Source: Novosphingobium sp. Fuku2-ISO-50 (GTDB lineage: Bacteria; Pseudomonadota; Alphaproteobacteria; Sphingomonadales; Sphingomonadaceae). From it: a DNA stretch of 64,000 nt. Of this stretch, positions 1 through 64,000 are shown piece by piece. The notes under the pieces were generated by a model. That model searched no databases and was not told the origin of the DNA. It saw only the letters and a list, made by a program, of their open reading frames with translations. How positions within the stretch are numbered: the stretch's first letter is position 1; every line of letters starts with the position of its first letter. The stretch lies in assembly GCF_001519055.1 (NCBI RefSeq), contig NZ_KQ954287.1:248001-312000 (forward strand). Reading direction: 5' to 3'. A program made the position numbers and the translations under genes.

Positions 1-1558
1 CGATCGACAGGAACCACACCCCCATCATCAATCCGACGATCCGCGCCAGCGACAGCTTGGTAATCATGCTGAGCCCGACCGGCGAAATGCACAATTCGGC
101 AATCGTATGAATGAGGTAGAGCCCCGCCAGCCACCACACCGAAACCTTGAACGCGCCGTTCGCAAACCCGGTGCCCCAGACGAGGAACAGGAAGCCCGCC
201 CCGACGCCGGCCAGCGCCAGTCCGAATTTCACCGGCGTCGAAGGTTCACGCCCGCGCCGACCGAGCGCGGTCCACAACACCGACATCAGCGGCGCCAGCG
301 TGACGATGAAAAAGGCGTTGAAAAACTGCGTCTGCGCCGCGGAAATGCTGAACAGGCCCAGGACATGCAGGTCGGCATTGCGATCCGCAAACAGCGTCAG
401 CGAGCTGCCCGCCTGTTCAAACAGCGTCCAGAATACGGTGTTGAACGTGATCAGCACCATCGCCGCGATCATCATCTGAAATTCTTCGCGGCTGCCGCTG
501 GCCCAGGCATAGCCCAGGATCACCGGCACCGCGACGATGAACGTCCCGAACAACAGCTTGCCCATCACCGGAAGCGCCAGGACGTAGCCCACGACTCCCG
601 CGCCCGGCGCGGCCGGGGCCGCGCTCATCAGATTTTGAAACAACAGCATGACCAGCGGAACCGCAATCAGCGCGCCGATGAAGATCAGCGGCGCGCGGTC
701 TTTCGCCAGATCCGCAGGGGGATTGCCGAATGCGGCCAGCCGCCCGCCATCAAACTGGATCAGCGCCCACGAGATCAGCATGCCGATCGCCGCGAGCATG
801 AAACCGGCCCACCAGCCGATTACATCGGCCAGCAGCGGGCACAGCGTCTGCGACAACAGCGCGCCAAGATTGATCCCCATGTAGAAAATGGTGAACCCGG
901 CATCCTTGCGCGTATCACCGGGGCCATAGAGTTCCCCGACCATGGTCGAGATGTTCGGTTTGAAAAAGCCGTTGCCGATGGTGATCAACGCGATCGCCAG
1001 CAGGATCATCACAGTGACCCAGGGCGCCCGATCGCCCCCGGACTGGAACTGGTCGGCCGCGACATGGCGCGCGACATGGCCATCGGGCGCGACCAGCGAA
1101 ATCGTGCCGTCGGCTTCGCCGTGAATCTGCAGCTTTTGCCGATCGATCAGGACATAGCGCGCCTCGTGCCCGCTCGACGTCGGGCGATCGACCACATGTT
1201 CCTGCACCACGTCATGCCGCACACCGTCGATCTTGGCCCAGGGTTGCGCCGCATCGCCGCCGAAACAGAGTACGAAATAGCCCGCAGCCATGACCAGCGC
1301 GCCGAATTTGACCGAGCGCTTCGCACCGAGATAGCGATCGGCCAACAGCCCCCCGACCAGCGGAGTCAGATAGACCATCGCGGTAAAGCCGCCATAGATG
1401 CCGTTGGTGGTGCGGTCGCTGAACAGGAAGTGCTTGGTCAGGTATAACGTCAGCAGCGCCCGCATGCCGTAATAGCCGAACCTCTCCCACATTTCCGTGG
1501 TGAACAGGCGGGCGAGCTGGCGCGGATGGCCGAACCATACGGGATTGGCAGTGGTCAA
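1..1558 (-). CDS. POT/PTR2-family proton-coupled oligopeptide transporter (C-terminus beyond the left edge)
   Basis: Inner-membrane symporter importing di- and tripeptides with protons. The N-terminus carries the family signature (FTTEMWERFGYYGMRALLTL), followed by hydrophobic helices, GNGFFKPNIS in the fourth helix region and ELCISPVGLSM near the left edge, all typical of POT proteins. The frame opens just after an in-frame stop and has no upstream ATG, so translation most likely begins at the TTG at 1558-1556; the first in-frame ATG lies inside the conserved signature and would delete part of it. Between helices 3 and 4 is a hydrophilic insert of about 70 residues (about 1030-1260) rich in charged residues, absent from short bacterial homologues and probably periplasmic. 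About 519 codons are present and the stop is outside the window. Family certain; peptide specificity unknown. Confidence 0.9.
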   Translation of the reverse strand, partial: MTTANPVWFGHPRQLARLFTTEMWERFGYYGMRALLTLYLTKHFLFSDRTTNGIYGGFTAMVYLTPLVGGLLADRYLGAKRSVKFGALVMAAGYFVLCFGGDAAQPWAKIDGVRHDVVQEHVVDRPTSSGHEARYVLIDRQKLQIHGEADGTISLVAPDGHVARHVAADQFQSGGDRAPWVTVMILLAIALITIGNGFFKPNISTMVGELYGPGDTRKDAGFTIFYMGINLGALLSQTLCPLLADVIGWWAGFMLAAIGMLISWALIQFDGGRLAAFGNPPADLAKDRAPLIFIGALIAVPLVMLLFQNLMSAAPAAPGAGVVGYVLALPVMGKLLFGTFIVAVPVILGYAWASGSREEFQMMIAAMVLITFNTVFWTLFEQAGSSLTLFADRNADLHVLGLFSISAAQTQFFNAFFIVTLAPLMSVLWTALGRRGREPSTPVKFGLALAGVGAGFLFLVWGTGFANGAFKVSVWWLAGLYLIHTIAELCISPVGLSMITKLSLARIVGLMMGVWFLSI

Positions 1559-1964
1559 GGCCGAACTCTCATTTCAGGACTCTCGCTTCAGGGCTCTCCG
1601 CATCCGGCCTCGCGGCATTCGCCTTGTCCGGATCGGGCAAGCGATCACTTCTAGCGACCGGCTCCGCCTGGTCAAAGGGCAAAGTGCGAGAGCCTCCGGC
1701 GTGCTCAATTCGTCGATCCTGCAGGCATCCGACCTCAAATTTGTCACATATTGGGGCATTCTGCTTGAAACTCGCGTAAAACAGCGCATTTCAGACGTTC
1801 GATAGATTGTCTGAGAGCGCATGCTCTGGCAAAACAGATGCGTATGGCGAAGTGGGGTCGCCGTACACACGATGGACAGGAACGACCCGGTCGGATCCTG
1901 GGCCTCGAAATGGGGCATGAATGAAATGGGGGATGTCGTTGACATCCGGTGGAGGGATTTACGG
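1559..1964. other. Intergenic region between the peptide transporter and ihfB
   Basis: A 406-bp divergent spacer. It must hold promoters for the transporter (minus) and ihfB (plus), but no convincing sigma70-like pair stands out. A short inverted repeat, CAGAC/GTCTG, lies at about 1794-1815. Open frames crossing the region have no codon-usage or homology support. Confidence 0.5.
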
Positions 1965-2252
1965 ATGATCAGGTCCGAATTGTTGCAATCGTTGGCCAAG
2001 GAAAGCCCCGATATGCGCGGCGAGGAAATCGAACGCGTGGTCGAAGTGTTCTTCGATGAGATCGGCAAGCGCCTGGCAGAGGGCGGCCGGGTCGAATTGC
2101 GCGGTTTTGGCGCATTTTCGACTCGCGAGCGAGAGCCGCGCAAGGGCCGAAACCCGCGCACCGGTGAAACCGTCGATGTACCAGGAAAGCGAGTGCCTTA
2201 TTTCAAGCCGGGCAAGGAAATGCGCCTGCGTCTGAACGCCGACGGCGAATAA
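1965..2252 (+). CDS. ihfB: Integration host factor subunit beta
   Basis: Encodes a 95-residue HU/IHF-family DNA-bending protein that pairs with IHF-alpha. The protein begins MIRSELLQSLAKE, has the strand segment GGRVELRGFGAFSTRERE and the DNA-intercalating arm GRNPRTGETVDVPGKRVPYF, then a C-terminal helix with FKPGKEMR. The start at 1965 is preferred over longer upstream frames because GGAGGG lies about 10 bases upstream and it matches the exact family N-terminus; the in-frame extension (from 1821) looks non-coding. A stem-loop follows the stop, suggesting a monocistronic unit. The arm sequence and length fit IHF-beta rather than HU. Confidence 0.95.
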   Translation: MIRSELLQSLAKESPDMRGEEIERVVEVFFDEIGKRLAEGGRVELRGFGAFSTREREPRKGRNPRTGETVDVPGKRVPYFKPGKEMRLRLNADGE

Positions 2253-2280
2253 CCGCCCGCCGCAAGGCAAAGGCCGGACA

Positions 2281-2319
2281 AACGCCGGTCACTGCATGCA
2301 CGCAGTGGCCGGCGTTTTG
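2281..2319 (+). terminator. Intrinsic terminator after ihfB
   Basis: A 15-bp stem (AACGCCGGTCACTGC paired with GCAGTGGCCGGCGTT, one G-T wobble) around a six-base loop, followed by TTGT. It lies 28 bases after the ihfB stop. Confidence 0.8.
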
Positions 2320-2410
2320 TCATGCGCGGCGCTTGCGGCGAGAAGAACGGCTACCGCTTCCCGACTCGATACAATGCATCCCGGCGCAATCACGAGTCTT
2401 TCAGGCAACA

Positions 2411-2439
2411 AAAAAGGGGGCGCCGGGCGCCCCCTTTTT
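2411..2439 (-). terminator. Intrinsic terminator after the two-haem cytochrome gene
   Basis: A perfect 13-bp stem (AAAAAGGGGGCGC paired with GCGCCCCCTTTTT) with a three-base loop. Read on the minus strand it ends in a T-rich run, as expected 28 bases beyond the stop of the cytochrome gene. It may also act in the other direction as a backup terminator for ihfB. Confidence 0.85.
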
Positions 2440-2466
2440 CCATGTCTTGCGAAAAGGCGAAGCGGC

Positions 2467-3390
2467 TTACTTTGCCGCGCCAAGCGTGAGCTTGCCGCCC
2501 TTCGAATTGAGATAGGCGATCACATCGGCGCGCTGCTTGGCGTCGGTGAGACCGGCAAAGGTCATCTTGGTGCCGCTGGCAAAGGCCGCCGGCCCCGTCA
2601 GCCACTGGTCGAGCGTTGCCGCATCCCAGTTGCCCTTGTGCGCCTTGAGCCCGTCGGAGAAGGCAAAGCCGCCACGGCCTTCGCCGATCGCATCGCCGGC
2701 AATGCCATAGAGGTTGGGCCCGATGCCGTTGGCACCGCCCTGATCGATGGTGTGGCAGGCCTTGCACTTGGCAAAGACCTTTTCGCCCGAAGCCGCATCG
2801 CCGACCACCGCAGCGGCAGGCGCCGCAGCACCGGCAGCCGGCGCTGCACCCGCCGCGACAGGCGCGGGCAACGGCAGGTTCGACCCCTTGGAATTGAGGT
2901 AAAGGATGACGTTGGCACGATCTTCGGGGCTGGCGAGGCCGGCAAACGACATTTTGGTGCCGTCGGCAAACTTCTTGGGATTGGTCAGCCACTGGTCAAG
3001 CGAGTCGAAATCCCACTTGGCCGCCTTGGCCTTCAGCACATCCGAAAAGGCAAAGCCGCCACGGCCCTGCCCGATGGTGTCGCCGACGACAGCCCACAGA
3101 TTGGGACCGATGCCATTGGCAGCGCCCTGATCGATCGTGTGGCAAGCCTTGCACTTGGCGAAAATCGCCTCGCCCTTGGCTGCGTCTGCCTTGGCCAGGC
3201 GATTGGCGATCGGCGCTACCGCCGCAGCGCCACCGGCGCCCGCGTCGGCACCGGCAATAGCGTAGCCCATGGTTTCTGGTGGTTCGGGCTTGTCTGCCAG
3301 GAAGTAGTGGCTCGACAGGCTGGACAACCCGAGAGCCACGATACCGCCAAACAAAGTCCAACCGGCGATGGTATTGAAACGGTTGCTCAT
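2467..3390 (-). CDS. Membrane-anchored tandem (two-haem) cytochrome c
   Basis: A 307-residue c-type cytochrome with an N-terminal uncleaved membrane helix (about residues 8-30) and two class I cytochrome domains in tandem, joined by an Ala/Pro-rich linker (about 175-200). Each domain has CKACH for covalent haem attachment, followed by the same TIDQG(A/G)ANGIGPNL stretch, and a distal methionine (TKMSFAGL and TKMTFAGL) as probable sixth ligand. The domains are so alike that recent internal duplication is likely. It probably shuttles electrons between the bc1 complex and a terminal oxidase while tethered to the membrane, like CycM-type cytochromes. The gene is apparently alone, with its own terminator. 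Confidence 0.92.
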   Translation of the reverse strand: MSNRFNTIAGWTLFGGIVALGLSSLSSHYFLADKPEPPETMGYAIAGADAGAGGAAAVAPIANRLAKADAAKGEAIFAKCKACHTIDQGAANGIGPNLWAVVGDTIGQGRGGFAFSDVLKAKAAKWDFDSLDQWLTNPKKFADGTKMSFAGLASPEDRANVILYLNSKGSNLPLPAPVAAGAAPAAGAAAPAAAVVGDAASGEKVFAKCKACHTIDQGGANGIGPNLYGIAGDAIGEGRGGFAFSDGLKAHKGNWDAATLDQWLTGPAAFASGTKMTFAGLTDAKQRADVIAYLNSKGGKLTLGAAK

Positions 3391-3544
3391 GCCTTTCCCC
3401 GTATTCCCTTAGCGTGTCGCGCCGATTTCCTGCCGATCACCACCCGTATTTTTCAAGTCGCTCTAGTCATCGCCCCGCCCCGGCGCAAGCCCGATTGCGC
3501 ACCTGTAACCACCCTAATGCGTATCCGGGGTTTCGCAGGCGGCG

Positions 3545-3576
3545 CGGGATCGAACCAAACCGGCTTGTCGATCCCG
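3545..3576 (+). promoter_or_regulatory. Inverted repeat in the pheA leader
   Basis: CGGGATCGA at 3545-3553 pairs with TCGATCCCG at 3568-3576, leaving a 14-base loop; the repeat ends 26 bases before the pheA start. It could be an operator or a leader hairpin that affects ribosome access. No phenylalanine-rich leader peptide is present, so classical attenuation is not supported. Confidence 0.35.
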
Positions 3577-3602
3577 CCCGGCACGCCTAATCGGCTCTGG
3601 CC

Positions 3603-4493
3603 ATGGCCAGTTATCCCAAACCCGCGCTCGCCCTTGTCGAAGCGATGACCGCCGCTGCGGCGGCAGATCCCGCGCGCGCCGTCGCGTTTCAGGGCGCGCC
3701 CGGCGCCAATTCGCATCGCGCCGCGACCGAGGCGGTGCCCGACGGGCTGCCCCTGCCCTGTTTCAGTTTCGAAGACGCGCTCGACGCGGTGCGTGACGGG
3801 CGCGCGGCCAGCGCGATCATCCCGATCGAAAACTCGCAGCACGGGCGCGTGGCCGACATCCATTTCCTGCTGCCCGAATCCGGCCTGTCGATCGTCGGCG
3901 AACACTTTCTCGACATCCATGCCTGCCTGATGGGGCTGGGCAAAGGGCCGTTTGCCGCCGCCTACAGCCATCCCCAGGCGCTCGGTCAGTCGCGCCACTA
4001 TTTGCGCGACAAGGGCATCGTGCCGCTCAGCCATGCCGATACCGCAGGGGCCGCCGCCTATGTCGCCGAACTGGGCGATCCGACGATCGCCGCGCTGGCG
4101 CCGAAAATCGCCGCCGAGCTTTACGGGCTCGACGTGGTCGAGGAAAATGTCGAGGACGCGCACGACAACACCACGCGCTTTGTCCGTCTGGCGCGAAAGC
4201 CGCTCGATCCGGAAACGATCACCGGCCCGGCGATCACCACGTTCATTTTCGAAGTGCGCAATATTCCCGGCGCGCTGTACAAGGCGCTCGGCGGATTTGC
4301 CACCAACGGCATCAACATGACCAAGCTGGAAAGCTATCAAAAAGGCGCCAGCTTTGCCGCGACGACGTTCTTTTGCGACGTGGTGGGCAAGCCGGGGGAT
4401 ACGCCGCTTAACCGCGCGCTCGAAGAGCTGGCCTTTTTCTGCAACAACTTGCGCATTCTCGGGACATATCCGCTCGCACGCGAGCGCGACTAG
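3603..4493 (+). CDS. pheA: Prephenate dehydratase
   Basis: Cytosolic enzyme converting prephenate to phenylpyruvate, the committed step to phenylalanine. The 296-residue protein has the dehydratase domain from about residue 27 (VAFQGAPGANSHRA), a middle segment IIPIENSQHGRV, and the catalytic-Thr motif NTTRFVRL near residue 190. The C-terminal ACT domain (TTFIFEVRNIPGALYKAL, then LESY) is the allosteric phenylalanine site. There is no chorismate mutase domain, so this is the stand-alone type common in alphaproteobacteria. No clear ribosome-binding site is visible before ATG 3603, but it is the start that fits the family. The next gene starts 39 bases downstream and belongs to a different functional unit. 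Confidence 0.95.
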   Translation: MASYPKPALALVEAMTAAAAADPARAVAFQGAPGANSHRAATEAVPDGLPLPCFSFEDALDAVRDGRAASAIIPIENSQHGRVADIHFLLPESGLSIVGEHFLDIHACLMGLGKGPFAAAYSHPQALGQSRHYLRDKGIVPLSHADTAGAAAYVAELGDPTIAALAPKIAAELYGLDVVEENVEDAHDNTTRFVRLARKPLDPETITGPAITTFIFEVRNIPGALYKALGGFATNGINMTKLESYQKGASFAATTFFCDVVGKPGDTPLNRALEELAFFCNNLRILGTYPLARERD

Positions 4494-4531
4494 GTTCCAA
4501 TCGCTTGCCGCCGCGCCGGTGACATGCCAGC

Positions 4532-5197
4532 ATGACCGGCGTGACCACCCCTGCCCTTTTACCTCACGGCCACATGCCCACCACCGGCGCGGGCGAGGCA
4601 GCATGGGCGCAGGCGCGGGCGATGGGCGACATCCAGTTTGCTCCGCTCGATCCCGTCGTCACCCCGCCGGCCCAGGATCCGCCGTGGCTGCGCCCTTTTC
4701 TGGACTGGCTGGCGGCGCACTTTGCCCCGATCGGTCATTGGCTGGTGGTCCATGCGCGCGCCATGGAGATCGGCGCGGCGGCTCTGGCGGCGCTGGCGCT
4801 GTGCTGGTTTGCATGGCGATTGCTGCGCGACCGCCGCCGACGCCCCCGGCGCGCCGCAGCCGATGCGCCATGGGCACCCGATGCCGTACATGCGAGCGCG
4901 CTGCTCGCCGATGCCGATGCCCTGGCCGCTGCGGGGCGCTTTGACGAAGCGGTACACTTGTTGCTGCGGCGCAGTTTCGACGACATCGCCGCCGCCCGCC
5001 CCGACTGGCTGACCCCGGCGAGTACCGCGCGCGAAATTGCGCGCATCGCCGCGCTGCCCGCTGCGGCGCGCGCCGCCTTTGCCGTGATCGCCGGAGAAGT
5101 CGAACGCAGCCGCTATGCGCTGCACAGGCTCGGCGCGCCCGACTGGAGCCGTGCGCGCGCTGCCTATGCCGCCTTTGCCGTGCCGGGCGCGGCATGA
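4532..5197 (+). CDS. DUF4129-like membrane protein
   Basis: A 221-residue protein opening a six-gene operon. It has a Pro-rich N-terminal region, one clear transmembrane segment (about residues 85-108), an Arg-rich cytoplasmic anchor (RDRRRRPRR) and a helical C-terminal region containing FDEAVHLLLRRSF, the type of segment found in DUF4129 proteins. Its position directly before a DUF4350-like protein, a MoxR ATPase and a DUF58 protein is the usual context of DUF4129. The next gene starts within its stop codon (ATGA), so translation is coupled. Molecular role unknown; probably a membrane adaptor of the MoxR system. Confidence 0.7.
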   Translation: MTGVTTPALLPHGHMPTTGAGEAAWAQARAMGDIQFAPLDPVVTPPAQDPPWLRPFLDWLAAHFAPIGHWLVVHARAMEIGAAALAALALCWFAWRLLRDRRRRPRRAAADAPWAPDAVHASALLADADALAAAGRFDEAVHLLLRRSFDDIAAARPDWLTPASTAREIARIAALPAAARAAFAVIAGEVERSRYALHRLGAPDWSRARAAYAAFAVPGAA

Positions 5198-6569
5198 GCG
5201 GGGCGCGCAATCCGGCGGCATTCGGCCCGCGCGGCACGTTTGCGATGGTCGCCGCAGGGTTTGTCTCGTTCATCATCCTGCTCGCCTGGATCGGCACGGG
5301 CATGCCCGCCGGCAACGACGGCGGTGCGCATGGTCTGGGCAAAGGCATTGCCGGCTATGCCGCGCTCGCCGCAATGCTGTCCGCCGATGACCACCGGGTC
5401 GAATTCAACCGCGTGCCGCGTCAGATCGGCGGCCGCGAACTGCGCATCCTGACCCCGCTGGCCGATGCCGATGCCAAGGAGATCGCTGCCCAAATCCATT
5501 CGCGCCGCATGGCGATGGGGCCAACGATTCTGGTCTTGCCGAAATGGGTGACCATGCCGTTGCAAACCGATCCGCGCGTGCCGCAGAGCGCGCCGGGCAA
5601 AGCGTGGTCGCACCTCTTCGGCCCGCCGCGCGCGCCAACCGGGTGGACCACGATCCTGGACAGGCAATTCCCGCACTGGAACGGTTTTCTCGACCGGGTC
5701 GGGGTTCATCTGGGCCATCCCAAGGGCCCCGCCGCGCAGGGCTGGCGCACTGCCGACGGCGCATTCGGCCCTTTGCCCGACGATCATGTCGTGCTGTCGG
5801 GCGGTGGCTTCGATGATGACGATCACCCGCTGGTGCCCTTGGTGCGCAGCGGCGACGGGCGCATTCTGGCCGGGTATTTCGCCGATGGCGGCGCCTATCC
5901 GACGCTCGATGCCATGGCCGGGATCGCGCCGACGGGCGACAATACCACGACGCAGCCGCTGGTGATCGTGTTCGAGCCCGACTTGCTCGACAATCGCGGT
6001 CTGGCCGACAAGGCCACCGGGCTGCTGGCGCGGCGGTTGGTGCTGGCTGCGGCAGGCAACGATCAGCGGCGCATCGTGTTCGACGTGTCGCTGGCCGGGC
6101 TCGGCACGTCGCGCAACTTGCTGACATTGGCCTTCATGCCGCCGTTCCTTGCGGCAACGATCTGCCTTTTGCTGGCCATGGCGGGGTCGATCTGGCGCGG
6201 ATTTGCGCGGTTTGGCCCCGCGCATGCCGGATCACCGGCGGATCGCGTGGGCCGGATTGCACTGGTCGAGGGCGGGGCGGCGCTCTTGCTGCGCGCCCGG
6301 CGCCATCACCTGATCGCGCAGCCTTATGCCGAGGCCGCACGCGAACGGCTGATCGTGGCGCTCGGCCTGCCCCGGCGCCGTCCGGCGGGCGAAACCGATG
6401 CCGCGATCGAGCGGATCCAGCGCGCTGTCGCGCCCGATACCGTGCCCTTCGGCGAAGCGGCGGCGCGGCTCGGCGCGGCGCGCGGCCCCGGCGCCATCGC
6501 GACACACGCCGCCGAATTGCATACCATCGAAGCGGCACTTGCCCATATCAACCGGACATCGGGGACATC

Positions 6570-6573
<4 letters not shown>
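5194..6573 (+). CDS. DUF4350-like membrane protein of the MoxR operon
   Basis: A 459-residue protein with an N-terminal membrane helix (about residues 12-35), a large extracytoplasmic domain (about 40-300) and a second helix ([21 protein letters not shown], about residues 308-328), followed by a cytoplasmic tail of about 120 residues. The layout matches DUF4350-type proteins in MoxR/DUF58 operons. It overlaps the preceding gene and the moxR gene by four bases each (ATGA). Function unknown; position and topology suggest it senses or scaffolds at the periplasmic face for the AAA ATPase. Confidence 0.65.
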
Positions 6574-7526
<953 letters not shown>

Positions 7527-7528
7527 TC

Positions 7529-8875
7529 ATGGCCGCCGCGCCGTCCATCAATCTGGCCGGGCTGACGCCCTCGGCGCGGGCGATCCGGCTGCTCGTGGGG
7601 CTGGCGCTGGTCTCGCTGATGATCGGGGCGCTGGCGCCGGGGGCCTGGACCGTGGCTCCGGCGGCGGGCGGCGCGCTTATGCTGCTGGTGTTGCTCGACG
7701 GGTTTCTCGCCGGGGGATTGGTCGCGTTCGACGTGGTGGCGCCCGCCGACGGCGAAGTCGGCGAGCCCTTGCCGATCCGCATCGAGGCACGGCTGGCGCG
7801 CGATGGCGGCTGGACCCGGCCGAGCGCGGCGCTGGCCACCGACGTGCGGCTGGCCGATGGCGGGCGAGTCGATATTGCGCTCGATCCGGCGGGCGAAGGG
7901 CACTGGCGCGGCACCGGAACGCCGTCTCCGGCGCGGCGCGGCACCGGGCAGATCGCGCGCGGCTGGCTGCGCTGGCAGGGGCCGCTGGGCCTGGCGCATC
8001 GGCAAGTCGCGCGCACGATCGCCGCCGACGTGCGCGTCTGGCCCAATCTTGCCCCGGCGCGCGGCAAGGCCTTGCAGATCTTTTTGCGCGATGCCGGGTT
8101 TGGGCGGATCGCGCGGGCGATACGCGGCGACGGCAGCGAGTTCGAAGCGCTGACCGAATATCAGCCGGGGATGGATCGCCGCCGCATCGACTGGAAATCC
8201 TCCGCCCGCCATGCCCGGCTGACCGCGCGCGAATACGAAATCGAGCGCAACAACCAGATCGTGTTTGCCTTCGATTGCGGGCAGGCGATGTGCGAACCGA
8301 TCGGCGGCCTGGCGCGCATCGACCGCGCCGTGACCGCCGCGCTGACCACGGCATGGGTCGCGCTCAAGGCCGAAGACCGCGTCGCGCTGTTCGGCTTTGC
8401 CGCAAGGCCTTTGGTGATGAGCCCGTTCGTGACCTCGCCGCATCAGTTCCGCCGCCTCGCCGAAGCCGCCGCCGCGCTCGATTACCGGCACGAAGATGCC
8501 AATTTCACTTTGGCCATGGCGACTTTGGCGACCCGGTTGCAACGCCGCTCGCTGATCGTCGTCTTTGCCGATTTCACCGACCCGACCGGCGCCGAGCTGA
8601 TGATCGAAATGTGCGCGCGACTGGTCGAGCGGCACCGCGTACTGTTCGTGGTCATGCGCGATGAAGATCTCGACCAATTGGCCGGGGCCGATGTGGCAAC
8701 GCCCGGCGACGTCGCGCGCGCGGTCGTGGCGCAAGGCCTGATCCGTCAGCGCGCGCTCGTGCTGACGCGATTGCGCCAGGCCGGGATTCGCGTGGTCGAG
8801 GCGCCGTGGGAAACGATCGGCACGCGCCTGCTCGAAACCTATCTGGCAATCAAGCGCGAGGGCAGCATCGGATGA
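7529..8875 (+). CDS. DUF58 domain protein, MoxR partner
   Basis: A 448-residue protein with two adjacent N-terminal transmembrane helices (about residues 15-65), an extracytoplasmic/beta-rich segment, then the DUF58 core LTEYQPGMDRRRIDWKSSAR and a VWA-like fold beginning IVFAFDCGQAM. The DUF58 core contains the conserved D-RRIDW-SAR signature. It follows moxR by two bases and overlaps the next gene by four. DUF58 proteins are the standard partner of MoxR ATPases. Confidence 0.88.
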   Translation: MAAAPSINLAGLTPSARAIRLLVGLALVSLMIGALAPGAWTVAPAAGGALMLLVLLDGFLAGGLVAFDVVAPADGEVGEPLPIRIEARLARDGGWTRPSAALATDVRLADGGRVDIALDPAGEGHWRGTGTPSPARRGTGQIARGWLRWQGPLGLAHRQVARTIAADVRVWPNLAPARGKALQIFLRDAGFGRIARAIRGDGSEFEALTEYQPGMDRRRIDWKSSARHARLTAREYEIERNNQIVFAFDCGQAMCEPIGGLARIDRAVTAALTTAWVALKAEDRVALFGFAARPLVMSPFVTSPHQFRRLAEAAAALDYRHEDANFTLAMATLATRLQRRSLIVVFADFTDPTGAELMIEMCARLVERHRVLFVVMRDEDLDQLAGADVATPGDVARAVVAQGLIRQRALVLTRLRQAGIRVVEAPWETIGTRLLETYLAIKREGSIG

Positions 8876-9981
8876 GCACAAGCGCATTCGGACGGCTGGG
8901 CATCGGACGGCTGGGCATCGGAGGGCTGGGCGAAACGCTCGGCGGACTGTTTTCCCGAAAGCAGGGCGCGGCGATCGCCGCCGCCGAGGCCGCAGCGCTG
9001 CGTTCGGATCGGTTCCGGCTTGAACGCGAGGGAGACTGGCGGCGGCTGGAACACATCGTTTCGCGGATCGAGGCGGGGCGCATCGGCGGCTTGTCCGATG
9101 AAGACCTGGTGGCGCTGCCCGCGCTCTATCGCATGATGGTATCGAGCCTGTCGGTCGCGCGTGAAACCACGCTCGATGCCGCGACGCTCGGCTATCTCGA
9201 AGGGCTGGCCCAACGCGCGTGGTTTGTCGTGCATGGCCCGGAACTGGGCTTTCGCGGCTGGTTCCTGCGCTTTTTCGGCGGCGGATGGAGCGCGGCAGTG
9301 CGCGCGATGGGGCCCGACATCCTGATCGCGCTGACAGTGATGATCGCCGGGACGGTGATCGGCTGGCTGCTCGTCGCGGGCAATCCCGACTGGTTCTATA
9401 CGCTGATGCCGCCGCAGGCGGGCGATACGCGCCTGCCCGGCGCCAGCCGCGCCGTGCTTCACGCAACGCTGTTCGGCAAAACCGCACAAACCGGGCTATC
9501 GGTCTTTGCCGCCCAACTGTTCAGCAACAATGCCGGGGTTTCGATCCTGTGCTTTGCGCTGGGATTTGCCTTTGGCGTGCCGCCGATCCTGCTGCTGGTT
9601 CATAACACCGGGCAACTGGGCGCGCTGCTGTGGCTCTATCACGGGCAGGGGCTGACGCTCGATCTGATCGGCTGGCTGTCGGTTCATGGCACGACCGAGC
9701 TGTTCGCGATCCTGCTCGCCGGGGGCGCGGGCATTCATATCGGCCGGGCGATGGCCTTTCCGGGGACGCGCGCGATCCTCGATGCCGCTGCCGAGGCCGG
9801 ACGCCGCGCCGCAACGGTGATGACCGGCGTTGTCCTGATGCTGGTGGTCGCCGCGCTGCTCGAAGGCTTTGCGCGGCAATTGATCGATGCGACCGTGCCC
9901 CGGCTGGCGCTGGGGCTGGCCATGCTCGGCTGGTGGCTGACTTATTTCTTCGCCTATCGCGGTCTGGTCGGAAAGCGCTGA
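8872..9981 (+). CDS. SpoIIM-like multi-pass membrane protein
   Basis: A 369-residue protein of the stage II sporulation protein M superfamily. After a cytoplasmic N-terminal half come about five to six hydrophobic helices in the C-terminal 220 residues, with a region around FAFGVPPILLLVHNTGQLGA and HGTTELFAILLAGGAGIHIG typical of the family. The ATG at 8872 overlaps the DUF58 stop and gives the expected coupled start; a longer upstream frame exists but lies within the DUF58 gene. The first 20 residues contain a repeated Gly-Arg-Leu-Gly-Ile unit encoded by a 15-bp tandem repeat. The organism is not a sporulator by context; such proteins are common in MoxR operons. Confidence 0.82.
   Translation: MSTSAFGRLGIGRLGIGGLGETLGGLFSRKQGAAIAAAEAAALRSDRFRLEREGDWRRLEHIVSRIEAGRIGGLSDEDLVALPALYRMMVSSLSVARETTLDAATLGYLEGLAQRAWFVVHGPELGFRGWFLRFFGGGWSAAVRAMGPDILIALTVMIAGTVIGWLLVAGNPDWFYTLMPPQAGDTRLPGASRAVLHATLFGKTAQTGLSVFAAQLFSNNAGVSILCFALGFAFGVPPILLLVHNTGQLGALLWLYHGQGLTLDLIGWLSVHGTTELFAILLAGGAGIHIGRAMAFPGTRAILDAAAEAGRRAATVMTGVVLMLVVAALLEGFARQLIDATVPRLALGLAMLGWWLTYFFAYRGLVGKR
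8890..8934 (+). repeat. 15-bp tandem repeat in the SpoIIM-like gene
   Basis: GGACGGCTGGGCATC occurs twice in perfect tandem (8890-8904, 8905-8919) and a third, diverged copy follows (8920-8934). The unit is five codons, so copy-number change would keep the frame and only lengthen or shorten the N-terminal tail. Confidence 0.9.
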
Positions 9982-10964
9982 TGGCGCCCCGACCCTGGCA
10001 AAGTCAGCGGCCCTGGCAAAAGCGCAAGCTCGGCGACCGGCGGGGGCTGCCGGCCAACCGTCGCCGGCGCGAGATCCTGACCGCCGAAGGTCTGCGCCTG
10101 CCTTTGACGATCGCTTCACGCGGGACACGCGCGGCGGCGCTGATGATCGATCTCGTCGCGCTGATCATGGGCATGACGATGACCACGATGGTGCTGTCGT
10201 GGATTGCGCGCGGGGTCGGGATCGACGATCCCCATGCCAATGCCACGGTGAAAGCGGTTTACGAGACGCTGGTGGTGATCTGGATCATCACCATGTTCCT
10301 CGCGCGCAATGTGTGGTTCCTGTGGTTTGAACTGGGCCCGCGCGGGGCGACGCCGGGCAAGCGGATGACCGGAATCCGCATCGCCGCGCGCCCGGGCCGC
10401 GACGGCGCGGCAACGCGCCTGTCGGCCGAAGCGGTGATCGCGCGCAATCTGCTGCGCGATGTCGAACTGTTCATGCCGGTGATCTTCATCGCCGGTGCGC
10501 TGCGCGCCGGCAGCGACACGACGCTGGCGGGCTGGGCCTCGCTGGTGTGGTTTGCGATCTTTGCGCTGTTTCCGTTCTTCAACCGCGATGCCTTGCGCTG
10601 CGGCGACATCATCGCCGGAACCTGGGTCGTCGAAGCGCCGCGCGGGCGGCTCGACAGCGCGTTGTCGCTCGGCGACGGGGCGCAAGGGATCAGCACGGTA
10701 ACCGGCGCGCATTACCGCTTTGGCGATGCCGACCTTGCGATCTATGGCGAATACGAGCTGCAAGTGCTCGAACGCGTGCTGCGCGACGATCGCCCCAATG
10801 TCATGGCCGAAGTCGCCGAAACGATCTGCGGCAAGATCGGCTGGACCAACGGCACCGGCGACGAACGCGCCTTTCTCGAAGCCTATTACACCCAGCTGCG
10901 CGCCCGGCTGGAAACCGGCATGCGCTTCGGCAAGCGCAAGGCCGACAAGTTCGACGGTACCTGA
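9981..10964 (+). CDS. RDD-family membrane protein
   Basis: A 327-residue protein, last of the MoxR operon, whose ATG overlaps the previous stop by one base (TGATG). An Arg-rich N-terminus precedes RDD-type helices: RAAALMIDLVALIMGM, then a helix with NVWFLWFELGPRGATPGKRM, whose loop is the RDD hallmark, and a third hydrophobic segment. The C-terminal ~110 residues are soluble and contain two segments rich in acidic and aromatic residues. The longer in-frame extension upstream lies in the SpoIIM-like gene and is not credible. Role unknown. Confidence 0.8.
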   Translation: MAPRPWQSQRPWQKRKLGDRRGLPANRRRREILTAEGLRLPLTIASRGTRAAALMIDLVALIMGMTMTTMVLSWIARGVGIDDPHANATVKAVYETLVVIWIITMFLARNVWFLWFELGPRGATPGKRMTGIRIAARPGRDGAATRLSAEAVIARNLLRDVELFMPVIFIAGALRAGSDTTLAGWASLVWFAIFALFPFFNRDALRCGDIIAGTWVVEAPRGRLDSALSLGDGAQGISTVTGAHYRFGDADLAIYGEYELQVLERVLRDDRPNVMAEVAETICGKIGWTNGTGDERAFLEAYYTQLRARLETGMRFGKRKADKFDGT

Positions 10965-10968
10965 AAAT

Positions 10969-11907
10969 TCAATCGTCGCCGAAAATGCCCACCTCGCGCA
11001 TACCCGTGCTGTCGGCGCGGCCGCGGAACATGCCCGGCGTGGTGAAGGCCAGCGCGGTGTCGCCCGATGGGGTGACCACGATCACCCCGCCGACGCCGCC
11101 CATCGCGCCGATCTCGGCCAGCACGGCGCGCGCCGCCTGATCCGCCGTTTCGCCCGACAGCCGCATGCGCGCGCAGATTTCGTGCGCGGCGCCCGCGCGG
11201 ATGAACTGTTCGCCCGAGCCGGTGCAGCTGACCGCGCCCGCCCGGTCATCGGCATAAGTCCCCGCGCCGATCAGCGGCGAATCGCCGATCCGGCCCCAGC
11301 GCTTGCCGGTCAGCCCCCCGGTCGACGTCGCCGCCGCGACATGGCCCGCCGCATCGCGCGCGACCGCGCCGACCGTGCCGTATTTCATGCCCGCATCGAA
11401 CCAGCCTAGCGCCTTTGCCTTCAATTCCTCAAGCTGGCGCCAGCGTTCGGGCGTGGCAAACCAGTCTGGATCGACTTGTTCGACATGGTGATCGCGCGCG
11501 AATTCCTCGGCCCCCGCGCCCGACAGGAACACATGCGGCCCCGCCTCCATCACCGTGCGCGCCAGCCGCACCGGGTTTTTGGTATGGGTAATCCCCGCCA
11601 CCGCCCCGGCGGCGCGCGTTTCGCCGGTCATGATCGCGGCATCGAGCTCGTTGGTGCCGTGATAGGTAAACACCGCGCCGCGCCCGGCGTTGAAATGGGG
11701 ATCATCCTCCAGCACGGCGACCGCCGCCGTCACCGCGTCGAGCGCGCTGCCCCCATCGGCCAGAACCGCGCGCCCGGCGTCGAGCGCGGCGGCAAGCCCG
11801 GCCTCATGCGCGGCGACGGCGGCCAGGTCCATCGCATCGCGGGTCATCGATCCGGCGCCGCCATGAATGGCGATCGACCAGGCGGGATAAGACGTTGCAT
11901 CGGTCAT
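10969..11907 (-). CDS. iaaA: Isoaspartyl peptidase / type 2 L-asparaginase
   Basis: A 312-residue Ntn-hydrolase that removes isoaspartyl residues from dipeptides and hydrolyses asparagine. It contains the N-terminal IHGGAG, the NAGRGAVFT segment, and GTVGAVA in which the threonine at about residue 178 becomes the nucleophile after autocleavage into two chains. TSTGGLTGKRWGRIGDSP forms the substrate pocket. Start chosen at ATG 11907, which gives the family N-terminus; the longer frame runs into the divergent GNAT gene. The gene converges on the RDD gene with only four bases between the stops. It is not part of the adjacent ATP-grasp operon. Confidence 0.92.
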   Translation of the reverse strand: MTDATSYPAWSIAIHGGAGSMTRDAMDLAAVAAHEAGLAAALDAGRAVLADGGSALDAVTAAVAVLEDDPHFNAGRGAVFTYHGTNELDAAIMTGETRAAGAVAGITHTKNPVRLARTVMEAGPHVFLSGAGAEEFARDHHVEQVDPDWFATPERWRQLEELKAKALGWFDAGMKYGTVGAVARDAAGHVAAATSTGGLTGKRWGRIGDSPLIGAGTYADDRAGAVSCTGSGEQFIRAGAAHEICARMRLSGETADQAARAVLAEIGAMGGVGGVIVVTPSGDTALAFTTPGMFRGRADSTGMREVGIFGDD

Positions 11908-11924
11908 GCCCCATCCGATAGCAG

Positions 11925-11937
11925 ACTGGTCACCAGT
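11925..11937. promoter_or_regulatory. Small palindrome in the iaaA/GNAT divergent promoter
   Basis: ACTGGT-C-ACCAGT, a 13-bp perfect inverted repeat in the 46-bp gap between the two divergent starts. Possible operator; no further support. Confidence 0.3.
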
Positions 11938-11953
11938 TTCCAGCGGAGCGGCC

Positions 11954-12430
11954 ATGGCAGACATACGTATTGTCGAAGACGACCTGACGGGCGAGGCGAT
12001 CCGCGCGCTCGTGGCCTTGCATCTGGCCGCGATGCACGAGCACAGCCCGCCCGACAAAGTCCACGCGCTGCCCATCGCGGCGCTGCGGGCGAGCGATGTG
12101 ACATTCTATTCGGCGTGGATTGCCGACGATCTGGCCGGAATGGGCGCGATCCGCCGCCTTGCCGACGATCATGGCGAGATCAAATCGATGCGCGTCGCCC
12201 CGGCCTTTCTGGGCCGGGGCATGGGCGAGGCGATCTTGCGCCACTTGCTCGGCGTGGCGCGGGCACGGGGCTATGCGCGGGTCAGCCTCGAAACCGGGCG
12301 CACCGGGGCGTTTGGCCCGGCGGTCGCGCTCTATCGCAAATATGGCTTCGTCGAATGCCCGGCCTTTGCCGACTATGTCCTCGACGGGTTCAGCCAATGC
12401 ATGACGCTGGCTCTGGCACCCGCAGCCTGA
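11954..12430 (+). CDS. GNAT-family N-acetyltransferase
   Basis: A 158-residue acetyl-CoA-dependent acetyltransferase. The acetyl-CoA binding motif is SMRVAPAFLGRGMGEAILRH (R/Q-x-x-G-x-G/A type), followed by SLETGR and ALYRKYGFVE, as in PA4866/RimI-like small GNATs. The ATG at 11954 has GGAG nine bases upstream and avoids the iaaA promoter region. The acceptor substrate is unknown. Its 3' end overlaps the end of the convergent ATP-grasp gene by 41 bases. Confidence 0.88.
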   Translation: MADIRIVEDDLTGEAIRALVALHLAAMHEHSPPDKVHALPIAALRASDVTFYSAWIADDLAGMGAIRRLADDHGEIKSMRVAPAFLGRGMGEAILRHLLGVARARGYARVSLETGRTGAFGPAVALYRKYGFVECPAFADYVLDGFSQCMTLALAPAA

Positions 12431-13664
12431 CGTGCGCTGCGGCGACGAGCCGCTCGGCCAAAGCCTCGATTTCGGCGCGGTCGGAACCGGCAGTCATGAC
12501 CATCGCCAGCCGGTCGGCATTATCGAGCGCCGGGCGCACCGGATCGCCGCGATGGGCATTGGCAACCACGCCGACGAGCGCCGGATCGGTGCAGGGCGGC
12601 CAGTCGATCCCTGCCAGCACGCCTTGTTCCGGCGCGATCAGCCAGCGCGTGGCGGCATGGCGCAGTGTCCTGGCCGCCGGGGGCAGTCCGCCCGTCAGAT
12701 GCAGCCGGATCAGATCGCCATGGACCGAGCGGCCCAGCGCCGCCCCGATCAGCCGTGCGATGCGCGCGCCGACGAGACGCGGATTGATTTCGACCAGTTG
12801 CGGCCCGTCCTGCGTCATCACGCATTCGACATGCGCCGCGCCATCATCGAACCCGACCGCGTCGAGCAGACGCGCGAGCCATGTATCGAGCGCGGCAAAC
12901 TGCCCGCAATGCGCGGTAAAACACCCGCCGAGTATGGCAAACGACGGCGGCGCGGCCATGATCTTTTCATTGACGCCCAGCAGCACCTGACGCCCCCCCG
13001 CGCGCATCACGTCGCAGCCGAGCACCGGCCCGTCAAACAGCCGCTCGACCAGCAAAGCGCCGCGCGCGGCCATGCCGAGGCCATAGTCGCCCGGCCCTTG
13101 CGCCACGAGATCGGCCAATTGCCGCAAGATTCCCAGATCCGCCACAGTGCGCAAGGCAAAGACATGCTGCGAGCCAAAGCCGTCGACCGGCTTGACGATC
13201 GCCGGCAGGCCGACCCGCGCCACCGCGTCGATCAGCCGCGCGCCCGCACCGGGGCCCGCCTCGACCAGCGCATGGGGCGGCTGCGCAATCCCCGCCTCGG
13301 CCAAGCGTGCGCGCACAGCCGCCTTGTCGCGACACAGCGCCGCCGTTTCGGGCGAGATATGGCGCAGGCCAAGCGCCCGCGCCGCGCGCGCGCTTTCGAC
13401 AAGGCGCAAATCCTGCAGGCACACAATCGCATCGAACGGATTGGCCCGATGCGCAGCGGCCAGCGGCCCGTCCCACCCGGCGCCATCGGCAGGCATCGCC
13501 AGCACCGCCTCGGCCCGGTCGAGCAAAGGAGCAAGCTCTGGCTGCCCCCGGTAATGCGCCGGATCGGCGCTCGCGAGCGTAAACCGATGGCCGAGCGCGA
13601 GCGCCGCCTGCAACACGTCGCTGTCATTGCCGCCAGGCAAGTCGATGACCAGCAGGTGGCTCAT
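12390..13664 (-). CDS. ATP-grasp ligase of the peptide-modification-like operon
   Basis: A 424-residue ATP-grasp enzyme, last gene of the WD40/FMN-reductase/SUMF1 operon. The N-terminal domain (to about 100) is followed by the ATP-binding part (AIVKPVDGFGSQHVF, about 145-160) and the Mg-binding loop near residue 290 (QLVEINPRLVGARI). This arrangement resembles L-amino-acid ligases of the BacD/carboxylate-amine ligase group rather than RimK. It should activate a carboxylate as acyl-phosphate and join it to an amine, but the partners are unknown. Its start overlaps the SUMF1 stop (ATGA), so it is translationally coupled. An upstream in-frame extension lies in the SUMF1 gene. Confidence 0.82.
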   Translation of the reverse strand: MSHLLVIDLPGGNDSDVLQAALALGHRFTLASADPAHYRGQPELAPLLDRAEAVLAMPADGAGWDGPLAAAHRANPFDAIVCLQDLRLVESARAARALGLRHISPETAALCRDKAAVRARLAEAGIAQPPHALVEAGPGAGARLIDAVARVGLPAIVKPVDGFGSQHVFALRTVADLGILRQLADLVAQGPGDYGLGMAARGALLVERLFDGPVLGCDVMRAGGRQVLLGVNEKIMAAPPSFAILGGCFTAHCGQFAALDTWLARLLDAVGFDDGAAHVECVMTQDGPQLVEINPRLVGARIARLIGAALGRSVHGDLIRLHLTGGLPPAARTLRHAATRWLIAPEQGVLAGIDWPPCTDPALVGVVANAHRGDPVRPALDNADRLAMVMTAGSDRAEIEALAERLVAAAHVRLRVPEPASCIG

Positions 13665-14683
13665 GCCACGCTCTCGGCCAACCGAAAGCCCATCGCATAA
13701 GCCGCCGAGCGCGGATTGTGCCCATGGCGGCGGCGAGTCCGCGCCAGATCGCCAAAGCGCGAGAAACATCCGCCGCGCGCGACGCGATAGCGGCCGTGGA
13801 TCTGCGCCAGATGATCGTCGATCAGACTGCCGCCCGGCCAGGGCATATAGTCATCGGCAACATATTCCTCGACATTGCCGCCCATGTCGCAAAGGCCAAA
13901 CGGCGATTCCCCGCCAAGGAACACCCCTACCGGCGTGGTATCGAGCAGCCCGCATTCGGCCGTGTTGCACAGCGCGGGATCGAATGTATCGCCCCACGGA
14001 TAGTCCAGCCCCTGCGGCCCGGCGGCGGCGTGTTCCCATTCGGTCTCGGTCGGCAGGCGAAAGGCGCGCCCGGTCTGCCCTGCCAGCCAGGCCGCATAGG
14101 CTTCGGCGGCCAAAGGCGACACGGTATGGACCGGATGATTCGCCCGCTCGGCCGGATAGCGCCGAAAGGCCCAGCTTCCGGGCAATTCGGCAAAACCGGT
14201 GGCGAGCAGAAAGGCGCCGTATTCGGCATTGGTGACCGGATAGCGCGCCAGCCGATAGGGTTTGAGCATGACCCAATGGCGCGGCACTTCCTTGGCGATC
14301 CAGCTTTCGACGATGCCCAGATGCGCCAATCGCGTGACCACGGCATCGATCTGATCGGGATCGAGCCCGATCGGCACGCGCCCGCCGGGAATGGTGATCA
14401 TCTCCGGGTTCAGCGGATCGATGCGCGGATCGCCCGCCAGCGCCAGCAGATTGCCCGCCGCGATGCGAAACGGCAGCCCCGCGCGTGCATCGCCGATAAT
14501 GCCCAGCAGCGCCGCCACCGTTCCCTGGCGCAAATCGGCGGTAGCCTCGATCACTTCGCGCTGCAGGTCGGTCATCACGAAGCGGTCGGGCAGGCCCAAT
14601 CGTTCGCGATCGGTCATCGTGCCCGCCGCGCAGTCGCGCGGATCGAGCCGGGGGATATGCCAGCGCAAAGGTTGGGCGGTCAT
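13661..14683 (-). CDS. SUMF1/formylglycine-enzyme-fold protein
   Basis: A 340-residue protein: an N-terminal helical part (about 1-105) followed by a SUMF1 (FGE/EgtB-type) domain. Visible signatures are FRLPTETEWEHAAAG, YPWGD, LCDMGGNVEEYVADD and YRVARGGCFSRFGDLARTRR before the terminal GFRL. In true aerobic FGE a pair of copper-binding cysteines follows the RGGS segment; here that stretch reads RGGC-F-S-R-F and the pair is absent. No HX3HXE DinB-type iron site is visible in the N-terminal part either, so it is neither a standard FGE nor a standard EgtB. It overlaps both neighbours by ATGA, indicating a shared pathway. Catalytic role not predictable; a structural or binding role is also possible. 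Confidence 0.82.
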   Translation of the reverse strand: MTAQPLRWHIPRLDPRDCAAGTMTDRERLGLPDRFVMTDLQREVIEATADLRQGTVAALLGIIGDARAGLPFRIAAGNLLALAGDPRIDPLNPEMITIPGGRVPIGLDPDQIDAVVTRLAHLGIVESWIAKEVPRHWVMLKPYRLARYPVTNAEYGAFLLATGFAELPGSWAFRRYPAERANHPVHTVSPLAAEAYAAWLAGQTGRAFRLPTETEWEHAAAGPQGLDYPWGDTFDPALCNTAECGLLDTTPVGVFLGGESPFGLCDMGGNVEEYVADDYMPWPGGSLIDDHLAQIHGRYRVARGGCFSRFGDLARTRRRHGHNPRSAAYAMGFRLAESVA

Positions 14684-15261
14684 GGTCGCGGGCCTTTCAG
14701 GCAAAGCACCAATGCGGCAAAACGGGCCACGCAATCGCGCCACCAGATACCGGCAAAGGCGGGATCGAGCGTGCCGTCGGGCGCAATCGCGCGATCGCCA
14801 TAGGGAAGGGTGATGGCCTCGCCGAACACGACCGCGCCGCAATAGCCAAACAGTGCGCGCAAGGCGGGAATGCCGACCGCGCCGCCGCTCCATCCCGGAG
14901 ACGTCGCGGCCAGCAGCACGGGTTTGTCGGCAAAGGCCCCGGCCAGCGCCGGATCACGGTAAGGCAGGCGCGAGACCCAATCGACGAGGTTTTTCAGAAA
15001 CGGCGTCATCAGCCCGTTATATTCCGGGCTCGCCACGATCAGCGCGTCAGCGGCCAGAAACCGGGCATGAAGCGCGCGCACGCGGGCGACCACTGCCGGA
15101 TCATCCTCGCGATCGGCGTCAAACAGCGGCAGATCGACCTCCGCCGGGCGCAACCGGTCCGCCACGACGCCCGCCGGCAAGGCTGCGGCCAGCGCATCGA
15201 GCAGCCGCGCATTGAGCGATGCGGCGCGCTGACTGCCGCAGACGAGCAGGATGCGGGTCAT
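14680..15261 (-). CDS. NAD(P)H-dependent FMN reductase-like flavoprotein
   Basis: A 193-residue flavodoxin-fold protein of the NADPH-dependent FMN reductase/chromate reductase family. It begins MTRILLVCGSQRAASLN, whose GSxRxxS-type loop binds FMN phosphate, and has SPEYNGLMTPFLKNLVDW, the typical second FMN-binding segment, at about residues 80-100. It could supply reduced flavin or electrons to the SUMF1-fold protein. ATG 15261 overlaps the WD40 stop (ATGA) and the gene end overlaps the SUMF1 start in the same way. Confidence 0.85.
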   Translation of the reverse strand: MTRILLVCGSQRAASLNARLLDALAAALPAGVVADRLRPAEVDLPLFDADREDDPAVVARVRALHARFLAADALIVASPEYNGLMTPFLKNLVDWVSRLPYRDPALAGAFADKPVLLAATSPGWSGGAVGIPALRALFGYCGAVVFGEAITLPYGDRAIAPDGTLDPAFAGIWWRDCVARFAALVLCLKGPRP

Positions 15262-17039
15262 GCCGCCAGCCCAACCGCAAACTTTGCAGCATCGGCCACC
15301 GGCAATGCCACGATATGGAGCGCCCCGGCATAGTCGGCGGCGACGAACGCTCCTGCGCGGGCCGACCAGCACAGCGCGGCGATCCCGGCCTTGCTGATCC
15401 GCTGCATGGGCGCAAAGCTGTTGTCGGCGCGATCGAAGATGACCACGGTGCCGCCATAGCTGCCCGATGCGATCCACCGCCCGCAAGGACTTGCCGCCAG
15501 CGCCTTGACCGAATTGGGATGGGGCGTGGCAAAGGCATGATCGCCGCCGCCCAGCCCGCCCCCCAGCCCGCCGGGCAGCCACAGCCGCAAGACCCGGTCG
15601 CGCCCGACGCTGGCAAAACCGCCGTCTCCCAGCGCCACACCGGCATTGGCAATGCGCGTGTGCGCGCGTTCGACGCGGCGCCGTTCGGTCAGGGTCTCGG
15701 TATCGTGCCAGGCCAGCGTGCCATTGGCGCAGACCGAAAACAGGCGATCATAGCCTTGGCAAAGCGCCTTGACCGCATTGCCGTGGGCCGCGATTATCTT
15801 GACCAGCTGCACTGTGGCGGCCAGCGCAAAGACCAGAATTTCGCCGGTATAAGTCCCGACAGCAAGATGCGGCACACCACCGCGCGCAAACGACGCGGCG
15901 CAATTGAGCGGCGCATGATGGCGGTGCAGGATCTGGCCGCTTTCGCCATCGTACAGTTCACCCAGATGTCCGCCCGCAAACAGCCGCCCGGCCGCCGGAG
16001 CCACAAAATTGCACAGACTGCCAAGATCGGCCCCTGCCACGCCCTCGGTCAGCACCACACCGGCATCGCCGATGGCAACCAGCGCCCCATAGCGCTCGGT
16101 CACGGCATTGAGCGCCGGGCCCGCCGCAACGCCGGTGCAATCCCATGCCTCGCGTGCCGGATCAAACAGCGCATAAGTGCCGCCGAACGTGCCGACCGCA
16201 ATGCGCCCATCGGGCAGAACCGCCGCCGCGCGCGCCCAGATGGCGGCGGGCATGGCGTTCATCGCCACCAGCCTCGGCGCGCCGTGGCTCATGTCCCACA
16301 CGCCGAGCGCACGGTCATAGCCGAGCGTGACCAGCCTTGTCCCGTCGCGCGACAGCACCAGTTTCTTGATCCCCGCGCGGTGCGCCGGGGTGAATTCGGG
16401 AATCGATCCGGCGCCCGTCAACACCGCGATACGGCCGCGATCATCGCCTGCGACAATCGTCCCGTCGGGCGCAATGGCAACGCAGTCGGTGCGCATGCCG
16501 ATCTCGATCACGCGGCGGCAAACGCCGGTCGCGGCGTGCCATTCGCGCAAAGTGCCGTCGACACTGGTGGTGACAAACCGCGCGCCATCGAGCCAGGCCA
16601 GCGACAGGACATTGCCGGTATGCCCGGCCATGGCATGGATCAGCCGCCCGTCACGCGCATAGACGCGCACGATGCGATCGAGCGCGCATGTCGCGATCAG
16701 CCGGTCGTCGGGGGAAAAGCGCGCCATGTCGACATCATCGCCATGCCCCGCCAGCACGACCGACAGCCGCAAATCGGGCAATGACCAGATCCGCGCGGTA
16801 TAATCGCTGCTCGCCGAGACCAGCCAGCGCCCGTCGTGGCTGAAATCGCAGGCATTGACGAGATGATCATGATCGACCCGCGCCAGCGCAACGCGCCCCA
16901 CCCCATCCGACCCAGCTCCATTCGACCCTGCTCCATTCAACAGGGCCGCATCCCACAGGATCAGGCGATTGTCATAGCCCGCCGTCGCCACCCACGATCC
17001 ATGGGCGGCAACCCCGGCAATCGGGCCGATATGATGCAT
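15258..17039 (-). CDS. WD40-repeat protein of the peptide-modification-like operon
   Basis: A 593-residue protein made almost entirely of WD40-like blades; repeating endings such as LILWD, ARIWS, REWHA, LGVWD, ALFDP, VVIFD are spaced about 40 residues apart, giving roughly 13-14 blades, i.e. two seven-bladed propellers. There is no signal peptide or membrane helix. WD40 propellers are protein- or peptide-binding platforms, so it may hold the small peptide encoded upstream and present it to the enzymes downstream. Start chosen at ATG 17039 (MHHIGPIAG); the extension to 17105 adds unrelated residues. Glycine-rich linkers (GGLGGGLGGG) separate some blades. Confidence 0.85.
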   Translation of the reverse strand: MHHIGPIAGVAAHGSWVATAGYDNRLILWDAALLNGAGSNGAGSDGVGRVALARVDHDHLVNACDFSHDGRWLVSASSDYTARIWSLPDLRLSVVLAGHGDDVDMARFSPDDRLIATCALDRIVRVYARDGRLIHAMAGHTGNVLSLAWLDGARFVTTSVDGTLREWHAATGVCRRVIEIGMRTDCVAIAPDGTIVAGDDRGRIAVLTGAGSIPEFTPAHRAGIKKLVLSRDGTRLVTLGYDRALGVWDMSHGAPRLVAMNAMPAAIWARAAAVLPDGRIAVGTFGGTYALFDPAREAWDCTGVAAGPALNAVTERYGALVAIGDAGVVLTEGVAGADLGSLCNFVAPAAGRLFAGGHLGELYDGESGQILHRHHAPLNCAASFARGGVPHLAVGTYTGEILVFALAATVQLVKIIAAHGNAVKALCQGYDRLFSVCANGTLAWHDTETLTERRRVERAHTRIANAGVALGDGGFASVGRDRVLRLWLPGGLGGGLGGGDHAFATPHPNSVKALAASPCGRWIASGSYGGTVVIFDRADNSFAPMQRISKAGIAALCWSARAGAFVAADYAGALHIVALPVADAAKFAVGLAA

Positions 17040-17135
17040 GAAATGTCCTTTTGCGCCGACTGTCGACGCCGACAGGATGGGACCGCCATGGTTAACCCAC
17101 CGCACGCGCGGCCATCAGGGAAACCCCGTGAGAAG

Positions 17136-17175
17136 AGGGCCGGAAACGCGCACGGGGGGCGTGTTTTCCGGCCCT
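17136..17175 (-). terminator. Strong stem-loop between the peptide gene and the WD40 gene
   Basis: AGGGCCGGAAA pairs perfectly with TTTCCGGCCCT around an 18-base centre that can partly pair further. It lies between a short, probably abundant peptide transcript and the downstream enzyme genes. There is no T-run after it on the minus strand, so it may act as a partial terminator or a 3' stabilising structure rather than a full stop. Confidence 0.6.
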
Positions 17176-17186
17176 GCAACCACCGA

Positions 17187-17387
17187 TCAGGCCATGATGC
17201 TGACCGTGCTGCCCGTGGCAAGCGACTGCATGTCGGCCTGGATCTGCTGACTGGCAGCGCCCTGGGCTGCGGCAGCCGCAGCGGCCGGAGCGGGGGTGGC
17301 CGATGCCGACGACGCGGCGCTGGCGGCCTGTTGTTGCCAGGCGGCCTGGGCGGCGCCCGACGAGGCGCCTCCTACACGCATACCCAT
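17187..17387 (-). CDS. Small Ala/Ser/Gln-rich peptide, candidate precursor of a modified peptide
   Basis: A 66-residue peptide starting MGMRVGGASSG and ending GSTVSIMA. 24 residues are alanine; there is no cysteine or lysine, one arginine (position 4), one tryptophan (17), and a run of seven alanines in the middle. Three ATG codons stand in tandem after CAGGAG; the third (17387) has the best spacing, seven bases, and is chosen. No signal peptide or homology is recognised. Its place just upstream of a WD40/FMN-reductase/SUMF1/ATP-grasp operon, with a stem-loop in between, is what is expected of a ribosomally made peptide and its maturation genes. That function is inferred. The reading frame is supported by the SD site and by position, not by family match. 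Confidence 0.65.
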   Translation of the reverse strand: MGMRVGGASSGAAQAAWQQQAASAASSASATPAPAAAAAAAQGAASQQIQADMQSLATGSTVSIMA

Positions 17388-17451
17388 CATCATTCTCCTG
17401 CGGGAACGCGACAATGGTTCCCTGCTCGAGAACGGCAGTCGTTGCCTTCTC

Positions 17452-18852
17452 TTAAGCCCCCGCGACGCGCGCCAGAAACGCGTAGAAGCGTTCGTCGTCG
17501 CATTGCGTGACATTGAGCCGCAGGTAATCGCGCCATCCGCCCGCCGGGCTGAACACCGCGCCGGGGGCCAGGATGATCCCTTCGTCAAGCGCCGCGCGCG
17601 CCAGTTCCGCCGCGTCCTGCCCGCCCGGCAAGCGGACCCACAGCAACATGCCGCATTCGGGCACGGTCCAGGGCTCCATCCCCAGCGTGCGCAGCCGCCG
17701 CACCACCCGCGCCATGGCCCGCGCCAGCCGCGACCGCACCATGTCCATGTGATGCCGATACGATCCGTCGGTCAGCATCGCGCCAAGCAGTTCCGCCCCG
17801 AGCGGATTGCCGACATAGGTCGTGACGATGCGCAGATCGGCCAGCGGCTCGATCCAGTCGCGGCGCAGCGCAATATGGCCGCAACGCACGGCATTGGTCG
17901 CGGTCTTGGAAAAACTGCCGATGCGGATGACCCGGTCGAGCCCGTCGAACGCGGCATAGCGCGCGGCGATGGTATGCTCGAAATCGCTGAAAATGTCATC
18001 TTCGACGATCAGCATGTCGTGCGCTTCGGCCAGTTTGAGCACGCGATGCGCATGGGCCGCCGACAGCGTTGCCCCGGTCGGATTGTGAACCGCCGAATTG
18101 GTGATGTAGAGCCGGGGCCTCTCGCGCGCGACGACTTCGGCAAAAGCGGCCAGATCGGGGCCCGCCGGTGTCATCGGCACAGTGACGACGCGGGCCCGAT
18201 GCGCCCGCAACAGCGCCAGGAAATTGAAAAAACACGGATCGTCGACCAGCACGCAATCGCCCGGCTGCAACAGAAAGCGGCATACGAGATCGAGCGCATG
18301 CGTGCCGCTTTCGGTCAGCAGGATCTGCTCCGGGCTCGCCTCCACGCCTTGTTCGGCGAGGCGTCGGCCAAGCAGCGCGCGCATCGGCGCATGGCCGATC
18401 AGGCTGGGGTCGGCGGCGGGCAACGCAGCGCCCCGCGCCGCCGCGCGCAGCGCCTTGCGCATGGCATCGCCCGCCAGCCAGTCGGCAGGCATGGTTCCGG
18501 CCCCGGCGCGAATATGGCCGGGCAAATCCTCGATCGATTGGCGCAGCATCCATACCGGGTCGATGTCGCGCCGGGGCGCGGGCTCGACTTCGGCAAGATC
18601 GAGCGGGGCAAGCGGGGCCGCAACGAAGAATCCCGAACCCGGTCGCGCGCGAATGACCCCTTCGGCGGCAAGCCGATCATACGCTTCGACCACGGTCGAT
18701 TTCGAAAACCCGGTCGTTTCGGCCATCGCGCGGACCGAAGGCAATCGCGCGCCGGGCAAAAGCGCGCGCCGCTCGATCCGCCCCCGGATCAGCGCGATGA
18801 CCTGCCCCGTGCGCGTTTCGGGCAAAGCGGCAAAAGTGGAATCGGCGCTCAC
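17452..18852 (-). CDS. MocR/GntR-family regulator with aminotransferase-like domain
   Basis: A 466-residue PLP-dependent transcription regulator. Residues 10-80 form a GntR winged helix (ARLPSVRAMAETTGFSKSTV, then ARPGSGFFVA). Residues about 110-460 form a fold-type I aminotransferase domain with VHNPTG and SFSKTATNAVRCGH, whose lysine should bind PLP. The start is GTG 18852. It lies 64 bases upstream of the small peptide gene on the same strand, so it may be co-transcribed with it or autoregulate; it is divergent from urcA. MocR proteins usually control amino-acid, amine or vitamin B6 genes; the target here is not known. Confidence 0.9.
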   Translation of the reverse strand: MSADSTFAALPETRTGQVIALIRGRIERRALLPGARLPSVRAMAETTGFSKSTVVEAYDRLAAEGVIRARPGSGFFVAAPLAPLDLAEVEPAPRRDIDPVWMLRQSIEDLPGHIRAGAGTMPADWLAGDAMRKALRAAARGAALPAADPSLIGHAPMRALLGRRLAEQGVEASPEQILLTESGTHALDLVCRFLLQPGDCVLVDDPCFFNFLALLRAHRARVVTVPMTPAGPDLAAFAEVVARERPRLYITNSAVHNPTGATLSAAHAHRVLKLAEAHDMLIVEDDIFSDFEHTIAARYAAFDGLDRVIRIGSFSKTATNAVRCGHIALRRDWIEPLADLRIVTTYVGNPLGAELLGAMLTDGSYRHHMDMVRSRLARAMARVVRRLRTLGMEPWTVPECGMLLWVRLPGGQDAAELARAALDEGIILAPGAVFSPAGGWRDYLRLNVTQCDDERFYAFLARVAGA

Positions 18853-18898
18853 TGTACGGGCAATCCTATCAGTACGGTTTGATCATATTGTATTGATC
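18853..18898. promoter_or_regulatory. Direct repeats upstream of the MocR gene
   Basis: GTACGG occurs at 18854-18859 and 18872-18877 (18 bp apart), and TTGATC at 18879-18884 and 18893-18898 (14 bp apart). MocR regulators often bind direct repeats next to their own start, so one of these pairs is a candidate operator. TACAAT on the minus strand (18887-18892) could be a -10 box. Confidence 0.45.
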
Positions 18899-18980
18899 CG
18901 TCCCTGTCCTGACCAGCCCCCCTTGCGCGATGGGGCCCCCGGTTCAACCAGCCCGGTTCGATCAAAAGGAGACACCGATC

Positions 18981-19334
18981 ATGACCAGCCCCACCCGGCT
19001 CGACCTTTCACACACGCTCAGCCTGGTCGCATTCGCGCCCAATCTGATCGGCGCCGTGATGATCGCCATGATCGCGCTGGCTCCGGTCGCATCCGCCCAT
19101 GCACAGCCCGCCCGCGATGGCGAAACCGCGCGCGTGATCGTGCATCGCGCCGCGCCGACAACGCCCGCCGCCGCACGGGCAATCCGCCGCCGGATCGAAC
19201 GTGCCGCGCTGACCGTGTGCGGCGGGGGCGACACATCGCTCGCCGAAGTCAACCGCACGGTGCGCGCATCGGCCTGCTGGCGCGACGCGGTCGCCGGCGC
19301 GCTGGTGCAAGTGCCCGGCCAGGCGACGCAATAG
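18981..19334 (+). CDS. UrcA-family small secreted protein
   Basis: A 117-residue protein with an N-terminal hydrophobic segment (LIGAVMIAMIALAPVASAHA, about residues 24-43) that looks like a signal peptide. The mature part has two cysteines (AALTVCGGG and ASACWRDAV) in the spacing of the UrcA family, found mainly in Caulobacterales and Sphingomonadales, usually next to TonB-dependent receptors. AAAGGAG nine bases upstream fixes ATG 18981. Function unknown. Confidence 0.85.
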   Translation: MTSPTRLDLSHTLSLVAFAPNLIGAVMIAMIALAPVASAHAQPARDGETARVIVHRAAPTTPAAARAIRRRIERAALTVCGGGDTSLAEVNRTVRASACWRDAVAGALVQVPGQATQ

Positions 19335-19343
19335 TCCATTCGC

Positions 19344-19393
19344 GACAGGCGGCCAAACGTTGCATTTTTGTGATGTTTGGCCGCCAGCCTGTC
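19344..19393 (+). promoter_or_regulatory. Large inverted repeat between urcA and the TonB receptor gene
   Basis: GGCGGCCAAAC (19348-19358) pairs with GTTTGGCCGCC (19375-19385), and flanking GACAGG/CCTGTC extend the stem after a two-base bulge. The loop is 16 bases. It starts nine bases after the urcA stop and ends 50 bases before the receptor start. With no following T-run it may be a terminator relying on structure, or a leader element for the receptor. Confidence 0.55.
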
Positions 19394-19442
19394 ATATGAC
19401 GCGGCTAGCCGCCCCACGGGGACCGTGTGGGAGATTACGTCA

Positions 19443-21704
19443 ATGAGGAAACTCGCCGCACTGTTGTGCACATCGATTCTGGCCACCATGACGGCTGCCC
19501 CGGCTTTTGCCGAGACAGGCGCCGCAGCGGCTGCGCCGACCGAAGTGACCACCTCCACCGGGACAGAAGGCACCGACGTCCGCCAGATCGTTGTCACCGC
19601 CGAACGCAACCGCGCGGCATCGGATGCGCCGACCAAGGCCTCGATTCTCGAGACTCAGCCGGAATCGCTGATCACGCGCAAATTTATCGAACAATCAACG
19701 CCGGAAAGCGGTGACTACACCACCACCGTGGCGATCGCCCCTTCGGTCAACAGCTTTGGCGCAAACGGCGGCGGCGTCGGCGATGTCGGCAACGCCACGA
19801 TGCGCGGCTTTCAGGATGGCCAGTTCAACATCACGTTCGACGGGATCGCCTTTGGCGATGCGAATGACACCACCCACCATCCGGCAGCCTTTTTCCCCAG
19901 CTCAACCATCGGCACATCTGTGGTCGATCGCGGCCCGGGCGCGGCGGGCGACATGGGCCAGGCCAATTTCGGCGGCGCAATCCACCTGTTTTCGCCGCAA
20001 GTGGATGACAGGTTCGGGGTGAGCCAAAAGGCGACGTACGGCAGCTTCAACACCCAGTCTTATATCACCACGGTGCAAACCGGCGCGATCAAGGAACTGG
20101 GCGGAGCCAAGCTGTTGCTGAGCGGCGATTTCCGTTCGTCCGACGGCCAGCTTCAGGGCATGGGCGGCATTGGCCGCAATTTCCTGGGCAAGCTGGTTGT
20201 GCCGATCGGCAACGATATCACGCTGACCGCGTTCAGCTCGATCAACCACATCCGCTATAACCAGACCGACAACACTTCGGGCACGATCCTGGGCTTTGGC
20301 ATCAGCGGGGCCCAGCAGGCGGCCTACGGCATGAACTTCGGGTTGAACAACGACCCCACCGACGAACATTATGTCGGCTATAACTACGTGGTCAAGAACA
20401 CCAGCTTCAACTATCTGAACCTGAAGTGGGAAGTGGGCCACGGCGTGACCGTTGAAGACCACCTGTATTACTACACATACGACAACCAGACCGTCTCGGC
20501 ACAAAGCGCAGGCGATCTGCTCAACCCGCCGACTTCGGGCGCGGGCGCAGGAACAAGCTATTATTCGCCGGACGGTGGCACGACATATACCACGGACATC
20601 GCCGGCTATCGCAAGCAGAACAAGTACGACACTTATGGCAATATTCTGCGCGTCAACGGCGATCTCGGCTTTGGCACGCTGCGCGCGGGCGGCATGTACG
20701 AACATTCGAACGCCACGCGCTTCATCGCCAATTACGATCTGACCACCAACACGCCCGATACCACCGGCACGTATGGCTCGGCCGGAACCGCTGCGCCGAC
20801 CGCCGCACTGGCCAATTATCAGTATTACGAGCCCTCGAGCTGGAACCAGTTCCAGCTGTTTGCCGATTTTGAATGGCGCCCGCTGACCAATCTGACCGTG
20901 ACGCCGGGCATCAAGCAGTTGCATTACGTCCGCAGCGTGGACAACGCGCTGGAAACCGGCTCGACGCCCAGCGGCGCCCCTGCTTTTATCGCCAACGGCA
21001 GCCGCACTTATAACAAGACGATGTGGTTCATCACCGCCAACTACCGGGTCCAGCCCAACTGGTCGTTCTATGCCCAGGCCGCGACCGGCTTCCTCGTGCC
21101 GCCGGTCAAGACGGTGGCTGCAGTTGCCAATGGCACGGCATCGACCACCGCGCCGCAGACCACCACGACCTATCAGGTCGGATCGGTCTATACGGCGGGC
21201 AAGCTGACGGTGGATGGCGATTTCTATTACATTGACGCCAACAACGTGCTCATCCCCAACAAGCACAGCGGCTGCTTCTGCTATCTCAACACCGGCAAGG
21301 GCCGCTATTATGGCTGGGAAGCGCAAGGCGCCTACCACCTGGGCTATGGCTTTACCGCCTTTGCCAACGGCTCGATCAACATCGCCCGCGATATCGGCGA
21401 TCAGATCGATTACCAGAACGCCCCCAAGCGCACCGCCGCGTTCGGCCTGATCTATGACGATCACAAGCTGCAGGCGAGCGTGTCGGACAAGATCATCGGC
21501 CCGCAATTGGCCAGCGATCAACTGACCTGGCTCAACTCCTATTCCACGATCGACGCCTCGGTGTCGTATGACCTTGGCCGGGTAAAGCTGAAGCTGGCCG
21601 GCTTCAACCTTTCCGACAAACGCCCCCCGATCGACTTCGATGGGGTTTACACCGTCTATCAGGTTGGTCGCCAGATTCAGGCCACGATACAGGTCAAGTA
21701 CTGA
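19443..21704 (+). CDS. TonB-dependent outer-membrane receptor 1
   Basis: A 753-residue receptor with signal peptide (cut near AFA-ETG, residue 21), a TonB-box-like IVVTAERN, a plug domain to about residue 160 and a 22-strand-type barrel ending in QATIQVKY with terminal aromatic. It imports a scarce ligand with energy from TonB-ExbBD. One extracellular loop carries a Cys pair (HSGCFCYLN). The start at 19443 gives a proper signal sequence; upstream extension runs into the stem-loop. Ligand unknown; no Fur box or cobalamin riboswitch recognised. Confidence 0.92.
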   Translation: MRKLAALLCTSILATMTAAPAFAETGAAAAAPTEVTTSTGTEGTDVRQIVVTAERNRAASDAPTKASILETQPESLITRKFIEQSTPESGDYTTTVAIAPSVNSFGANGGGVGDVGNATMRGFQDGQFNITFDGIAFGDANDTTHHPAAFFPSSTIGTSVVDRGPGAAGDMGQANFGGAIHLFSPQVDDRFGVSQKATYGSFNTQSYITTVQTGAIKELGGAKLLLSGDFRSSDGQLQGMGGIGRNFLGKLVVPIGNDITLTAFSSINHIRYNQTDNTSGTILGFGISGAQQAAYGMNFGLNNDPTDEHYVGYNYVVKNTSFNYLNLKWEVGHGVTVEDHLYYYTYDNQTVSAQSAGDLLNPPTSGAGAGTSYYSPDGGTTYTTDIAGYRKQNKYDTYGNILRVNGDLGFGTLRAGGMYEHSNATRFIANYDLTTNTPDTTGTYGSAGTAAPTAALANYQYYEPSSWNQFQLFADFEWRPLTNLTVTPGIKQLHYVRSVDNALETGSTPSGAPAFIANGSRTYNKTMWFITANYRVQPNWSFYAQAATGFLVPPVKTVAAVANGTASTTAPQTTTTYQVGSVYTAGKLTVDGDFYYIDANNVLIPNKHSGCFCYLNTGKGRYYGWEAQGAYHLGYGFTAFANGSINIARDIGDQIDYQNAPKRTAAFGLIYDDHKLQASVSDKIIGPQLASDQLTWLNSYSTIDASVSYDLGRVKLKLAGFNLSDKRPPIDFDGVYTVYQVGRQIQATIQVKY

Positions 21705-21717
21705 CATTGCAGAAAGC

Positions 21718-21749
21718 AGGCCGGGGCATCCGCAAGGGCGCCCCGGCCT
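21718..21749 (+). terminator. Terminator after TonB receptor 1
   Basis: AGGCCGGGGC pairs perfectly with GCCCCGGCCT around a 12-base loop, 13 bases after the receptor stop. Confidence 0.65.
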
Positions 21750-21813
21750 TCCCGCTTGCATCAGCGCGCAGTCTCGGGCACCGGAGGGAACCCCTTTCGA
21801 TCAGCCGAGCCTG

Positions 21814-22521
21814 ATGACCGCAGCCCCCACGCCCGGCCCGTCGGCCACCCCCGAACAATTGCTGGAAGCGGGCCTTGCCCGACACCGCCTCGGCGACCAT
21901 GCCGGTGCGGCGCGGTGCTATCAATCGGCGCTGCAACGGGGCCCCAACCATGCCCCCGACCATGCCAGGGCGCTGCATCTGCTCGGCCTGGTCCATGCGC
22001 AGGCGGGCGATACCGCGCATGCGCTTGCCCTGCTCTCGCGCGCGCTGGCGCTCGCCCCCGGCCATGCCGAAGCGCACGACGATCTTGGCACGCTCTATCG
22101 CCAGATGGGCCGACACGCCGAAGCGGCAGCGTGTTATCGGCGCGCCGTTACCGCCGATGCGTCCATGGCCAAGGCGTGGGACAATCTCGGCGCGACATTG
22201 CTCACTCTCGGCGACCATCGCGGCGCCATTGAGGCCTGCGAGCGCGCGGCGACGCTCGATCCCGGACGAATCGCGGCGCATTGCAACGGCGCCCGCGCGC
22301 TATATCAGGCGGGTCGGCTCGAAGAAGCCGTGGCCGCCTGTCGCGCCGTATTGGCCCGGCGCCCGCGCCATGCCGAAGCGCAGGGGCTGCTCGGGCGCAT
22401 CCTGATGCAACTGGGCCGACCGCGCGAGGCGCTGCCCGCCTTGCAGGCGCGAGCGCGGCTTGCCCCCGGCGACGAGGCGCAAGCCGAACTGTCAGCATGC
22501 CTCGCCGAGCAAGCCACCTGA
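21814..22521 (+). CDS. Tetratricopeptide-repeat protein
   Basis: A 235-residue all-helical protein consisting of about six TPR units; typical helices are LARHRLGDHAGAARCYQSAL, DLGTLYRQMGRHAEAAACYR and LGATLLTLGDHRGAIEACER, each ending near Pro/Gly. No signal peptide or catalytic domain. TPR arrays bind other proteins. It follows receptor 1 after a terminator and may be a partner expressed separately. Start at ATG 21814, after the terminator; a longer frame begins inside the receptor gene. Partner unknown. Confidence 0.85.
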   Translation: MTAAPTPGPSATPEQLLEAGLARHRLGDHAGAARCYQSALQRGPNHAPDHARALHLLGLVHAQAGDTAHALALLSRALALAPGHAEAHDDLGTLYRQMGRHAEAAACYRRAVTADASMAKAWDNLGATLLTLGDHRGAIEACERAATLDPGRIAAHCNGARALYQAGRLEEAVAACRAVLARRPRHAEAQGLLGRILMQLGRPREALPALQARARLAPGDEAQAELSACLAEQAT

Positions 22522-22527
22522 CCCGCT

Positions 22528-24243
22528 TCAGCCGAACTCGGCCATGGCGATCGAGGGGAAATCGGCAATCAGGTCGCTGCCCATGGCCACTTGTTCGCAC
22601 TCTCCGCGTGCCAACGGCAGCGCCAGCCGCAGCCAGTGGCGCCCCAGCCCGGCCAGATGATCGGCGATCGGGCTGCCCGTTTGCCCGGACAGGCGCAGCG
22701 CGATCCAGCCGGTGGTGACCAGCGAGGCCAGTTGCAGGAACGGATAGGCCACGATCGGCGCGGTGTCCTTTGCCAATTGCCCCCGCGCCTCTTCGAGCAA
22801 AGCCAGCAGCGCCGCAAACTGTCCGGCGGCCCAATGATCGCTCGCCGCGTTCAGATCGGCGCGCGCACGATCGAGGAACGCCTGCATCGCGCGGCCCTCG
22901 TCGCCCAGCACCCGGCGCATGACCAGATCGAGCGCCTGCATCCCGCTGGTGCCTTCATAGATCGGCAGCACGCGCGCATCGCGCAGATAGCGCTCCGCCG
23001 GCCATTCGCGCGTGTACCCGGCGCCGCCGAGCACCTGGATCGCCTCGTTGGCGCAAGTCACCGCCGCCTCGGCACAGAAATTCTTGGTAATCGGCAAGAG
23101 CCAGGCCAACAGGTGCCCCGCCTCCGCCTGCGCCGCCGCATCGGGCTCGCGCGTCTGCAGGTCGCTGACCGCCGAGGCTGTCAACACCAGCCCGCGCGTG
23201 ACTTCGGCCCGCGCCGCCGCTGCAAGCAACATCCGCCGCACATCGCCATGCTGGTCGATCGGCACCGGCGGGCCATCGGGCCGCCCGCCCTGCCGCCGCT
23301 CGGACGCATAAGTCCAGGCCAGCGAAGCCGCCGCCCCCGCGATCCCCGCGCCCTGGCTGCCCACCGACAGCCGCATGCCGATGATCATCGCGAACAATTG
23401 CGGCAGGCCCCGCCCCTCGACCCCGACCAGCCACCCGCGCGCGCCTTCGAAACCCAGCGCGCATGTCGGCGAACAATGCAGCCCCAGCTTTTCCTCGATC
23501 CGGCGCACCACGACCGCGTTGCGCACGCCGTCGATCACCGAAGGCACAAGAAACAGGCTGAGCCTGCCCGCCCCCGTCACCGGATCGGTGCTGCGCGCCA
23601 GAACCATGTGGCCGATCCGCTCGGCCAGGTCATGATCGCCAAAGCTGATCCACATCTTTTCGCCGGTCACCGCCCAGGCCCCGTCATCGAGCGGCACCGC
23701 GCTGGTGCGCAGGCGCGGCACGTCGGACCCGGCATCGGCCTCCGAAATGCAGATCGTCGCGCCCCAACTGCCGTCGATCAGGCGCGGCAGCCACTCCTCG
23801 CGCATCGCCGCCGACCCGTATTTCTCGATCACCCGCGCGGCACACCGCATCGGTGTCGGCGCCATACCGAACCCGGGCGAAGCGCGGTTGAACAGTTCCT
23901 CGCACGCCGAATGCACCGCGACCGGCAGGCCCATCCCGCCGAATTCGATCGCGCCTTCGGTCCCGGTCCAGCCGCCCGCGACGAATGCGGCCCATGCCTC
24001 ATGGTGCCCGGCGGCCAGGCGGACCCGCCCATCAACCAGCGCGCACCCTTCGCCATCGGCGCGCCGCCCGAACGGAGCGATCTCGCCCTCGGCAAGCGCA
24101 CCGGCGGCGCCGATGATTTCACGCAGGAATGGCTCGTCAAAGCCATCATCAGGCGACAGCGCGGACACTCGCGCAAATTCGGGCATAGCGACAAGATGCG
24201 CCACAAGCGCCGAAACGGTCGAGGCAAAACCCAACGTATACAT
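22528..24243 (-). CDS. Long-type acyl-CoA dehydrogenase
   Basis: A 571-residue FAD flavoenzyme introducing an alpha-beta double bond into acyl-CoA. The central domain has TICISEADAGSDVPRLRT (flavin loop) and WISFGDHDLA; the catalytic glutamate is in LPIYEGTSGMQALDLV. The extra ~120 C-terminal residues place it with the large ACADs that carry an extra helical domain. It is divergent from a TetR regulator, and a 23-bp operator lies 45 bp upstream of its start, so control by that TetR is likely. Substrate unknown. The stop faces the TPR gene stop with six bases between. Confidence 0.9.
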   Translation of the reverse strand: MYTLGFASTVSALVAHLVAMPEFARVSALSPDDGFDEPFLREIIGAAGALAEGEIAPFGRRADGEGCALVDGRVRLAAGHHEAWAAFVAGGWTGTEGAIEFGGMGLPVAVHSACEELFNRASPGFGMAPTPMRCAARVIEKYGSAAMREEWLPRLIDGSWGATICISEADAGSDVPRLRTSAVPLDDGAWAVTGEKMWISFGDHDLAERIGHMVLARSTDPVTGAGRLSLFLVPSVIDGVRNAVVVRRIEEKLGLHCSPTCALGFEGARGWLVGVEGRGLPQLFAMIIGMRLSVGSQGAGIAGAAASLAWTYASERRQGGRPDGPPVPIDQHGDVRRMLLAAAARAEVTRGLVLTASAVSDLQTREPDAAAQAEAGHLLAWLLPITKNFCAEAAVTCANEAIQVLGGAGYTREWPAERYLRDARVLPIYEGTSGMQALDLVMRRVLGDEGRAMQAFLDRARADLNAASDHWAAGQFAALLALLEEARGQLAKDTAPIVAYPFLQLASLVTTGWIALRLSGQTGSPIADHLAGLGRHWLRLALPLARGECEQVAMGSDLIADFPSIAMAEFG

Positions 24244-24287
24244 CCCCCTGCACCGTGACGAGCCGATCGCGCGGGACCAGACTCATC

Positions 24288-24310
24288 CGTATCGATACGA
24301 TTGCGTATGG
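24288..24310. promoter_or_regulatory. Operator copy 1 (probable TetR site)
   Basis: A perfect 12-bp palindrome, CGTATCGATACG (24288-24299), overlaps a 14-bp repeat ATACG-ATTG-CGTAT (24295-24308). The 23-bp block matches 20 of 23 positions with the block at 32050-32072 in the same orientation. It lies between the divergent ACAD and tetR genes. Confidence 0.75.
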
Positions 24311-24423
24311 TTTGCGTCGCAGTCATGGTCAAGACCGAAAAGGGCCGCGCCATGCTCTGGACCGGACGGCAAATCGCCCCTAAACCACGGCAGCCGGGCC
24401 AATCGGCGCCAGAAAGAATTCAA

Positions 24424-25080
24424 ATGTCGGAACGTTCAACACCCAAACCGGAGACGACAACCGCAGAACCGGCGACACCGGTGCGTCGGCTGAATCGCGC
24501 CGACTGGATTCGCGCAGCGATCAACGTCATGGTCGCACGAAGCGTCGAGCAGGTCCGCGTCGAGCCGCTCGCAGTCGACCTCGGGGCTTCAAAGGGCAGT
24601 TTCTATTGGCATTTCAAGGATCGCGACGATCTGCTCGCTGCGGTCCTTGAAGAATGGCGGCTGCGCTCGACCATCGCGGTCGAAGTCCGGCTGGCACAAA
24701 GCGAGCCGAACGTGAAATTGCGCATCCTGCGCATCATGCAATTGCCGTTCCGGTCACAATCGGCCGCACGCGCGGCTGACCTCGAATTGGCGATCATGGG
24801 ATGGGCCCGCCGCTCGGACGCCGCACGCGCAGCCGTGCACGCCCTCGACGCCGCGCGGACCGCCCATCTTTGCGAGCTGTTCGAAGAACTCGAACTGTCG
24901 CACGAAGATGCCGATTTCCGGGCAAACCAGGCCTATTCGACGCTGCGCTATGTTGCGCAGCGGGGCGATATCGATCTCGCCGCGCGCAAACGCTATGTCG
25001 AACGTGTTCATCACACGCTGACAGCCGATCTTCCCGACATCCTGTCCGCGCCGACAAGGCGCGACACCGCCGCCGATTGA
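24424..25080 (+). CDS. TetR/AcrR-family transcription regulator
   Basis: A 218-residue repressor-type regulator. The N-terminal helix-turn-helix is SVEQVRVEPLAVDLGASKGS followed by FYWHFKDRDDLLAAVLEEW, the classic TetR recognition-helix signature. The C-terminal domain is variable and helical and should bind an acyl-CoA or aromatic inducer. ATG 24424 is chosen; a longer frame from 24301 begins inside the operator. The neighbouring palindrome suggests autoregulation and control of the ACAD, and the second copy suggests control of the acyl-CoA ligase operon. Confidence 0.9.
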   Translation: MSERSTPKPETTTAEPATPVRRLNRADWIRAAINVMVARSVEQVRVEPLAVDLGASKGSFYWHFKDRDDLLAAVLEEWRLRSTIAVEVRLAQSEPNVKLRILRIMQLPFRSQSAARAADLELAIMGWARRSDAARAAVHALDAARTAHLCELFEELELSHEDADFRANQAYSTLRYVAQRGDIDLAARKRYVERVHHTLTADLPDILSAPTRRDTAAD

Positions 25081-25096
25081 TCCTGAATGCATGGCA

Positions 25097-25126
25097 GGCG
25101 CCCCCTTCGCGATGGAAGGGGGCGCC
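25097..25126. terminator. Bidirectional stem-loop between tetR and TonB receptor 2
   Basis: GGCGCCCCCTTC pairs perfectly with GAAGGGGGCGCC around GCGATG. It lies between two convergent stops (25080 and 25139). There is no strong T-run on either side. Confidence 0.65.
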
Positions 25127-25138
25127 CCCCGTCAGGGA

Positions 25139-27463
25139 TCAGAAGTTGTAGCGCAGACGGGCACCGTAAGAACCGCGCTCGCCCGGAACGCTCATGCCGA
25201 TGCCGAGCGCCGACACGTCAAGCCCCCAGACCTTGTAGTAGGCGCCGGTGATGTTGTTGGCATAGACCGACACTTCGAAGTTCTTCGCCGCCGTCTGCCA
25301 GGCGATCCGGGCATTGAGCGTAGCGATCCCCTTCTGGTAATTGATCGGTTCGTTGAGAACCGTCAGATAGTGACCGCCGACATATTTCGAATCCGCCTGG
25401 ACCGAAGCATCGCCATCGAGGAATGCCCAGTGGTAGCGGGCCAGCCCGGTCAGCTGCACCGGCGCCGCATCGGGCAATTTCCGGCTGACGACTTCGCCGT
25501 CGGGCAGTGTCACGTCTTTCACCTCGCTGTGGATCAGCGCGATGTTGGCAGACAGATCAAGACCGCGCATCGGATTGACGCGAAGCTCCGCTTCCCCGCC
25601 ATAGACAGTCGCATTCTTGTTGGTGATCGATTGCGACAGGCCCAGAAGCGAAAATGCCTGATAATTCTTGTAGTCGTAGTAATAGACCGATGTGTTGAGA
25701 GTGGCCAATTTGCCAAACAGCCTGGTCTTCATTCCGGTTTCATACGACGTCAGCACTTCCTGCTTGTACGGGAAAGTGCTCGGCGTGATCGGCGGGAACG
25801 CGGGCGCCGCCCAGTTGCCGCCCTTGTGACCGCGCGTATAGCTCAGATAGAGCAGCGTGCCGTCGATCGGACGCCAGTCGAGCTGGGCCTTGGCGGCAAC
25901 ATTGCGGAAGACTTCGCGATCCGAATAATCCACCACCGGAACGAACGCCTCGGTATCGCTCCACTGATAATGAAACCGCTTTACATCAGTGGTATAGCGC
26001 AGACCGCCGGTGAACGACAGTTCCGGTGAGAATTGATATTCGCCCTGGGCAAATTCGGCATAGCTGTCGACGTCGACCGTGTAGCGCGGCTCGAAATGGA
26101 CAGGAATGGTCGACGTGGAAACGCCGCAAGCCAAACCGCTGCACAGCGGGTTGCCGACAAAGACGCCAAAATCGAGATCGAGCGGCTGCGTATAATAGCC
26201 CCGCATATTGAGGTAATAGAGCCCGGCCACCCATTTCAGCGCGCCATTGGTCCCATTGAGGCGCAGTTCCTGGCTGAACTGCTTGTAGTGACCGTCCGCA
26301 GAATAGGTGAAGAAGTTTTGCGGGCTGGAATCGGTGTCGTATTTTTTCTGATTATCGACCTTGAGATAGTCGGAAATCACCGTCAGCGACGTCGAGCCGA
26401 ATTGCTGGGTCAGCTTTGCCTGACCTTTGTAGATATCGCGCAGATAATAGCCGGGATCGTTCGAAGCCACGACCCACGGATTGCTGCTGGCGGGCTTGTA
26501 CCCGACGAGATTGCACCCGGCGCACGATGAGATCGTGCCGCCCAGAACAAGGTTCGACCACGTACCGATCTGGTTCGATCCAAGCAATGTGCCAAGCCCG
26601 TTGGCCCCGGTCACCGCCGGTTCGAACGGCCATACGGCACCGGCCTGATCGTCATTGTTGTACGACCCGATCAGATTGAGCTTCGTATCGGGGCCGAGAT
26701 CGGCCTCGATCTGACCGCGAACCGCCCAGTTGCGGGTATTGCCGACATCGTGGCGACCGGTGACGATGTTATAATACGGACCATCGCTCGAATTGCGGGT
26801 AAAGGCGATGCGCGCGCGAATGCCTTCGGCCAGCGGCCCGCTCAGCGCGCCCTGAATATTGTACGTGTTGAAGCGGCCATAGCTCGCTTCCATGTAACCG
26901 CTCAGTGTGTCGGTCGGCGCGGCGCTGATGTAGTGGATCAGGCCCCCGGTCGCGTTGCGCCCGAACAGCGTCCCTTGCGGCCCGCGCAGAACTTCGACGC
27001 GCTGAATGTCATACGTCGGCGTGGCGATCGCCATGCTGCTGCCGACATAGCCTTCATCCCAATAGACCGCGATCGGCGTTTCGAGATGGTCGGCAAAGTC
27101 GTTCTGCGACACACCACGAATATTGATCTGGGCGACCGAGGGATTGGCGTAGTTGATGTTGAGCGCCGGCGTCATCTTGGCCAGATCGTTGGTCGTGTTG
27201 ATTCCCAACTGAGCCAGCGTCGTCGCATTGAACGCCGTTGCCGCGATCCCGACGTTCTGCAGCTTTTCCTGCCGCTTGTTGGCCGTGACGACGATGTCCT
27301 GGATCAGCACGCTGCCATTGTCGGCACTGCCCGTGGCGGCGGAGCCGCTGTTCTGCGGCGCATCGGCGGCAAAGGCCTGGCCCGGCACCATGGCCGCCGC
27401 AGCCAAAGCCAGAACCGACGCTGCGGAAACCGGCTTGAAGCGCAATGATCTGATTGTTTTCAT
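25139..27463 (-). CDS. TonB-dependent outer-membrane receptor 2
   Basis: A 774-residue receptor with signal peptide (QAFA-ADA, about residue 32), TonB-box-like IVVTANKRQEKLQNV, plug segments RVEVLRGPQGTLFGRNATGG, and a barrel ending GARLRYNF with the terminal Phe needed for Bam recognition. It belongs to the sphingomonad group of receptors with QDIVVTA..KR..E.LQ, often found beside catabolic genes for aromatics or steroids. AGAGAGGG upstream of ATG 27463 fixes the start; the longer frame lies inside the upstream SDR gene. Downstream of the SDR with 53 bases between, it probably imports the substrate of the surrounding pathway. Confidence 0.92.
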   Translation of the reverse strand: MKTIRSLRFKPVSAASVLALAAAAMVPGQAFAADAPQNSGSAATGSADNGSVLIQDIVVTANKRQEKLQNVGIAATAFNATTLAQLGINTTNDLAKMTPALNINYANPSVAQINIRGVSQNDFADHLETPIAVYWDEGYVGSSMAIATPTYDIQRVEVLRGPQGTLFGRNATGGLIHYISAAPTDTLSGYMEASYGRFNTYNIQGALSGPLAEGIRARIAFTRNSSDGPYYNIVTGRHDVGNTRNWAVRGQIEADLGPDTKLNLIGSYNNDDQAGAVWPFEPAVTGANGLGTLLGSNQIGTWSNLVLGGTISSCAGCNLVGYKPASSNPWVVASNDPGYYLRDIYKGQAKLTQQFGSTSLTVISDYLKVDNQKKYDTDSSPQNFFTYSADGHYKQFSQELRLNGTNGALKWVAGLYYLNMRGYYTQPLDLDFGVFVGNPLCSGLACGVSTSTIPVHFEPRYTVDVDSYAEFAQGEYQFSPELSFTGGLRYTTDVKRFHYQWSDTEAFVPVVDYSDREVFRNVAAKAQLDWRPIDGTLLYLSYTRGHKGGNWAAPAFPPITPSTFPYKQEVLTSYETGMKTRLFGKLATLNTSVYYYDYKNYQAFSLLGLSQSITNKNATVYGGEAELRVNPMRGLDLSANIALIHSEVKDVTLPDGEVVSRKLPDAAPVQLTGLARYHWAFLDGDASVQADSKYVGGHYLTVLNEPINYQKGIATLNARIAWQTAAKNFEVSVYANNITGAYYKVWGLDVSALGIGMSVPGERGSYGARLRYNF

Positions 27464-27516
27464 GATTTTCCCTCTCTGTACGTCACGATTTTTCGAAAAT
27501 ACGCGTGAAACCCGGT

Positions 27517-28296
27517 TCAAACCGCGACCGTGCCGCCATCGACGACCAGGCAATGGCCGGTGATGTGCCGTCCCGCTTCGCTGAGCAGGAGAACCGCCGG
27601 TCCCTTGAGATCGTCCGGGCCGCCGACGCGACCAAGCGGAATGCCGGGCAGCAATGTGGCACCGACCTTGTCGATGAATTCCTGCGCCATCTCCGATGGA
27701 AAAAAGCCCGGACACAGCGCGTTGACATTGATGTTGTAGGCGCCCCATTCGGCAGCGAGCGCGCGCGTATAGTTGACCAGCGCGCCTTTCGAGGCATTAT
27801 AGGCAATGATCTTCATGCCAAGATCGGGACGATTGCCGTAAAGCCCGCCGATCGAGGCGATATTGAGCACTTTGCCGGCCCGGCGCGGAATGAAGTGGGC
27901 CTTGCCGACTGCGCGCGTCAGCAAAAAGGGCGCGGTCATGTTCAGCGACATGACTTCGGTCCAGGCCTCGAGCGAGAAGTCTTCGGCGGGCGCATAACGG
28001 CTCATGCCCGCATTGTTGACCAGCAGATCGATCGACCCGAACTTGCCCGCAGCGTCAGCCACCAGATCGTCGATCGCGCCAAGATCCTGCAAATCCGCCG
28101 CGATCGTCGCGACAGTGCCGCCCGTCGCTTCGAGCGACGCGCGGGCCGAAGCGAGCTCTGCCTCCTTGCGCGCGACCAGCACGACTTGGCCGCCGAATTC
28201 GCAAATCGCTTCGGCAATCTGCAAGCCAAGACCGCGCGAACCGCCTGTGACCAGTGCGGTCTTTCCCTGCAGATCGAATCTCGATCGCGCCACCAT
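27517..28296 (-). CDS. Short-chain dehydrogenase/reductase A
   Basis: A 259-residue NAD(P)-dependent oxidoreductase. Cofactor motif TGGSRGLG, structural NNAG, catalytic Ser in LNIASIGGLYGN and Tyr/Lys in AYNASKGAL. The C-terminal HCLVVDGGT is typical of SDRs. The insert between Ser and Tyr is slightly longer than usual. GGAG lies nine bases upstream of ATG 28296. Set between the ACAD and TonB receptor 2, it may oxidise a hydroxyacyl-CoA or a ring alcohol; which is not visible. Confidence 0.9.
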   Translation of the reverse strand: MVARSRFDLQGKTALVTGGSRGLGLQIAEAICEFGGQVVLVARKEAELASARASLEATGGTVATIAADLQDLGAIDDLVADAAGKFGSIDLLVNNAGMSRYAPAEDFSLEAWTEVMSLNMTAPFLLTRAVGKAHFIPRRAGKVLNIASIGGLYGNRPDLGMKIIAYNASKGALVNYTRALAAEWGAYNINVNALCPGFFPSEMAQEFIDKVGATLLPGIPLGRVGGPDDLKGPAVLLLSEAGRHITGHCLVVDGGTVAV

Positions 28297-28326
28297 GTGT
28301 CCTCTCCTGATTATTTTTTCTAATGT

Positions 28327-28356
28327 TTATAGCTTGTTATGCGAATCCTTGATCAA
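28327..28356 (-). promoter_or_regulatory. Candidate promoter for SDR A and TonB receptor 2
   Basis: On the minus strand TTGATC (28356-28351) and CTATAA (28332-28327) are separated by 18 bases in an unusually AT-rich 107-bp gap; the -10 box is about 30 bases before ATG 28296. Confidence 0.4.
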
Positions 28357-28403
28357 CTCGCTCCGGACAGCGGGGCGGCGACAATCGCGGCTTCGGCCAT
28401 GAT

Positions 28404-30194
<1,791 letters not shown>

Positions 30195-30239
30195 GGTGCA
30201 TCCCCCGCGGCGCCCGGCGCGAATATTCCATTCCTGCCT

Positions 30240-31904
30240 TCATGCCCGCACCGCCCCGACGATGTCGCCCCGCAGATCCTTGCGCAGGATCTTGCCGCTG
30301 GGCGTCTTGGGCAATTCGCCGACGATCAACATTTCGCGCGGCAGCTTGTAGGCGGCCAGCCGATCGCGACACCAGGCCTGCATCGCTGCGCCATCGAGGG
30401 CTTGCCCGTCGCGCAGCGAAACCACCGCGCGCACCGTTTCGCCGCGATAGGCATCGACCACGCCGACCACGGCGGCCTCGCGGATCGCGGGATGGCCGTA
30501 AAGCACGTCTTCGACTTCGCGCGGCCAGACTTTGTAGCCCGCTGCGTTGATCATGTCCTTTTTGCGATCGACGACATAGACCCAGCCTTGCGCATCGACA
30601 AAGCCGATGTCGCCGGTGCGAAAGCCGTCGGCGCGCATGGCTTCGGCGCTTTCTTCGGGACGCTGCCAATAGCCCGATGCGACTGTCGGGCCGGAAATGA
30701 CGATCTCGCCGATTTCGCCGATGGCGACCGGATGCCCGTCGTCGTCGGCGATCCAGGCATGCGTCTCGCTGACCGGCACACCGACGGCCAATGTACCGCT
30801 GGCCGGATCGACCGGCGCCTCGCGCCCGGCGGGCACGGCAATGACTCCGGCGCTGGTCTCGGTCAGACCATAGCCATTGTGCATATAGAGCCCGGTCAGT
30901 TCCTTGAACGAGGCGACCAGCGCGGGCGGGACCGCCGCACCGCCCGAAACGATGGTGTGAAACGAAGCGAAATGATCGCGCGTCACGCCCGGCACATTGG
31001 TCAGCGCGACATAAGCGGTCATCGCCCCGATGGTGAAGCCGGGGCGATATTCGGCAATCGCATCGAGCACGACGCCCGGTTCGAACCGCCAGGTCAGCAC
31101 CAGCGGCAGCCGCGCGGCAATCGCCACCGCAATATGCCCGACCAGCCCCGTCACGTGAAAGAACGGCGCCATGGCCAGCACCGCGCCGGGCTCTTTGTCG
31201 AGATCGTACCAATGCATGATGATGCGCGCATTCGTCGCAAGGTTGCGATGAGTCAGCATCGCGCCCTTGGGCTTGCCCGTAGTGCCGGAAGTATAGACCA
31301 GCAGCGCAACCGCATCCGCATCGCTCACGCCGGGCAGACCGCCAGGACCGACCGGCGTTTCAGCCAGCGCATCGAACGTGTCGGCAGAAACATCGGGCGC
31401 AGGCTGCGGGATGACGCGGCGATCGTTGCGCGCCTGCATGCGGTCGGCGCCGACGACGATCAGACGCGGCGCGACAGCATCCAACGCATCCGCAGCAGCC
31501 CTGACGATCGGCACCAGCGCATCGAGCACGACGACGCTATGCGGCGTCGCATCGGCCAGAATGCCTTCCACCTCGCGCTCGCGGTTCATCGGGTTGATCG
31601 TCACGGCCATGCCGCCGGCTTTCCAGGCGGCGAGCATGGCGATCACGAATTGCGGCATGTTCTGAAGCATGAGCGCAAGCCGATCGCCCGGCGCAAAGCC
31701 GTCGGCGATCAGCGCAGCGGCCAGACCGTCGCTCAGCCGGTCGAGATCGGCATAGGAAAGCGTCGTATCGAAATACTGGATAGCAGGGCGATCACCGGCA
31801 AGGGCAACGGCGCTGCGAAACACGTCAAGCATCGTGCCATCAGCGCCTTCAAGCCGAGCTTTGGCGCTTTTGGTGTAATGCCGATGCCAAACCGCTTCGT
31901 CCAC
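30240..31904 (-). CDS. Acyl-CoA ligase (AMP-forming) 1
   Basis: A 554-residue adenylate-forming enzyme that activates a carboxylic acid with ATP and CoA. The P-loop motif is YTSGTTGKPKG, followed by NGYGLTETSAG, the TGDIGFVDAQGWVYVVDR hinge and the C-terminal catalytic lysine in LPKTPSGKILRKDLRG. The best start is GTG 31904 behind GGGAGGGG; no good ATG exists and upstream extension has no support. It heads the minus-strand operon ligase-ACAD-SDR-TonB receptor. The second copy of the 23-bp operator lies about 146 bp upstream. Confidence 0.9.
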   Translation of the reverse strand: MDEAVWHRHYTKSAKARLEGADGTMLDVFRSAVALAGDRPAIQYFDTTLSYADLDRLSDGLAAALIADGFAPGDRLALMLQNMPQFVIAMLAAWKAGGMAVTINPMNREREVEGILADATPHSVVVLDALVPIVRAAADALDAVAPRLIVVGADRMQARNDRRVIPQPAPDVSADTFDALAETPVGPGGLPGVSDADAVALLVYTSGTTGKPKGAMLTHRNLATNARIIMHWYDLDKEPGAVLAMAPFFHVTGLVGHIAVAIAARLPLVLTWRFEPGVVLDAIAEYRPGFTIGAMTAYVALTNVPGVTRDHFASFHTIVSGGAAVPPALVASFKELTGLYMHNGYGLTETSAGVIAVPAGREAPVDPASGTLAVGVPVSETHAWIADDDGHPVAIGEIGEIVISGPTVASGYWQRPEESAEAMRADGFRTGDIGFVDAQGWVYVVDRKKDMINAAGYKVWPREVEDVLYGHPAIREAAVVGVVDAYRGETVRAVVSLRDGQALDGAAMQAWCRDRLAAYKLPREMLIVGELPKTPSGKILRKDLRGDIVGAVRA

Positions 31905-32049
31905 AATCCCCTCCCGAGACCAATTGCCTGTATGCGTCTGGATTTTTTGACTTCGTTGGCAGGGGCGCGAAACGGACGAGGCCCGATCGGGGATCATCCG
32001 CTATCGTTCGCGCCCGTCAAACCGACGAAGCATCTTTCCAATTCGCTGG

Positions 32050-32072
32050 CGTATGGATACGCATGCGTATGG
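32050..32072. promoter_or_regulatory. Operator copy 2 (probable TetR site)
   Basis: CGTATGGATACG followed by CATGCGTATGG. The inner 14 bp, ATACGCATGCGTAT (32057-32070), is a perfect palindrome. Twenty of 23 positions match copy 1 at 24288. Confidence 0.75.
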
Positions 32073-32171
32073 TGCGTGTCAAGGTGAGCCCGAGACGGCG
32101 CAACCTCCCTCGAACACGATCATAGCACGACGCTTCCCGGCGCTGTTTGCGCCGGGGGAAGCGATCCTTTG

Positions 32172-32205
32172 CGGGGCGGGAATGGAATCGGGGCGGGAAT
32201 GGAAT
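32172..32205. repeat. 17-bp perfect tandem repeat
   Basis: CGGGGCGGGAATGGAAT occurs at 32172-32188 and again at 32189-32205 without a mismatch, 26 bases beyond the araC-type stop on the minus strand. Function unknown; it could be a recent slippage duplication. Confidence 0.9.
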
Positions 32206-32230
32206 ATTCGCGCCGGGCCGTTACACGCTG

Positions 32231-33193
32231 TCAGTGCAGCAGCGTATCAGCCCCGGAAAACAGCAATCGCGGCGAGCATCCGAAATGCGCCTTGAACGCC
32301 CGATTGAAGCTGGAAATATTGGAAAATCCGAAGCGATAGGCGATCTCGTGAATCGGCACCGAGCCAAGGCCGCACCGCTCGATTTCCATCCGGCAGCGCT
32401 CCAGGCGCCGCTGCAGCACCCAGCGCATGACCGACAGCCCTTCGGCCGCAAAGATCTGCGACAGATAGCGCCGACCGATACCGATGCCATGGGCGATCGC
32501 TTCGGGATTGAGCGCTTCATCGCCGAGGTGTTGCTCGATGAAATCCATCGCCCGCCCGAGAATCTTGCGACGATAAGCGGTCGATTGCGAATGGTCGCCC
32601 GGCTGGGTGGAATTGACCAGTTCGCCGACAAACCCCAGAATCGATTGCCCGACCAGCCGCGCGGCGCGATCGCCAAGATCGTCCGATGTCCGCGACGACA
32701 CCAGCATCAACTCGGTCGCGGCAACGCCGATCCCGCGCGACACATCGATCGTCCGCCCGACGACATCTTTCATCCCCGCGACATGCGACAACAGCAACGC
32801 GGCGGGAATCCGCAACCACAGCGCATCGAGCGTGTCCGACATCTCGATGACATATTCCTCATCGGTCGTGACAAAGCCGAGATCGCCGCATTTGAGCAGG
32901 CAGCTGCGGCCAAGATGCTGAATCCTGAGCTGTCCCTGAAGCGGGGCGCAGGCGAAGAAATAGGACGAATCGCCATCGGTCATGTGCCGCTGCAACCGGC
33001 GCGACACGCAATTGCGCGAGATATGGCTCGACCGGATCAGCGACAGCTCGCCCATCGGCGAAACCAGAAAGCGGCTGTTGATCCGCTCGGCGCTGTCCAC
33101 CTCCAGATTGATAAACAACCGGCTGATCGTTTCCGGCGCGTAAGTGGGCATCTCGACCACCGATGGCCGACGCGCCCCGGGCTCTGCGTGCAT
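32231..33193 (-). CDS. AraC-family transcription regulator
   Basis: A 320-residue regulator. The N-terminal ~190 residues resemble the AraC-binding-like sensor of XylS/FeaR-type activators. The C-terminal ~110 residues form a double helix-turn-helix (IGIGRRYLSQIFAAEGLSVM, then IAYRFGFSNISSFNRAFKAH). ATG 33193 has GGGAG about nine bases upstream; another ATG (33151) is possible. It is divergent from the ACAD/SDR/thiolase operon at 33347, which it may activate, probably in response to a pathway acid or CoA ester. Confidence 0.88.
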   Translation of the reverse strand: MHAEPGARRPSVVEMPTYAPETISRLFINLEVDSAERINSRFLVSPMGELSLIRSSHISRNCVSRRLQRHMTDGDSSYFFACAPLQGQLRIQHLGRSCLLKCGDLGFVTTDEEYVIEMSDTLDALWLRIPAALLLSHVAGMKDVVGRTIDVSRGIGVAATELMLVSSRTSDDLGDRAARLVGQSILGFVGELVNSTQPGDHSQSTAYRRKILGRAMDFIEQHLGDEALNPEAIAHGIGIGRRYLSQIFAAEGLSVMRWVLQRRLERCRMEIERCGLGSVPIHEIAYRFGFSNISSFNRAFKAHFGCSPRLLFSGADTLLH

Positions 33194-33252
33194 CACATCC
33201 ACTCCCGCCCCGCAAAATATCCCTTCCCGTGGCGTAAACCGCCATGGCCGGC

Positions 33253-33293
33253 CTTCTGCTAGTTTCGCTTCCAACGGGGCTGCCTAGCAGAAG
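33253..33293. promoter_or_regulatory. Inverted repeat in the araC/ACAD divergent promoter
   Basis: CTTCTGCTAG (33253-33262) and CTAGCAGAAG (33284-33293) are perfect inverted copies 21 bp apart, so their centres are about three DNA turns apart. This is a plausible binding site for the AraC-type regulator, or a hairpin in the leader of the plus-strand operon. Confidence 0.5.
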
Positions 33294-33346
33294 CCGCCCC
33301 ACGATAGAAGCGCCGCAATGCTGCGCAACATGGAGGGGACGAGAAA

Positions 33347-34645
33347 GTGCCGGTTCAAGAGGCGATTGCTGTCGAACAGCCCACTCACGGAATTTTTTCC
33401 TGGCCCGAACAGCCGCGCGTAAAGCTCGGCCGGACCGGCGCCGAGCCCGAATTGTCCGAGACCGAACAACAGTTTCAGGACATGGCGCATGGCTTTGCGC
33501 GCGATGTGCTGCGTCCGATCGGGCGCCAGCTCGATCGCATGACGCCCGAACAGGTCATCGCGCCGGATTCGCCCTATTGGGTGATGCGCAGCAAATACAA
33601 CGAATTGCAGATCAATCCGCTGACCCTCTCGGAGCTGAGCCCCAAAGAGATCGCGCGGATCAATCCGATCATCAACGAGGAATTCGGCTGGGGCGACGGC
33701 GGGCTTGCCGTCTCGCTCGGGTCGGGGCAGTTGCCCGCGATGTTGTCGCTGATGTTCGGCAAGGCCTACTTGCTCGACCGGTTTTCGGTCGAACAAGTCG
33801 GATGCTGGGCGATCACCGAGCCCGACCACGGCACCGACGCGCTCGATCCCTCGCGCCAGATCTTTCACCCCGGCGGCGCCTATGGAAAGCCGAACTGCGT
33901 CGCCCGCTTCGAAGGCGACAAAGTGGTGATCAACGGCCAGAAATCGGCCTGGGTGTCGAATGGCCCGATCGCCGAAGTCTGCGTGCTCTATTGCTCGGCC
34001 GATACCGGCGCCGGCCCCGATCCGCAGCGCGGCGCGGTGATTCTGGTTCCGCTCAATCTGAAAGGCGTCGGCAAGGGCAAGCCGCTCGACAAGCTCGGTC
34101 AACGCGGGCTGCCGCAGGGCGAGCTGTTTTTCGACAATGTCGAACTGCCGCTCGATCACGTGCTTGTCGGGCCCGACCATTTTCAGCGCGCGGTCTATGC
34201 CGTGCATACCGAGGCCAATATGGCGATGGGCGCGGTGTGGACCGGCACCGCACGGTCGGCGTTCGACATCGCCTGGGACTATGCCCATAGCCGCAAGCAG
34301 GGCGGGGTGCCGATCTATCGCCATCAGTCGGTCGCACACCGGCTGTTCCACATGTATCGCCGCGTCGAAGCCGCGCGGGCGCTGGTCCGCCGGGTGACCG
34401 AATTCAACACCCTGGCCGAACTGCCCGCGCTGCAAAGCGCGATGGCCTGCAAAGTCACCTGCACCCAGGCCGCGTTCGACAACGCATCGGACGCGATCCA
34501 GTTGCTCGGCGGCAACGGCGTGACGCGCGAATACCCGGTCGAAAAGATCTTTCGCGATGCGCGTGCGGCGATGATCGAGGACGGCTGCAACGAGATCCTC
34601 GCCATCAAAGGGGGCACCATCATGATGGACCCCGACCTGCTTTGA
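33347..34645 (+). CDS. Acyl-CoA dehydrogenase with Asp in place of the usual catalytic Glu
   Basis: A 432-residue ACAD-family flavoprotein. Flavin-binding ITEPDHGTDALDP and the C-terminal LLGGNGVTREYPVEKIFRDA are clear. At the catalytic base position, where most members read (I)YEGTxE, this reads MIEDGCNEIL, so the residue aligned with Glu is Asp. Start GTG 33347 lies behind GGAGGGGACGAGAAA. It heads a plus-strand operon of six genes (to 40281). Substrate not known; activity may differ from simple dehydrogenation. Confidence 0.88.
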   Translation: MPVQEAIAVEQPTHGIFSWPEQPRVKLGRTGAEPELSETEQQFQDMAHGFARDVLRPIGRQLDRMTPEQVIAPDSPYWVMRSKYNELQINPLTLSELSPKEIARINPIINEEFGWGDGGLAVSLGSGQLPAMLSLMFGKAYLLDRFSVEQVGCWAITEPDHGTDALDPSRQIFHPGGAYGKPNCVARFEGDKVVINGQKSAWVSNGPIAEVCVLYCSADTGAGPDPQRGAVILVPLNLKGVGKGKPLDKLGQRGLPQGELFFDNVELPLDHVLVGPDHFQRAVYAVHTEANMAMGAVWTGTARSAFDIAWDYAHSRKQGGVPIYRHQSVAHRLFHMYRRVEAARALVRRVTEFNTLAELPALQSAMACKVTCTQAAFDNASDAIQLLGGNGVTREYPVEKIFRDARAAMIEDGCNEILAIKGGTIMMDPDLL

Positions 34646-34665
34646 GCGCGGGGCGAACGGACACC

Positions 34666-35412
34666 ATGCGCTTTTCAGGAAAAATTGCGCTGGTCACCGG
34701 CGCGGCGGCAGGTGTCGGCCGCGCGGTGGCAGAGCGGCTCGCCGCCGAAGGCGCTTCGCTCATGCTGCTCGATTGCGACGAGGCGGGCGTTGTCGCGCTG
34801 GCCGGGGCGCTTCGCGCGCAAGGGCATGGCACGATGACGCGCGCGCTCGATGTCGCCGATCCGGTCGCCTTTGCCGAGGCGGTGGCGGCCTGTGTCGACC
34901 GCTTCGGCCGGCTCGACCTTGCCGTCAACAATGCCGGGATCAACGGCGGGGCGATGATGCCGTTGTGGGAAATGGGCGATGAGCAGTGGCACCGGACCAT
35001 CGCCGTCAATCTCGACAGCGTGTTTTATGGCCTGCGCGCGCAGATGGCAGCCATGCTCGGTCACGGCGGGGCGATCGTCAACATGGGCTCGATCATGGGG
35101 CAGGTCGGGATGGCGGGAATCGCGCATTACACCACGTCGAAACACGGCCTTGTCGGCCTGACGCGGGTCGCCGCAATCGATGGCGGGCCCCACGCGATCC
35201 GGGTCAATGCCGTGGCGCCGACGTTCCTGCCCACCGCCTTGATGGACGACGTGCCCGAAGAGGTTTGGGCACAACTGCTTCAGGGCCATCCGCTGCCGCG
35301 CCTGCCCTCGGTCGACGAAGTCGCCGCGCTGACCTGCTTTCTCCTTTCGGATGATGCGCGCGCGATCACCGGCTCGATCCAGATGATCGATGCAGGCTGG
35401 ACCGCGCAATAG
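34666..35412 (+). CDS. Short-chain dehydrogenase/reductase B
   Basis: A 248-residue SDR with TGAAAGVG cofactor loop, NNAG, and catalytic Ser/Tyr/Lys in NMGSIMGQVGMAGIAHYTTS-K. The C-terminus is MIDAGWTAQ. ATG 34666 is used; a TTG at 34642 that overlaps the previous stop could add eight residues. Likely a 3-hydroxyacyl-CoA or ring-hydroxyl dehydrogenase of the surrounding pathway. Confidence 0.88.
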   Translation: MRFSGKIALVTGAAAGVGRAVAERLAAEGASLMLLDCDEAGVVALAGALRAQGHGTMTRALDVADPVAFAEAVAACVDRFGRLDLAVNNAGINGGAMMPLWEMGDEQWHRTIAVNLDSVFYGLRAQMAAMLGHGGAIVNMGSIMGQVGMAGIAHYTTSKHGLVGLTRVAAIDGGPHAIRVNAVAPTFLPTALMDDVPEEVWAQLLQGHPLPRLPSVDEVAALTCFLLSDDARAITGSIQMIDAGWTAQ

Positions 35413-35507
35413 AAAAGGCGCCCTTCGATGCGTGAAGACGCGGCCTCCGGCGCCGCGACGCGCTGGTTTTCCCACCATCTTTGCCCGACAGGCAGGAGCG
35501 ACCAATC

Positions 35508-36746
35508 GTGAAAATGAACGCAATCATTGCAGGCGCCGGCATGACGGCGTTCGGCAAATTCCCCGGCCGCGGCCTCAAGGATCTGGCGGGCGAGGCGATC
35601 ACCGCCGCACTTGCCGACGCGGGGCTTGGCCTCGGCGATATTCAGGCCGCGTGGATGGGCAATGCCGCCGCCGGGACGATCACCGGGCAAGTCTGCGTGC
35701 CGGGCGAAATCGTGCTGCGCTCGCTCGGGCTTGGCGGCATTCCGGTCATCAATGTCGAAAACGCCTGCGCCACCGCCGCGACGGCGATGAACCAGGCCGC
35801 CGCGATGATCAGCGCGGGGCTTTACGACGTCGTGCTCGCCGTCGGCTACGAAAAGCTGGTCCATGCCGACAAATCGCGCAGCTTTGCCGTTTTTCTCGGC
35901 GCGGTCGATGTCGAGGACATGGTCGGCCTGCGCGCGCGGATCGACCGCAAGATGGCCGCGATCGGCATGGACGTCGACCCGGCCACGGCGGCCAGCCGGT
36001 CGCTGTTCATGGACATCTATGCCACCGAAGCGATCGAACATATGCAGCGCTACGGCACGACCCGCGAACAGTTCGCCGGGGTCACTGCCAAAAACAGCCG
36101 CCACGGCGCGCTCAACCCGCGCGCGCAGTTCCGCAATGTCGAAACGGTCGAAAGCGTGCTGGCCGCGCGCGACATCATCTGGCCGCTGACTTTGCCGATG
36201 TGTTCGCCGATCGGCGACGGCGCGGCGGCGATCGTGCTGGTCAGCGAGCGGAAAGCGCGCGAACTGGGGCTGACCAGGCCGGTCAGGATCACGGCAAGCG
36301 AGCTGACATCCGGCTGGGACTATCCCGAAGACCTCGACACGCCGGTCTTTCCCGCCGCGATCGGTGCCGCCTATGCCCAGGCCGGGATCGACCCTGCGGA
36401 TATCGATGTCGTCGAATTGCACGATGCCTCGGCATCCTCGGAAATCCTGCACAGCGAATACCTTGGCCTGTGCCCGGTCGGCGAAGGCGGGCGGCTGATC
36501 GAATCGGGCAAGACCGCGCTTGGCGGCGGCGGGCGGACGGTGGTCAATCCCTCGGGCGGATTGCTGCGCAAGGGGCATCCGATCGGGGCCACCGGCATCG
36601 CCCAACTGGTCGAAATCCATGAACAGTTGATGGGCCGTTCGGGCCCGCGTCAGGTCGAAGGCGCGCGCATCGGCGTTGCCGAAAACGGCGGCGGCTATGT
36701 GCGCGGCGATGTCGGCGCGCTGTGCATCACCGTTGTCGAGCGTTGA
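35508..36746 (+). CDS. Thiolase-family protein (SCP2/lipid-transfer type)
   Basis: A 412-residue thiolase-fold enzyme expected to cleave or retro-aldol a 3-ketoacyl or 3-hydroxyacyl-CoA. It has the nucleophile Cys87 in ENACATAATAM, VVELHDASASSEI and the C-terminal GHPIGATG. The motif order fits the SCP-2/FadA5-Ltp group more than classic FadA. GTG 35508 has GGAG nine bases upstream; ATG 35514 is an alternative. Between SDR B and a ligase in one operon, so a beta-oxidation-like round is plausible. Confidence 0.88.
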   Translation: MKMNAIIAGAGMTAFGKFPGRGLKDLAGEAITAALADAGLGLGDIQAAWMGNAAAGTITGQVCVPGEIVLRSLGLGGIPVINVENACATAATAMNQAAAMISAGLYDVVLAVGYEKLVHADKSRSFAVFLGAVDVEDMVGLRARIDRKMAAIGMDVDPATAASRSLFMDIYATEAIEHMQRYGTTREQFAGVTAKNSRHGALNPRAQFRNVETVESVLAARDIIWPLTLPMCSPIGDGAAAIVLVSERKARELGLTRPVRITASELTSGWDYPEDLDTPVFPAAIGAAYAQAGIDPADIDVVELHDASASSEILHSEYLGLCPVGEGGRLIESGKTALGGGGRTVVNPSGGLLRKGHPIGATGIAQLVEIHEQLMGRSGPRQVEGARIGVAENGGGYVRGDVGALCITVVER

Positions 36747-36773
36747 TCCGGGTGGAGACGGGACCATTCTGAC

Positions 36774-38381
36774 ATGACCATCACCAATCCGATTTCGATC
36801 GCCGACCTGATCGCGCAAAAGGCTCGCACCCATCCCGATCTCGACGTGCTGACATTTGAAAGCAATGGCGATTGCGGCGGCGGCGACGAAATCCGCACTT
36901 ATCGCCAACTGTGGGAAAACGGCCGGAAAATCGCCGCCGGCCTGCGCACAATCGGCGTCCGGCCGGGGATGCGCATCGCGCTCTTGCTGCAAAATCACCC
37001 CGAATTCGTTGAAATGATGGTCGCCGCCGCGCTCGTTGGCGCGGTGCTCGTGCCGATCGACCCGCGCACGCGGGGGCAAAAGCTCGCCTTCATGCTGCGC
37101 GACAGCGGATGCAGCGGCGCGGTCTGTGCCGCCTATTCGAGCGAGGGATTGGCCGAGGCGGCGCACGAATGTCCCGATCTCGGCTGGGTGGCGATGGTCG
37201 ATGCCGCCATGGCGCCAGCCGGTTTGAAAGGCTTTCCCCTCGCCGACTGGCTCGCCGCGCCGCTGCCCGATCCGCCGATCGAAAGCGCGGTGACCGATCC
37301 GGCGCAGGCGATGGAATTGATGTATACGTCGGGCACGACGGGCGATCCCAAGGGGATCGTCATCCCCCATGCGCGGTTCATGGCGGTCGCTGCGGGCAAT
37401 GCCGCCATCTTCGGCTTTCGCGCCGACGATCGCCCTTATACCGGGCTGTCGCTCACGCACGGCAATGCACAGTTCATCACGCTGGGCACGTCGCTGTGGA
37501 TGGGGTTGCGGGCAGTCATCAGCCGCCGCTTCACCAAATCGCGGCTCTGGCCGATCGTGCGCGCGCACGGGTGCACCGTGTTCAACCTGCTCGGCGGGAT
37601 GGTCACCGCGATCTACAGCGAGCCCGAACGCGGCGACGATGCCTACAATCCGGTGCGCCGGGTCATTTCCGCCGGAATGCCCGCCGCGCTGTGGGAACAG
37701 TTTGCCCGCCGCTTTGACGTCGAGATCTTCGAATTCTTCGGCGCGATGGAAGGCGGCATGACCACCCATCCGGTCGGCGAAGGACCGATCGGCAGCTGCG
37801 GACGCGTCGCCCCCGGACAAGTCGCCAAAGTCATCGACGAACAGGGCAACGACGTCCCGCCCGGCACCCCCGGCGAAATCGTGTTCCGCCTTGCCGACGG
37901 GCCCTGGCCGCCCGTGCAGTACCACAACCAGCCCGAGGCCTCGGCGCGCAAAGTGGTCGATGGCTGGCTGCACTCGGGCGATATCGTGACGATGGACGCC
38001 GATGGCTGGGTCTTTTTCCAGTATCGCAAGGGCGGCGGCATTCGCCGCAACGGCGATTTCATCAACCCCGCCTTTGTCGAGCGCGCGCTCGCCGAACACC
38101 CCGCGATCGATGACGTGTTTGTCTATGGCGTGCCCGCCGCAGGCGGCGCGCCGGGGGAAAAGGATGTCGTCGCCGCGATCGTGCCCAAAGGCGATCCCGA
38201 TCCGCAGGCGATCCTGCGCTGGGCGCGCAAACGGCTCGAAGCGAACATGGCCCCGACTTACGTCCAGATCGTCACCGAAATCCCGAAGACCGCGTCCGAA
38301 AAGCCGCAAGAACGCTTTTTGCTGCAGATGTTTGCGGACGACGCGTCCTCGGTTCACACGCTTCAAGGAGAACAGGCATGA
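36774..38381 (+). CDS. Acyl-CoA ligase (AMP-forming) 2, CaiC-like
   Basis: A 535-residue adenylate-forming ligase. P-loop YTSGTTGDPKG, EFFGAMEGG in place of the usual YG-TE, hinge HSGDIVTMDADGWVFFQYRK and the C-terminal lysine in IPKTASEKPQERF. The FQYRKGGGIRRNGDFI stretch is close to crotonobetaine/carnitine-CoA ligases. Substrate probably a polar or branched acid. It overlaps the next gene by ATGA, so the two are coupled. Confidence 0.88.
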   Translation: MTITNPISIADLIAQKARTHPDLDVLTFESNGDCGGGDEIRTYRQLWENGRKIAAGLRTIGVRPGMRIALLLQNHPEFVEMMVAAALVGAVLVPIDPRTRGQKLAFMLRDSGCSGAVCAAYSSEGLAEAAHECPDLGWVAMVDAAMAPAGLKGFPLADWLAAPLPDPPIESAVTDPAQAMELMYTSGTTGDPKGIVIPHARFMAVAAGNAAIFGFRADDRPYTGLSLTHGNAQFITLGTSLWMGLRAVISRRFTKSRLWPIVRAHGCTVFNLLGGMVTAIYSEPERGDDAYNPVRRVISAGMPAALWEQFARRFDVEIFEFFGAMEGGMTTHPVGEGPIGSCGRVAPGQVAKVIDEQGNDVPPGTPGEIVFRLADGPWPPVQYHNQPEASARKVVDGWLHSGDIVTMDADGWVFFQYRKGGGIRRNGDFINPAFVERALAEHPAIDDVFVYGVPAAGGAPGEKDVVAAIVPKGDPDPQAILRWARKRLEANMAPTYVQIVTEIPKTASEKPQERFLLQMFADDASSVHTLQGEQA

Positions 38382-39496
38382 GCACTATCGAAGTCGTGAT
38401 CTACGGCGCGAGCGGCTATACCGGCGAACACCTGATGTGGAAGCTGGCCGAACGCGGCATCCCGTTCATTGCCGCCGGGCGCAACAAGGCGCGGCTCGAA
38501 CGCCGCATTGCCGAACAGGTCGAATTGAAAGGCGCGCGCTATGAAGTCGTCGAAGTCGCGCATGACGAAGCCGCGCTGACCGAGCTGTTCCGCGGGCGCA
38601 AGGTGGTCCACAATCTCGTCGGCCCTTATGCCCAGTTCGGCGAACCGCTGGTCCGCGCCGCGCTCGCGGCGGGGTGCCACTATTTCGATGCGACCGGCGA
38701 ACAGGATTGGCAGATCACCGTGCGCGATCGCTATGGCGAGGCCTTTGCCGACAAGGGCCTGATCGTCTCGCCATCGTGCTCGTTCATGTGGACCGGCGGG
38801 ATGCTGGCGGCCGAATCCGTCTTGTCGACGCCGGGCATCGACAGCGTCGACATTGCCTATGCGGGCGAGGGCGTTCCTTCGGCGGCATCGACGCTCAGCT
38901 TCATGCGCATGTGCTGCCAGCCGCAATTGCGGCTCGTCCACGGCAAGATGGAAGCATGGCCCGCCGCAACACACATGCTGATGAATGTGCCCGGGATTCA
39001 CCAGACGATGATCGCCTTTCCGTGGAGCGGCGGCGGCGAATCGGTATGGTACGAAAACGACCCGCGCGTGCGCAACTGCCAGACGCTGGTCACCTTTCGC
39101 AATCAGGCGCTGATGCAGATGCTGATCCCCTGGATGCAGGAATTCGCCGAAAAATACGCGCATCTGGGGCAGGCCGAGCAGGAAGCGGCCACCAATCGCT
39201 GGGCGCTCCAGATCGCGCCGGAAGGCGACATGCCGCGCGAAGATCTCAAGGTTCACCGCACGATCGTCAGTTGCCATGGCCGGGGCACGCAAGTCGCCCG
39301 TTCGACCGTGACATTCGGCGCCACCGGCTATGTCTTTACCGGGACGCTGGGCGCGGCGCTGATCGACTGGCTGTTGCAGAGCCGCCAGAGCGTGGCCGGT
39401 TTCCAGCCCGCAACCCGGATCATGAGCATTCCCCGGCTGCGCGCCGAACTGTTCGAAGCAGGCGTGCTGGGCCAGGTGAGCGAGGTGATCGCATGA
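38378..39496 (+). CDS. Saccharopine-dehydrogenase-like NAD(P)-binding oxidoreductase
   Basis: A 372-residue protein with an N-terminal Rossmann domain (VVIYGASGYTGEHLMWKLAE) and a C-terminal domain of the saccharopine-reductase/trans-acting enoyl reductase group. HNLVGPYAQFGEPLVRAAL and CHYFDATGEQDW are diagnostic. In this setting it might reduce an enoyl or enoyl-CoA intermediate; not lysine metabolism. Coupled by ATGA to both neighbours. Confidence 0.85.
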   Translation: MSTIEVVIYGASGYTGEHLMWKLAERGIPFIAAGRNKARLERRIAEQVELKGARYEVVEVAHDEAALTELFRGRKVVHNLVGPYAQFGEPLVRAALAAGCHYFDATGEQDWQITVRDRYGEAFADKGLIVSPSCSFMWTGGMLAAESVLSTPGIDSVDIAYAGEGVPSAASTLSFMRMCCQPQLRLVHGKMEAWPAATHMLMNVPGIHQTMIAFPWSGGGESVWYENDPRVRNCQTLVTFRNQALMQMLIPWMQEFAEKYAHLGQAEQEAATNRWALQIAPEGDMPREDLKVHRTIVSCHGRGTQVARSTVTFGATGYVFTGTLGAALIDWLLQSRQSVAGFQPATRIMSIPRLRAELFEAGVLGQVSEVIA

Positions 39497-40281
39497 CGGC
39501 CGGGCGCGTCGCCGGCAAACGCGTGCTCGTTACCGGCGGCGCGTCCGGGCTCGGCGCCGCCATTGTCCGCCGACTGGCGGGCGAAGGCGCGCGCGTGTTT
39601 GTTGCCGACATCGACGGCGAACGGGGCACGGCGCTCGCTGTCGATACCGGGGGCCGGTTTCTCGAACTCGACGTGACCGACGAAGCCGCCTGGATCGCCA
39701 CGATCGCCGCGATCGAACAGGACGCGGGCGGGCTCGACGGGCTGGTCAACAACGCGGCGATCATCAACAGCCGCCACGGCCTCGACATCGAAACCATCGC
39801 CATCGACGACTTGCACCGCCTGTTCGCAGTCAATGTCGACGGCACTGTGCTGGGGTGCAAACATGCCATTCCCCTGCTCGCGCATTCGGGCGGGGGATCG
39901 ATCGTCAACATGTCGTCGATCGCCGCGCTGCTGCCGGCAGGGTTCCTGATCAGCTATAGCGCAAGCAAGGCGACCGTGATGCACATCACGCGCTCGGTCG
40001 CCCTGCATTGTGCGGAAAAAGGCCATGCCATCCGCTGCAACACCGTCCATCCGGGCAATATCCTCACCCCCATGCTGCGCGACATGATCGCGCGCACGGC
40101 GGTCGATGCCGGCATGACGTATGACGCAATGGCTGCGCTCAATCTGTCGCGCATTCCGCTGGGCAAATTCCAGGAGGAAAGCGACATCGCCCACGCTGTG
40201 CTCTACCTGATCTCGGACGAGGCGCGCTATATCACCGGCAGCAAGCTGGTGATCGACGGCGGCATGACGCTCAGCAACTAA
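39493..40281 (+). CDS. Short-chain dehydrogenase/reductase C
   Basis: A 262-residue SDR: TGGASGLG, NNAA in place of NNAG, catalytic NMSSIAALLPAGFLISYSAS-K, and a long substrate loop after PGNILTP. It is the last gene of the plus-strand operon starting at 33347. Its 3' end overlaps the convergent iclR-type gene by 11 bases. Substrate unknown. Confidence 0.9.
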   Translation: MTAGRVAGKRVLVTGGASGLGAAIVRRLAGEGARVFVADIDGERGTALAVDTGGRFLELDVTDEAAWIATIAAIEQDAGGLDGLVNNAAIINSRHGLDIETIAIDDLHRLFAVNVDGTVLGCKHAIPLLAHSGGGSIVNMSSIAALLPAGFLISYSASKATVMHITRSVALHCAEKGHAIRCNTVHPGNILTPMLRDMIARTAVDAGMTYDAMAALNLSRIPLGKFQEESDIAHAVLYLISDEARYITGSKLVIDGGMTLSN

Positions 40282-41047
40282 GACGCGCTTCGATCCGGCG
40301 GATGCGCGCGGCCAGCGGGTCGAGGAAGCGCTCTGCCGCCGTTTCGACCGACATCGCGGTCGAAAAGAACAACAGATTGATACTGCCCAGCACTTGCGTC
40401 GGGCCCTGCACAGGCAGGGCAATCGCGCTGATCCGGTGATCGGCGCCGCCGACCGCCCAGGCATAGCCGCGCGCGGCAAAGTCTTCGCGCAGCAGTGCCA
40501 CGCGTCGGTGCAGGTCTTCGCGATCGCCGCCGACCGTGCCACGATGCAACGCAATATCCAGCATTTCCTCGCGATGAGCCTCGCTTGCGCCCGCCAGCAC
40601 GGCGCGGCCCATGGCCGTTTCGAGCAAAGGGCGCCGACGCCCGACCATCGCGCGGTGCACCGAATAAGGGCTGAACCGATGGGTCGTCTCGCGGATCACC
40701 ATCCAGCCTTCATCAAACGTCGCAAAATCGGTCGGCCACATCACCTGCGGCGCAAGGTCGAAAATTTCCTCGCAGACGATGCGCGCGGTCAGATCGGTTT
40801 CGGTCAGCCCGTCACTCAGCGCGCGCACCGCCGGGGTCAGGACGAATTGCCCGTCGGATTCGCTGCGCGCGACATAGCCGAGCTCGGCCAGCGTGTGCAG
40901 CATGCGATAGGCGGTCGTGCGGTCCACCCCGGCCAGCCGCGCCAGACTGGCGGGGTCCGAACGCCCGGCCTGATTCAGCGCGGCGAGCAGCGCAAGACCG
41001 CGTTCGAGCGCTCTGACCGATGGGTATGTGCGATCCGTGTCCGTCAT
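40271..41047 (-). CDS. IclR-family regulator, MhpR-like
   Basis: A 258-residue regulator with N-terminal winged helix (SLARLAGVDRTTAYRMLHTL) and an IclR effector domain. The segment FSPYSVHRAMVGRRRPLLET followed by AMGRAVLAGA resembles MhpR-type activators of phenylpropionate catabolism. It is divergent from MaoC-mhpB, as MhpR is from mhpA in E. coli. A 22-bp palindrome lies between them. Longer start (to 41389) is not credible because it crosses the operator. Confidence 0.88.
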   Translation of the reverse strand: MTDTDRTYPSVRALERGLALLAALNQAGRSDPASLARLAGVDRTTAYRMLHTLAELGYVARSESDGQFVLTPAVRALSDGLTETDLTARIVCEEIFDLAPQVMWPTDFATFDEGWMVIRETTHRFSPYSVHRAMVGRRRPLLETAMGRAVLAGASEAHREEMLDIALHRGTVGGDREDLHRRVALLREDFAARGYAWAVGGADHRISAIALPVQGPTQVLGSINLLFFSTAMSVETAAERFLDPLAARIRRIEARLSC

Positions 41048-41059
41048 GGTGTTCACCTG

Positions 41060-41081
41060 TTGCACAAACCGTATTGTGCAA
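41060..41081. promoter_or_regulatory. Palindrome in the iclR/mhp divergent promoter
   Basis: TTGCACA (41060-41066) and TGTGCAA (41075-41081) are perfect inverted half-sites 8 bp apart, 13 bp upstream of the iclR start and 57 bp upstream of MaoC. Size and position fit an IclR-family operator. Confidence 0.7.
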
Positions 41082-41137
41082 TTGCCGCTGCGTAAAGTCC
41101 GCGTCAGGATTGCGGCAACGAGAGAGGGAGAGGCGCT

Positions 41138-41620
41138 TTGCTGTCGCAACAGACCCATGAGGTCGAACCGGTCTATTTTGACGACATCGAACCGGGTGCC
41201 GAAATTGTTTCGCACGAAGTCGTGATCGAGCGCGAGGCGATCATCGCCTTTGCTGCGGCATGGGATCCGCTGCCCGTTCATCTCGACGACGATGCTGCAC
41301 GCGCAGCCGGGTTTGACGGCATTACCGCCTCGGGCACGCACCTGCTCGCGATCAAGCACCGGCTGCTGTACGATTTCGGGTTTGAACACACCGTCGTCGC
41401 CAGCTTCGGCTTTGACGAGATCCGCTTTCGCGCGCCCGCCCGTCCGGGCGACAAAGTGCGGGTCAAACTGCGCTGGGAAAGCAAGCGGCTATCGGATTCG
41501 CGCCCCGGCGTCGGCATTGTTCGCCATTATTGCGAATTGCTGCGCGAAGATGGTCGCGCGCTGCTCTCGCTTTACGACACGATCCTGATCAGGCGCCGAC
41601 CCGACCCGGCCGCAGACTGA
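41138..41620 (+). CDS. MaoC-like dehydratase (hot-dog fold)
   Basis: A 160-residue hot-dog protein of the MaoC group. AAWDPLPVHLDDDAARAAGF and ITASGTHLLAI correspond to the hydratase motif with His and Asp in the expected order. Likely hydrates an enoyl-CoA of the pathway. TTG 41138 is the start, behind GGGAGAGG. It is the first gene after the IclR operator. Confidence 0.8.
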   Translation: MLSQQTHEVEPVYFDDIEPGAEIVSHEVVIEREAIIAFAAAWDPLPVHLDDDAARAAGFDGITASGTHLLAIKHRLLYDFGFEHTVVASFGFDEIRFRAPARPGDKVRVKLRWESKRLSDSRPGVGIVRHYCELLREDGRALLSLYDTILIRRRPDPAAD

Positions 41621-41740
41621 ATTTCGTCGCCATCCCCCCGGCCCGGACCGGGAACCGCAGTCCCCTGACGCGCAGCGTGCCGCGCCGTGCGGACGGCTGC
41701 GCGCTTTCGCCGGGGCCGTTCTGTCAAGGAAGTGCAAGCC

Positions 41741-42685
41741 ATGGCCGTTCATCTCAAATGCCTGTCCCATACGCCTTTGCGTGGCCTCAACGATCCCGGC
41801 GCCGACGTAACGGCCGAAGTCGACCGCGCTTTGGCGCGCGCCAGAGCCGAGGTCGAAGCGTTCGATCCAGAGCTGATCGTGATCTTTGCGCCCGATCATT
41901 ACAACGGGCTGTTCTACGACCTGATGCCGCCGTTCGTGCTGGCCACAGAGGCGATCTCGGTCGGCGATTACATGACCACGCCCGGGCCGCTCAACACCGC
42001 GCGCGACATCGCCGCGCAACTGGCCGTGCATGTGCTTGATCATGACGTCGATCTGGCCATTTCGCACCGCCTGCAAGTCGATCACGGCTGCGCGCAGACG
42101 CTTGAGGAAACCACCGGCAGCCTGACCCGCTATCCGGTGATCCCGATCATCATCAACAGCGTGGCGCCGCCCTTTTCCCCCTATCGCCGAATTCGCCGCC
42201 TTGGCGAAGTCGTTGGCCAGTTCCTCGCCGGACTGGACAAGCGCATCCTGATCCTGGGCAGCGGCGGTCTGTCGCACGAACCGCCCGTGCCGCTGATCGC
42301 CGCAGCGCCCGACGACATCCGCAATTTCCTGATCGCCGGGCGCAATCCCACCCCCGAAGCGCGCGCCGCACGTCAGGCGCGCACATTGGCGGCGGGCACG
42401 ATCTACGGTACGCCCGAAAGCACGCTGACCCCGCTGAACCCGGAATGGGACCAGCGCATCATCGACTTGCTGCTCGACGGCGATCTCGCCGCGTTTGACC
42501 GGTTCGACATTGCCAAAGCCTCGCAGGAGGCCGGTCGGTCGTCGCATGAAATCCGCACCTGGGTCGCCGCCTTTGCCGCACTGTCGGCCTTTGGCAGCTA
42601 CACCGGGCGGCTCGATTATTATCGCCCGATCAACGCCTGGATCGCCGGTTACGGCATTGTCAGCGCCGAGCCCGACGCGGCCTGA
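41741..42685 (+). CDS. mhpB: Class III extradiol dioxygenase, MhpB-like
   Basis: A 314-residue Fe(II) enzyme that opens a catechol ring next to the two hydroxyls. Motifs match E. coli MhpB: CLSHTPLRG, FAPDHYNGLFYDLMPPF, the acid-base pair Asp114-His115 in LQVDHGCAQ, and His179 in GSGGLSHEPPVP; numbering is the same as E. coli. MhpB cleaves 2,3-dihydroxyphenylpropionate; a related catechol is expected here. ATG 41741 is chosen from family start and AAGGA upstream. It lies upstream of the hydroxylase, reductase and mhpC. Confidence 0.93.
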   Translation: MAVHLKCLSHTPLRGLNDPGADVTAEVDRALARARAEVEAFDPELIVIFAPDHYNGLFYDLMPPFVLATEAISVGDYMTTPGPLNTARDIAAQLAVHVLDHDVDLAISHRLQVDHGCAQTLEETTGSLTRYPVIPIIINSVAPPFSPYRRIRRLGEVVGQFLAGLDKRILILGSGGLSHEPPVPLIAAAPDDIRNFLIAGRNPTPEARAARQARTLAAGTIYGTPESTLTPLNPEWDQRIIDLLLDGDLAAFDRFDIAKASQEAGRSSHEIRTWVAAFAALSAFGSYTGRLDYYRPINAWIAGYGIVSAEPDAA

Positions 42686-42733
42686 TCCGCTATTTCCCCG
42701 AATTTCCGCCATCATATCCAAAGGAGTAAAGAC

Positions 42734-43942
42734 ATGACCCAGGTTGCCCCGGTTCTGTCACGCGACATTCCCACCGAAGACGAAATCGTCGCGCGCGCAA
42801 ACGCACTGATCCCGCTGCTGCGCGAACGCGCCGAAGCTTGCGAAAAGGCGCGCTCCGTGCCCGTCGAAACGATCGCGCTGTTCAAGGAAGCCGGTTTTTT
42901 CCGCATCCTTCAGCCCAAGCGCTGGGGCGGCTATGAAATGAGCCCCAACACGTTCAATCGCGTGCTGATGGAACTGGCGCGCGGCTGCCCGTCGAGCGCC
43001 TGGGTGGTGACCGTGCTGGGGCTTCACCCGTTCGAATTCGGCCTGCTCGATCCGCGTGCCGGTGACGAAGTCTGGGGCGAGGACAATTCGGCGCTGATCT
43101 CGTCGTCTTATGCGCCGTTCGGCACGGTCGAGCGCACCAGTGGCGGCTATATCCTCAATGGCGAATGGAAAACGTCGAGCGGTTGCGATCATGCCAACGG
43201 CGGCGCCTTTGTCGGCGGCCGCGTGGCCAATGCGGCGGGCGAAGTGGAATTCCGCTCGTTCTGGATTCAGGCCAAGGATTTCCGCATCATCGACGACTGG
43301 TTCGTGGTCGGCATGGCGGGCACCGGCAGCAAGTCGATCTTCCTCGAAAACGTGTTCGTGCCCGAACACCGCGCCCATGTGATTGCCGCCTATGGTGAAG
43401 AAACCCATGGCAACGTCGCCAATCTCTTCAAGATGCCGTTCTTCTCGGTCTTCTATGCGGCGATTTCCTCGGTGGTGATCGGCATGGCGCGCGGCATGGT
43501 CGATCTTTACATCGAACACATGGTGCCGCGCCAGAATATCAATCAGGCGATCGGCGCGGCGGTGAAAGACCCTTTCATCAAGGGCCGACTGGGCGAAGCC
43601 GAAGCCAGGATCCTGGGCGCGATGACCCGCGTGCTCTACAACACCGACGAAGCATGGTCCTATGCCTCACGCGGGGAACTCGTTCCGCTTGACGTGCGCA
43701 TCCGCCAATTTGCCACCAACCAGTTCACCGGCGGCGAATGCTTCGATGCGGCGCACATGATCTTCAAGAAAACCTCGACGCGCGGAATCTGGCTGTCGAG
43801 CCCGATGCAGCGCCAGATGCGCGACATTCTGGTCGGCGCCAATCACATTACCCAGAATCAGGACAATATCGGCGAATTGCTGGGCGGCCACCTGCTCGGC
43901 GTGCCGCTGGCGCCGGGCAATCCGTTTGGCGTAAAAGTCTGA
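42734..43942 (+). CDS. Two-component flavin monooxygenase, oxygenase subunit (HsaA-like)
   Basis: A 402-residue group D flavin hydroxylase with the ACAD fold, using reduced flavin from a separate reductase. Clear features are GYEMSPNTFNRVLMELARGC near residue 60-85, LNGEWKTSSGCDHA, FVVGMAGTGSKS and the C-terminal RQMRDILVGANHITQNQDN. HsaA (steroid) and similar enzymes hydroxylate a phenol at the ortho position to make the catechol for extradiol cleavage. The reductase gene follows 17 bases later. Substrate should be a phenol; whether steroid-derived cannot be told. Confidence 0.9.
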   Translation: MTQVAPVLSRDIPTEDEIVARANALIPLLRERAEACEKARSVPVETIALFKEAGFFRILQPKRWGGYEMSPNTFNRVLMELARGCPSSAWVVTVLGLHPFEFGLLDPRAGDEVWGEDNSALISSSYAPFGTVERTSGGYILNGEWKTSSGCDHANGGAFVGGRVANAAGEVEFRSFWIQAKDFRIIDDWFVVGMAGTGSKSIFLENVFVPEHRAHVIAAYGEETHGNVANLFKMPFFSVFYAAISSVVIGMARGMVDLYIEHMVPRQNINQAIGAAVKDPFIKGRLGEAEARILGAMTRVLYNTDEAWSYASRGELVPLDVRIRQFATNQFTGGECFDAAHMIFKKTSTRGIWLSSPMQRQMRDILVGANHITQNQDNIGELLGGHLLGVPLAPGNPFGVKV

Positions 43943-43959
43943 GTGAGGGCAGCAAGACC

Positions 43960-44532
43960 ATGCCCAAAACCATCAACCAGTTGCGCGATTGGCAAAGCCC
44001 GGCCCATCTCGCCACGTTGGAAGCGGTCGATCCGCAGACCCATCGCGGCGCGATGCGCCATTTCGCCTCGCCCGTGACCGTGGTGACCAGCCGCAAGGAC
44101 AATGACCCGGTTGGCCTGACCGCGACCGCCGTCTGTTCGGTCACGGCCGATCCGCCCCGGATCGTCGTTTTCATCAACAAGCAGACGCTCGCCGACAGCG
44201 CGATCATGGCCAGCGGCGCAGTATGCGTCAACGTGCTGGCCGGCGATCAGGAAGAGGTCGCCCGCGCCTTTGCCGGGATGATTCCGGGCGTGATCGGCCC
44301 GGCCCGTTTTGATCATGGCCGCTGGGGCGAACTGGTCACCGGCGCGCCGGTGCTCGACGGCGCGCTGGTCGCGATCGACTGCCGCGTGATCAAGGTGTTC
44401 GAGGAAAGCACGCACCACGCATTTCTGTGCGAGATTCTCGCCACGCGAGAACGCGGCCCGGGCGATGGCCCTGACGATTCCGCAGCGCTGCTTTATTGCA
44501 ATGGCGCGTTTCACCATTTGCCGCATGCCTGA
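43960..44532 (+). CDS. Flavin reductase of the two-component hydroxylase (HsaB-like)
   Basis: A 190-residue FMN/FAD reductase of the HpaC/flavin-reductase-like family: HFASPVTVVTSRKDNDPVGL, TATAVCSVTADPPRIVVFIN and CVNVLAGDQEEVARAFAG. It should supply FMNH2 or FADH2 to the oxygenase. N-terminal ~30 residues are an extra extension. 17 bases from the preceding stop and 24 from mhpC. Confidence 0.9.
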   Translation: MPKTINQLRDWQSPAHLATLEAVDPQTHRGAMRHFASPVTVVTSRKDNDPVGLTATAVCSVTADPPRIVVFINKQTLADSAIMASGAVCVNVLAGDQEEVARAFAGMIPGVIGPARFDHGRWGELVTGAPVLDGALVAIDCRVIKVFEESTHHAFLCEILATRERGPGDGPDDSAALLYCNGAFHHLPHA

Positions 44533-44556
44533 TCCCATCCAAGCAGAAAGCCGACC

Positions 44557-45423
44557 ATGACCCAAGTGCCCGCCTATACCGAAGCCTCGACCACCCGCTT
44601 TGCCGAAGCGGTGATCGACGGCACCACCTATCGCGTCCATTACAACGAGATCGGCACCGGCGACAAAGTCGTCGCCATGCTGCACGGATCGGGCCCCGGC
44701 GCGACGAGCTGGGCCAATTTCGTGCGCAATATCGATCCGTTCTTGGCGGCGGGATACCGCGTGCTGCTGGTCGACAGCCCCGGCTGGGGCCAAAGCGATC
44801 CCGTGGTCTGCACCGGATCGCGCTCGAACTTCAACGCGGCGGCCTTGCTCGGCGTGCTCGACGCGGCGGGCGCGGCAAAGGCGCATCTCGTCGGCAATTC
44901 GATGGGCGGGCACAGCGCGGTCGCCTTTGCGCTCGCCCATCCCGACCGTATCGGCAAGCTGGTTCTGATGGGCGGCGGCACCGGCGGGCCCAGCCTCTAT
45001 GCCTCGATGCCGACCGAAGGGATCAAGCTGCTTCAGGGGCTCTATCGCGACCCGACCATCGAAAAGCTCAAGGCGATGATGAACGTCTTCGTGTTCGACG
45101 CGGGCGCGCTGACCGAAGAGCAGATGCAGTTGCGGCTGACCAACATGCTGTCGCGGCGCGATCACCTCGAAAATTTCGTGAAGAGCCTGACGGTTAACCC
45201 GCGCCAGTTTCCCGACCAGAACGCGCGGCTCAACGAAATCGCCGCGCCGACGCTGATCGTCTGGGGCCGCGACGACCGCTTCGTGCCGATGGATGTGGGG
45301 CTGCGGCTGCTCGCGGGCATTGCGCGGTCCGAACTGCATGTCTTTTCGCGCTGCGGCCATTGGGCGCAATGGGAACATGCCGACAGCTTCAACGACCTGG
45401 TGCTGGCTTTCCTCGCCCGGTGA
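44557..45423 (+). CDS. mhpC: Meta-cleavage product hydrolase, MhpC-like
   Basis: A 288-residue alpha/beta hydrolase that splits the C-C bond of the ring-opened product. [22 protein letters not shown] with Ser115, GRDDRFVP with Asp240 and [11 protein letters not shown] with His268 form the triad. Sequence is close to E. coli MhpC along its whole length. The products would be a dienoate (2-hydroxypenta-2,4-dienoate type) and an acid. The genes for hydratase, aldolase and acetaldehyde dehydrogenase are not in the window. Confidence 0.93.
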
Positions 45424-45429
45424 CCGCGT

Positions 45430-45455
45430 GCCGGGGGCGTCGTTTTACCCCCGGC
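45430..45455. terminator. Bidirectional terminator between mhpC and the MFS gene
   Basis: GCCGGGGG pairs perfectly with CCCCCGGC around a 10-base loop containing TTTTA; the loop also contains the MFS stop codon. Confidence 0.75.
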
Positions 45456-46689
45456 GACGCCTGCGCGGCGCTGTCTCACGCACGAACAACGCGACGACCG
45501 CAGCGCCGAGCGACAGCCCGGCCATGATCCACAGCGGCGCGCTCTGGTTGGTATGGTCCGCGACGATCCCGGCCCCGATCGGCCCCAAGGCCCCCCCGAT
45601 CATCTCGCCGCAGCCCACGACCAACCCCAGCGCCCGCGCTGCGCCTGCCATCCCGACGGTTTCCACCGGGATGATCGCCATGAAGATCGGAAAGATCCCG
45701 AGCACTGTCCAGCCGACAAAGAACGGCACCGCCAGAACGGCAAACGATGCGGGCAGGGCCAGCGCCGAAAGCGGCATGATCGCGCCAAGCAGCGCAAACA
45801 GGATCATCACCGGCTTGCGCCCCCAGCGATCGGACAGTGCCGGGACCGGCATGCTGGTGACAACCGCAGAAAGACCGAGCACGGCGACCAGCCAGCCCAT
45901 CTCCGCCGTCGACAGCCCGCGCACTTTCGTCAGGAAAAGCGGTACAAAATACCAGCACGTCGAATTGTAGGCGACCAGCAGCGACGCGATCACGCAGCAC
46001 AGCACGACATTGCGCCGGAACAGCGAGACCACCCGCTTGTCCCTTGTGCCGTCGGCCCGGCCCTGTGCCGGATCGCCGGGATCGGGCACCAGCCAGGCGA
46101 TCAGCGCGACGCAGCTCAACCCCGGAATCGCGGTCAGGTAAAACGTCATGCGCCAGCCGAAGTGCGTTGCCAGCGCGATCAGCACCACCGGCGCGAGCAT
46201 CGCCCCGAACAGGTTCGACCCAAACGCCTGCATCATGCCCATCGCCAGACCGCGCCGCCGTTCCGACACCAGCCGCGTGGTCAGCGACTGGCTGACCGGC
46301 AAGACACCGCCTTCGGCAAACCCCATCGCCAGGCGCGCCACGAACAGGCTCATGAACGACCAGGCCAGCCCGCTGATGAACGAGGACAGCGAAAAGACCA
46401 GTGTCGCGGCGATCAGGGCCAATTTGCGTCGGCCATGGCGGTCGACAAGATGCCCGATGACATAGCCCGACAAGGCCCAGCTGAACGCCAGCGCCGCGGC
46501 AAGGCCACCGATCTGCGTGTTCGACAGCTTCAGATCGGCCTGAAGAAACGGCACCAGAAATCCGACCGCATTGCGATCGAAGAACACCACGCCGAAATTG
46601 AGGCTGAGCACGATGATCGCGATCGTCGTCGCGCGCACCGAAATCGGCGCCGGAATCAACGATTGCGCCTCGCGTGAATATGCCGCCAC
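45445..46689 (-). CDS. MFS transporter
   Basis: A 414-residue major facilitator with 12 predicted helices. GHLVDRHGRRKLALIAA (motif A) after helix 2 and DRWGRKPVMILFALL after helix 8 are standard. A cytoplasmic loop between helices 6 and 7 has a charged stretch (DPAQGRADGTRDKR). It is most like aromatic-acid/anion-type symporters. GTG 46689 behind AGGGGG is the best start; the longer frame to 46836 includes the convergent MBL gene region. It may import the acid used by the pathway. Confidence 0.88.
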   Translation of the reverse strand: MAAYSREAQSLIPAPISVRATTIAIIVLSLNFGVVFFDRNAVGFLVPFLQADLKLSNTQIGGLAAALAFSWALSGYVIGHLVDRHGRRKLALIAATLVFSLSSFISGLAWSFMSLFVARLAMGFAEGGVLPVSQSLTTRLVSERRRGLAMGMMQAFGSNLFGAMLAPVVLIALATHFGWRMTFYLTAIPGLSCVALIAWLVPDPGDPAQGRADGTRDKRVVSLFRRNVVLCCVIASLLVAYNSTCWYFVPLFLTKVRGLSTAEMGWLVAVLGLSAVVTSMPVPALSDRWGRKPVMILFALLGAIMPLSALALPASFAVLAVPFFVGWTVLGIFPIFMAIIPVETVGMAGAARALGLVVGCGEMIGGALGPIGAGIVADHTNQSAPLWIMAGLSLGAAVVALFVRETAPRRRRRG

Positions 46690-46730
46690 GGCACCCCCTT
46701 GTTTGTTATCCCGGCCGGAAGCCGCGTTTT

Positions 46731-47615
46731 TCAGATGCCGGGATGAAACCGGAAGGCATCGCCCGCGCGGGTGATCCGCCCGACATGCGGAGCGGCGAAA
46801 TGGGCGGGCACCAGAAGATGGCCGTGATCGGCGCATTCGCCCAGGATGCGCCGCCGCGTCGCGCGCGCCTGATGCGCGTCGGCGCAGGCAAAGCTGTTGC
46901 AGTCGGGCGCGGCGATCTGCAGCGGATGGTGCAGCGCATCGCCGGTAAACAGGCCGACCTGCCCGCCCGACCTCGCGCGCAACAGGCTGTGCCCCGGCGT
47001 ATGGCCGGGGGCGGCTTCGATCGCGATCTGATCATCGAGGTCAAAGCTCGGCCCGACCATCTGCGCCAGCCCCGCCTCGACCACCGGCAGGACGCTGTCG
47101 ACAAAGATCGCGTGTTCGCCGTCATCGGCCCCATCGCCTGCCGGGCGGGCATGATCATACTCGGCCTGCGACCACAAATAGCGGGCATTGGGAAAAGTCG
47201 GCACCCACACGCCGTTTTCCAGCCGCGTGTTCCAACCGACATGATCGATATGCAGATGGGTGCAAAAGACATAGTCGATGTCTTCGGGCGAAACCCCCGC
47301 CGCGCACAGATTGTCGAGCCAGGCGCTGCTCCGGCGCTGATGAAACACCGGAAAATGCTCGCGCGGCTTGTGATTGCCGCCGCAGGTATCGACCAGGATG
47401 GTGTGATGCCGCGTGCGGATCAGCCAGCTTTGCATCGTGATGTCGACGCCCATGGTCGCGGGATCGAGAAAGCGCGGCGCCAGCCAGTCGAGATTGGCGG
47501 GAATGACATCGTCGGGCAAATCGGGCAGCAGGAATTGGACCGGAACGCCCGGATCGACGAATTCCTCGATTTGCGTGATCGCGATGTCACCAATCGCGAA
47601 ACCGAACATGGCCAT
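46731..47615 (-). CDS. MBL-fold metal-dependent hydrolase
   Basis: A 294-residue metallo-beta-lactamase-fold protein. Metal-binding THLHIDHVG, the second histidine in AAPGHTPGHSL, and GLFTGDALHHP give a two-metal site. Members of this group act as lactonases or thioesterases. ATG 47615 has the better spacing from GAGAGG; ATG 47621 two codons upstream is only one base from it. Between the MFS and 3-hydroxyacyl-CoA dehydrogenase genes; it could open a lactone formed in 4-hydroxyacid metabolism, but that is inference. Confidence 0.88.
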   Translation of the reverse strand: MAMFGFAIGDIAITQIEEFVDPGVPVQFLLPDLPDDVIPANLDWLAPRFLDPATMGVDITMQSWLIRTRHHTILVDTCGGNHKPREHFPVFHQRRSSAWLDNLCAAGVSPEDIDYVFCTHLHIDHVGWNTRLENGVWVPTFPNARYLWSQAEYDHARPAGDGADDGEHAIFVDSVLPVVEAGLAQMVGPSFDLDDQIAIEAAPGHTPGHSLLRARSGGQVGLFTGDALHHPLQIAAPDCNSFACADAHQARATRRRILGECADHGHLLVPAHFAAPHVGRITRAGDAFRFHPGI

Positions 47616-47663
47616 CGTCATTCCTCTCTCGCGTCCCTTTTTCGGGGATCTTCATCCGGGCCG

Positions 47664-48797
47664 TCACTCTGCGGCAAGATACATCGGACCGCCCGTCGCC
47701 ATGGGAAAACCATAAGCGCGGACAAACATCACGTCGATGTCGCCCGCAGATTGCACCATGCCTTCGCCCAGCAGCGCGCGACCTTCGCGGATCACCGCGC
47801 CGACACAGCGCGCCACGATGGCCTCGGGCGCAACAGCCCGACCAGTCGTGTCGAACCGCGCGGACGGAACGCCCTGACGCCCCCCGTCGGGATAGTCATA
47901 CCAGCCCCGCCCGGCGCGGACGCCGACGCGCCCTTCGGCAACCAGCCGCGCCACGATCGCCGGTTGGCGAATCCCCGGCCGCTCCGCCGCGCGGCGCGTC
48001 AGCACGGCGGCGAGCAAATCGTTGCCGATGCGATCGAGCGTCGCCAACGGACCGAGCGCCATGCCCCACCCGGTCAGCGCGGCATCGACCGCTTCGGGCA
48101 AGGCGCCTTCCTCGACCAGAAAGGCTGCTTCCTGCCAGAAACTATCGAACAGCCGATTGCCGACATAGCCGTCGCAATTGCCCGCGCGGATCGGCAATTT
48201 ACCCAGCATCAGCGCGAGCACCTGCGCCCGGTCGCTTGTCGCAGGGGCACTGGCCCGACCGGCCACAATTTCGAGGACCGGGGTACGATGCGCGGGCAAA
48301 AAGAAATGCGTGCCGATGAAGCGATCGGGCCGATCGAGCGCCGCAGCCAGCCGATCGATGTCGAGCGAGGAACTGTTGGTCGTGATCAGCGCGTGATCAT
48401 CGACGACGGCCTCGATCGCGCGCAGCACGCCGGTCTTGATCGCGACATCCTCAAACACCGACTCGACCACGACCGACGCCCCGGCGAGCGCCACGAGATC
48501 GTCGGAACAGGCGGGCACGGCGGCCAGCCCTGCCTTGGCCGCCCAGCGCGCAAGATCGGCCCGAGCCGCCTGCAATTGCGCCGGATTGTTATCGACCAGC
48601 ACCACATCGAGCCCGGCTTCGAGCCCGGCGAGCGCGATCGTGCGCCCCATCGTGCCCGCGCCGACCACGCCGAGGCGGCAATCGCGCCGCCCCAACCGTG
48701 CCACCGCGGCGCGCGCGCCGGCGATCAACCGCGCTTCCTCGGCCGCCAGATGCGACGCCCCATCGATCGCTATTGCGGGCATCACCGCCCCTGTCAT
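47664..48797 (-). CDS. 3-Hydroxyacyl-CoA dehydrogenase (FadB/HBD type)
   Basis: A 377-residue NAD-dependent dehydrogenase. Rossmann loop GVVGAGTMGR, VVVESVFEDVAIK and the active-site region GTHFFLPAHRTPVLEIV, where the common NP is LP but His is kept. Two C-terminal 3HCDH_C units follow (GYVGNRLFDSFWQEAAFLVEEG, then VRAGRGWYDY). It lies four bases after the ACAD11-type gene stop. It would oxidise the 3-hydroxyacyl-CoA formed upstream. Confidence 0.9.
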   Translation of the reverse strand: MTGAVMPAIAIDGASHLAAEEARLIAGARAAVARLGRRDCRLGVVGAGTMGRTIALAGLEAGLDVVLVDNNPAQLQAARADLARWAAKAGLAAVPACSDDLVALAGASVVVESVFEDVAIKTGVLRAIEAVVDDHALITTNSSSLDIDRLAAALDRPDRFIGTHFFLPAHRTPVLEIVAGRASAPATSDRAQVLALMLGKLPIRAGNCDGYVGNRLFDSFWQEAAFLVEEGALPEAVDAALTGWGMALGPLATLDRIGNDLLAAVLTRRAAERPGIRQPAIVARLVAEGRVGVRAGRGWYDYPDGGRQGVPSARFDTTGRAVAPEAIVARCVGAVIREGRALLGEGMVQSAGDIDVMFVRAYGFPMATGGPMYLAAE

Positions 48798-48801
48798 CGG
48801 G

Positions 48802-50085
48802 TCATGCCTCGAACTTGCTGCGGATATTGGTTTCCGCAGCGCGATCGGGCGCGACCAGAAAGCGATGGCTGTCGCCGAACGTGGCCCGGCCCTGCTTGAT
48901 TTCGGCACGCGCGATCGAGCGCAAGTGAACATCGTCGGGCCCGTCGGCGATGCGCAAGGAGCGGCCCATCGTCCACAGTTCAGGCAAGGGCGTGTCGGGC
49001 GAAAGGCCCATCGCGCCAAATACCTGCATCGCCCGGTCGATCACGGTGACCTGCATGGTGGGGATCACCACCTTGATCATGGCGATGTCGTTGCGCGCTG
49101 CCTTGACCCCCAGCTTGTCGATCGTCCACGCCGCGCGCAGCACGAGCAGGCGCGCCTGTTCGATTTCGCAGCGCGACCGCGCGATCGCCTGCTGCACGAC
49201 CCCCTGATCGACAAGATACGATCCGAACGCCTTGCGCTCGATCGACCGGTCGATCATCAGCTTGAGCGCAAGCTCGGCCTGCCCGATCGAGCGCATGCAA
49301 TGGTGAATCCGCCCCGGCCCCAGCCGCGCCTGGGCCATGGCAAAACCATCGCCTTCGGCGCCCAGCAAGTTCGCGGCGGGCACGCGCACGTTTTCGAAAA
49401 CGATCTCGCAATGGCTTTCGTGGCTATGGTGGTTCATCACCGAAATGTTGCGCACGACCCGGACGCCGGGCGTGTCGAGCGGCACCAGAACCATGCTTTG
49501 CTGGCGATGGGTTTCGGCGTCGAAATCGGTCTTGCCCATCACGATCGCCAGCTTGCATGCCGGATTGGCGGCGCCGGTAATGAACCATTTGCGCCCGTTG
49601 ATGACATAGCCGTTGCCGTCGCGACGGATTGCGGTCGTCACATTGGTCGCATCGGACGAGGCGACATCGGGCTCGGTCATCGCAAAGCACGACCGGATCG
49701 CGCCATCGAGCAACGGCACCAGCCACTCCTGCTTCTGTTCGGGCGTGCCGAACATATGGAGCAGTTCCATGTTGCCGGTATCGGGCGCGGAACAGTTGAA
49801 CACTTCGGAGGCCCAGGGCAATTGCCCCATGATTTCGGCGAGCGGCGCATAGTCGAGATTGTTCAGCCGCGTGCCCGGCTCATCCTCGCGCAGCGCGGGC
49901 AGGAACATGTTCCACAGCCCTTCCGATCGCGCCAGAGCCTTGAGATCTTCGAGAAAGCTCAGCGGATAAAGGCCCTGTTCGGCCTCGTGCACAAACTGGC
50001 GATGGCGCGGAATGACATGATCATCCATAAATGCGCGCAGCTTTTCCTGCAGCGCTTCGACCTGGGGCGAAAAGGCAAAGTCCAT
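48802..50085 (-). CDS. ACAD11-type acyl-CoA dehydrogenase
   Basis: A 427-residue ACAD-fold protein of the ACAD10/ACAD11 type. Diagnostic stretches are FNCSAPDTGNMELLHMFG, MTEPDVASSDATN and RLGPGRIHHCMR, shared with human ACAD11. At the catalytic Glu position of normal ACADs it has Asp (LRIADGPDDVHL), as in that subgroup. In this family the fold removes phosphate from a 4-phosphoacyl-CoA and rearranges it to a 3-hydroxyacyl-CoA. The kinase gene lies five bases upstream. ATG 50085 is chosen. Confidence 0.9.
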   Translation of the reverse strand: MDFAFSPQVEALQEKLRAFMDDHVIPRHRQFVHEAEQGLYPLSFLEDLKALARSEGLWNMFLPALREDEPGTRLNNLDYAPLAEIMGQLPWASEVFNCSAPDTGNMELLHMFGTPEQKQEWLVPLLDGAIRSCFAMTEPDVASSDATNVTTAIRRDGNGYVINGRKWFITGAANPACKLAIVMGKTDFDAETHRQQSMVLVPLDTPGVRVVRNISVMNHHSHESHCEIVFENVRVPAANLLGAEGDGFAMAQARLGPGRIHHCMRSIGQAELALKLMIDRSIERKAFGSYLVDQGVVQQAIARSRCEIEQARLLVLRAAWTIDKLGVKAARNDIAMIKVVIPTMQVTVIDRAMQVFGAMGLSPDTPLPELWTMGRSLRIADGPDDVHLRSIARAEIKQGRATFGDSHRFLVAPDRAAETNIRSKFEA

Positions 50086-50090
50086 GGGCT

Positions 50091-51116
50091 TCAGATCCCT
50101 GCGATGGCGAGGCCGTGGCGCATGAAAATGCGCGCGAAATCCTCTGGGCTGTGATTGGCGGTGGTGCCGGTGCCGGTACCTGCGGCCTCGCGCCGGGCGA
50201 CCCCTTCGAAAATCACCGCGAGGCGAAAGAACGAAAAAGCGATGAAAAACGGATCGACCTCGGTCGGCAGGCCGCGCCGCCGACAATAGCGCACGGCATA
50301 ATCAGCCATCGCCGGAATGCCGAGCGCGGCAAGATCCAGACCGCCGAGGCCATTGTATTCGTCATGGCGCTGGACCCAGGCCATCAGATTGTAGCCGAGA
50401 TCGGCGAGCGGATGCCCGGTGGTCGCCAGTTCCCAGTCGAGCACGGCCACGATGCGCGGCTCGGTCGGGTGAAACATCAGATTGCCGAGACGATAATCGC
50501 CGTGAACGATCGTCGTCGCTGCGTCGGCCGGCGGGCGATGCGCATTCAGCCAGTCGATCAGGCGATCCAGTTCGGCACATTCGGGCAGGCGCAACGCGGC
50601 GTGCTGGCGCCCCCAGGTGCCGATCTGGCGCTCAAAGAAATCGCCGCCGCGGCCAAAATCGCGCAGACCCAGCGCATCGCAATCGAGCGCATGGAGATCG
50701 GCCAGCGTGTCGGCCATCGCCTCGAAAAAAGCGGCTCGTTCTTCGCGCGGAACCGAAGGCAGCGCATTGTCTTCGAACACCCGCCCGGCGACGCGCTCCA
50801 TGACATAGAACGGCGTGCCGATCACCGCGCGATCCTCGCAGAAATGCAGCATGTCCGGCACCGGGACAGCCGTTCCGGCCAGCGCTTTCATGATGCGGTA
50901 TTCGCGATCGATCGCATGGGCCGATTTGGGCAGCTCGCCCGGCGGCTGCTTGCGCAGAACATAAGGAAGCGGCGTCGCACCCGAACGAAGCGCAAATGTC
51001 GGGTTGGAATGCCCATGGCCGATCGCATCGAGATCAAGCCCCGTACCCGGCAGGTCGATATGCCCGGCGAGGTAATCCGCAAGCCGCACGGTATCGAACG
51101 GTTTCCCGCCCTTCAT
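50091..51116 (-). CDS. APH-fold kinase, partner of the ACAD11-type enzyme
   Basis: A 341-residue phosphotransferase with aminoglycoside-phosphotransferase fold. The catalytic loop is VHGDYRLGNLMF and the metal site is AVLDWELATTGHPLADLGYNL, typical of ACAD10/11 N-terminal domains and LvaA. It should phosphorylate a 4-hydroxyacyl-CoA for the ACAD downstream. ATG 51116 lies behind AGGGAAGGAC. Divergent from a LysR regulator with a clear operator between. Confidence 0.88.
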   Translation of the reverse strand: MKGGKPFDTVRLADYLAGHIDLPGTGLDLDAIGHGHSNPTFALRSGATPLPYVLRKQPPGELPKSAHAIDREYRIMKALAGTAVPVPDMLHFCEDRAVIGTPFYVMERVAGRVFEDNALPSVPREERAAFFEAMADTLADLHALDCDALGLRDFGRGGDFFERQIGTWGRQHAALRLPECAELDRLIDWLNAHRPPADAATTIVHGDYRLGNLMFHPTEPRIVAVLDWELATTGHPLADLGYNLMAWVQRHDEYNGLGGLDLAALGIPAMADYAVRYCRRRGLPTEVDPFFIAFSFFRLAVIFEGVARREAAGTGTGTTANHSPEDFARIFMRHGLAIAGI

Positions 51117-51195
51117 CGCCTGTCCTTCCCTGCTCGGCGGCCCGATCCACTGGCGAGCCGTCCTGATCTGTCGGGGCAAGATTGCAGGCAGCGGC

Positions 51196-51216
51196 GCAAT
51201 TAGTAAAATGAATTGC
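51196..51216. promoter_or_regulatory. LysR-type operator between the kinase and lysR genes
   Basis: GCAATT (51196-51201) and AATTGC (51211-51216) are inverted copies 9 bp apart, matching the T-N11-A spacing of LysR boxes, within the 132-bp divergent gap. Confidence 0.7.
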
Positions 51217-51248
51217 CCGCATGGCCAGTCATGCGTAGCGTGCATGAC

Positions 51249-52187
51249 ATGCGCGTCGACTTCAACTTGTTCCGCGTCTTTGCGGCGATCTACACCAATG
51301 GCGGCGTCTCGGCGGCGGCCGAAGTGCTGCATCTGACTCAGCCCGCGGTCAGCCATGCGCTGGCCCGGTTGCGCGATCAGCTTGGCGATCCGCTGTTCGT
51401 CCGGCTTGGCCAGGGCATGGTGCCGACGCCGGTCGCGCACCAGTTGATCGGGCCGGTGCGCAAGGCGCTGGGCGAAATCGAGCAAGCGGTCAAAGCGATC
51501 GAGAGCTTCGATCCGGCGCTTGCCGCAATGCAGTTCCGCATCGGCTTCAATGCCTTGATGGAAGCCGCGCTGCTGCCGCGCATCGTCTGCGCGATTCTGC
51601 CAAAGGCGCCCGGCATCCGCGTGGAAGCGGTGCGCTATAACCGGGCCGACATGGCCATGGCGCTGGCCAGTTCACAGCTCAACGCCGTCATCGACATCGA
51701 AATGGCCAACCCCGGCGAGATGATCCACAGCCGGCGCCTCGCTTCGGGCCGGATCGTCGGCGTCGCGCGGCGCGACCATCCCGTGGTCACCGGCAAAGCG
51801 CCTGTTTCGCTCGACGATTACATGGCGCTCGGCCACATCGCGGTATCGACCCGGCCACAGGGCGCGACGTTCGAAGACATCCTCATCGCCCGTTCGACGA
51901 CCAGAACCCGGCGGATCGCCGCGCGGTGTCAGTTGATCGGGTCCGCGCTCCAACTGGTGCGCGAAACCGATCTTGTCCTGACGCTGGCCTCGCCGTTCAT
52001 CGACGCGGCCAGCCTTGAAAATGGCCTGACGCTGTTCGACATCCCGGTCGAAACGGGCGAAATCAGCATCTGTCTTTACTGGCACGCCAGCAACGATTCG
52101 GATGCATCGCAGATCTGGCTGAGAGAGTGTGTGTTGAAATCAATCAACTTCTCGACTTCTCCCGGCGTGACAGCGAACCGCCGCTAG
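51249..52187 (+). CDS. LysR-family transcription regulator (kinase operon)
   Basis: A 312-residue regulator with N-terminal winged helix (FNLFRVFAAIYTNGGVSAAA, then LTQPAVSHALARLR) and a periplasmic-binding-like effector domain. It is divergent from the kinase/ACAD11 operon and probably controls it. ATG 51249 gives the normal distance to the HTH; ATG 51231 is possible. Its TAG stop lies in the left end of a 77-bp inverted-repeat element. Confidence 0.9.
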   Translation: MRVDFNLFRVFAAIYTNGGVSAAAEVLHLTQPAVSHALARLRDQLGDPLFVRLGQGMVPTPVAHQLIGPVRKALGEIEQAVKAIESFDPALAAMQFRIGFNALMEAALLPRIVCAILPKAPGIRVEAVRYNRADMAMALASSQLNAVIDIEMANPGEMIHSRRLASGRIVGVARRDHPVVTGKAPVSLDDYMALGHIAVSTRPQGATFEDILIARSTTRTRRIAARCQLIGSALQLVRETDLVLTLASPFIDAASLENGLTLFDIPVETGEISICLYWHASNDSDASQIWLRECVLKSINFSTSPGVTANRR

Positions 52188-52259
52188 TGGTCCGATTCTG
52201 ACATTTGCGACCGTGCTATCCGGATGGCGGGATGCAAATGTCAAAAACAATCCACTAGC
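52183..52259. repeat. 77-bp inverted-repeat element, MITE- or REP-like
   Basis: Outer arms GCTAGTGG/CCACTAGC (52183-52190, 52252-52259) and inner arms TGACATTTGC/GCAAATGTCA (52199-52208, 52233-52242) are both perfect; the loop has the palindrome ATCCGGAT. It contains the TAG stop of lysR (52185-52187) and, on the other strand, the TAG stop of the DUF6481 gene (52255-52257). No open frame is inside. Confidence 0.85.
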
Positions 52260-52584
52260 GAGATGCCTTGCGAGCCTTGCGCGCGGCATAGCGTGCGTCG
52301 CGCGCCGCCTTGCGTTCGGCCTCGGTCGGTTCGGGCACGGGCTCCGGTTCGGGCTCGGGGACAATCACCTCGGCCTTCTTTGCTTTGGCGATTTCCCGCG
52401 CCTCGGCGCGCTCCGCTGCGCGTTTTGCCAGCGCTTCCTCGCGCTCGCGCGCCTTGGCGACGCGATCGGCCAAGACCTGCGGATCGATCGGAGGCTTTGC
52501 TTTCAAACGGGCGAGCGCCCTCTCACGGGCCTGAGCAGCAGCCGCCACCCGATCCTGAAAGCCCGGTTCCTTGTATCCTGCCAT
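52255..52584 (-). CDS. DUF6481-family small basic protein
   Basis: A 109-residue highly charged protein beginning MAGYKEPGFQDRVAAAA, with helical Ala/Arg/Glu-rich middle, an acidic-proline stretch (VPEPEPEPVPEPTE) and a basic C-terminus KARKASR. This composition matches the DUF6481 family of sphingomonads and relatives. Function unknown; basic tail might bind nucleic acid. ATG 52584 is the family start; extension to 52668 has no support. The stop is in the 77-bp element. Confidence 0.8.
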   Translation of the reverse strand: MAGYKEPGFQDRVAAAAQARERALARLKAKPPIDPQVLADRVAKAREREEALAKRAAERAEAREIAKAKKAEVIVPEPEPEPVPEPTEAERKAARDARYAARKARKASR

Positions 52585-52754
52585 ATGTGTGTACTGATAC
52601 CCTTCTGCGATCACGGGCGCGCACCCAAAGCGGCGCGCGATACATGTGAACCACCGTGATCGCACCACCCTAGCACAACAAGGCCCGGGATGCGACTGCC
52701 ATCGGGGCGCCCCCCCCGGTCAAAGGCAAACCGGCCACAGTGAAAATGCAAGCG

Positions 52755-52780
52755 GGACGCCGCGGGGGAACGCGGCGTCC
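52755..52780 (-). terminator. Terminator after TonB receptor 3
   Basis: GGACGCCGCG pairs perfectly with CGCGGCGTCC around GGGGAA, 16 bases beyond the receptor stop; the minus strand then reads CGCTTGCATTTTC. Confidence 0.75.
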
Positions 52781-52795
52781 GTGATCAGCAGCCGA

Positions 52796-55420
52796 TCAGA
52801 ACTTGACCTTGACGCCCGCTTCGAACGTCTGACCGTAGTATTCACGCTGGATCGGGCGATCGGAATTGCCTTCGTAATAGCGCAGCGGCGCGTTGGTGAT
52901 GTTCTTGACCGACCAGTAGACTTTCACGATCGAGGTCGCCTGATAGCTGCCGGTGTAGTCGAGCGTCAGGCGGTGATCGAGATAGACGTCCGTGGGGATC
53001 GAGGCATAGACAAAGCTTGTCGGCGCGCCCCCGATGCCAAAGATCGTGCGGTCGTCATATTTGAGCGACAGCCGCGATTCGACGCGACGGGCTTCATAGA
53101 ACAGCGCGGTGTTGGCGGTGAACCGCCCGGTGCCCGGCATGCGCACCGAAGGCGCACCGCTCGCCAGCACAACGGAACTGTCCGCAAAAGTGCCGTTGGC
53201 ATCGATCCCCAGCCCGTCGAACGGCGCAGGCAGATGCTTGAAGCGATTGACATATTGCAATTCGACCCCGCGCACATAGGTGCTCTGTGCGTTCTGGAAC
53301 GAGGTCCACTGATAGAGCGCAGCCCCCCCGGCGGGCGGCAAGGCGTAGAACACGCGCGGGGCGATGTAGTTCTGGATTTCCTTGTCGAAGAAGCCGAGCG
53401 AGACAATCCCGTCATCGGGCAGGTAATATTCCAGGCTGACGTCGAAATTGTTGCTGGTCGCAGGCTTCAGGTTGGGATTGCCCAGCGTGACTTTCTTGTT
53501 GGCGTCGTCGACCGATCCGTCCTGAATGGTCTGCAGGAAACCCGGGCGCGCGATACCGGTCGAATAGGTCGCGCGCGCGACCAGTCGGGGCGAAAATTCA
53601 TAACGCAGCTGCACGGTGGGGAACCAGTTGGTGTAGCTTGTCGACTGGTTATACTGCAGGCCGCCGAGCAGCGACTTGGTATGCTCCACCCGCACCCCGG
53701 CGAGCAACCCCAGCGCGCCGATATGGCCATGATACTGGACATAGCCTGCGGTAATGTCTTCGACATCGTCGAACGTGCCGCCGCGATAGGCGCTGTTGCC
53801 CAGGATCGGAGTTCCCGCGGCGAGCGGCGCGAGGCTCGCATTGGCGTTGAACAGGCTTTCCAGCGCTGCGGCATTGCCCGCATAGCCGATGTTGTAGGCA
53901 CCATAGAAACTGGTGAACGGCCCGTTGCCGGTCAGCGAGGCAAGCGTCTGGCCGGCCGCGCTATAGGTCACTTTCTGGCCGACGAGATCATACTTGTGGC
54001 GATAGCGCAGTTCACCGCCGAGCTTGATTTCATCATCGTGAGTAAGACCCGGCTCATAAGCGGCGTTAAAGCGATAGGAGTATTCGGCGTCCTTGGCATA
54101 TTCGTTGTTATTGTAGATGCTGGCCAGGTGATATTGAGTCGAATCGGTGAGGTTTGCACCGTTGACGTTCAGCAGCGGACGGCTGGAATTGCTGATATTG
54201 TCGTAATTGACGTTGAAAGCCTGCGCCGCATTGTAATCGCCGGGACCGACGAACGTCGAGTTGTAGTCATAGGGCTTGTTATAGGTCGCCTGGATATAGC
54301 TGGCCGACCAATCGAGCTTGAGCTTTTCAAACTCGTGTTCGCCACCGATTTGCAGCGCGACGTTGCGATGGGTTTCCTTTTCATCGCGCAATGTGTTGTC
54401 CGCCGAGGCGCCGGTCACGGCAAAGCCGTTGGGATTGGCCGGATCGACCGCGATCGTGCCCTGGCTGCCGTCGAGCCCGTTGATGATCAGGCGCTGGCGA
54501 TTGACCCGTTCCTGATACCCGGCCATCGAGCCGCGCAGATAGATCCGATGATCGTCGTTGGGCGTGATGTCGACTTCGCTGTAATAGCCGAAGCGTTCGC
54601 GGTGATATTGATAGCGGCGCAGTTCGTAGGACGAGACGACCTTGTCGGCGGTCTTGGTGCCAAACGTGATCGGCCCGCCCTGAAGGTCGAAGCTGTCGGC
54701 ATAATTGCCGATCTCGATATCGTCAAAGCCGCGCGCGTCGTTGTGTTCGTTCTGGGCGACGACGATATGCAGCAGCTTGCCGCCATCGCCATTATCGCCA
54801 AAGCTGTCGCCGAATGCGACTTCCTCGGTCAGATTGGTGGTCTTGCGCCGGGTTTCATAGCCTTCGCCCAATTGGCCTTCGAAGAAGAAGCCCGAATGGG
54901 TCAGCGCAGAACGCGGAGTCAGCTCGACCGAGCCGCCGATCCCTTCGGCCTCATGATCGGGCAGGCCGGTCTTGGTGACGACGAGACGGTCGATCGAGCC
55001 CGCCGGAATCGTGTCGAATTCGACCGCGCGGCCATTGCCCGAAAAGGCCGTGCCGCCCGCCTGCGTATTGAGCAGCGGCGCACCGCCGAACGTGGCCCCG
55101 TTGAGATTGCTGTCGATCCCGCGAATATTGACAAAGCGGCCTTCGCCGGTGTCGATCGACAGCGAAACGCCCGGAATGCGGCTGAGCGCTTCGGCGGCGT
55201 TGTAATCGGGATATTTGGCGATCGCTTCGGCGGCCTGGATGTTCTGCAGATTGGGCGCGATCTTTTCCTCGCTGCGCGCGGTCTTTTCCAGACGCGCGTT
55301 CACGACGATTTGCGCTTCGTCCTCCGCCTTTGCGCCATCGGCGGCGAAGCCCGATTGCGGCGCAAAAGCGATCAGGCCCAAAAACGAAATCGACGCCAGA
55401 TGCAGCGATTTGATAGACAT
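52796..55420 (-). CDS. TonB-dependent outer-membrane receptor 3
   Basis: An 874-residue receptor with signal peptide (FAPQSGFA-ADG, about residue 26), TonB-box-like QIVVNARLEK, a plug with RIPGVSLSIDTGEGRFVNIR and GGSVELTPRS, and a long barrel ending FEAGVKVKF. It fits the large Caulobacter/Xanthomonas-type receptors, often for sugars or aromatic/polyketide ligands. No SusD-like or inner-membrane transporter gene is next to it. Starts at ATG 55420. Ligand unknown. Confidence 0.92.
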   Translation of the reverse strand: MSIKSLHLASISFLGLIAFAPQSGFAADGAKAEDEAQIVVNARLEKTARSEEKIAPNLQNIQAAEAIAKYPDYNAAEALSRIPGVSLSIDTGEGRFVNIRGIDSNLNGATFGGAPLLNTQAGGTAFSGNGRAVEFDTIPAGSIDRLVVTKTGLPDHEAEGIGGSVELTPRSALTHSGFFFEGQLGEGYETRRKTTNLTEEVAFGDSFGDNGDGGKLLHIVVAQNEHNDARGFDDIEIGNYADSFDLQGGPITFGTKTADKVVSSYELRRYQYHRERFGYYSEVDITPNDDHRIYLRGSMAGYQERVNRQRLIINGLDGSQGTIAVDPANPNGFAVTGASADNTLRDEKETHRNVALQIGGEHEFEKLKLDWSASYIQATYNKPYDYNSTFVGPGDYNAAQAFNVNYDNISNSSRPLLNVNGANLTDSTQYHLASIYNNNEYAKDAEYSYRFNAAYEPGLTHDDEIKLGGELRYRHKYDLVGQKVTYSAAGQTLASLTGNGPFTSFYGAYNIGYAGNAAALESLFNANASLAPLAAGTPILGNSAYRGGTFDDVEDITAGYVQYHGHIGALGLLAGVRVEHTKSLLGGLQYNQSTSYTNWFPTVQLRYEFSPRLVARATYSTGIARPGFLQTIQDGSVDDANKKVTLGNPNLKPATSNNFDVSLEYYLPDDGIVSLGFFDKEIQNYIAPRVFYALPPAGGAALYQWTSFQNAQSTYVRGVELQYVNRFKHLPAPFDGLGIDANGTFADSSVVLASGAPSVRMPGTGRFTANTALFYEARRVESRLSLKYDDRTIFGIGGAPTSFVYASIPTDVYLDHRLTLDYTGSYQATSIVKVYWSVKNITNAPLRYYEGNSDRPIQREYYGQTFEAGVKVKF

Positions 55421-55447
55421 ATGCCCCCCACGAGCTGAATGACATTG

Positions 55448-55478
55448 GCCTCGCGGGTTCTGCCCGAACCCGCGAGGC
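55448..55478 (-). terminator. Perfect stem-loop upstream of TonB receptor 3
   Basis: GCCTCGCGGGTTC pairs perfectly (13 bp) with GAACCCGCGAGGC around TGCCC. It lies 82 bp beyond the outer-membrane protein gene and 28 bp before the receptor start. It may terminate the former or control the latter. No T-run follows on the minus strand. Confidence 0.6.
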
Positions 55479-55559
55479 GCGATGGGGGGCGTGTGACAGC
55501 CGCGTGCGACAAGTCGATGACATGCCGGCGCGCGCGGCTTTCATCCCGTCACGGAGGCG

Positions 55560-56603
55560 TCAAAAGCCGTAGTTGACCTGCAGCTTGAACAACGCCGGAG
55601 CAACCAGCTGCCCCATCGTATCCGCATTGTCGGACGGACGGGCGGCGTTGACATATTGCGCGATCGGGAATTCGACATCGCCATAGAGCGACAGCTTGCG
55701 CGTGATCTGGACGCGCAGGCCCGGCGCGATCATCAGGCGTTGATAGCCGGAATTGAGCGGATCGGCATTGTCGCCGCTGTCCCGCGCGCGAACCGAGCCG
55801 AGCAGTTGCAGCGTCGGCGACACGATCACTTTGCCCGCCGGAAGATCATAAGTCACACCCAGTCCGCCGTCGAACTCGTTGCCGGGGCGATAGCCGTCGC
55901 GCGTGGCCACGGCAAATTTGTACTGTGCCTGGACAAACCAACGCGCCGCACCGGCAATATGCCCGACATGATAGCCGCTGATCTCCAGATCGGTGCTGCC
56001 GGTGCCGGGCAATGTGTCGCGGTCATAAGGCTGGTTGCCGTATTGATCGGTGGGACTGGTATAGCGCCCGGTCGGCAGTTTGATCCCGATCCCGATCCCG
56101 GTCGACATATCCGCCGCAAAGCCGGTGTACGTCACGCGCAGCATGGCATCGCCAAGGTCGGTCAGCGGCACCTTTTCGGTGATCGGGTTGCCATTGGCAT
56201 CGGCGCCGGTGGTCGTGAAATTGCGATGCGCCAGCGGCAATTCGGCCATGATCATCCACTTGTGATGGATCACATAGTTGATGCCGAGCGTGTAGAAATC
56301 GGTCTGGATGCGCTTGTCGGAATTGTCGTCGGGGCTCGCGGAATGGCCCTGTTCGCGGTTCTTGTCCTGATCCATCGCGCTGAAGCGGGCAAACACCGAC
56401 AGGCCGCTGTCGGAATCCTGCGGCGTGATCGACGTCACCCCCGCATCAAAGATCCCGCAGCCGCAGGCGCAGGCCATCGCGCTTGCCGGGGCAAACCCGA
56501 TCATCAGCGCAAGGCCGGTCAGTGCCGAACGACGGATCGGAGTGAAAGCGGCAAACGCGCCACGCGCCGCAGGGCGCAGAATTTCGTACATCAAGTAAAG
56601 CAT
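55560..56603 (-). CDS. Outer-membrane beta-barrel-like protein with Cys-rich N-terminus
   Basis: A 347-residue exported protein. A signal peptide (GLALMIGFAPASAMA) is followed by CACGCGIFDAG, three cysteines in six residues, then alternating polar/hydrophobic strands with aromatic girdle residues and a C-terminal FKLQVNYGF that ends in Phe, as for barrel proteins. It may belong to the MetA/phenol-degradation-like OMP group. The CACGC cluster could bind metal. ATG 56603 is used. Gene is 134 bases downstream of DUF2946, same strand. Confidence 0.75.
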   Translation of the reverse strand: MLYLMYEILRPAARGAFAAFTPIRRSALTGLALMIGFAPASAMACACGCGIFDAGVTSITPQDSDSGLSVFARFSAMDQDKNREQGHSASPDDNSDKRIQTDFYTLGINYVIHHKWMIMAELPLAHRNFTTTGADANGNPITEKVPLTDLGDAMLRVTYTGFAADMSTGIGIGIKLPTGRYTSPTDQYGNQPYDRDTLPGTGSTDLEISGYHVGHIAGAARWFVQAQYKFAVATRDGYRPGNEFDGGLGVTYDLPAGKVIVSPTLQLLGSVRARDSGDNADPLNSGYQRLMIAPGLRVQITRKLSLYGDVEFPIAQYVNAARPSDNADTMGQLVAPALFKLQVNYGF

Positions 56604-56737
56604 CCTCTCGCCTCGGATGAGGAGAAGGGCCGGTGCGCCTGCAAGGGAGAAGGCTCGCCGACGACCGGCCCGGTCTGGCAACGGACCCGAGCGCGGCCAA
56701 CCCATGGAGGATTCAGCCGGTCGCGCGGATCAGAATG

Positions 56738-57160
56738 TCAGACCAGGGCAGGCGGCGCGCGCAGCGGCGGCCGAAGGCGCGAAAACGGTCGCGGCGCCGG
56801 GAAGGCAGGCCCCGCAACGCCCAGCACAAGAATAAAGGCCAGCGCCAGCGCAAGCTGGATCGGATCGGCCCCGGCCAAACCGGCGTGGCCCAGCGCGGAA
56901 AACGGGCAGGCCTGTTGATCGTGCAGCGACTTGCCCGCATCGCCCTGCTTGCCGACCTGCCCTTTGGCGACAAGCACAACGGCCTGGCCGAAATGGGGTT
57001 CGCTGTCGGCATAACCGTCGCAAATCCGCACGGTCAGCACGTGGGCCTCGCCGCCGATCATGTATCCGGCGGGAACCAGCGCCTTCATCGCCAACGCGAG
57101 CGCGATCACGGCCACAGCCATGCCGCGATTCCGCAGAAAAAAGGCGCGCAAACGGTTCAT
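56738..57160 (-). CDS. DUF2946-family protein
   Basis: A 140-residue protein with an N-terminal hydrophobic helix (AVAVIALALAMKALVPAGY), a CPFSALGHA motif with one cysteine and a C-terminal hydrophobic segment. DUF2946 proteins lie next to TonB receptors and metal (copper) genes, so a metal link is plausible. ATG 57160 is preferred to TTG 57166. Precedes the Cys-rich outer-membrane protein. Confidence 0.75.
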   Translation of the reverse strand: MNRLRAFFLRNRGMAVAVIALALAMKALVPAGYMIGGEAHVLTVRICDGYADSEPHFGQAVVLVAKGQVGKQGDAGKSLHDQQACPFSALGHAGLAGADPIQLALALAFILVLGVAGPAFPAPRPFSRLRPPLRAPPALV

Positions 57161-57219
57161 TGCCAAGGCGACTTACGCCAGAGCCGCGAGGCTGTCATCC
57201 GCTTTTGGCCCGCGCACCA

Positions 57220-58614
57220 TCAGATCGGGGCAAGCGCCTTGGCAAACTTGGCATCGACCGGCGCGCCGCCGTTGCGGAAATCGGCGGCATCGATCCGGGC
57301 AAAGGCGTTCTGGATATAGCGCACGCCGACCCAGCGCAGCGGTTCGATTTCCCACAGCCGCCCGGGCGCGCGGACCATCGGCAGATCGCAGGCATAGGCC
57401 GGGGTTTCGCCGATCAGCCCCGCCAGCGTCCGCCCTGCCAAGGCGCTCGTTGCCACGCCGCGACCGGTATAGCCGAACACATTGGCAAGCCCGCGCGCAC
57501 GATCGAAATGCACCGAAGGCAGGCCATCGCGCGGCACCCCGAGATAGCCGCCCCAGGCATGGGCGATCGGCACATCGCGCAAGACCGGAAACCAGTCGCG
57601 CAAAGTCGCGATGATCGGTTGATAGAGCGCGGGGTCGGCCAGCGCGGCTTCGGGCATGCGCGATCCGGCAAGATAGGGCGCGCCCCGGCTGCCGAACAGG
57701 ATGCGCCCGTCGCGCGTGCGTGTCAGATAGTCCTTGGTATAGGCCTGCGAGCTGAGGCTTTCGTGTCCCGCCCAGCCGATCTGATCCCAGGTCGCCGCAT
57801 CGAGCGGGGCGGTCGCCACGATCATCGACGAGATCGGCAGCAATTGCCGATGCCAGCCGGGCAGGCCCGACAGATAGGCCTCGCCCGCCAGAACCACGGC
57901 GCGCCGCGCGGTCACCATGCCGCCACGCGTCTCCAGCATGGCGGGTTGTCCGGGGCGCACGGCGGTCACTTCGGTGCCTTCGTAAATCCGGCCGCCGCGT
58001 GCCTCGACCGCGCGGGCCAGCCCCCGCACCAGCCGCGCCGGATGCACCGAAGCGCCCGACGCCGTGGTCATCCCGCCCAGCACCCGGCTGACCCGCACGC
58101 GCGCCTGCGCCTCGCCCGCGCCGAGCATGGCGCTGTCTTCGGCAAGGCCGAGCCGGTCATAGGCGGCATAAGTCGCTTGCAACGAAGCCAATTGCCGCTC
58201 GGTCCGCGCGATCGCGAGCAGGCCGCCATGCGTGTAATGCGCGTCGATCCGTTCCTCGTCGCAGATCCGGCCGATGTCTTCGACAATCGCATGCTGCGCA
58301 CGGATCGTCTTGCGCGCGACATCGGCGCCAAACTGCTTTTCCAGCTCGTCGATCAGCACCGGAAACCGCGGGGAACACCAGCCGCCGTTGCGACCCGAAG
58401 CGCCATGGCCGCAGATATGGCGCTCAAACACGGCGACTTTGAGATCGGGATTGGCCTTGAGCAGGAAATAGGCCGTCCACAGCCCGGAAAACCCGCCGCC
58501 CAGAATCGCGACATCGACTGTCGCGTCGCCCGCCAGCGGCGCGCGCGGCGTCAGGTCATCGCCGCAGCTTTCCATCCAGTAGATCGCGCCATAGCGCGTT
58601 GCCGTCTCGCTCAT
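57220..58614 (-). CDS. FAD-dependent amine/amino-acid oxidoreductase (DadA/PuuB type)
   Basis: A 464-residue flavoprotein of the DAO family. The N-terminal Rossmann loop is VAILGGGFSGLWTAYFLLK, the FAD ribose segment is GHGASGRNGGWCSP, and C-terminal FGYTGRGVATSALAGRTLAG is typical of PuuB/OrdL enzymes. Oxidises an amine or amino acid imported by the transporter upstream. ATG 58614 has GGGA nine bases upstream; ATG 58623 is an alternative. Electron acceptor (oxygen or chain) unknown. Confidence 0.88.
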   Translation of the reverse strand: MSETATRYGAIYWMESCGDDLTPRAPLAGDATVDVAILGGGFSGLWTAYFLLKANPDLKVAVFERHICGHGASGRNGGWCSPRFPVLIDELEKQFGADVARKTIRAQHAIVEDIGRICDEERIDAHYTHGGLLAIARTERQLASLQATYAAYDRLGLAEDSAMLGAGEAQARVRVSRVLGGMTTASGASVHPARLVRGLARAVEARGGRIYEGTEVTAVRPGQPAMLETRGGMVTARRAVVLAGEAYLSGLPGWHRQLLPISSMIVATAPLDAATWDQIGWAGHESLSSQAYTKDYLTRTRDGRILFGSRGAPYLAGSRMPEAALADPALYQPIIATLRDWFPVLRDVPIAHAWGGYLGVPRDGLPSVHFDRARGLANVFGYTGRGVATSALAGRTLAGLIGETPAYACDLPMVRAPGRLWEIEPLRWVGVRYIQNAFARIDAADFRNGGAPVDAKFAKALAPI

Positions 58615-58648
58615 GATGCTCATTCCCGTTGTGCAAGGCCCCAAAGGG

Positions 58649-59374
58649 TCAAGTCCTGTGCAGCACGCGGGCGAGGAAGCGCGCGGTGCGTGCCTCGCGC
58701 GGGTGCGTCAATACGTCTGCCGCCACGCCCTGTTCGGCGATCACGCCCTGATCGACAAAGGCAACGCGGTCGGCAACGCCGCGCGCGAAATCGATCTCGT
58801 GCGTGACGATCAGCATGGTCATGCCTTCCTCGGCCAGCTCGCGCATGACCGCCAGAACTTCGCCGACACGCTCCGGATCGAGCGCGGACGTCGGCTCGTC
58901 AAACAGGATCGCTTCGGGCCGCAGCGCGAGCGCGCGGGCAATGCCGACGCGCTGTTGCTGCCCGCCCGAGAGCGCGTGGGGCAGGCTGTGCGCATGATCG
59001 GCCATGTCGACGCGCGCGAGCAGGTCCATCGCCCGCGCCTTTGCCTCGGCACGGGGCTCGCCATGAACATAGACCGGCGCCTCGATCACGTTTTCGAGCA
59101 CGGTGCGATGCGGAAACAGATTGAACCGCTGAAACACCATGGCGACGCGGCGGCGGATCGCGGGCAGCGATGCGTCGGTCACCACTGTCCCGTCGACGCG
59201 GATCGTGCCGCCATCGTGGCGTTCGAGCCCGTTGATACAGCGCAGCACGGTCGATTTGCCCGATCCCGACGGGCCGATCAGGCACAGCACTTCGCCGCGT
59301 GCGACGGTCAGATCGACGCCGTTGAGCACATGCCTGTCGCCAAACCGCTTGGTGACGCCTTCGAGCGTGATCAT
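58649..59374 (-). CDS. Polar amino-acid ABC transporter, ATPase
   Basis: A 241-residue ABC ATPase of the HisP/GlnQ type: Walker A GPSGSGKS, signature [15 protein letters not shown], Walker [13 protein letters not shown] and H-loop THEIDFA. It energises the permease, whose stop overlaps its start (ATGA). Start at ATG 59374. Confidence 0.93.
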
Positions 59375-60024
59375 GCCACCCGCCCTTTCCGTTCGAGCAT
59401 GCGCACCAGCGCCGAAAGCGGCAGGCTGGCGGCGAGATAAAGCAGCGCGATCAGCGCATAGACCGATCCGTTCTTGAAAGTCGAAATCGCCAGAAGCTGG
59501 CCTTCGCGAGTGAGTTCGGCAATCGTGATGGTCGATGCGATCGAGGTGTCCTTCAACAGCATGACCATCGAATTGCCCATCGCGGGCAAGGCATGGCGCA
59601 AGCCCAGCGGCGCGATCACCCGGCGCCACAGCGTAAAGCGGTTCATCCCCAGCGCATCGCCCGCCTCGATCAGCCCTTTGTCGACCGCGCCGATCCCGCC
59701 GCGCATGTTTTCCGCCTGATAGACCGAATAGGCGAGGCCAAGCCCGATCACCCCGGCGGCAAAGGGCGGCAGATCGAGCCCCCAGTCGGGCAGCACGAAA
59801 TAGATGAAGAACAGTTGCACGATGATCGGAATCCCGCGCACCACCGTGATCACCGTGCGCGCGGTCCAGCGCCAGGGCGCCGCCTTTGCCCGGCCCATCA
59901 CCACCCAGACCATGCCCAGCACAAGACTGAGCGACAGCGCGCAAAGCGTCAGTTCCAGCGTGACCGCCAGCCCCCGCAGCAGGACCGGCAGGAACAGCAC
60001 GGTATCGGCCCAAAAGTCGCTCAT
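59371..60024 (-). CDS. Polar amino-acid ABC transporter, permease
   Basis: A 217-residue inner-membrane permease of the HisM/GlnP type, with five helices and the EAA loop [20 protein letters not shown]. Only one permease gene is present, so it may form a homodimer. Coupled at both ends by ATGA. Confidence 0.92.
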
Positions 60025-60827
60025 GCCTGCCCCTCCCCTTCATCGAGCCGCCAATGATGCAGGATCGGCGCAAGATCCCGGCGCCCCGGCCCGTCGAGCA
60101 CGCCATCGATCCGCGCGATCAGCGCGGCATCCTTGCGCCCGATCAGGCACAACGGCTCCTTGCCCGGAGAGCGGAACTCGCCGACCAGCCGCAAGGGCCA
60201 GCGCGGACCGACGCGCAAGATCGTGCGCAGGATCGGTTCATCGCCATAGACCGCATCGATCCGGCCATGGACACAATCGCGCAGCATGTCGCCCAGCCCC
60301 TGATAGGTCATGACCTGCTCCACCCCCGCGTCATGCACCTGATCGACAAAGCGCGTGCCGATCTGCGCGCCGACGCGCATCCCGCGCAAGGCCGCAAGAT
60401 CGGCAAAACGCCCCGGATGATCGGCGCGCAGCACCAGCCCCCCGGCATAAGCGAACACCGGGCTGGAAAACCCGACCAGCGCCTCGCGCGCCGGGGTGCG
60501 CAACATCGCCGCAGCGATCAGGTCGATGCGTCCGGTGGTCAGCGAAGGGATCAGCGCGGCAAACGGCACGATGCGAAATTCGGGCACCAGACCCAGCCGC
60601 GCGGCAAGCATCCCGGCAATATCGACCATGGCGCCGGTCAACCGGTTGCTGAACGGATCGACATAGCTGAACGGCACCCCGCTCGGCGAAGCGCCGATGA
60701 CGACGGTGCGCGGATCGCGGGCCGCTTTGCCGCACCCCGCCAGCATCGCCGCGCCCAATCCGCCGGCCACAAGCCCCGCAACCGCCGTGCGGCGCGTCAG
60801 GCTGGTCGATCGATCGGCTGGTGACAA
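60021..60827 (-). CDS. Amino-acid ABC transporter, substrate-binding lipoprotein
   Basis: A 268-residue family 3 solute-binding protein. The signal has twin arginines ([12 protein letters not shown]) and a lipobox (LAGC), so it is probably a Tat-exported lipoprotein. The mature part has [21 protein letters not shown] and [15 protein letters not shown] typical of the family. TTG 60827 is the likely start. First gene of the transporter/oxidase operon. Confidence 0.88.
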
Positions 60828-60950
60828 GGCTGGTTCCCGTTCGCGACAGCGCCCTCGTGGCGCTGCCGATCTGCGCCATGACTATGCTCCGGCACGCGCC
60901 CCGCCGAAAGGCCTTGCGTCACCGCCCCATGGTGACTTCAAGACAACACT

Positions 60951-61934
60951 TCAGGCCGGTGCGACCGAGGCCAGATGGCGCACCAGCCAATCGCGGAAAT
61001 TGCCGATCGCCCGGCCCCGCCAACCGTCGGCGCGCGCGGTAAACCAGTAACTGCCGAGAAAGACCGGATCCCAGGCACCCACTTCGACCAGCCGTCCCTC
61101 GGCAAGGTCATCCAGCACGAGCAGCGTGTTGGCGAGCGCGATCCCCTGCCCCTGGCGCGCCGCGCCGAGCGTCAGATGCCCCTGCCAGAAACGCGAGCCA
61201 CGCAAATCCGTCGGCGCCTCGACATCCAGACAGCCCAGCCAGCGGCGCCACTGGTTGGCGTTCGCCTCGTGCAGCAACGTGTGGCGCAAGAGATCGGCGG
61301 GCCGGTCGACAACGGGTGCGGCGGCCAGATACGATGGCGCCGCCACCGCGAGGATGCGAGGCCGCGCCACTGTCACGCTGCGCAGCCGGTCGGGCAGGGT
61401 CGGCACCTGGCCGTCGATCACGTAATGCACCCAGGCATCGGCCTGTTGCGCATCGAAATCGGGCAGGACTTCGCTTGGCTGCACTTCGAGCCCGAGATCG
61501 GGATAGCTCGCCTGAAACCCGCCGATGCGCCCGACCAGCCATTGCGAGGCGAGGCCCGGCATGCACCAGATGCGCAAATGCGTGTCGCTGCCCTGAAACT
61601 GCAAATCGGATGTCGCGTTGGCCAGTTCTGCCAGCGCGCGCATGACATGACGGTAATAGATCAGTCCCTGCGGCGTCAGCCGCCCGCCGCGCCCCGCGCC
61701 GCGTTCGACCAGCGCGGTGCCGGTCCATTGTTCCAATGTGCGCAGATGGCGGCTGATCGCGGCATGATCGACCGCCAGTTCGACCGCCGCGCGGCGGATG
61801 CCGCCAAGCGCACCGACCGCCTCGAACGCGCGCAAGGCGGCAAACGGCGGCAGCTTTGCGCGCTGTTCGCGCGAAAGACCGCTGCCCCGGCCCCCAACCG
61901 GATCAACCCCCGGATCATCCCCCAGGTCATTCAC
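60951..61934 (-). CDS. LysR-family regulator, GcvA-like
   Basis: A 327-residue regulator with HTH (FAALRAFEAVGALGGIRRAA, then VDHAAISRHLRTLE) and effector domain typical of GcvA. GTG 61934 is the most likely start but no strong ribosome site is visible; the frame stays open to 62195. It is divergent from the RND efflux operon and 123 bp upstream of the amino-acid transporter operon on the same strand; either could be the target. Confidence 0.82.
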   Translation of the reverse strand: MNDLGDDPGVDPVGGRGSGLSREQRAKLPPFAALRAFEAVGALGGIRRAAVELAVDHAAISRHLRTLEQWTGTALVERGAGRGGRLTPQGLIYYRHVMRALAELANATSDLQFQGSDTHLRIWCMPGLASQWLVGRIGGFQASYPDLGLEVQPSEVLPDFDAQQADAWVHYVIDGQVPTLPDRLRSVTVARPRILAVAAPSYLAAAPVVDRPADLLRHTLLHEANANQWRRWLGCLDVEAPTDLRGSRFWQGHLTLGAARQGQGIALANTLLVLDDLAEGRLVEVGAWDPVFLGSYWFTARADGWRGRAIGNFRDWLVRHLASVAPA

Positions 61935-62099
61935 TGTGTCGGAAACAGACTGCAACCGCCAACGCCTTTCGAGCCCAACGCCTTTCGAGCTTGACCACGA
62001 GCATCGCCAATCCGGGGGTCTTGTCAATCCAGCCGGGCGCGCGCGGGCGACACTTGTCTCGCCATGGCGAAACCCTTGCGATTCTTTAATCCGCCGCAG

Positions 62100-62116
62100 T
62101 GCAAAAAAACATTGCA
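62100..62116. promoter_or_regulatory. Possible LysR operator before the RND operon
   Basis: TGCAA (62100-62104) and TTGCA (62112-62116) are inverted with a 7-bp A-rich spacer; this lies in the divergent lysR/RND gap, 64 bp before the adaptor start. Confidence 0.45.
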
Positions 62117-62179
62117 AGCGAACGGCAAGCAACCCATCGCACGCCTCGAAAATTCCAATTGTGCGGGGCATGCAAGCAA

Positions 62180-63367
62180 ATGAGTCACAGCCCAACCGAG
62201 GGGCAGGATGCGCCGGTCGCGACGCTGACGCCGGCCACGCAATGGCGGATCGCCGCTGTCCTCCTCGTCATCGTCATCGCCTTGTTCTGGCTCGTGCCAA
62301 AGGTCATCAGCGCCTGGACCCCGGTGCCGCCGCCGCCGGCTGCGCCCGCTGACGGCACTTTTGCCGCGACCGACCGCGAATGGCAGACACTGCGCTTTGC
62401 CCAGGCTCAGGCTGTGACGATGGGCGAAAATGCCGCAAGCGACGGCAAGATCGCGGTCGATGATGATCTGACGACGGCGGTGTTTTCGCCGTTCACCGGC
62501 CGCGTCACGCGCATTCTGGCCAAGGCCGGGGACCATGTCTCTGCCGGGCAAGTCCTGTTCGCAGTTGCCGCAAACGAGGCCGCGCAAAGCGATGCCGACC
62601 TCGCCACGGCCGCCGCGCAAGTCAAAGTCGCGCGCGCTGCCGAAGCACGCCAGCACGACCTTTATGATCACAAGGGCGCCGCGCTCAAGGACTGGCAGCA
62701 GGCGCAGGCCGACCTCGCCGCCGCCGAAGCGAGCCTGTCCGCAGCCGCGGGCCGCCGCAAGGCGCTGGGCGGAGCGGTGGAACATGGCGAAGGCGTGGTG
62801 CGCGCGCCCGTTTCGGGCATTGTCACGCAACGCCTGATCGGGCCGGGCCAATATGTATCGAGCGCGAGCGGCGGCAGCGCGACGCAGGCCTTTGCGATTT
62901 CCGGGTTTGACCGGATCTGGCTGGTCGGCAATCTGCGCGAAGAAGACGCCGGGCGCGCCCGCGTCGGGATGGGCGCCGAAGTGCGCCCGATCGGCAGCAA
63001 CGAAGTGCTTCACGCGCGGATCACCTATGTCGCGCCGTCGATCGATCCCAATACCCGCCGCCTGACCGTCCGCGCCGAACTGCCGAACCCGGACGGGCAT
63101 CTCAAGCCGGAGACTTTCGCCAGCTTTACGCTGCTGACCGGCAAGGATCGACCATCGCTGATCGTCCCCGAAGAAGCGGTGATCTTTGAAGGCCAGACCG
63201 CGCGCGTGTGGGTCGCCGATGCAAAGCACCATCGCCTTGCGCTGCGCCAGATTTCCACCGGGCAAGTCACCAACGGCACCGTCGAAGTCACCGCCGGGCT
63301 GAACGCGGGCGAAACCGTGGTAACCGCCGGCAGCCTGTTTATCGACCGTGGCTCCAAAGCCGACTGA
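62180..63367 (+). CDS. RND efflux periplasmic adaptor (membrane fusion protein)
   Basis: A 395-residue adaptor with one N-terminal membrane helix (RIAAVLLVIVIALFWLVPKV), a split lipoyl domain (FSPFTGRVTRILAKAGDHVS, then RAPVSGIVTQRLIGPGQYV), a helical hairpin between them and a beta-barrel. It links the inner-membrane pump to an outer-membrane channel. Start at ATG 62180. The pump gene follows 12 bases later. Substrate not evident; a metal or drug. Confidence 0.9.
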   Translation: MSHSPTEGQDAPVATLTPATQWRIAAVLLVIVIALFWLVPKVISAWTPVPPPPAAPADGTFAATDREWQTLRFAQAQAVTMGENAASDGKIAVDDDLTTAVFSPFTGRVTRILAKAGDHVSAGQVLFAVAANEAAQSDADLATAAAQVKVARAAEARQHDLYDHKGAALKDWQQAQADLAAAEASLSAAAGRRKALGGAVEHGEGVVRAPVSGIVTQRLIGPGQYVSSASGGSATQAFAISGFDRIWLVGNLREEDAGRARVGMGAEVRPIGSNEVLHARITYVAPSIDPNTRRLTVRAELPNPDGHLKPETFASFTLLTGKDRPSLIVPEEAVIFEGQTARVWVADAKHHRLALRQISTGQVTNGTVEVTAGLNAGETVVTAGSLFIDRGSKAD

Positions 63368-63379
63368 GGGGCCACACAG

Positions 63380-64000
63380 ATGAACCCGATCGTAAATTTC
63401 GCGCTGCGGCAGCGGATGATGGTGCTTGCGATTCTGGCCGTATTCCTGGTCGGCGGCATGATCGCGTACAAGCAACTGAATATCGAGGCCTACCCCGACC
63501 CGGTCCCGCCGCGCGTCGAAATCATTACGCAAAGCTCGGGCCTGTCCGCGCAGGAAATCGAGCGGACGATCACCATTCCGATCGAGATTCAGCTCGCCGG
63601 GATCAAGAACGTCAAGAAAGTCGAGACCATTTCGCTGTTCGGCCTGTCCGACGTGCGGGTGCAGTTCACATACGACTATACGTACGAAGAAGCGCAGCAG
63701 AAGGTTCTCAATCAGCTTTCGCAGCTGTCGGGGCTGCCGACCGGGGCGCAACCGGTCATTTCGCCGACCAGTCCGATCGGCGAAATCTATCGCTATCAGA
63801 TCGTCGGGCCCAAGGGCTATTCGGTTACCGACCTCAAGACCATCCAGGACTGGATCCTGCAACGCCGCTTCAAGGCAGTGCCGGGCGTGATCGACGTCAA
63901 CGGCTGGGCGGGCAAGTCCAAGACCTACGAAGTGACCGTCGATCAGCGCAAGCTGGTCGCCTATGGCCTGTCGCTTTCCCAGGTTCTGGGCGCGATCAAC
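63380..64000 (+). CDS. RND efflux pump, CusA/CzcA type (cut by right edge)
   Basis: The first 207 codons of an RND pump. N-terminal helix RMMVLAILAVFLVGGMIAYK, then NIEAYPDPVPPRVEIITQSS and ETISLFGLSDVRVQFTYDY. EAYPDP and the first porter domain fit heavy-metal-efflux (HME) RND proteins. The remainder of about 830 residues is outside the window, so metal-binding Met or Glu sites cannot be checked. Confidence 0.9.
   Translation, partial: MNPIVNFALRQRMMVLAILAVFLVGGMIAYKQLNIEAYPDPVPPRVEIITQSSGLSAQEIERTITIPIEIQLAGIKNVKKVETISLFGLSDVRVQFTYDYTYEEAQQKVLNQLSQLSGLPTGAQPVISPTSPIGEIYRYQIVGPKGYSVTDLKTIQDWILQRRFKAVPGVIDVNGWAGKSKTYEVTVDQRKLVAYGLSLSQVLGAIN

What the first reader, a model, noticed from the sequence alone, without database searches (positions are those of the whole stretch)
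12390..18852. Unrecognised operon of peptide, WD40, FMN reductase, SUMF1-fold and ATP-grasp genes
Seen: a 66-residue peptide gene followed on the same strand by four genes joined by ATGA overlaps. Known: SUMF1-fold (FGE/EgtB) enzymes oxidise cysteine or make C-S bonds, ATP-grasp ligases join carboxyl to amine, FMN reductases supply electrons, and WD40 propellers bind peptides. Inference: together this looks like a ribosomal-peptide modification system. I do not recognise this combination from any described class. The MocR regulator upstream could control it.
Basis: partly seen in the sequence, partly recalled or inferred. Interest (0 to 1): 0.85.

Follow-up and report, generated by a model that had tools for sequence, protein, structure and literature searches.

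The report
Toxoflavin-type enzymes beside a conserved peptide
A small conserved peptide gene travels with an enzyme that joins amino acids, and usually also with two oxidative enzymes so far known from making the plant toxin toxoflavin, which suggests a new way for bacteria to modify a ribosome-made peptide, though no product has been seen.

Summary
A 66-residue peptide gene (17387-17187, minus strand) precedes WD40, FMN reductase, SUMF1 and ATP-grasp genes. The four enzyme genes overlap by 4 bases; the peptide gene is set apart by 147 bases with a hairpin.

The peptide is conserved at both ends and under purifying selection. The ATP-grasp occurs in 9 of 195 genomes of the genus, exactly the 9 with a strong peptide match; two of these lack this WD40 and SUMF1.

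The suggested chemistry needs correcting. The SUMF1 protein is not FGE- or EgtB-like: it is a ToxD (PDB 7spq, E 2e-105), and the WD40 protein is its usual partner, the pair placed at triazine (N-N bond) formation in toxoflavin and pseudoiodinine biosynthesis. All 9 loci of this pair examined outside the genus (8 distinct) carry GTP cyclohydrolase II; the genus operons do not, and carry peptide and ligase instead.

Best reading: a RiPP-like pathway in which an L-amino-acid-ligase-type ATP-grasp acts on the peptide and a recruited ToxC/ToxD pair adds an oxidative step. That the peptide is modified is inferred. The searches made listed no description of such a pathway.

The parts
17187..17387 (-). 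66-aa peptide gene (MGMRVGG...LATGSTVSIMA); proposed precursor peptide
   Evidence: 13 copies aligned; conserved N-terminus and C-terminal G[ST][TSN][FV][SN]xx[AV]; dN/dS about 0.16-0.34
17137..17174 (-). inverted repeat / hairpin just after the peptide stop, before WD40; possible leaky terminator or processing site
   Evidence: sequence; fold, z -2.6; z <= -2.5 after 9 of 13 peptides
15258..17039 (-). WD40 propeller protein, 593 aa, ToxC/PsdE-like
   Evidence: 39-43% identical over about 585 aa to the WD40 proteins of 6 toxoflavin-type loci and 25% in two more, 43% in L109; 116 invariant columns over 11 rows; Pfam
14680..15261 (-). NADPH-dependent FMN reductase, 193 aa
   Evidence: PF03358 6.9e-32; homologues of 27-32% in 2 of 9 toxoflavin-type loci
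13661..14683 (-). SUMF1-fold protein, 340 aa, ToxD-like
   Evidence: PDB 7spq 'ToxD' E 2e-105 over residues 22-338; 47-56% to 8 toxoflavin-type loci
12390..13664 (-). ATP-grasp ligase, 424 aa, L-amino-acid-ligase type
   Evidence: PF13535 + PF18603; model pLDDT 89.9; 3vot L-amino acid ligase Z 36.9, rmsd 2.7, 377 aligned; same 9 of 195 genomes as the strong peptide matches
17452..18852 (-). MocR-type regulator; link to the operon doubtful
   Evidence: same arrangement only in L059, 83% identical
19377..21704 (+). TonB-dependent receptor; possible uptake partner, weak link
   Evidence: PF00593/PF07715; an 80% identical receptor follows the operon in L060, after a PCMT gene; but 78 plug domains in this genome

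Best explanation
The operon encodes a RiPP-like pathway. The 58-68-residue peptide is the substrate. Its conserved N-terminus (MGMRVGG) or C-terminus (G[ST][TSN][FV][SN]xx[AV]) is recognised, and the ATP-grasp ligase, of the L-amino-acid-ligase kind, forms an amide or ester at a terminus of the peptide; the peptides have no conserved acidic side chain, so the C-terminal carboxylate or a free small acid is the likely acyl donor. A recruited ToxC/ToxD pair (WD40 + SUMF1), with the FMN reductase moving electrons, then performs an oxidative step, by analogy with the triazine/N-N step of toxoflavin. A hairpin after the peptide gene would let peptide be made in excess over enzymes. Shown here: homology, gene order, co-occurrence, selection on the peptide. 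Inferred: that the peptide is modified, the order of steps and the bonds formed.
For: Peptide (strong matches) and ATP-grasp occur in the same 9 of 195 genomes; full overlap by chance would be 1e-15 if genomes were independent, which they are not. In G359 (L098) and G339 (L097) the peptide lies directly upstream of the ATP-grasp, and neither genome has a WD40 or SUMF1 of this family at the thresholds used. The set sits in several different gene neighbourhoods. The peptide is under purifying selection with conserved ends and a variable middle. SUMF1 = ToxD; WD40 = its partner in toxoflavin-type loci. Pseudomonas mosselii mutants in psdC (SUMF1) or psdE (WD40) are rescued by 1,6-didesmethyltoxoflavin (PMC9911603, section 11 and passages), which places both at or before triazine formation. 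GTP cyclohydrolase II is in 9 of 9 toxoflavin-type loci and in none of 16 fetched genus stretches or the window. A PCMT gene follows the ATP-grasp in L060.
Against: No product, mass shift or expression is known. Class-2 peptides (L099-L101) keep the C-terminal motif with no ATP-grasp beside them, and G389 has one but no ATP-grasp of this family at E<=1e-30, so the motif is not tied to the ligase. Pfam shows no protease or exporter among the five genes; a RiPP recognition element was not searched for. In G263 the peptide is about 6.8 kb from the operon. Known or proposed ToxC/ToxD substrates are small molecules, and L-amino acid ligases join free amino acids (general knowledge).
Confidence: 0.55

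Rival explanations
1. Small-molecule pathway. The ToxC/ToxD pair acts, as in toxoflavin, on a riboflavin-pathway intermediate supplied by housekeeping RibA/RibD; the ATP-grasp couples an amino acid to it; the peptide is a separate small protein (immunity, carrier or regulator).
For: Known role of the pair (PMC9911603); the genome has three GTP cyclohydrolase II matches elsewhere; deleting psdG, the RibD gene of the psd cluster, only partly lowers pseudoiodinine (PMC9911603, passage), so housekeeping supply can work; polar residues invariant in ToxD-like rows are kept; the ATP-grasp fold is that of free amino acid ligases; weak methyltransferase matches (26-27%) lie near the operon in L061 and L063.
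Against: No GTP cyclohydrolase II or RibD in any of 16 fetched genus stretches or the window; two genomes keep peptide + ATP-grasp without this WD40 and SUMF1; the peptide is the gene that tracks the ligase.
Confidence: 0.25
2. Peptide as carrier. The ATP-grasp adds an amino acid to the end of the peptide and the ToxC/ToxD pair processes that residue while it is tethered; a small molecule is then released, as in peptide-templated (pearlin-type, recalled) pathways.
For: Conserved C-terminus in 13 of 13 peptides and a flexible Ala/Ser/Gln/Pro-rich middle; ligase with L-amino acid ligase fold; glycine is the proposed co-substrate of the pair in pseudoiodinine (PMC9911603).
Against: No aminoacyl-tRNA-dependent ligase and no releasing protease among the five genes; nothing shows tethering.
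Confidence: 0.12
3. Attenuator leader peptide. The short ORF plus the hairpin after it regulates the downstream enzymes; its sequence does not enter a product.
For: A hairpin with z <= -2.5 follows the stop in 9 of 13 loci; the short ORF precedes the enzymes in 8 loci.
Against: 58-68 aa with both ends conserved and low dN/dS; in L096, L100 and L101 the peptide follows receptor or transporter genes and has no enzyme gene after it on its strand.
Confidence: 0.06

Closest known systems
Toxoflavin (tox) and pseudoiodinine (psd) clusters
   Same: The SUMF1 protein is a ToxD (7spq, E 2e-105); the WD40 partner is of one family with those of such clusters; an FMN reductase homologue is present in 2 of 9 such loci. 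PsdE is named a WD-40 protein in PMC9911603; that ToxC is the WD-repeat protein is recalled.
   Different: No GTP cyclohydrolase II or RibD with the genus operons; instead a conserved peptide and an L-amino-acid-ligase ATP-grasp. The genus SUMF1 rows fall on one side of a branch (94/99, just below the tool's star), the WD40 rows likewise (99/98, starred).
Graspetides (ATP-grasp RiPPs)
   Same: Precursor-like peptide gene beside an ATP-grasp gene.
   Different: The ATP-grasp matches LAL_C2 and ATP-grasp_4, and the RimK family only at 1e-6; no conserved acidic residue in the peptides.
L-amino acid ligases (BL00235 3vot, BacD/YwfE 3vmm/3wnz, RizA 4wd3)
   Same: Fold over the whole chain, Z 36.9 to 30.9; Pfam LAL_C2.
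   Different: 18-21% identical; linked to a peptide gene. A ligase of this kind acting on a ribosomal peptide (PGM1, pheganomycin) is recalled, not looked up.
FGE, EgtB, OvsA, PvdO, CalU17 (SUMF1-fold proteins)
   Same: SUMF1-like domain, PF03781.
   Different: Far weaker match than ToxD (best 2e-22 against 2e-105); no invariant Cys in 15 ToxD-like rows.

Membership tests
ToxD family | Full-length similarity to ToxD, beyond the SUMF1 domain | tested here: met
   phmmer 7spq E 2e-105, residues 22-338 of 340
ToxD family | Partner WD40 protein encoded nearby | tested here: met
   WD40 search of plasmids gave 11 records, two of them cyanobacterial and distant; of the other 9, 8 hold one of the ten best SUMF1 matches and the ninth (Streptomyces BB1-1-1) has a SUMF1 match in two pieces beside its WD40. 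Two SUMF1 records (L054, L055) have only 25% identical WD40 proteins. In the genus, WD40 precedes SUMF1 in 6 of 6 readable loci; L065 has SUMF1 alone
Toxoflavin-type biosynthetic cluster | GTP cyclohydrolase II (ToxB/PsdD) in the cluster | tested here: not met
   tblastn with two RibA queries: 9 of 9 toxoflavin-type loci, 0 of 16 fetched genus stretches (L060 and L096 overlap; not all hold the operon), not in the window; the genome's PF00925 matches lie on other contigs
Toxoflavin-type biosynthetic cluster | RibD deaminase/reductase (ToxE/PsdG) in the cluster | tested here: not met
   no match in 16 genus stretches or the window at E<=1e-3; found in 4 of 8 toxoflavin-type loci (L052, L053, L104, L106) and weakly in L109
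RiPP pathway | Short precursor gene consistently next to, or co-occurring with, the modifying enzymes | tested here: met
   same 9 of 195 genomes as the ATP-grasp; directly upstream of WD40 in 6 loci (window, L059, L061, L062, L063, L102) and of the ATP-grasp in 2 (L097, L098); not adjacent in G263; three class-2 peptides have no such enzymes beside them
RiPP pathway | Peptide under selection as protein, with recognisable conserved ends | tested here: met
   dN/dS about 0.16-0.34 in 8 pairs; both ends conserved, middle variable
RiPP pathway | Peptide is covalently modified by the operon's enzymes | not testable with these tools
   needs mass spectrometry
Graspetide | Ligase of the graspetide ATP-grasp families | tested here: inconclusive
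   best NCBIfam models are NF002563 (argininosuccinate lyase, N-terminal part), NF005543 and dapdiamide synthase; RimK family only at 1e-6; all below their cut-offs
Graspetide | Core with acidic side chains paired with Ser/Thr/Lys (recalled) | tested here: not met
   no conserved Asp or Glu in 13 peptides
FGE (formylglycine-generating enzyme) | Active-site cysteine pair (recalled) | tested here: not met
   no invariant Cys column in 15 ToxD-like rows

The most novel reading that the evidence does not exclude
A ToxC/ToxD oxidative pair, so far tied to nucleotide-derived 7-azapteridines, has been moved onto a ribosomal peptide, where it builds a nitrogen-nitrogen bond or triazine-like ring on the peptide or on a residue that the ATP-grasp ligase attaches to it: a RiPP class with N-N chemistry.
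Probability: 0.2. Interest if true: 0.92.

Novelty: new variant of a known kind. Interest (0 to 1): 0.7.

Why it matters
How ToxC/ToxD make the triazine is still at the stage of proposals in the papers seen (PMC9911603; PMC12154649, one passage). A natural system that pairs them with a gene-encoded peptide and a ligase would give a programmable substrate for that chemistry. It would also add a set of enzymes that the paper searches made here did not list in any RiPP pathway.

Tried and rejected
SUMF1 as an FGE/EgtB-like enzyme acting on cysteine: rejected (ToxD match, no invariant Cys, no Cys in any of 13 peptides). Defence system: PADLOC gave one match, HEAT-ARM_XIII to the WD40 protein (E 1e-18), and none for the other four. 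A relative of the peptide in toxoflavin-type loci: the peptide HMM on six frames of 8 loci gave nothing better than E 0.46. Small ORFs of 76-102 codons do precede WD40 in three Streptomyces loci (L053, L054, L109); they are unrelated to the peptide and to each other (best HMM score 3.0 bits). The one in L054 is a secreted-looking repeat protein with relatives in 17 plasmid records; only its own record was in the WD40/SUMF1 lists that I compared, so I do not count it as linked. Peptide outside the genus: 0 of 198 other genomes in a family sample that held three of this genus (G000, G111, G172); in an order sample of 201 genomes only two marginal hits besides G000 (E 0.0045 with a stop inside, E 0.0075), taken as noise. 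SUMF1 family in wider samples: full length only in G000 and G417 of 385 class genomes, and in G000, G417 and G935 of 398 phylum genomes at E<=1e-70; 15 further class genomes had partial matches (1e-41 to 1e-46) that I took for ordinary FGE-like proteins and did not follow. Of 24 genome-contig loci only L028 and L029 are of this family; they are the same contigs as in G363 and G340. Weak genus matches dropped from counts: SUMF1 in G214 and G310 (E 3e-27 and 2e-22, partial, 36-41%); peptide in G212, G297, G286 and G347 (E 7e-4 to 0.01, three with a stop inside). L065 (second G263 copy) holds a lone, shortened SUMF1; it is in the trees and was left out. The AlphaFold model of SUMF1 was poor (pLDDT 60.2) and was not used. 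TonB receptors lie near many of the loci, but with 78 plug domains in 4.42 Mb this is only suggestive. The asparaginase/isoaspartyl peptidase and GNAT genes beside the window operon also flank L065, which has no ATP-grasp, so they were not counted as parts. Papers: PMC9911603 (section 11 whole, 12 passages by find); PMC12154649 (abstract and outline, one passage, part 2 of the references); PMC5851621, PMC6337347, PMC10708333 and PMC11705231 (passages by find); all others only as search listings with abstract starts (one search listed 20 of 33 papers, 20 of 45). Song et al. 2023 (Org Lett), cited for ToxC, was not held. First calls with a wrong frame: peptide, L059 peptide; corrected.
Full report
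What is there. On the minus strand of the window, a 66-residue peptide gene (17387-17187) is followed by genes for a WD40 propeller (17039-15258), an FMN reductase (15261-14680), a SUMF1-fold protein (14683-13661) and an ATP-grasp ligase (13664-12390). The three junctions between the enzyme genes are 4-base overlaps. The peptide gene is separated from WD40 by 147 bases that hold a stem GGGCCGGAAA/TTTCCGGCCC (17174-17137). Hairpins with z <= -2.5 follow the stop in 9 of the 13 peptide loci folded; L062, L096, L098 and L099 do not reach that. This layout would let the peptide be made in excess over the enzymes, as is common in RiPP operons (general knowledge); it does not prove it.

The peptide is a real, conserved gene. 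A profile of five copies found 17 places in 14 of 195 genomes of the genus at E<=0.01; nine genomes have a match at E<=5e-14. Thirteen peptides were read and aligned. Ten begin MGMR[VI] and three (L099-L101) begin MS[MI]QIG. All have Gly or Ser at position 2. The middle is an Ala/Ser/Gln/Pro-rich stretch of varying length. The C-terminus is G[ST][TSN][FV][SN]xx[AV]. Eight pairs gave NG86 dN of 0.02-0.34 and dS of 0.14-1.5, a ratio of about 0.16-0.34. No peptide contains Cys and no acidic residue is conserved. It matches no Pfam or NCBIfam model.

The peptide tracks the ATP-grasp ligase. At E<=1e-30 the ATP-grasp occurs in 9 of 195 genomes: G000, G234, G251, G263, G339, G340, G359, G362 and G363. 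These are the nine genomes with a strong peptide match. If genomes were independent, full overlap by chance would be 1e-15; they are related, so this is only a guide. In G359 (L098) and G339 (L097) the peptide lies directly upstream of the ATP-grasp, and these genomes have neither the WD40 (E<=1e-30) nor the SUMF1 of this family (E<=1e-20). L097 ends inside the ATP-grasp gene, so genes after it are unseen there. The SUMF1 family is in 7 of the 9 genomes and the WD40 in the same 7 (11 genomes examined). Neighbourhoods differ: MocR/UrcA (window, L059); an AMP-binding enzyme, with a haem-oxygenase-like iron domain in L061 and L063, and FecR or TonB-receptor genes (L060/L096, L061, L063); a thioredoxin-DUF4266-DUF3570-ApbE cassette (L062, and L103 by similarity); a type III polyketide synthase (L098, and L102 by similarity). 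So the link is not simply inherited synteny. Against a strict link: class-2 peptides (L099-L101) have no ATP-grasp beside them, G389 has one without any ATP-grasp of this family at E<=1e-30, and in G263 the peptide lies about 6.8 kb from WD40, on the other strand.

What the enzymes are. The SUMF1 protein is a ToxD: phmmer against the PDB gives 7spq, 'Serine/threonine kinase ToxD', at E 2e-105 over residues 22-338; the next best is CalU17 at 2e-22, then OvsA, EgtB and FGE. PMC5851621 (passage) also lists ToxD of a toxoflavin cluster as a serine/threonine kinase. In 15 ToxD-like rows (L065 left out) no Cys is invariant, so FGE-type chemistry on cysteine is not expected. Among plasmids the ten best SUMF1 matches cover at least 84% of the query at 47-55% identity. 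A WD40 search at E<=1e-20 returned 11 records, two of them distant cyanobacterial proteins; of the other nine, eight hold one of those ten SUMF1 matches, and the ninth, Streptomyces BB1-1-1 (L109), has a SUMF1 match in two pieces beside its WD40.

The loci of this pair that I examined outside the genus are L052-L057, L104, L106 and L109: 9 loci, 8 distinct, as L056 and L057 are near-copies. All 9 have a GTP cyclohydrolase II homologue; four have a clear RibD and L109 a weak one. WD40 identity to the window protein is 39-43% in seven and 25% in two (L054, L055). Azospirillum (L052) and G935 (L106) show LysR - methyltransferase - SUMF1 - RibA - WD40 - RibD with an RND efflux gene set, the content reported for toxoflavin clusters (PMC6337347 and PMC5851621, passages). 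None of 16 fetched genus stretches, nor the window, has GTP cyclohydrolase II or RibD; the toxA-like methyltransferase query gave only 26-27% matches in L061 and L063. The GTP cyclohydrolase II genes of the genus genomes lie elsewhere.

What the pair does elsewhere. In Pseudomonas mosselii, pseudoiodinine needs psdC (sulphatase-modifying factor) and psdE (WD-40 protein); both mutants are rescued by 1,6-didesmethyltoxoflavin, and the authors propose that PsdE and/or PsdC join a pyrimidine with glycine and make the N-N bond (PMC9911603, section 11 and passages). PMC12154649 says that ToxC has been proposed as a new oxidase family that helps N-N bond formation in toxoflavin (one passage; the cited paper was not held). 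Which of the two makes the bond is not known to me. That ToxC is the WD-repeat protein is recalled.

Trees. The nine genus SUMF1 rows lie on one side of a branch (94/99, just below the tool's star) and the six WD40 rows likewise (99/98, starred); two WD40 rows, L054 and L055, have very long branches, so their places are unsure. C18 and C244 of SUMF1 occur in 8 of 8 genus rows; of the 7 toxoflavin-type rows only one has a Cys at either place, at 244. The genus proteins thus form their own branch, consistent with a changed substrate.

The ligase. Its model is good (pLDDT 89.9) and matches L-amino acid ligases over the whole chain: 3vot Z 36.9, rmsd 2.7, 377 aligned, 21% identity. This supports an enzyme that activates a carboxylate and joins it to an amine, with no indication of which substrates.

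Most likely mechanism. The ligase acts on a terminus of the peptide (inferred). The ToxC/ToxD pair with the FMN reductase then carries out an oxidative step on the peptide or on the attached group (inferred from homology). The main rival is a small-molecule pathway fed by housekeeping riboflavin enzymes, with the peptide in another role. Mass spectrometry of the peptide separates the two.

Novelty. Full-text searches combining RiPP, SUMF1, WD40, FMN reductase, formylglycine, toxoflavin and ATP-grasp terms, and Novosphingobium (a guess at the genus; the calls name only Sphingomonadales) with RiPP and ATP-grasp, listed no description of this set; one search listed 20 of 33 papers, and most subscription papers are outside the library. 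I rate it a new variant of a known kind: a RiPP-like set that borrows the ToxC/ToxD pair.

Noticed in passing
L099:7208-7387, L100:7714-7866, L101:7590-7742: Second class of peptide (MS[MI]QIG...ATGSTFSIMA) with the same C-terminal motif but a different N-terminus; in L100/L101 it follows TonB receptor and MFS genes, without the ATP-grasp.
   Followed up: partly
L061:9857-11974, L063:3489-5750: AMP-binding enzyme fused to an iron-containing haem-oxygenase-like domain (PF14518) near the operon; L096/L060 has a homologue in which only the AMP-binding domain was detected.
   Followed up: partly
L060:9389-10201: PCMT-type (isoaspartyl) methyltransferase gene directly after the ATP-grasp, on the same strand.
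   Followed up: no
L054:6964-7254: 97-aa secreted-looking protein with about five tandem 15-residue repeats (DIGWPVAPSGTVSA type) just upstream of the beta-propeller, RibA and SUMF1 genes of a Streptomyces plasmid; relatives in 17 plasmid records.
   Followed up: partly
L055 (Halobacillus litoralis plasmid pLDW-31): WD40 + SUMF1 + GTP cyclohydrolase II with FMN reductase and a PLP enzyme, and a DUF692 protein and second WD40 nearby, in a Gram-positive.
   Followed up: no
G363:C414 (L064): Second operon copy in G363 whose ATP-grasp match has an internal stop.
   Followed up: no
window 10969-11955: Isoaspartyl peptidase/asparaginase gene next to the operon, also beside L058, L059, L065 and L098.
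   Followed up: partly
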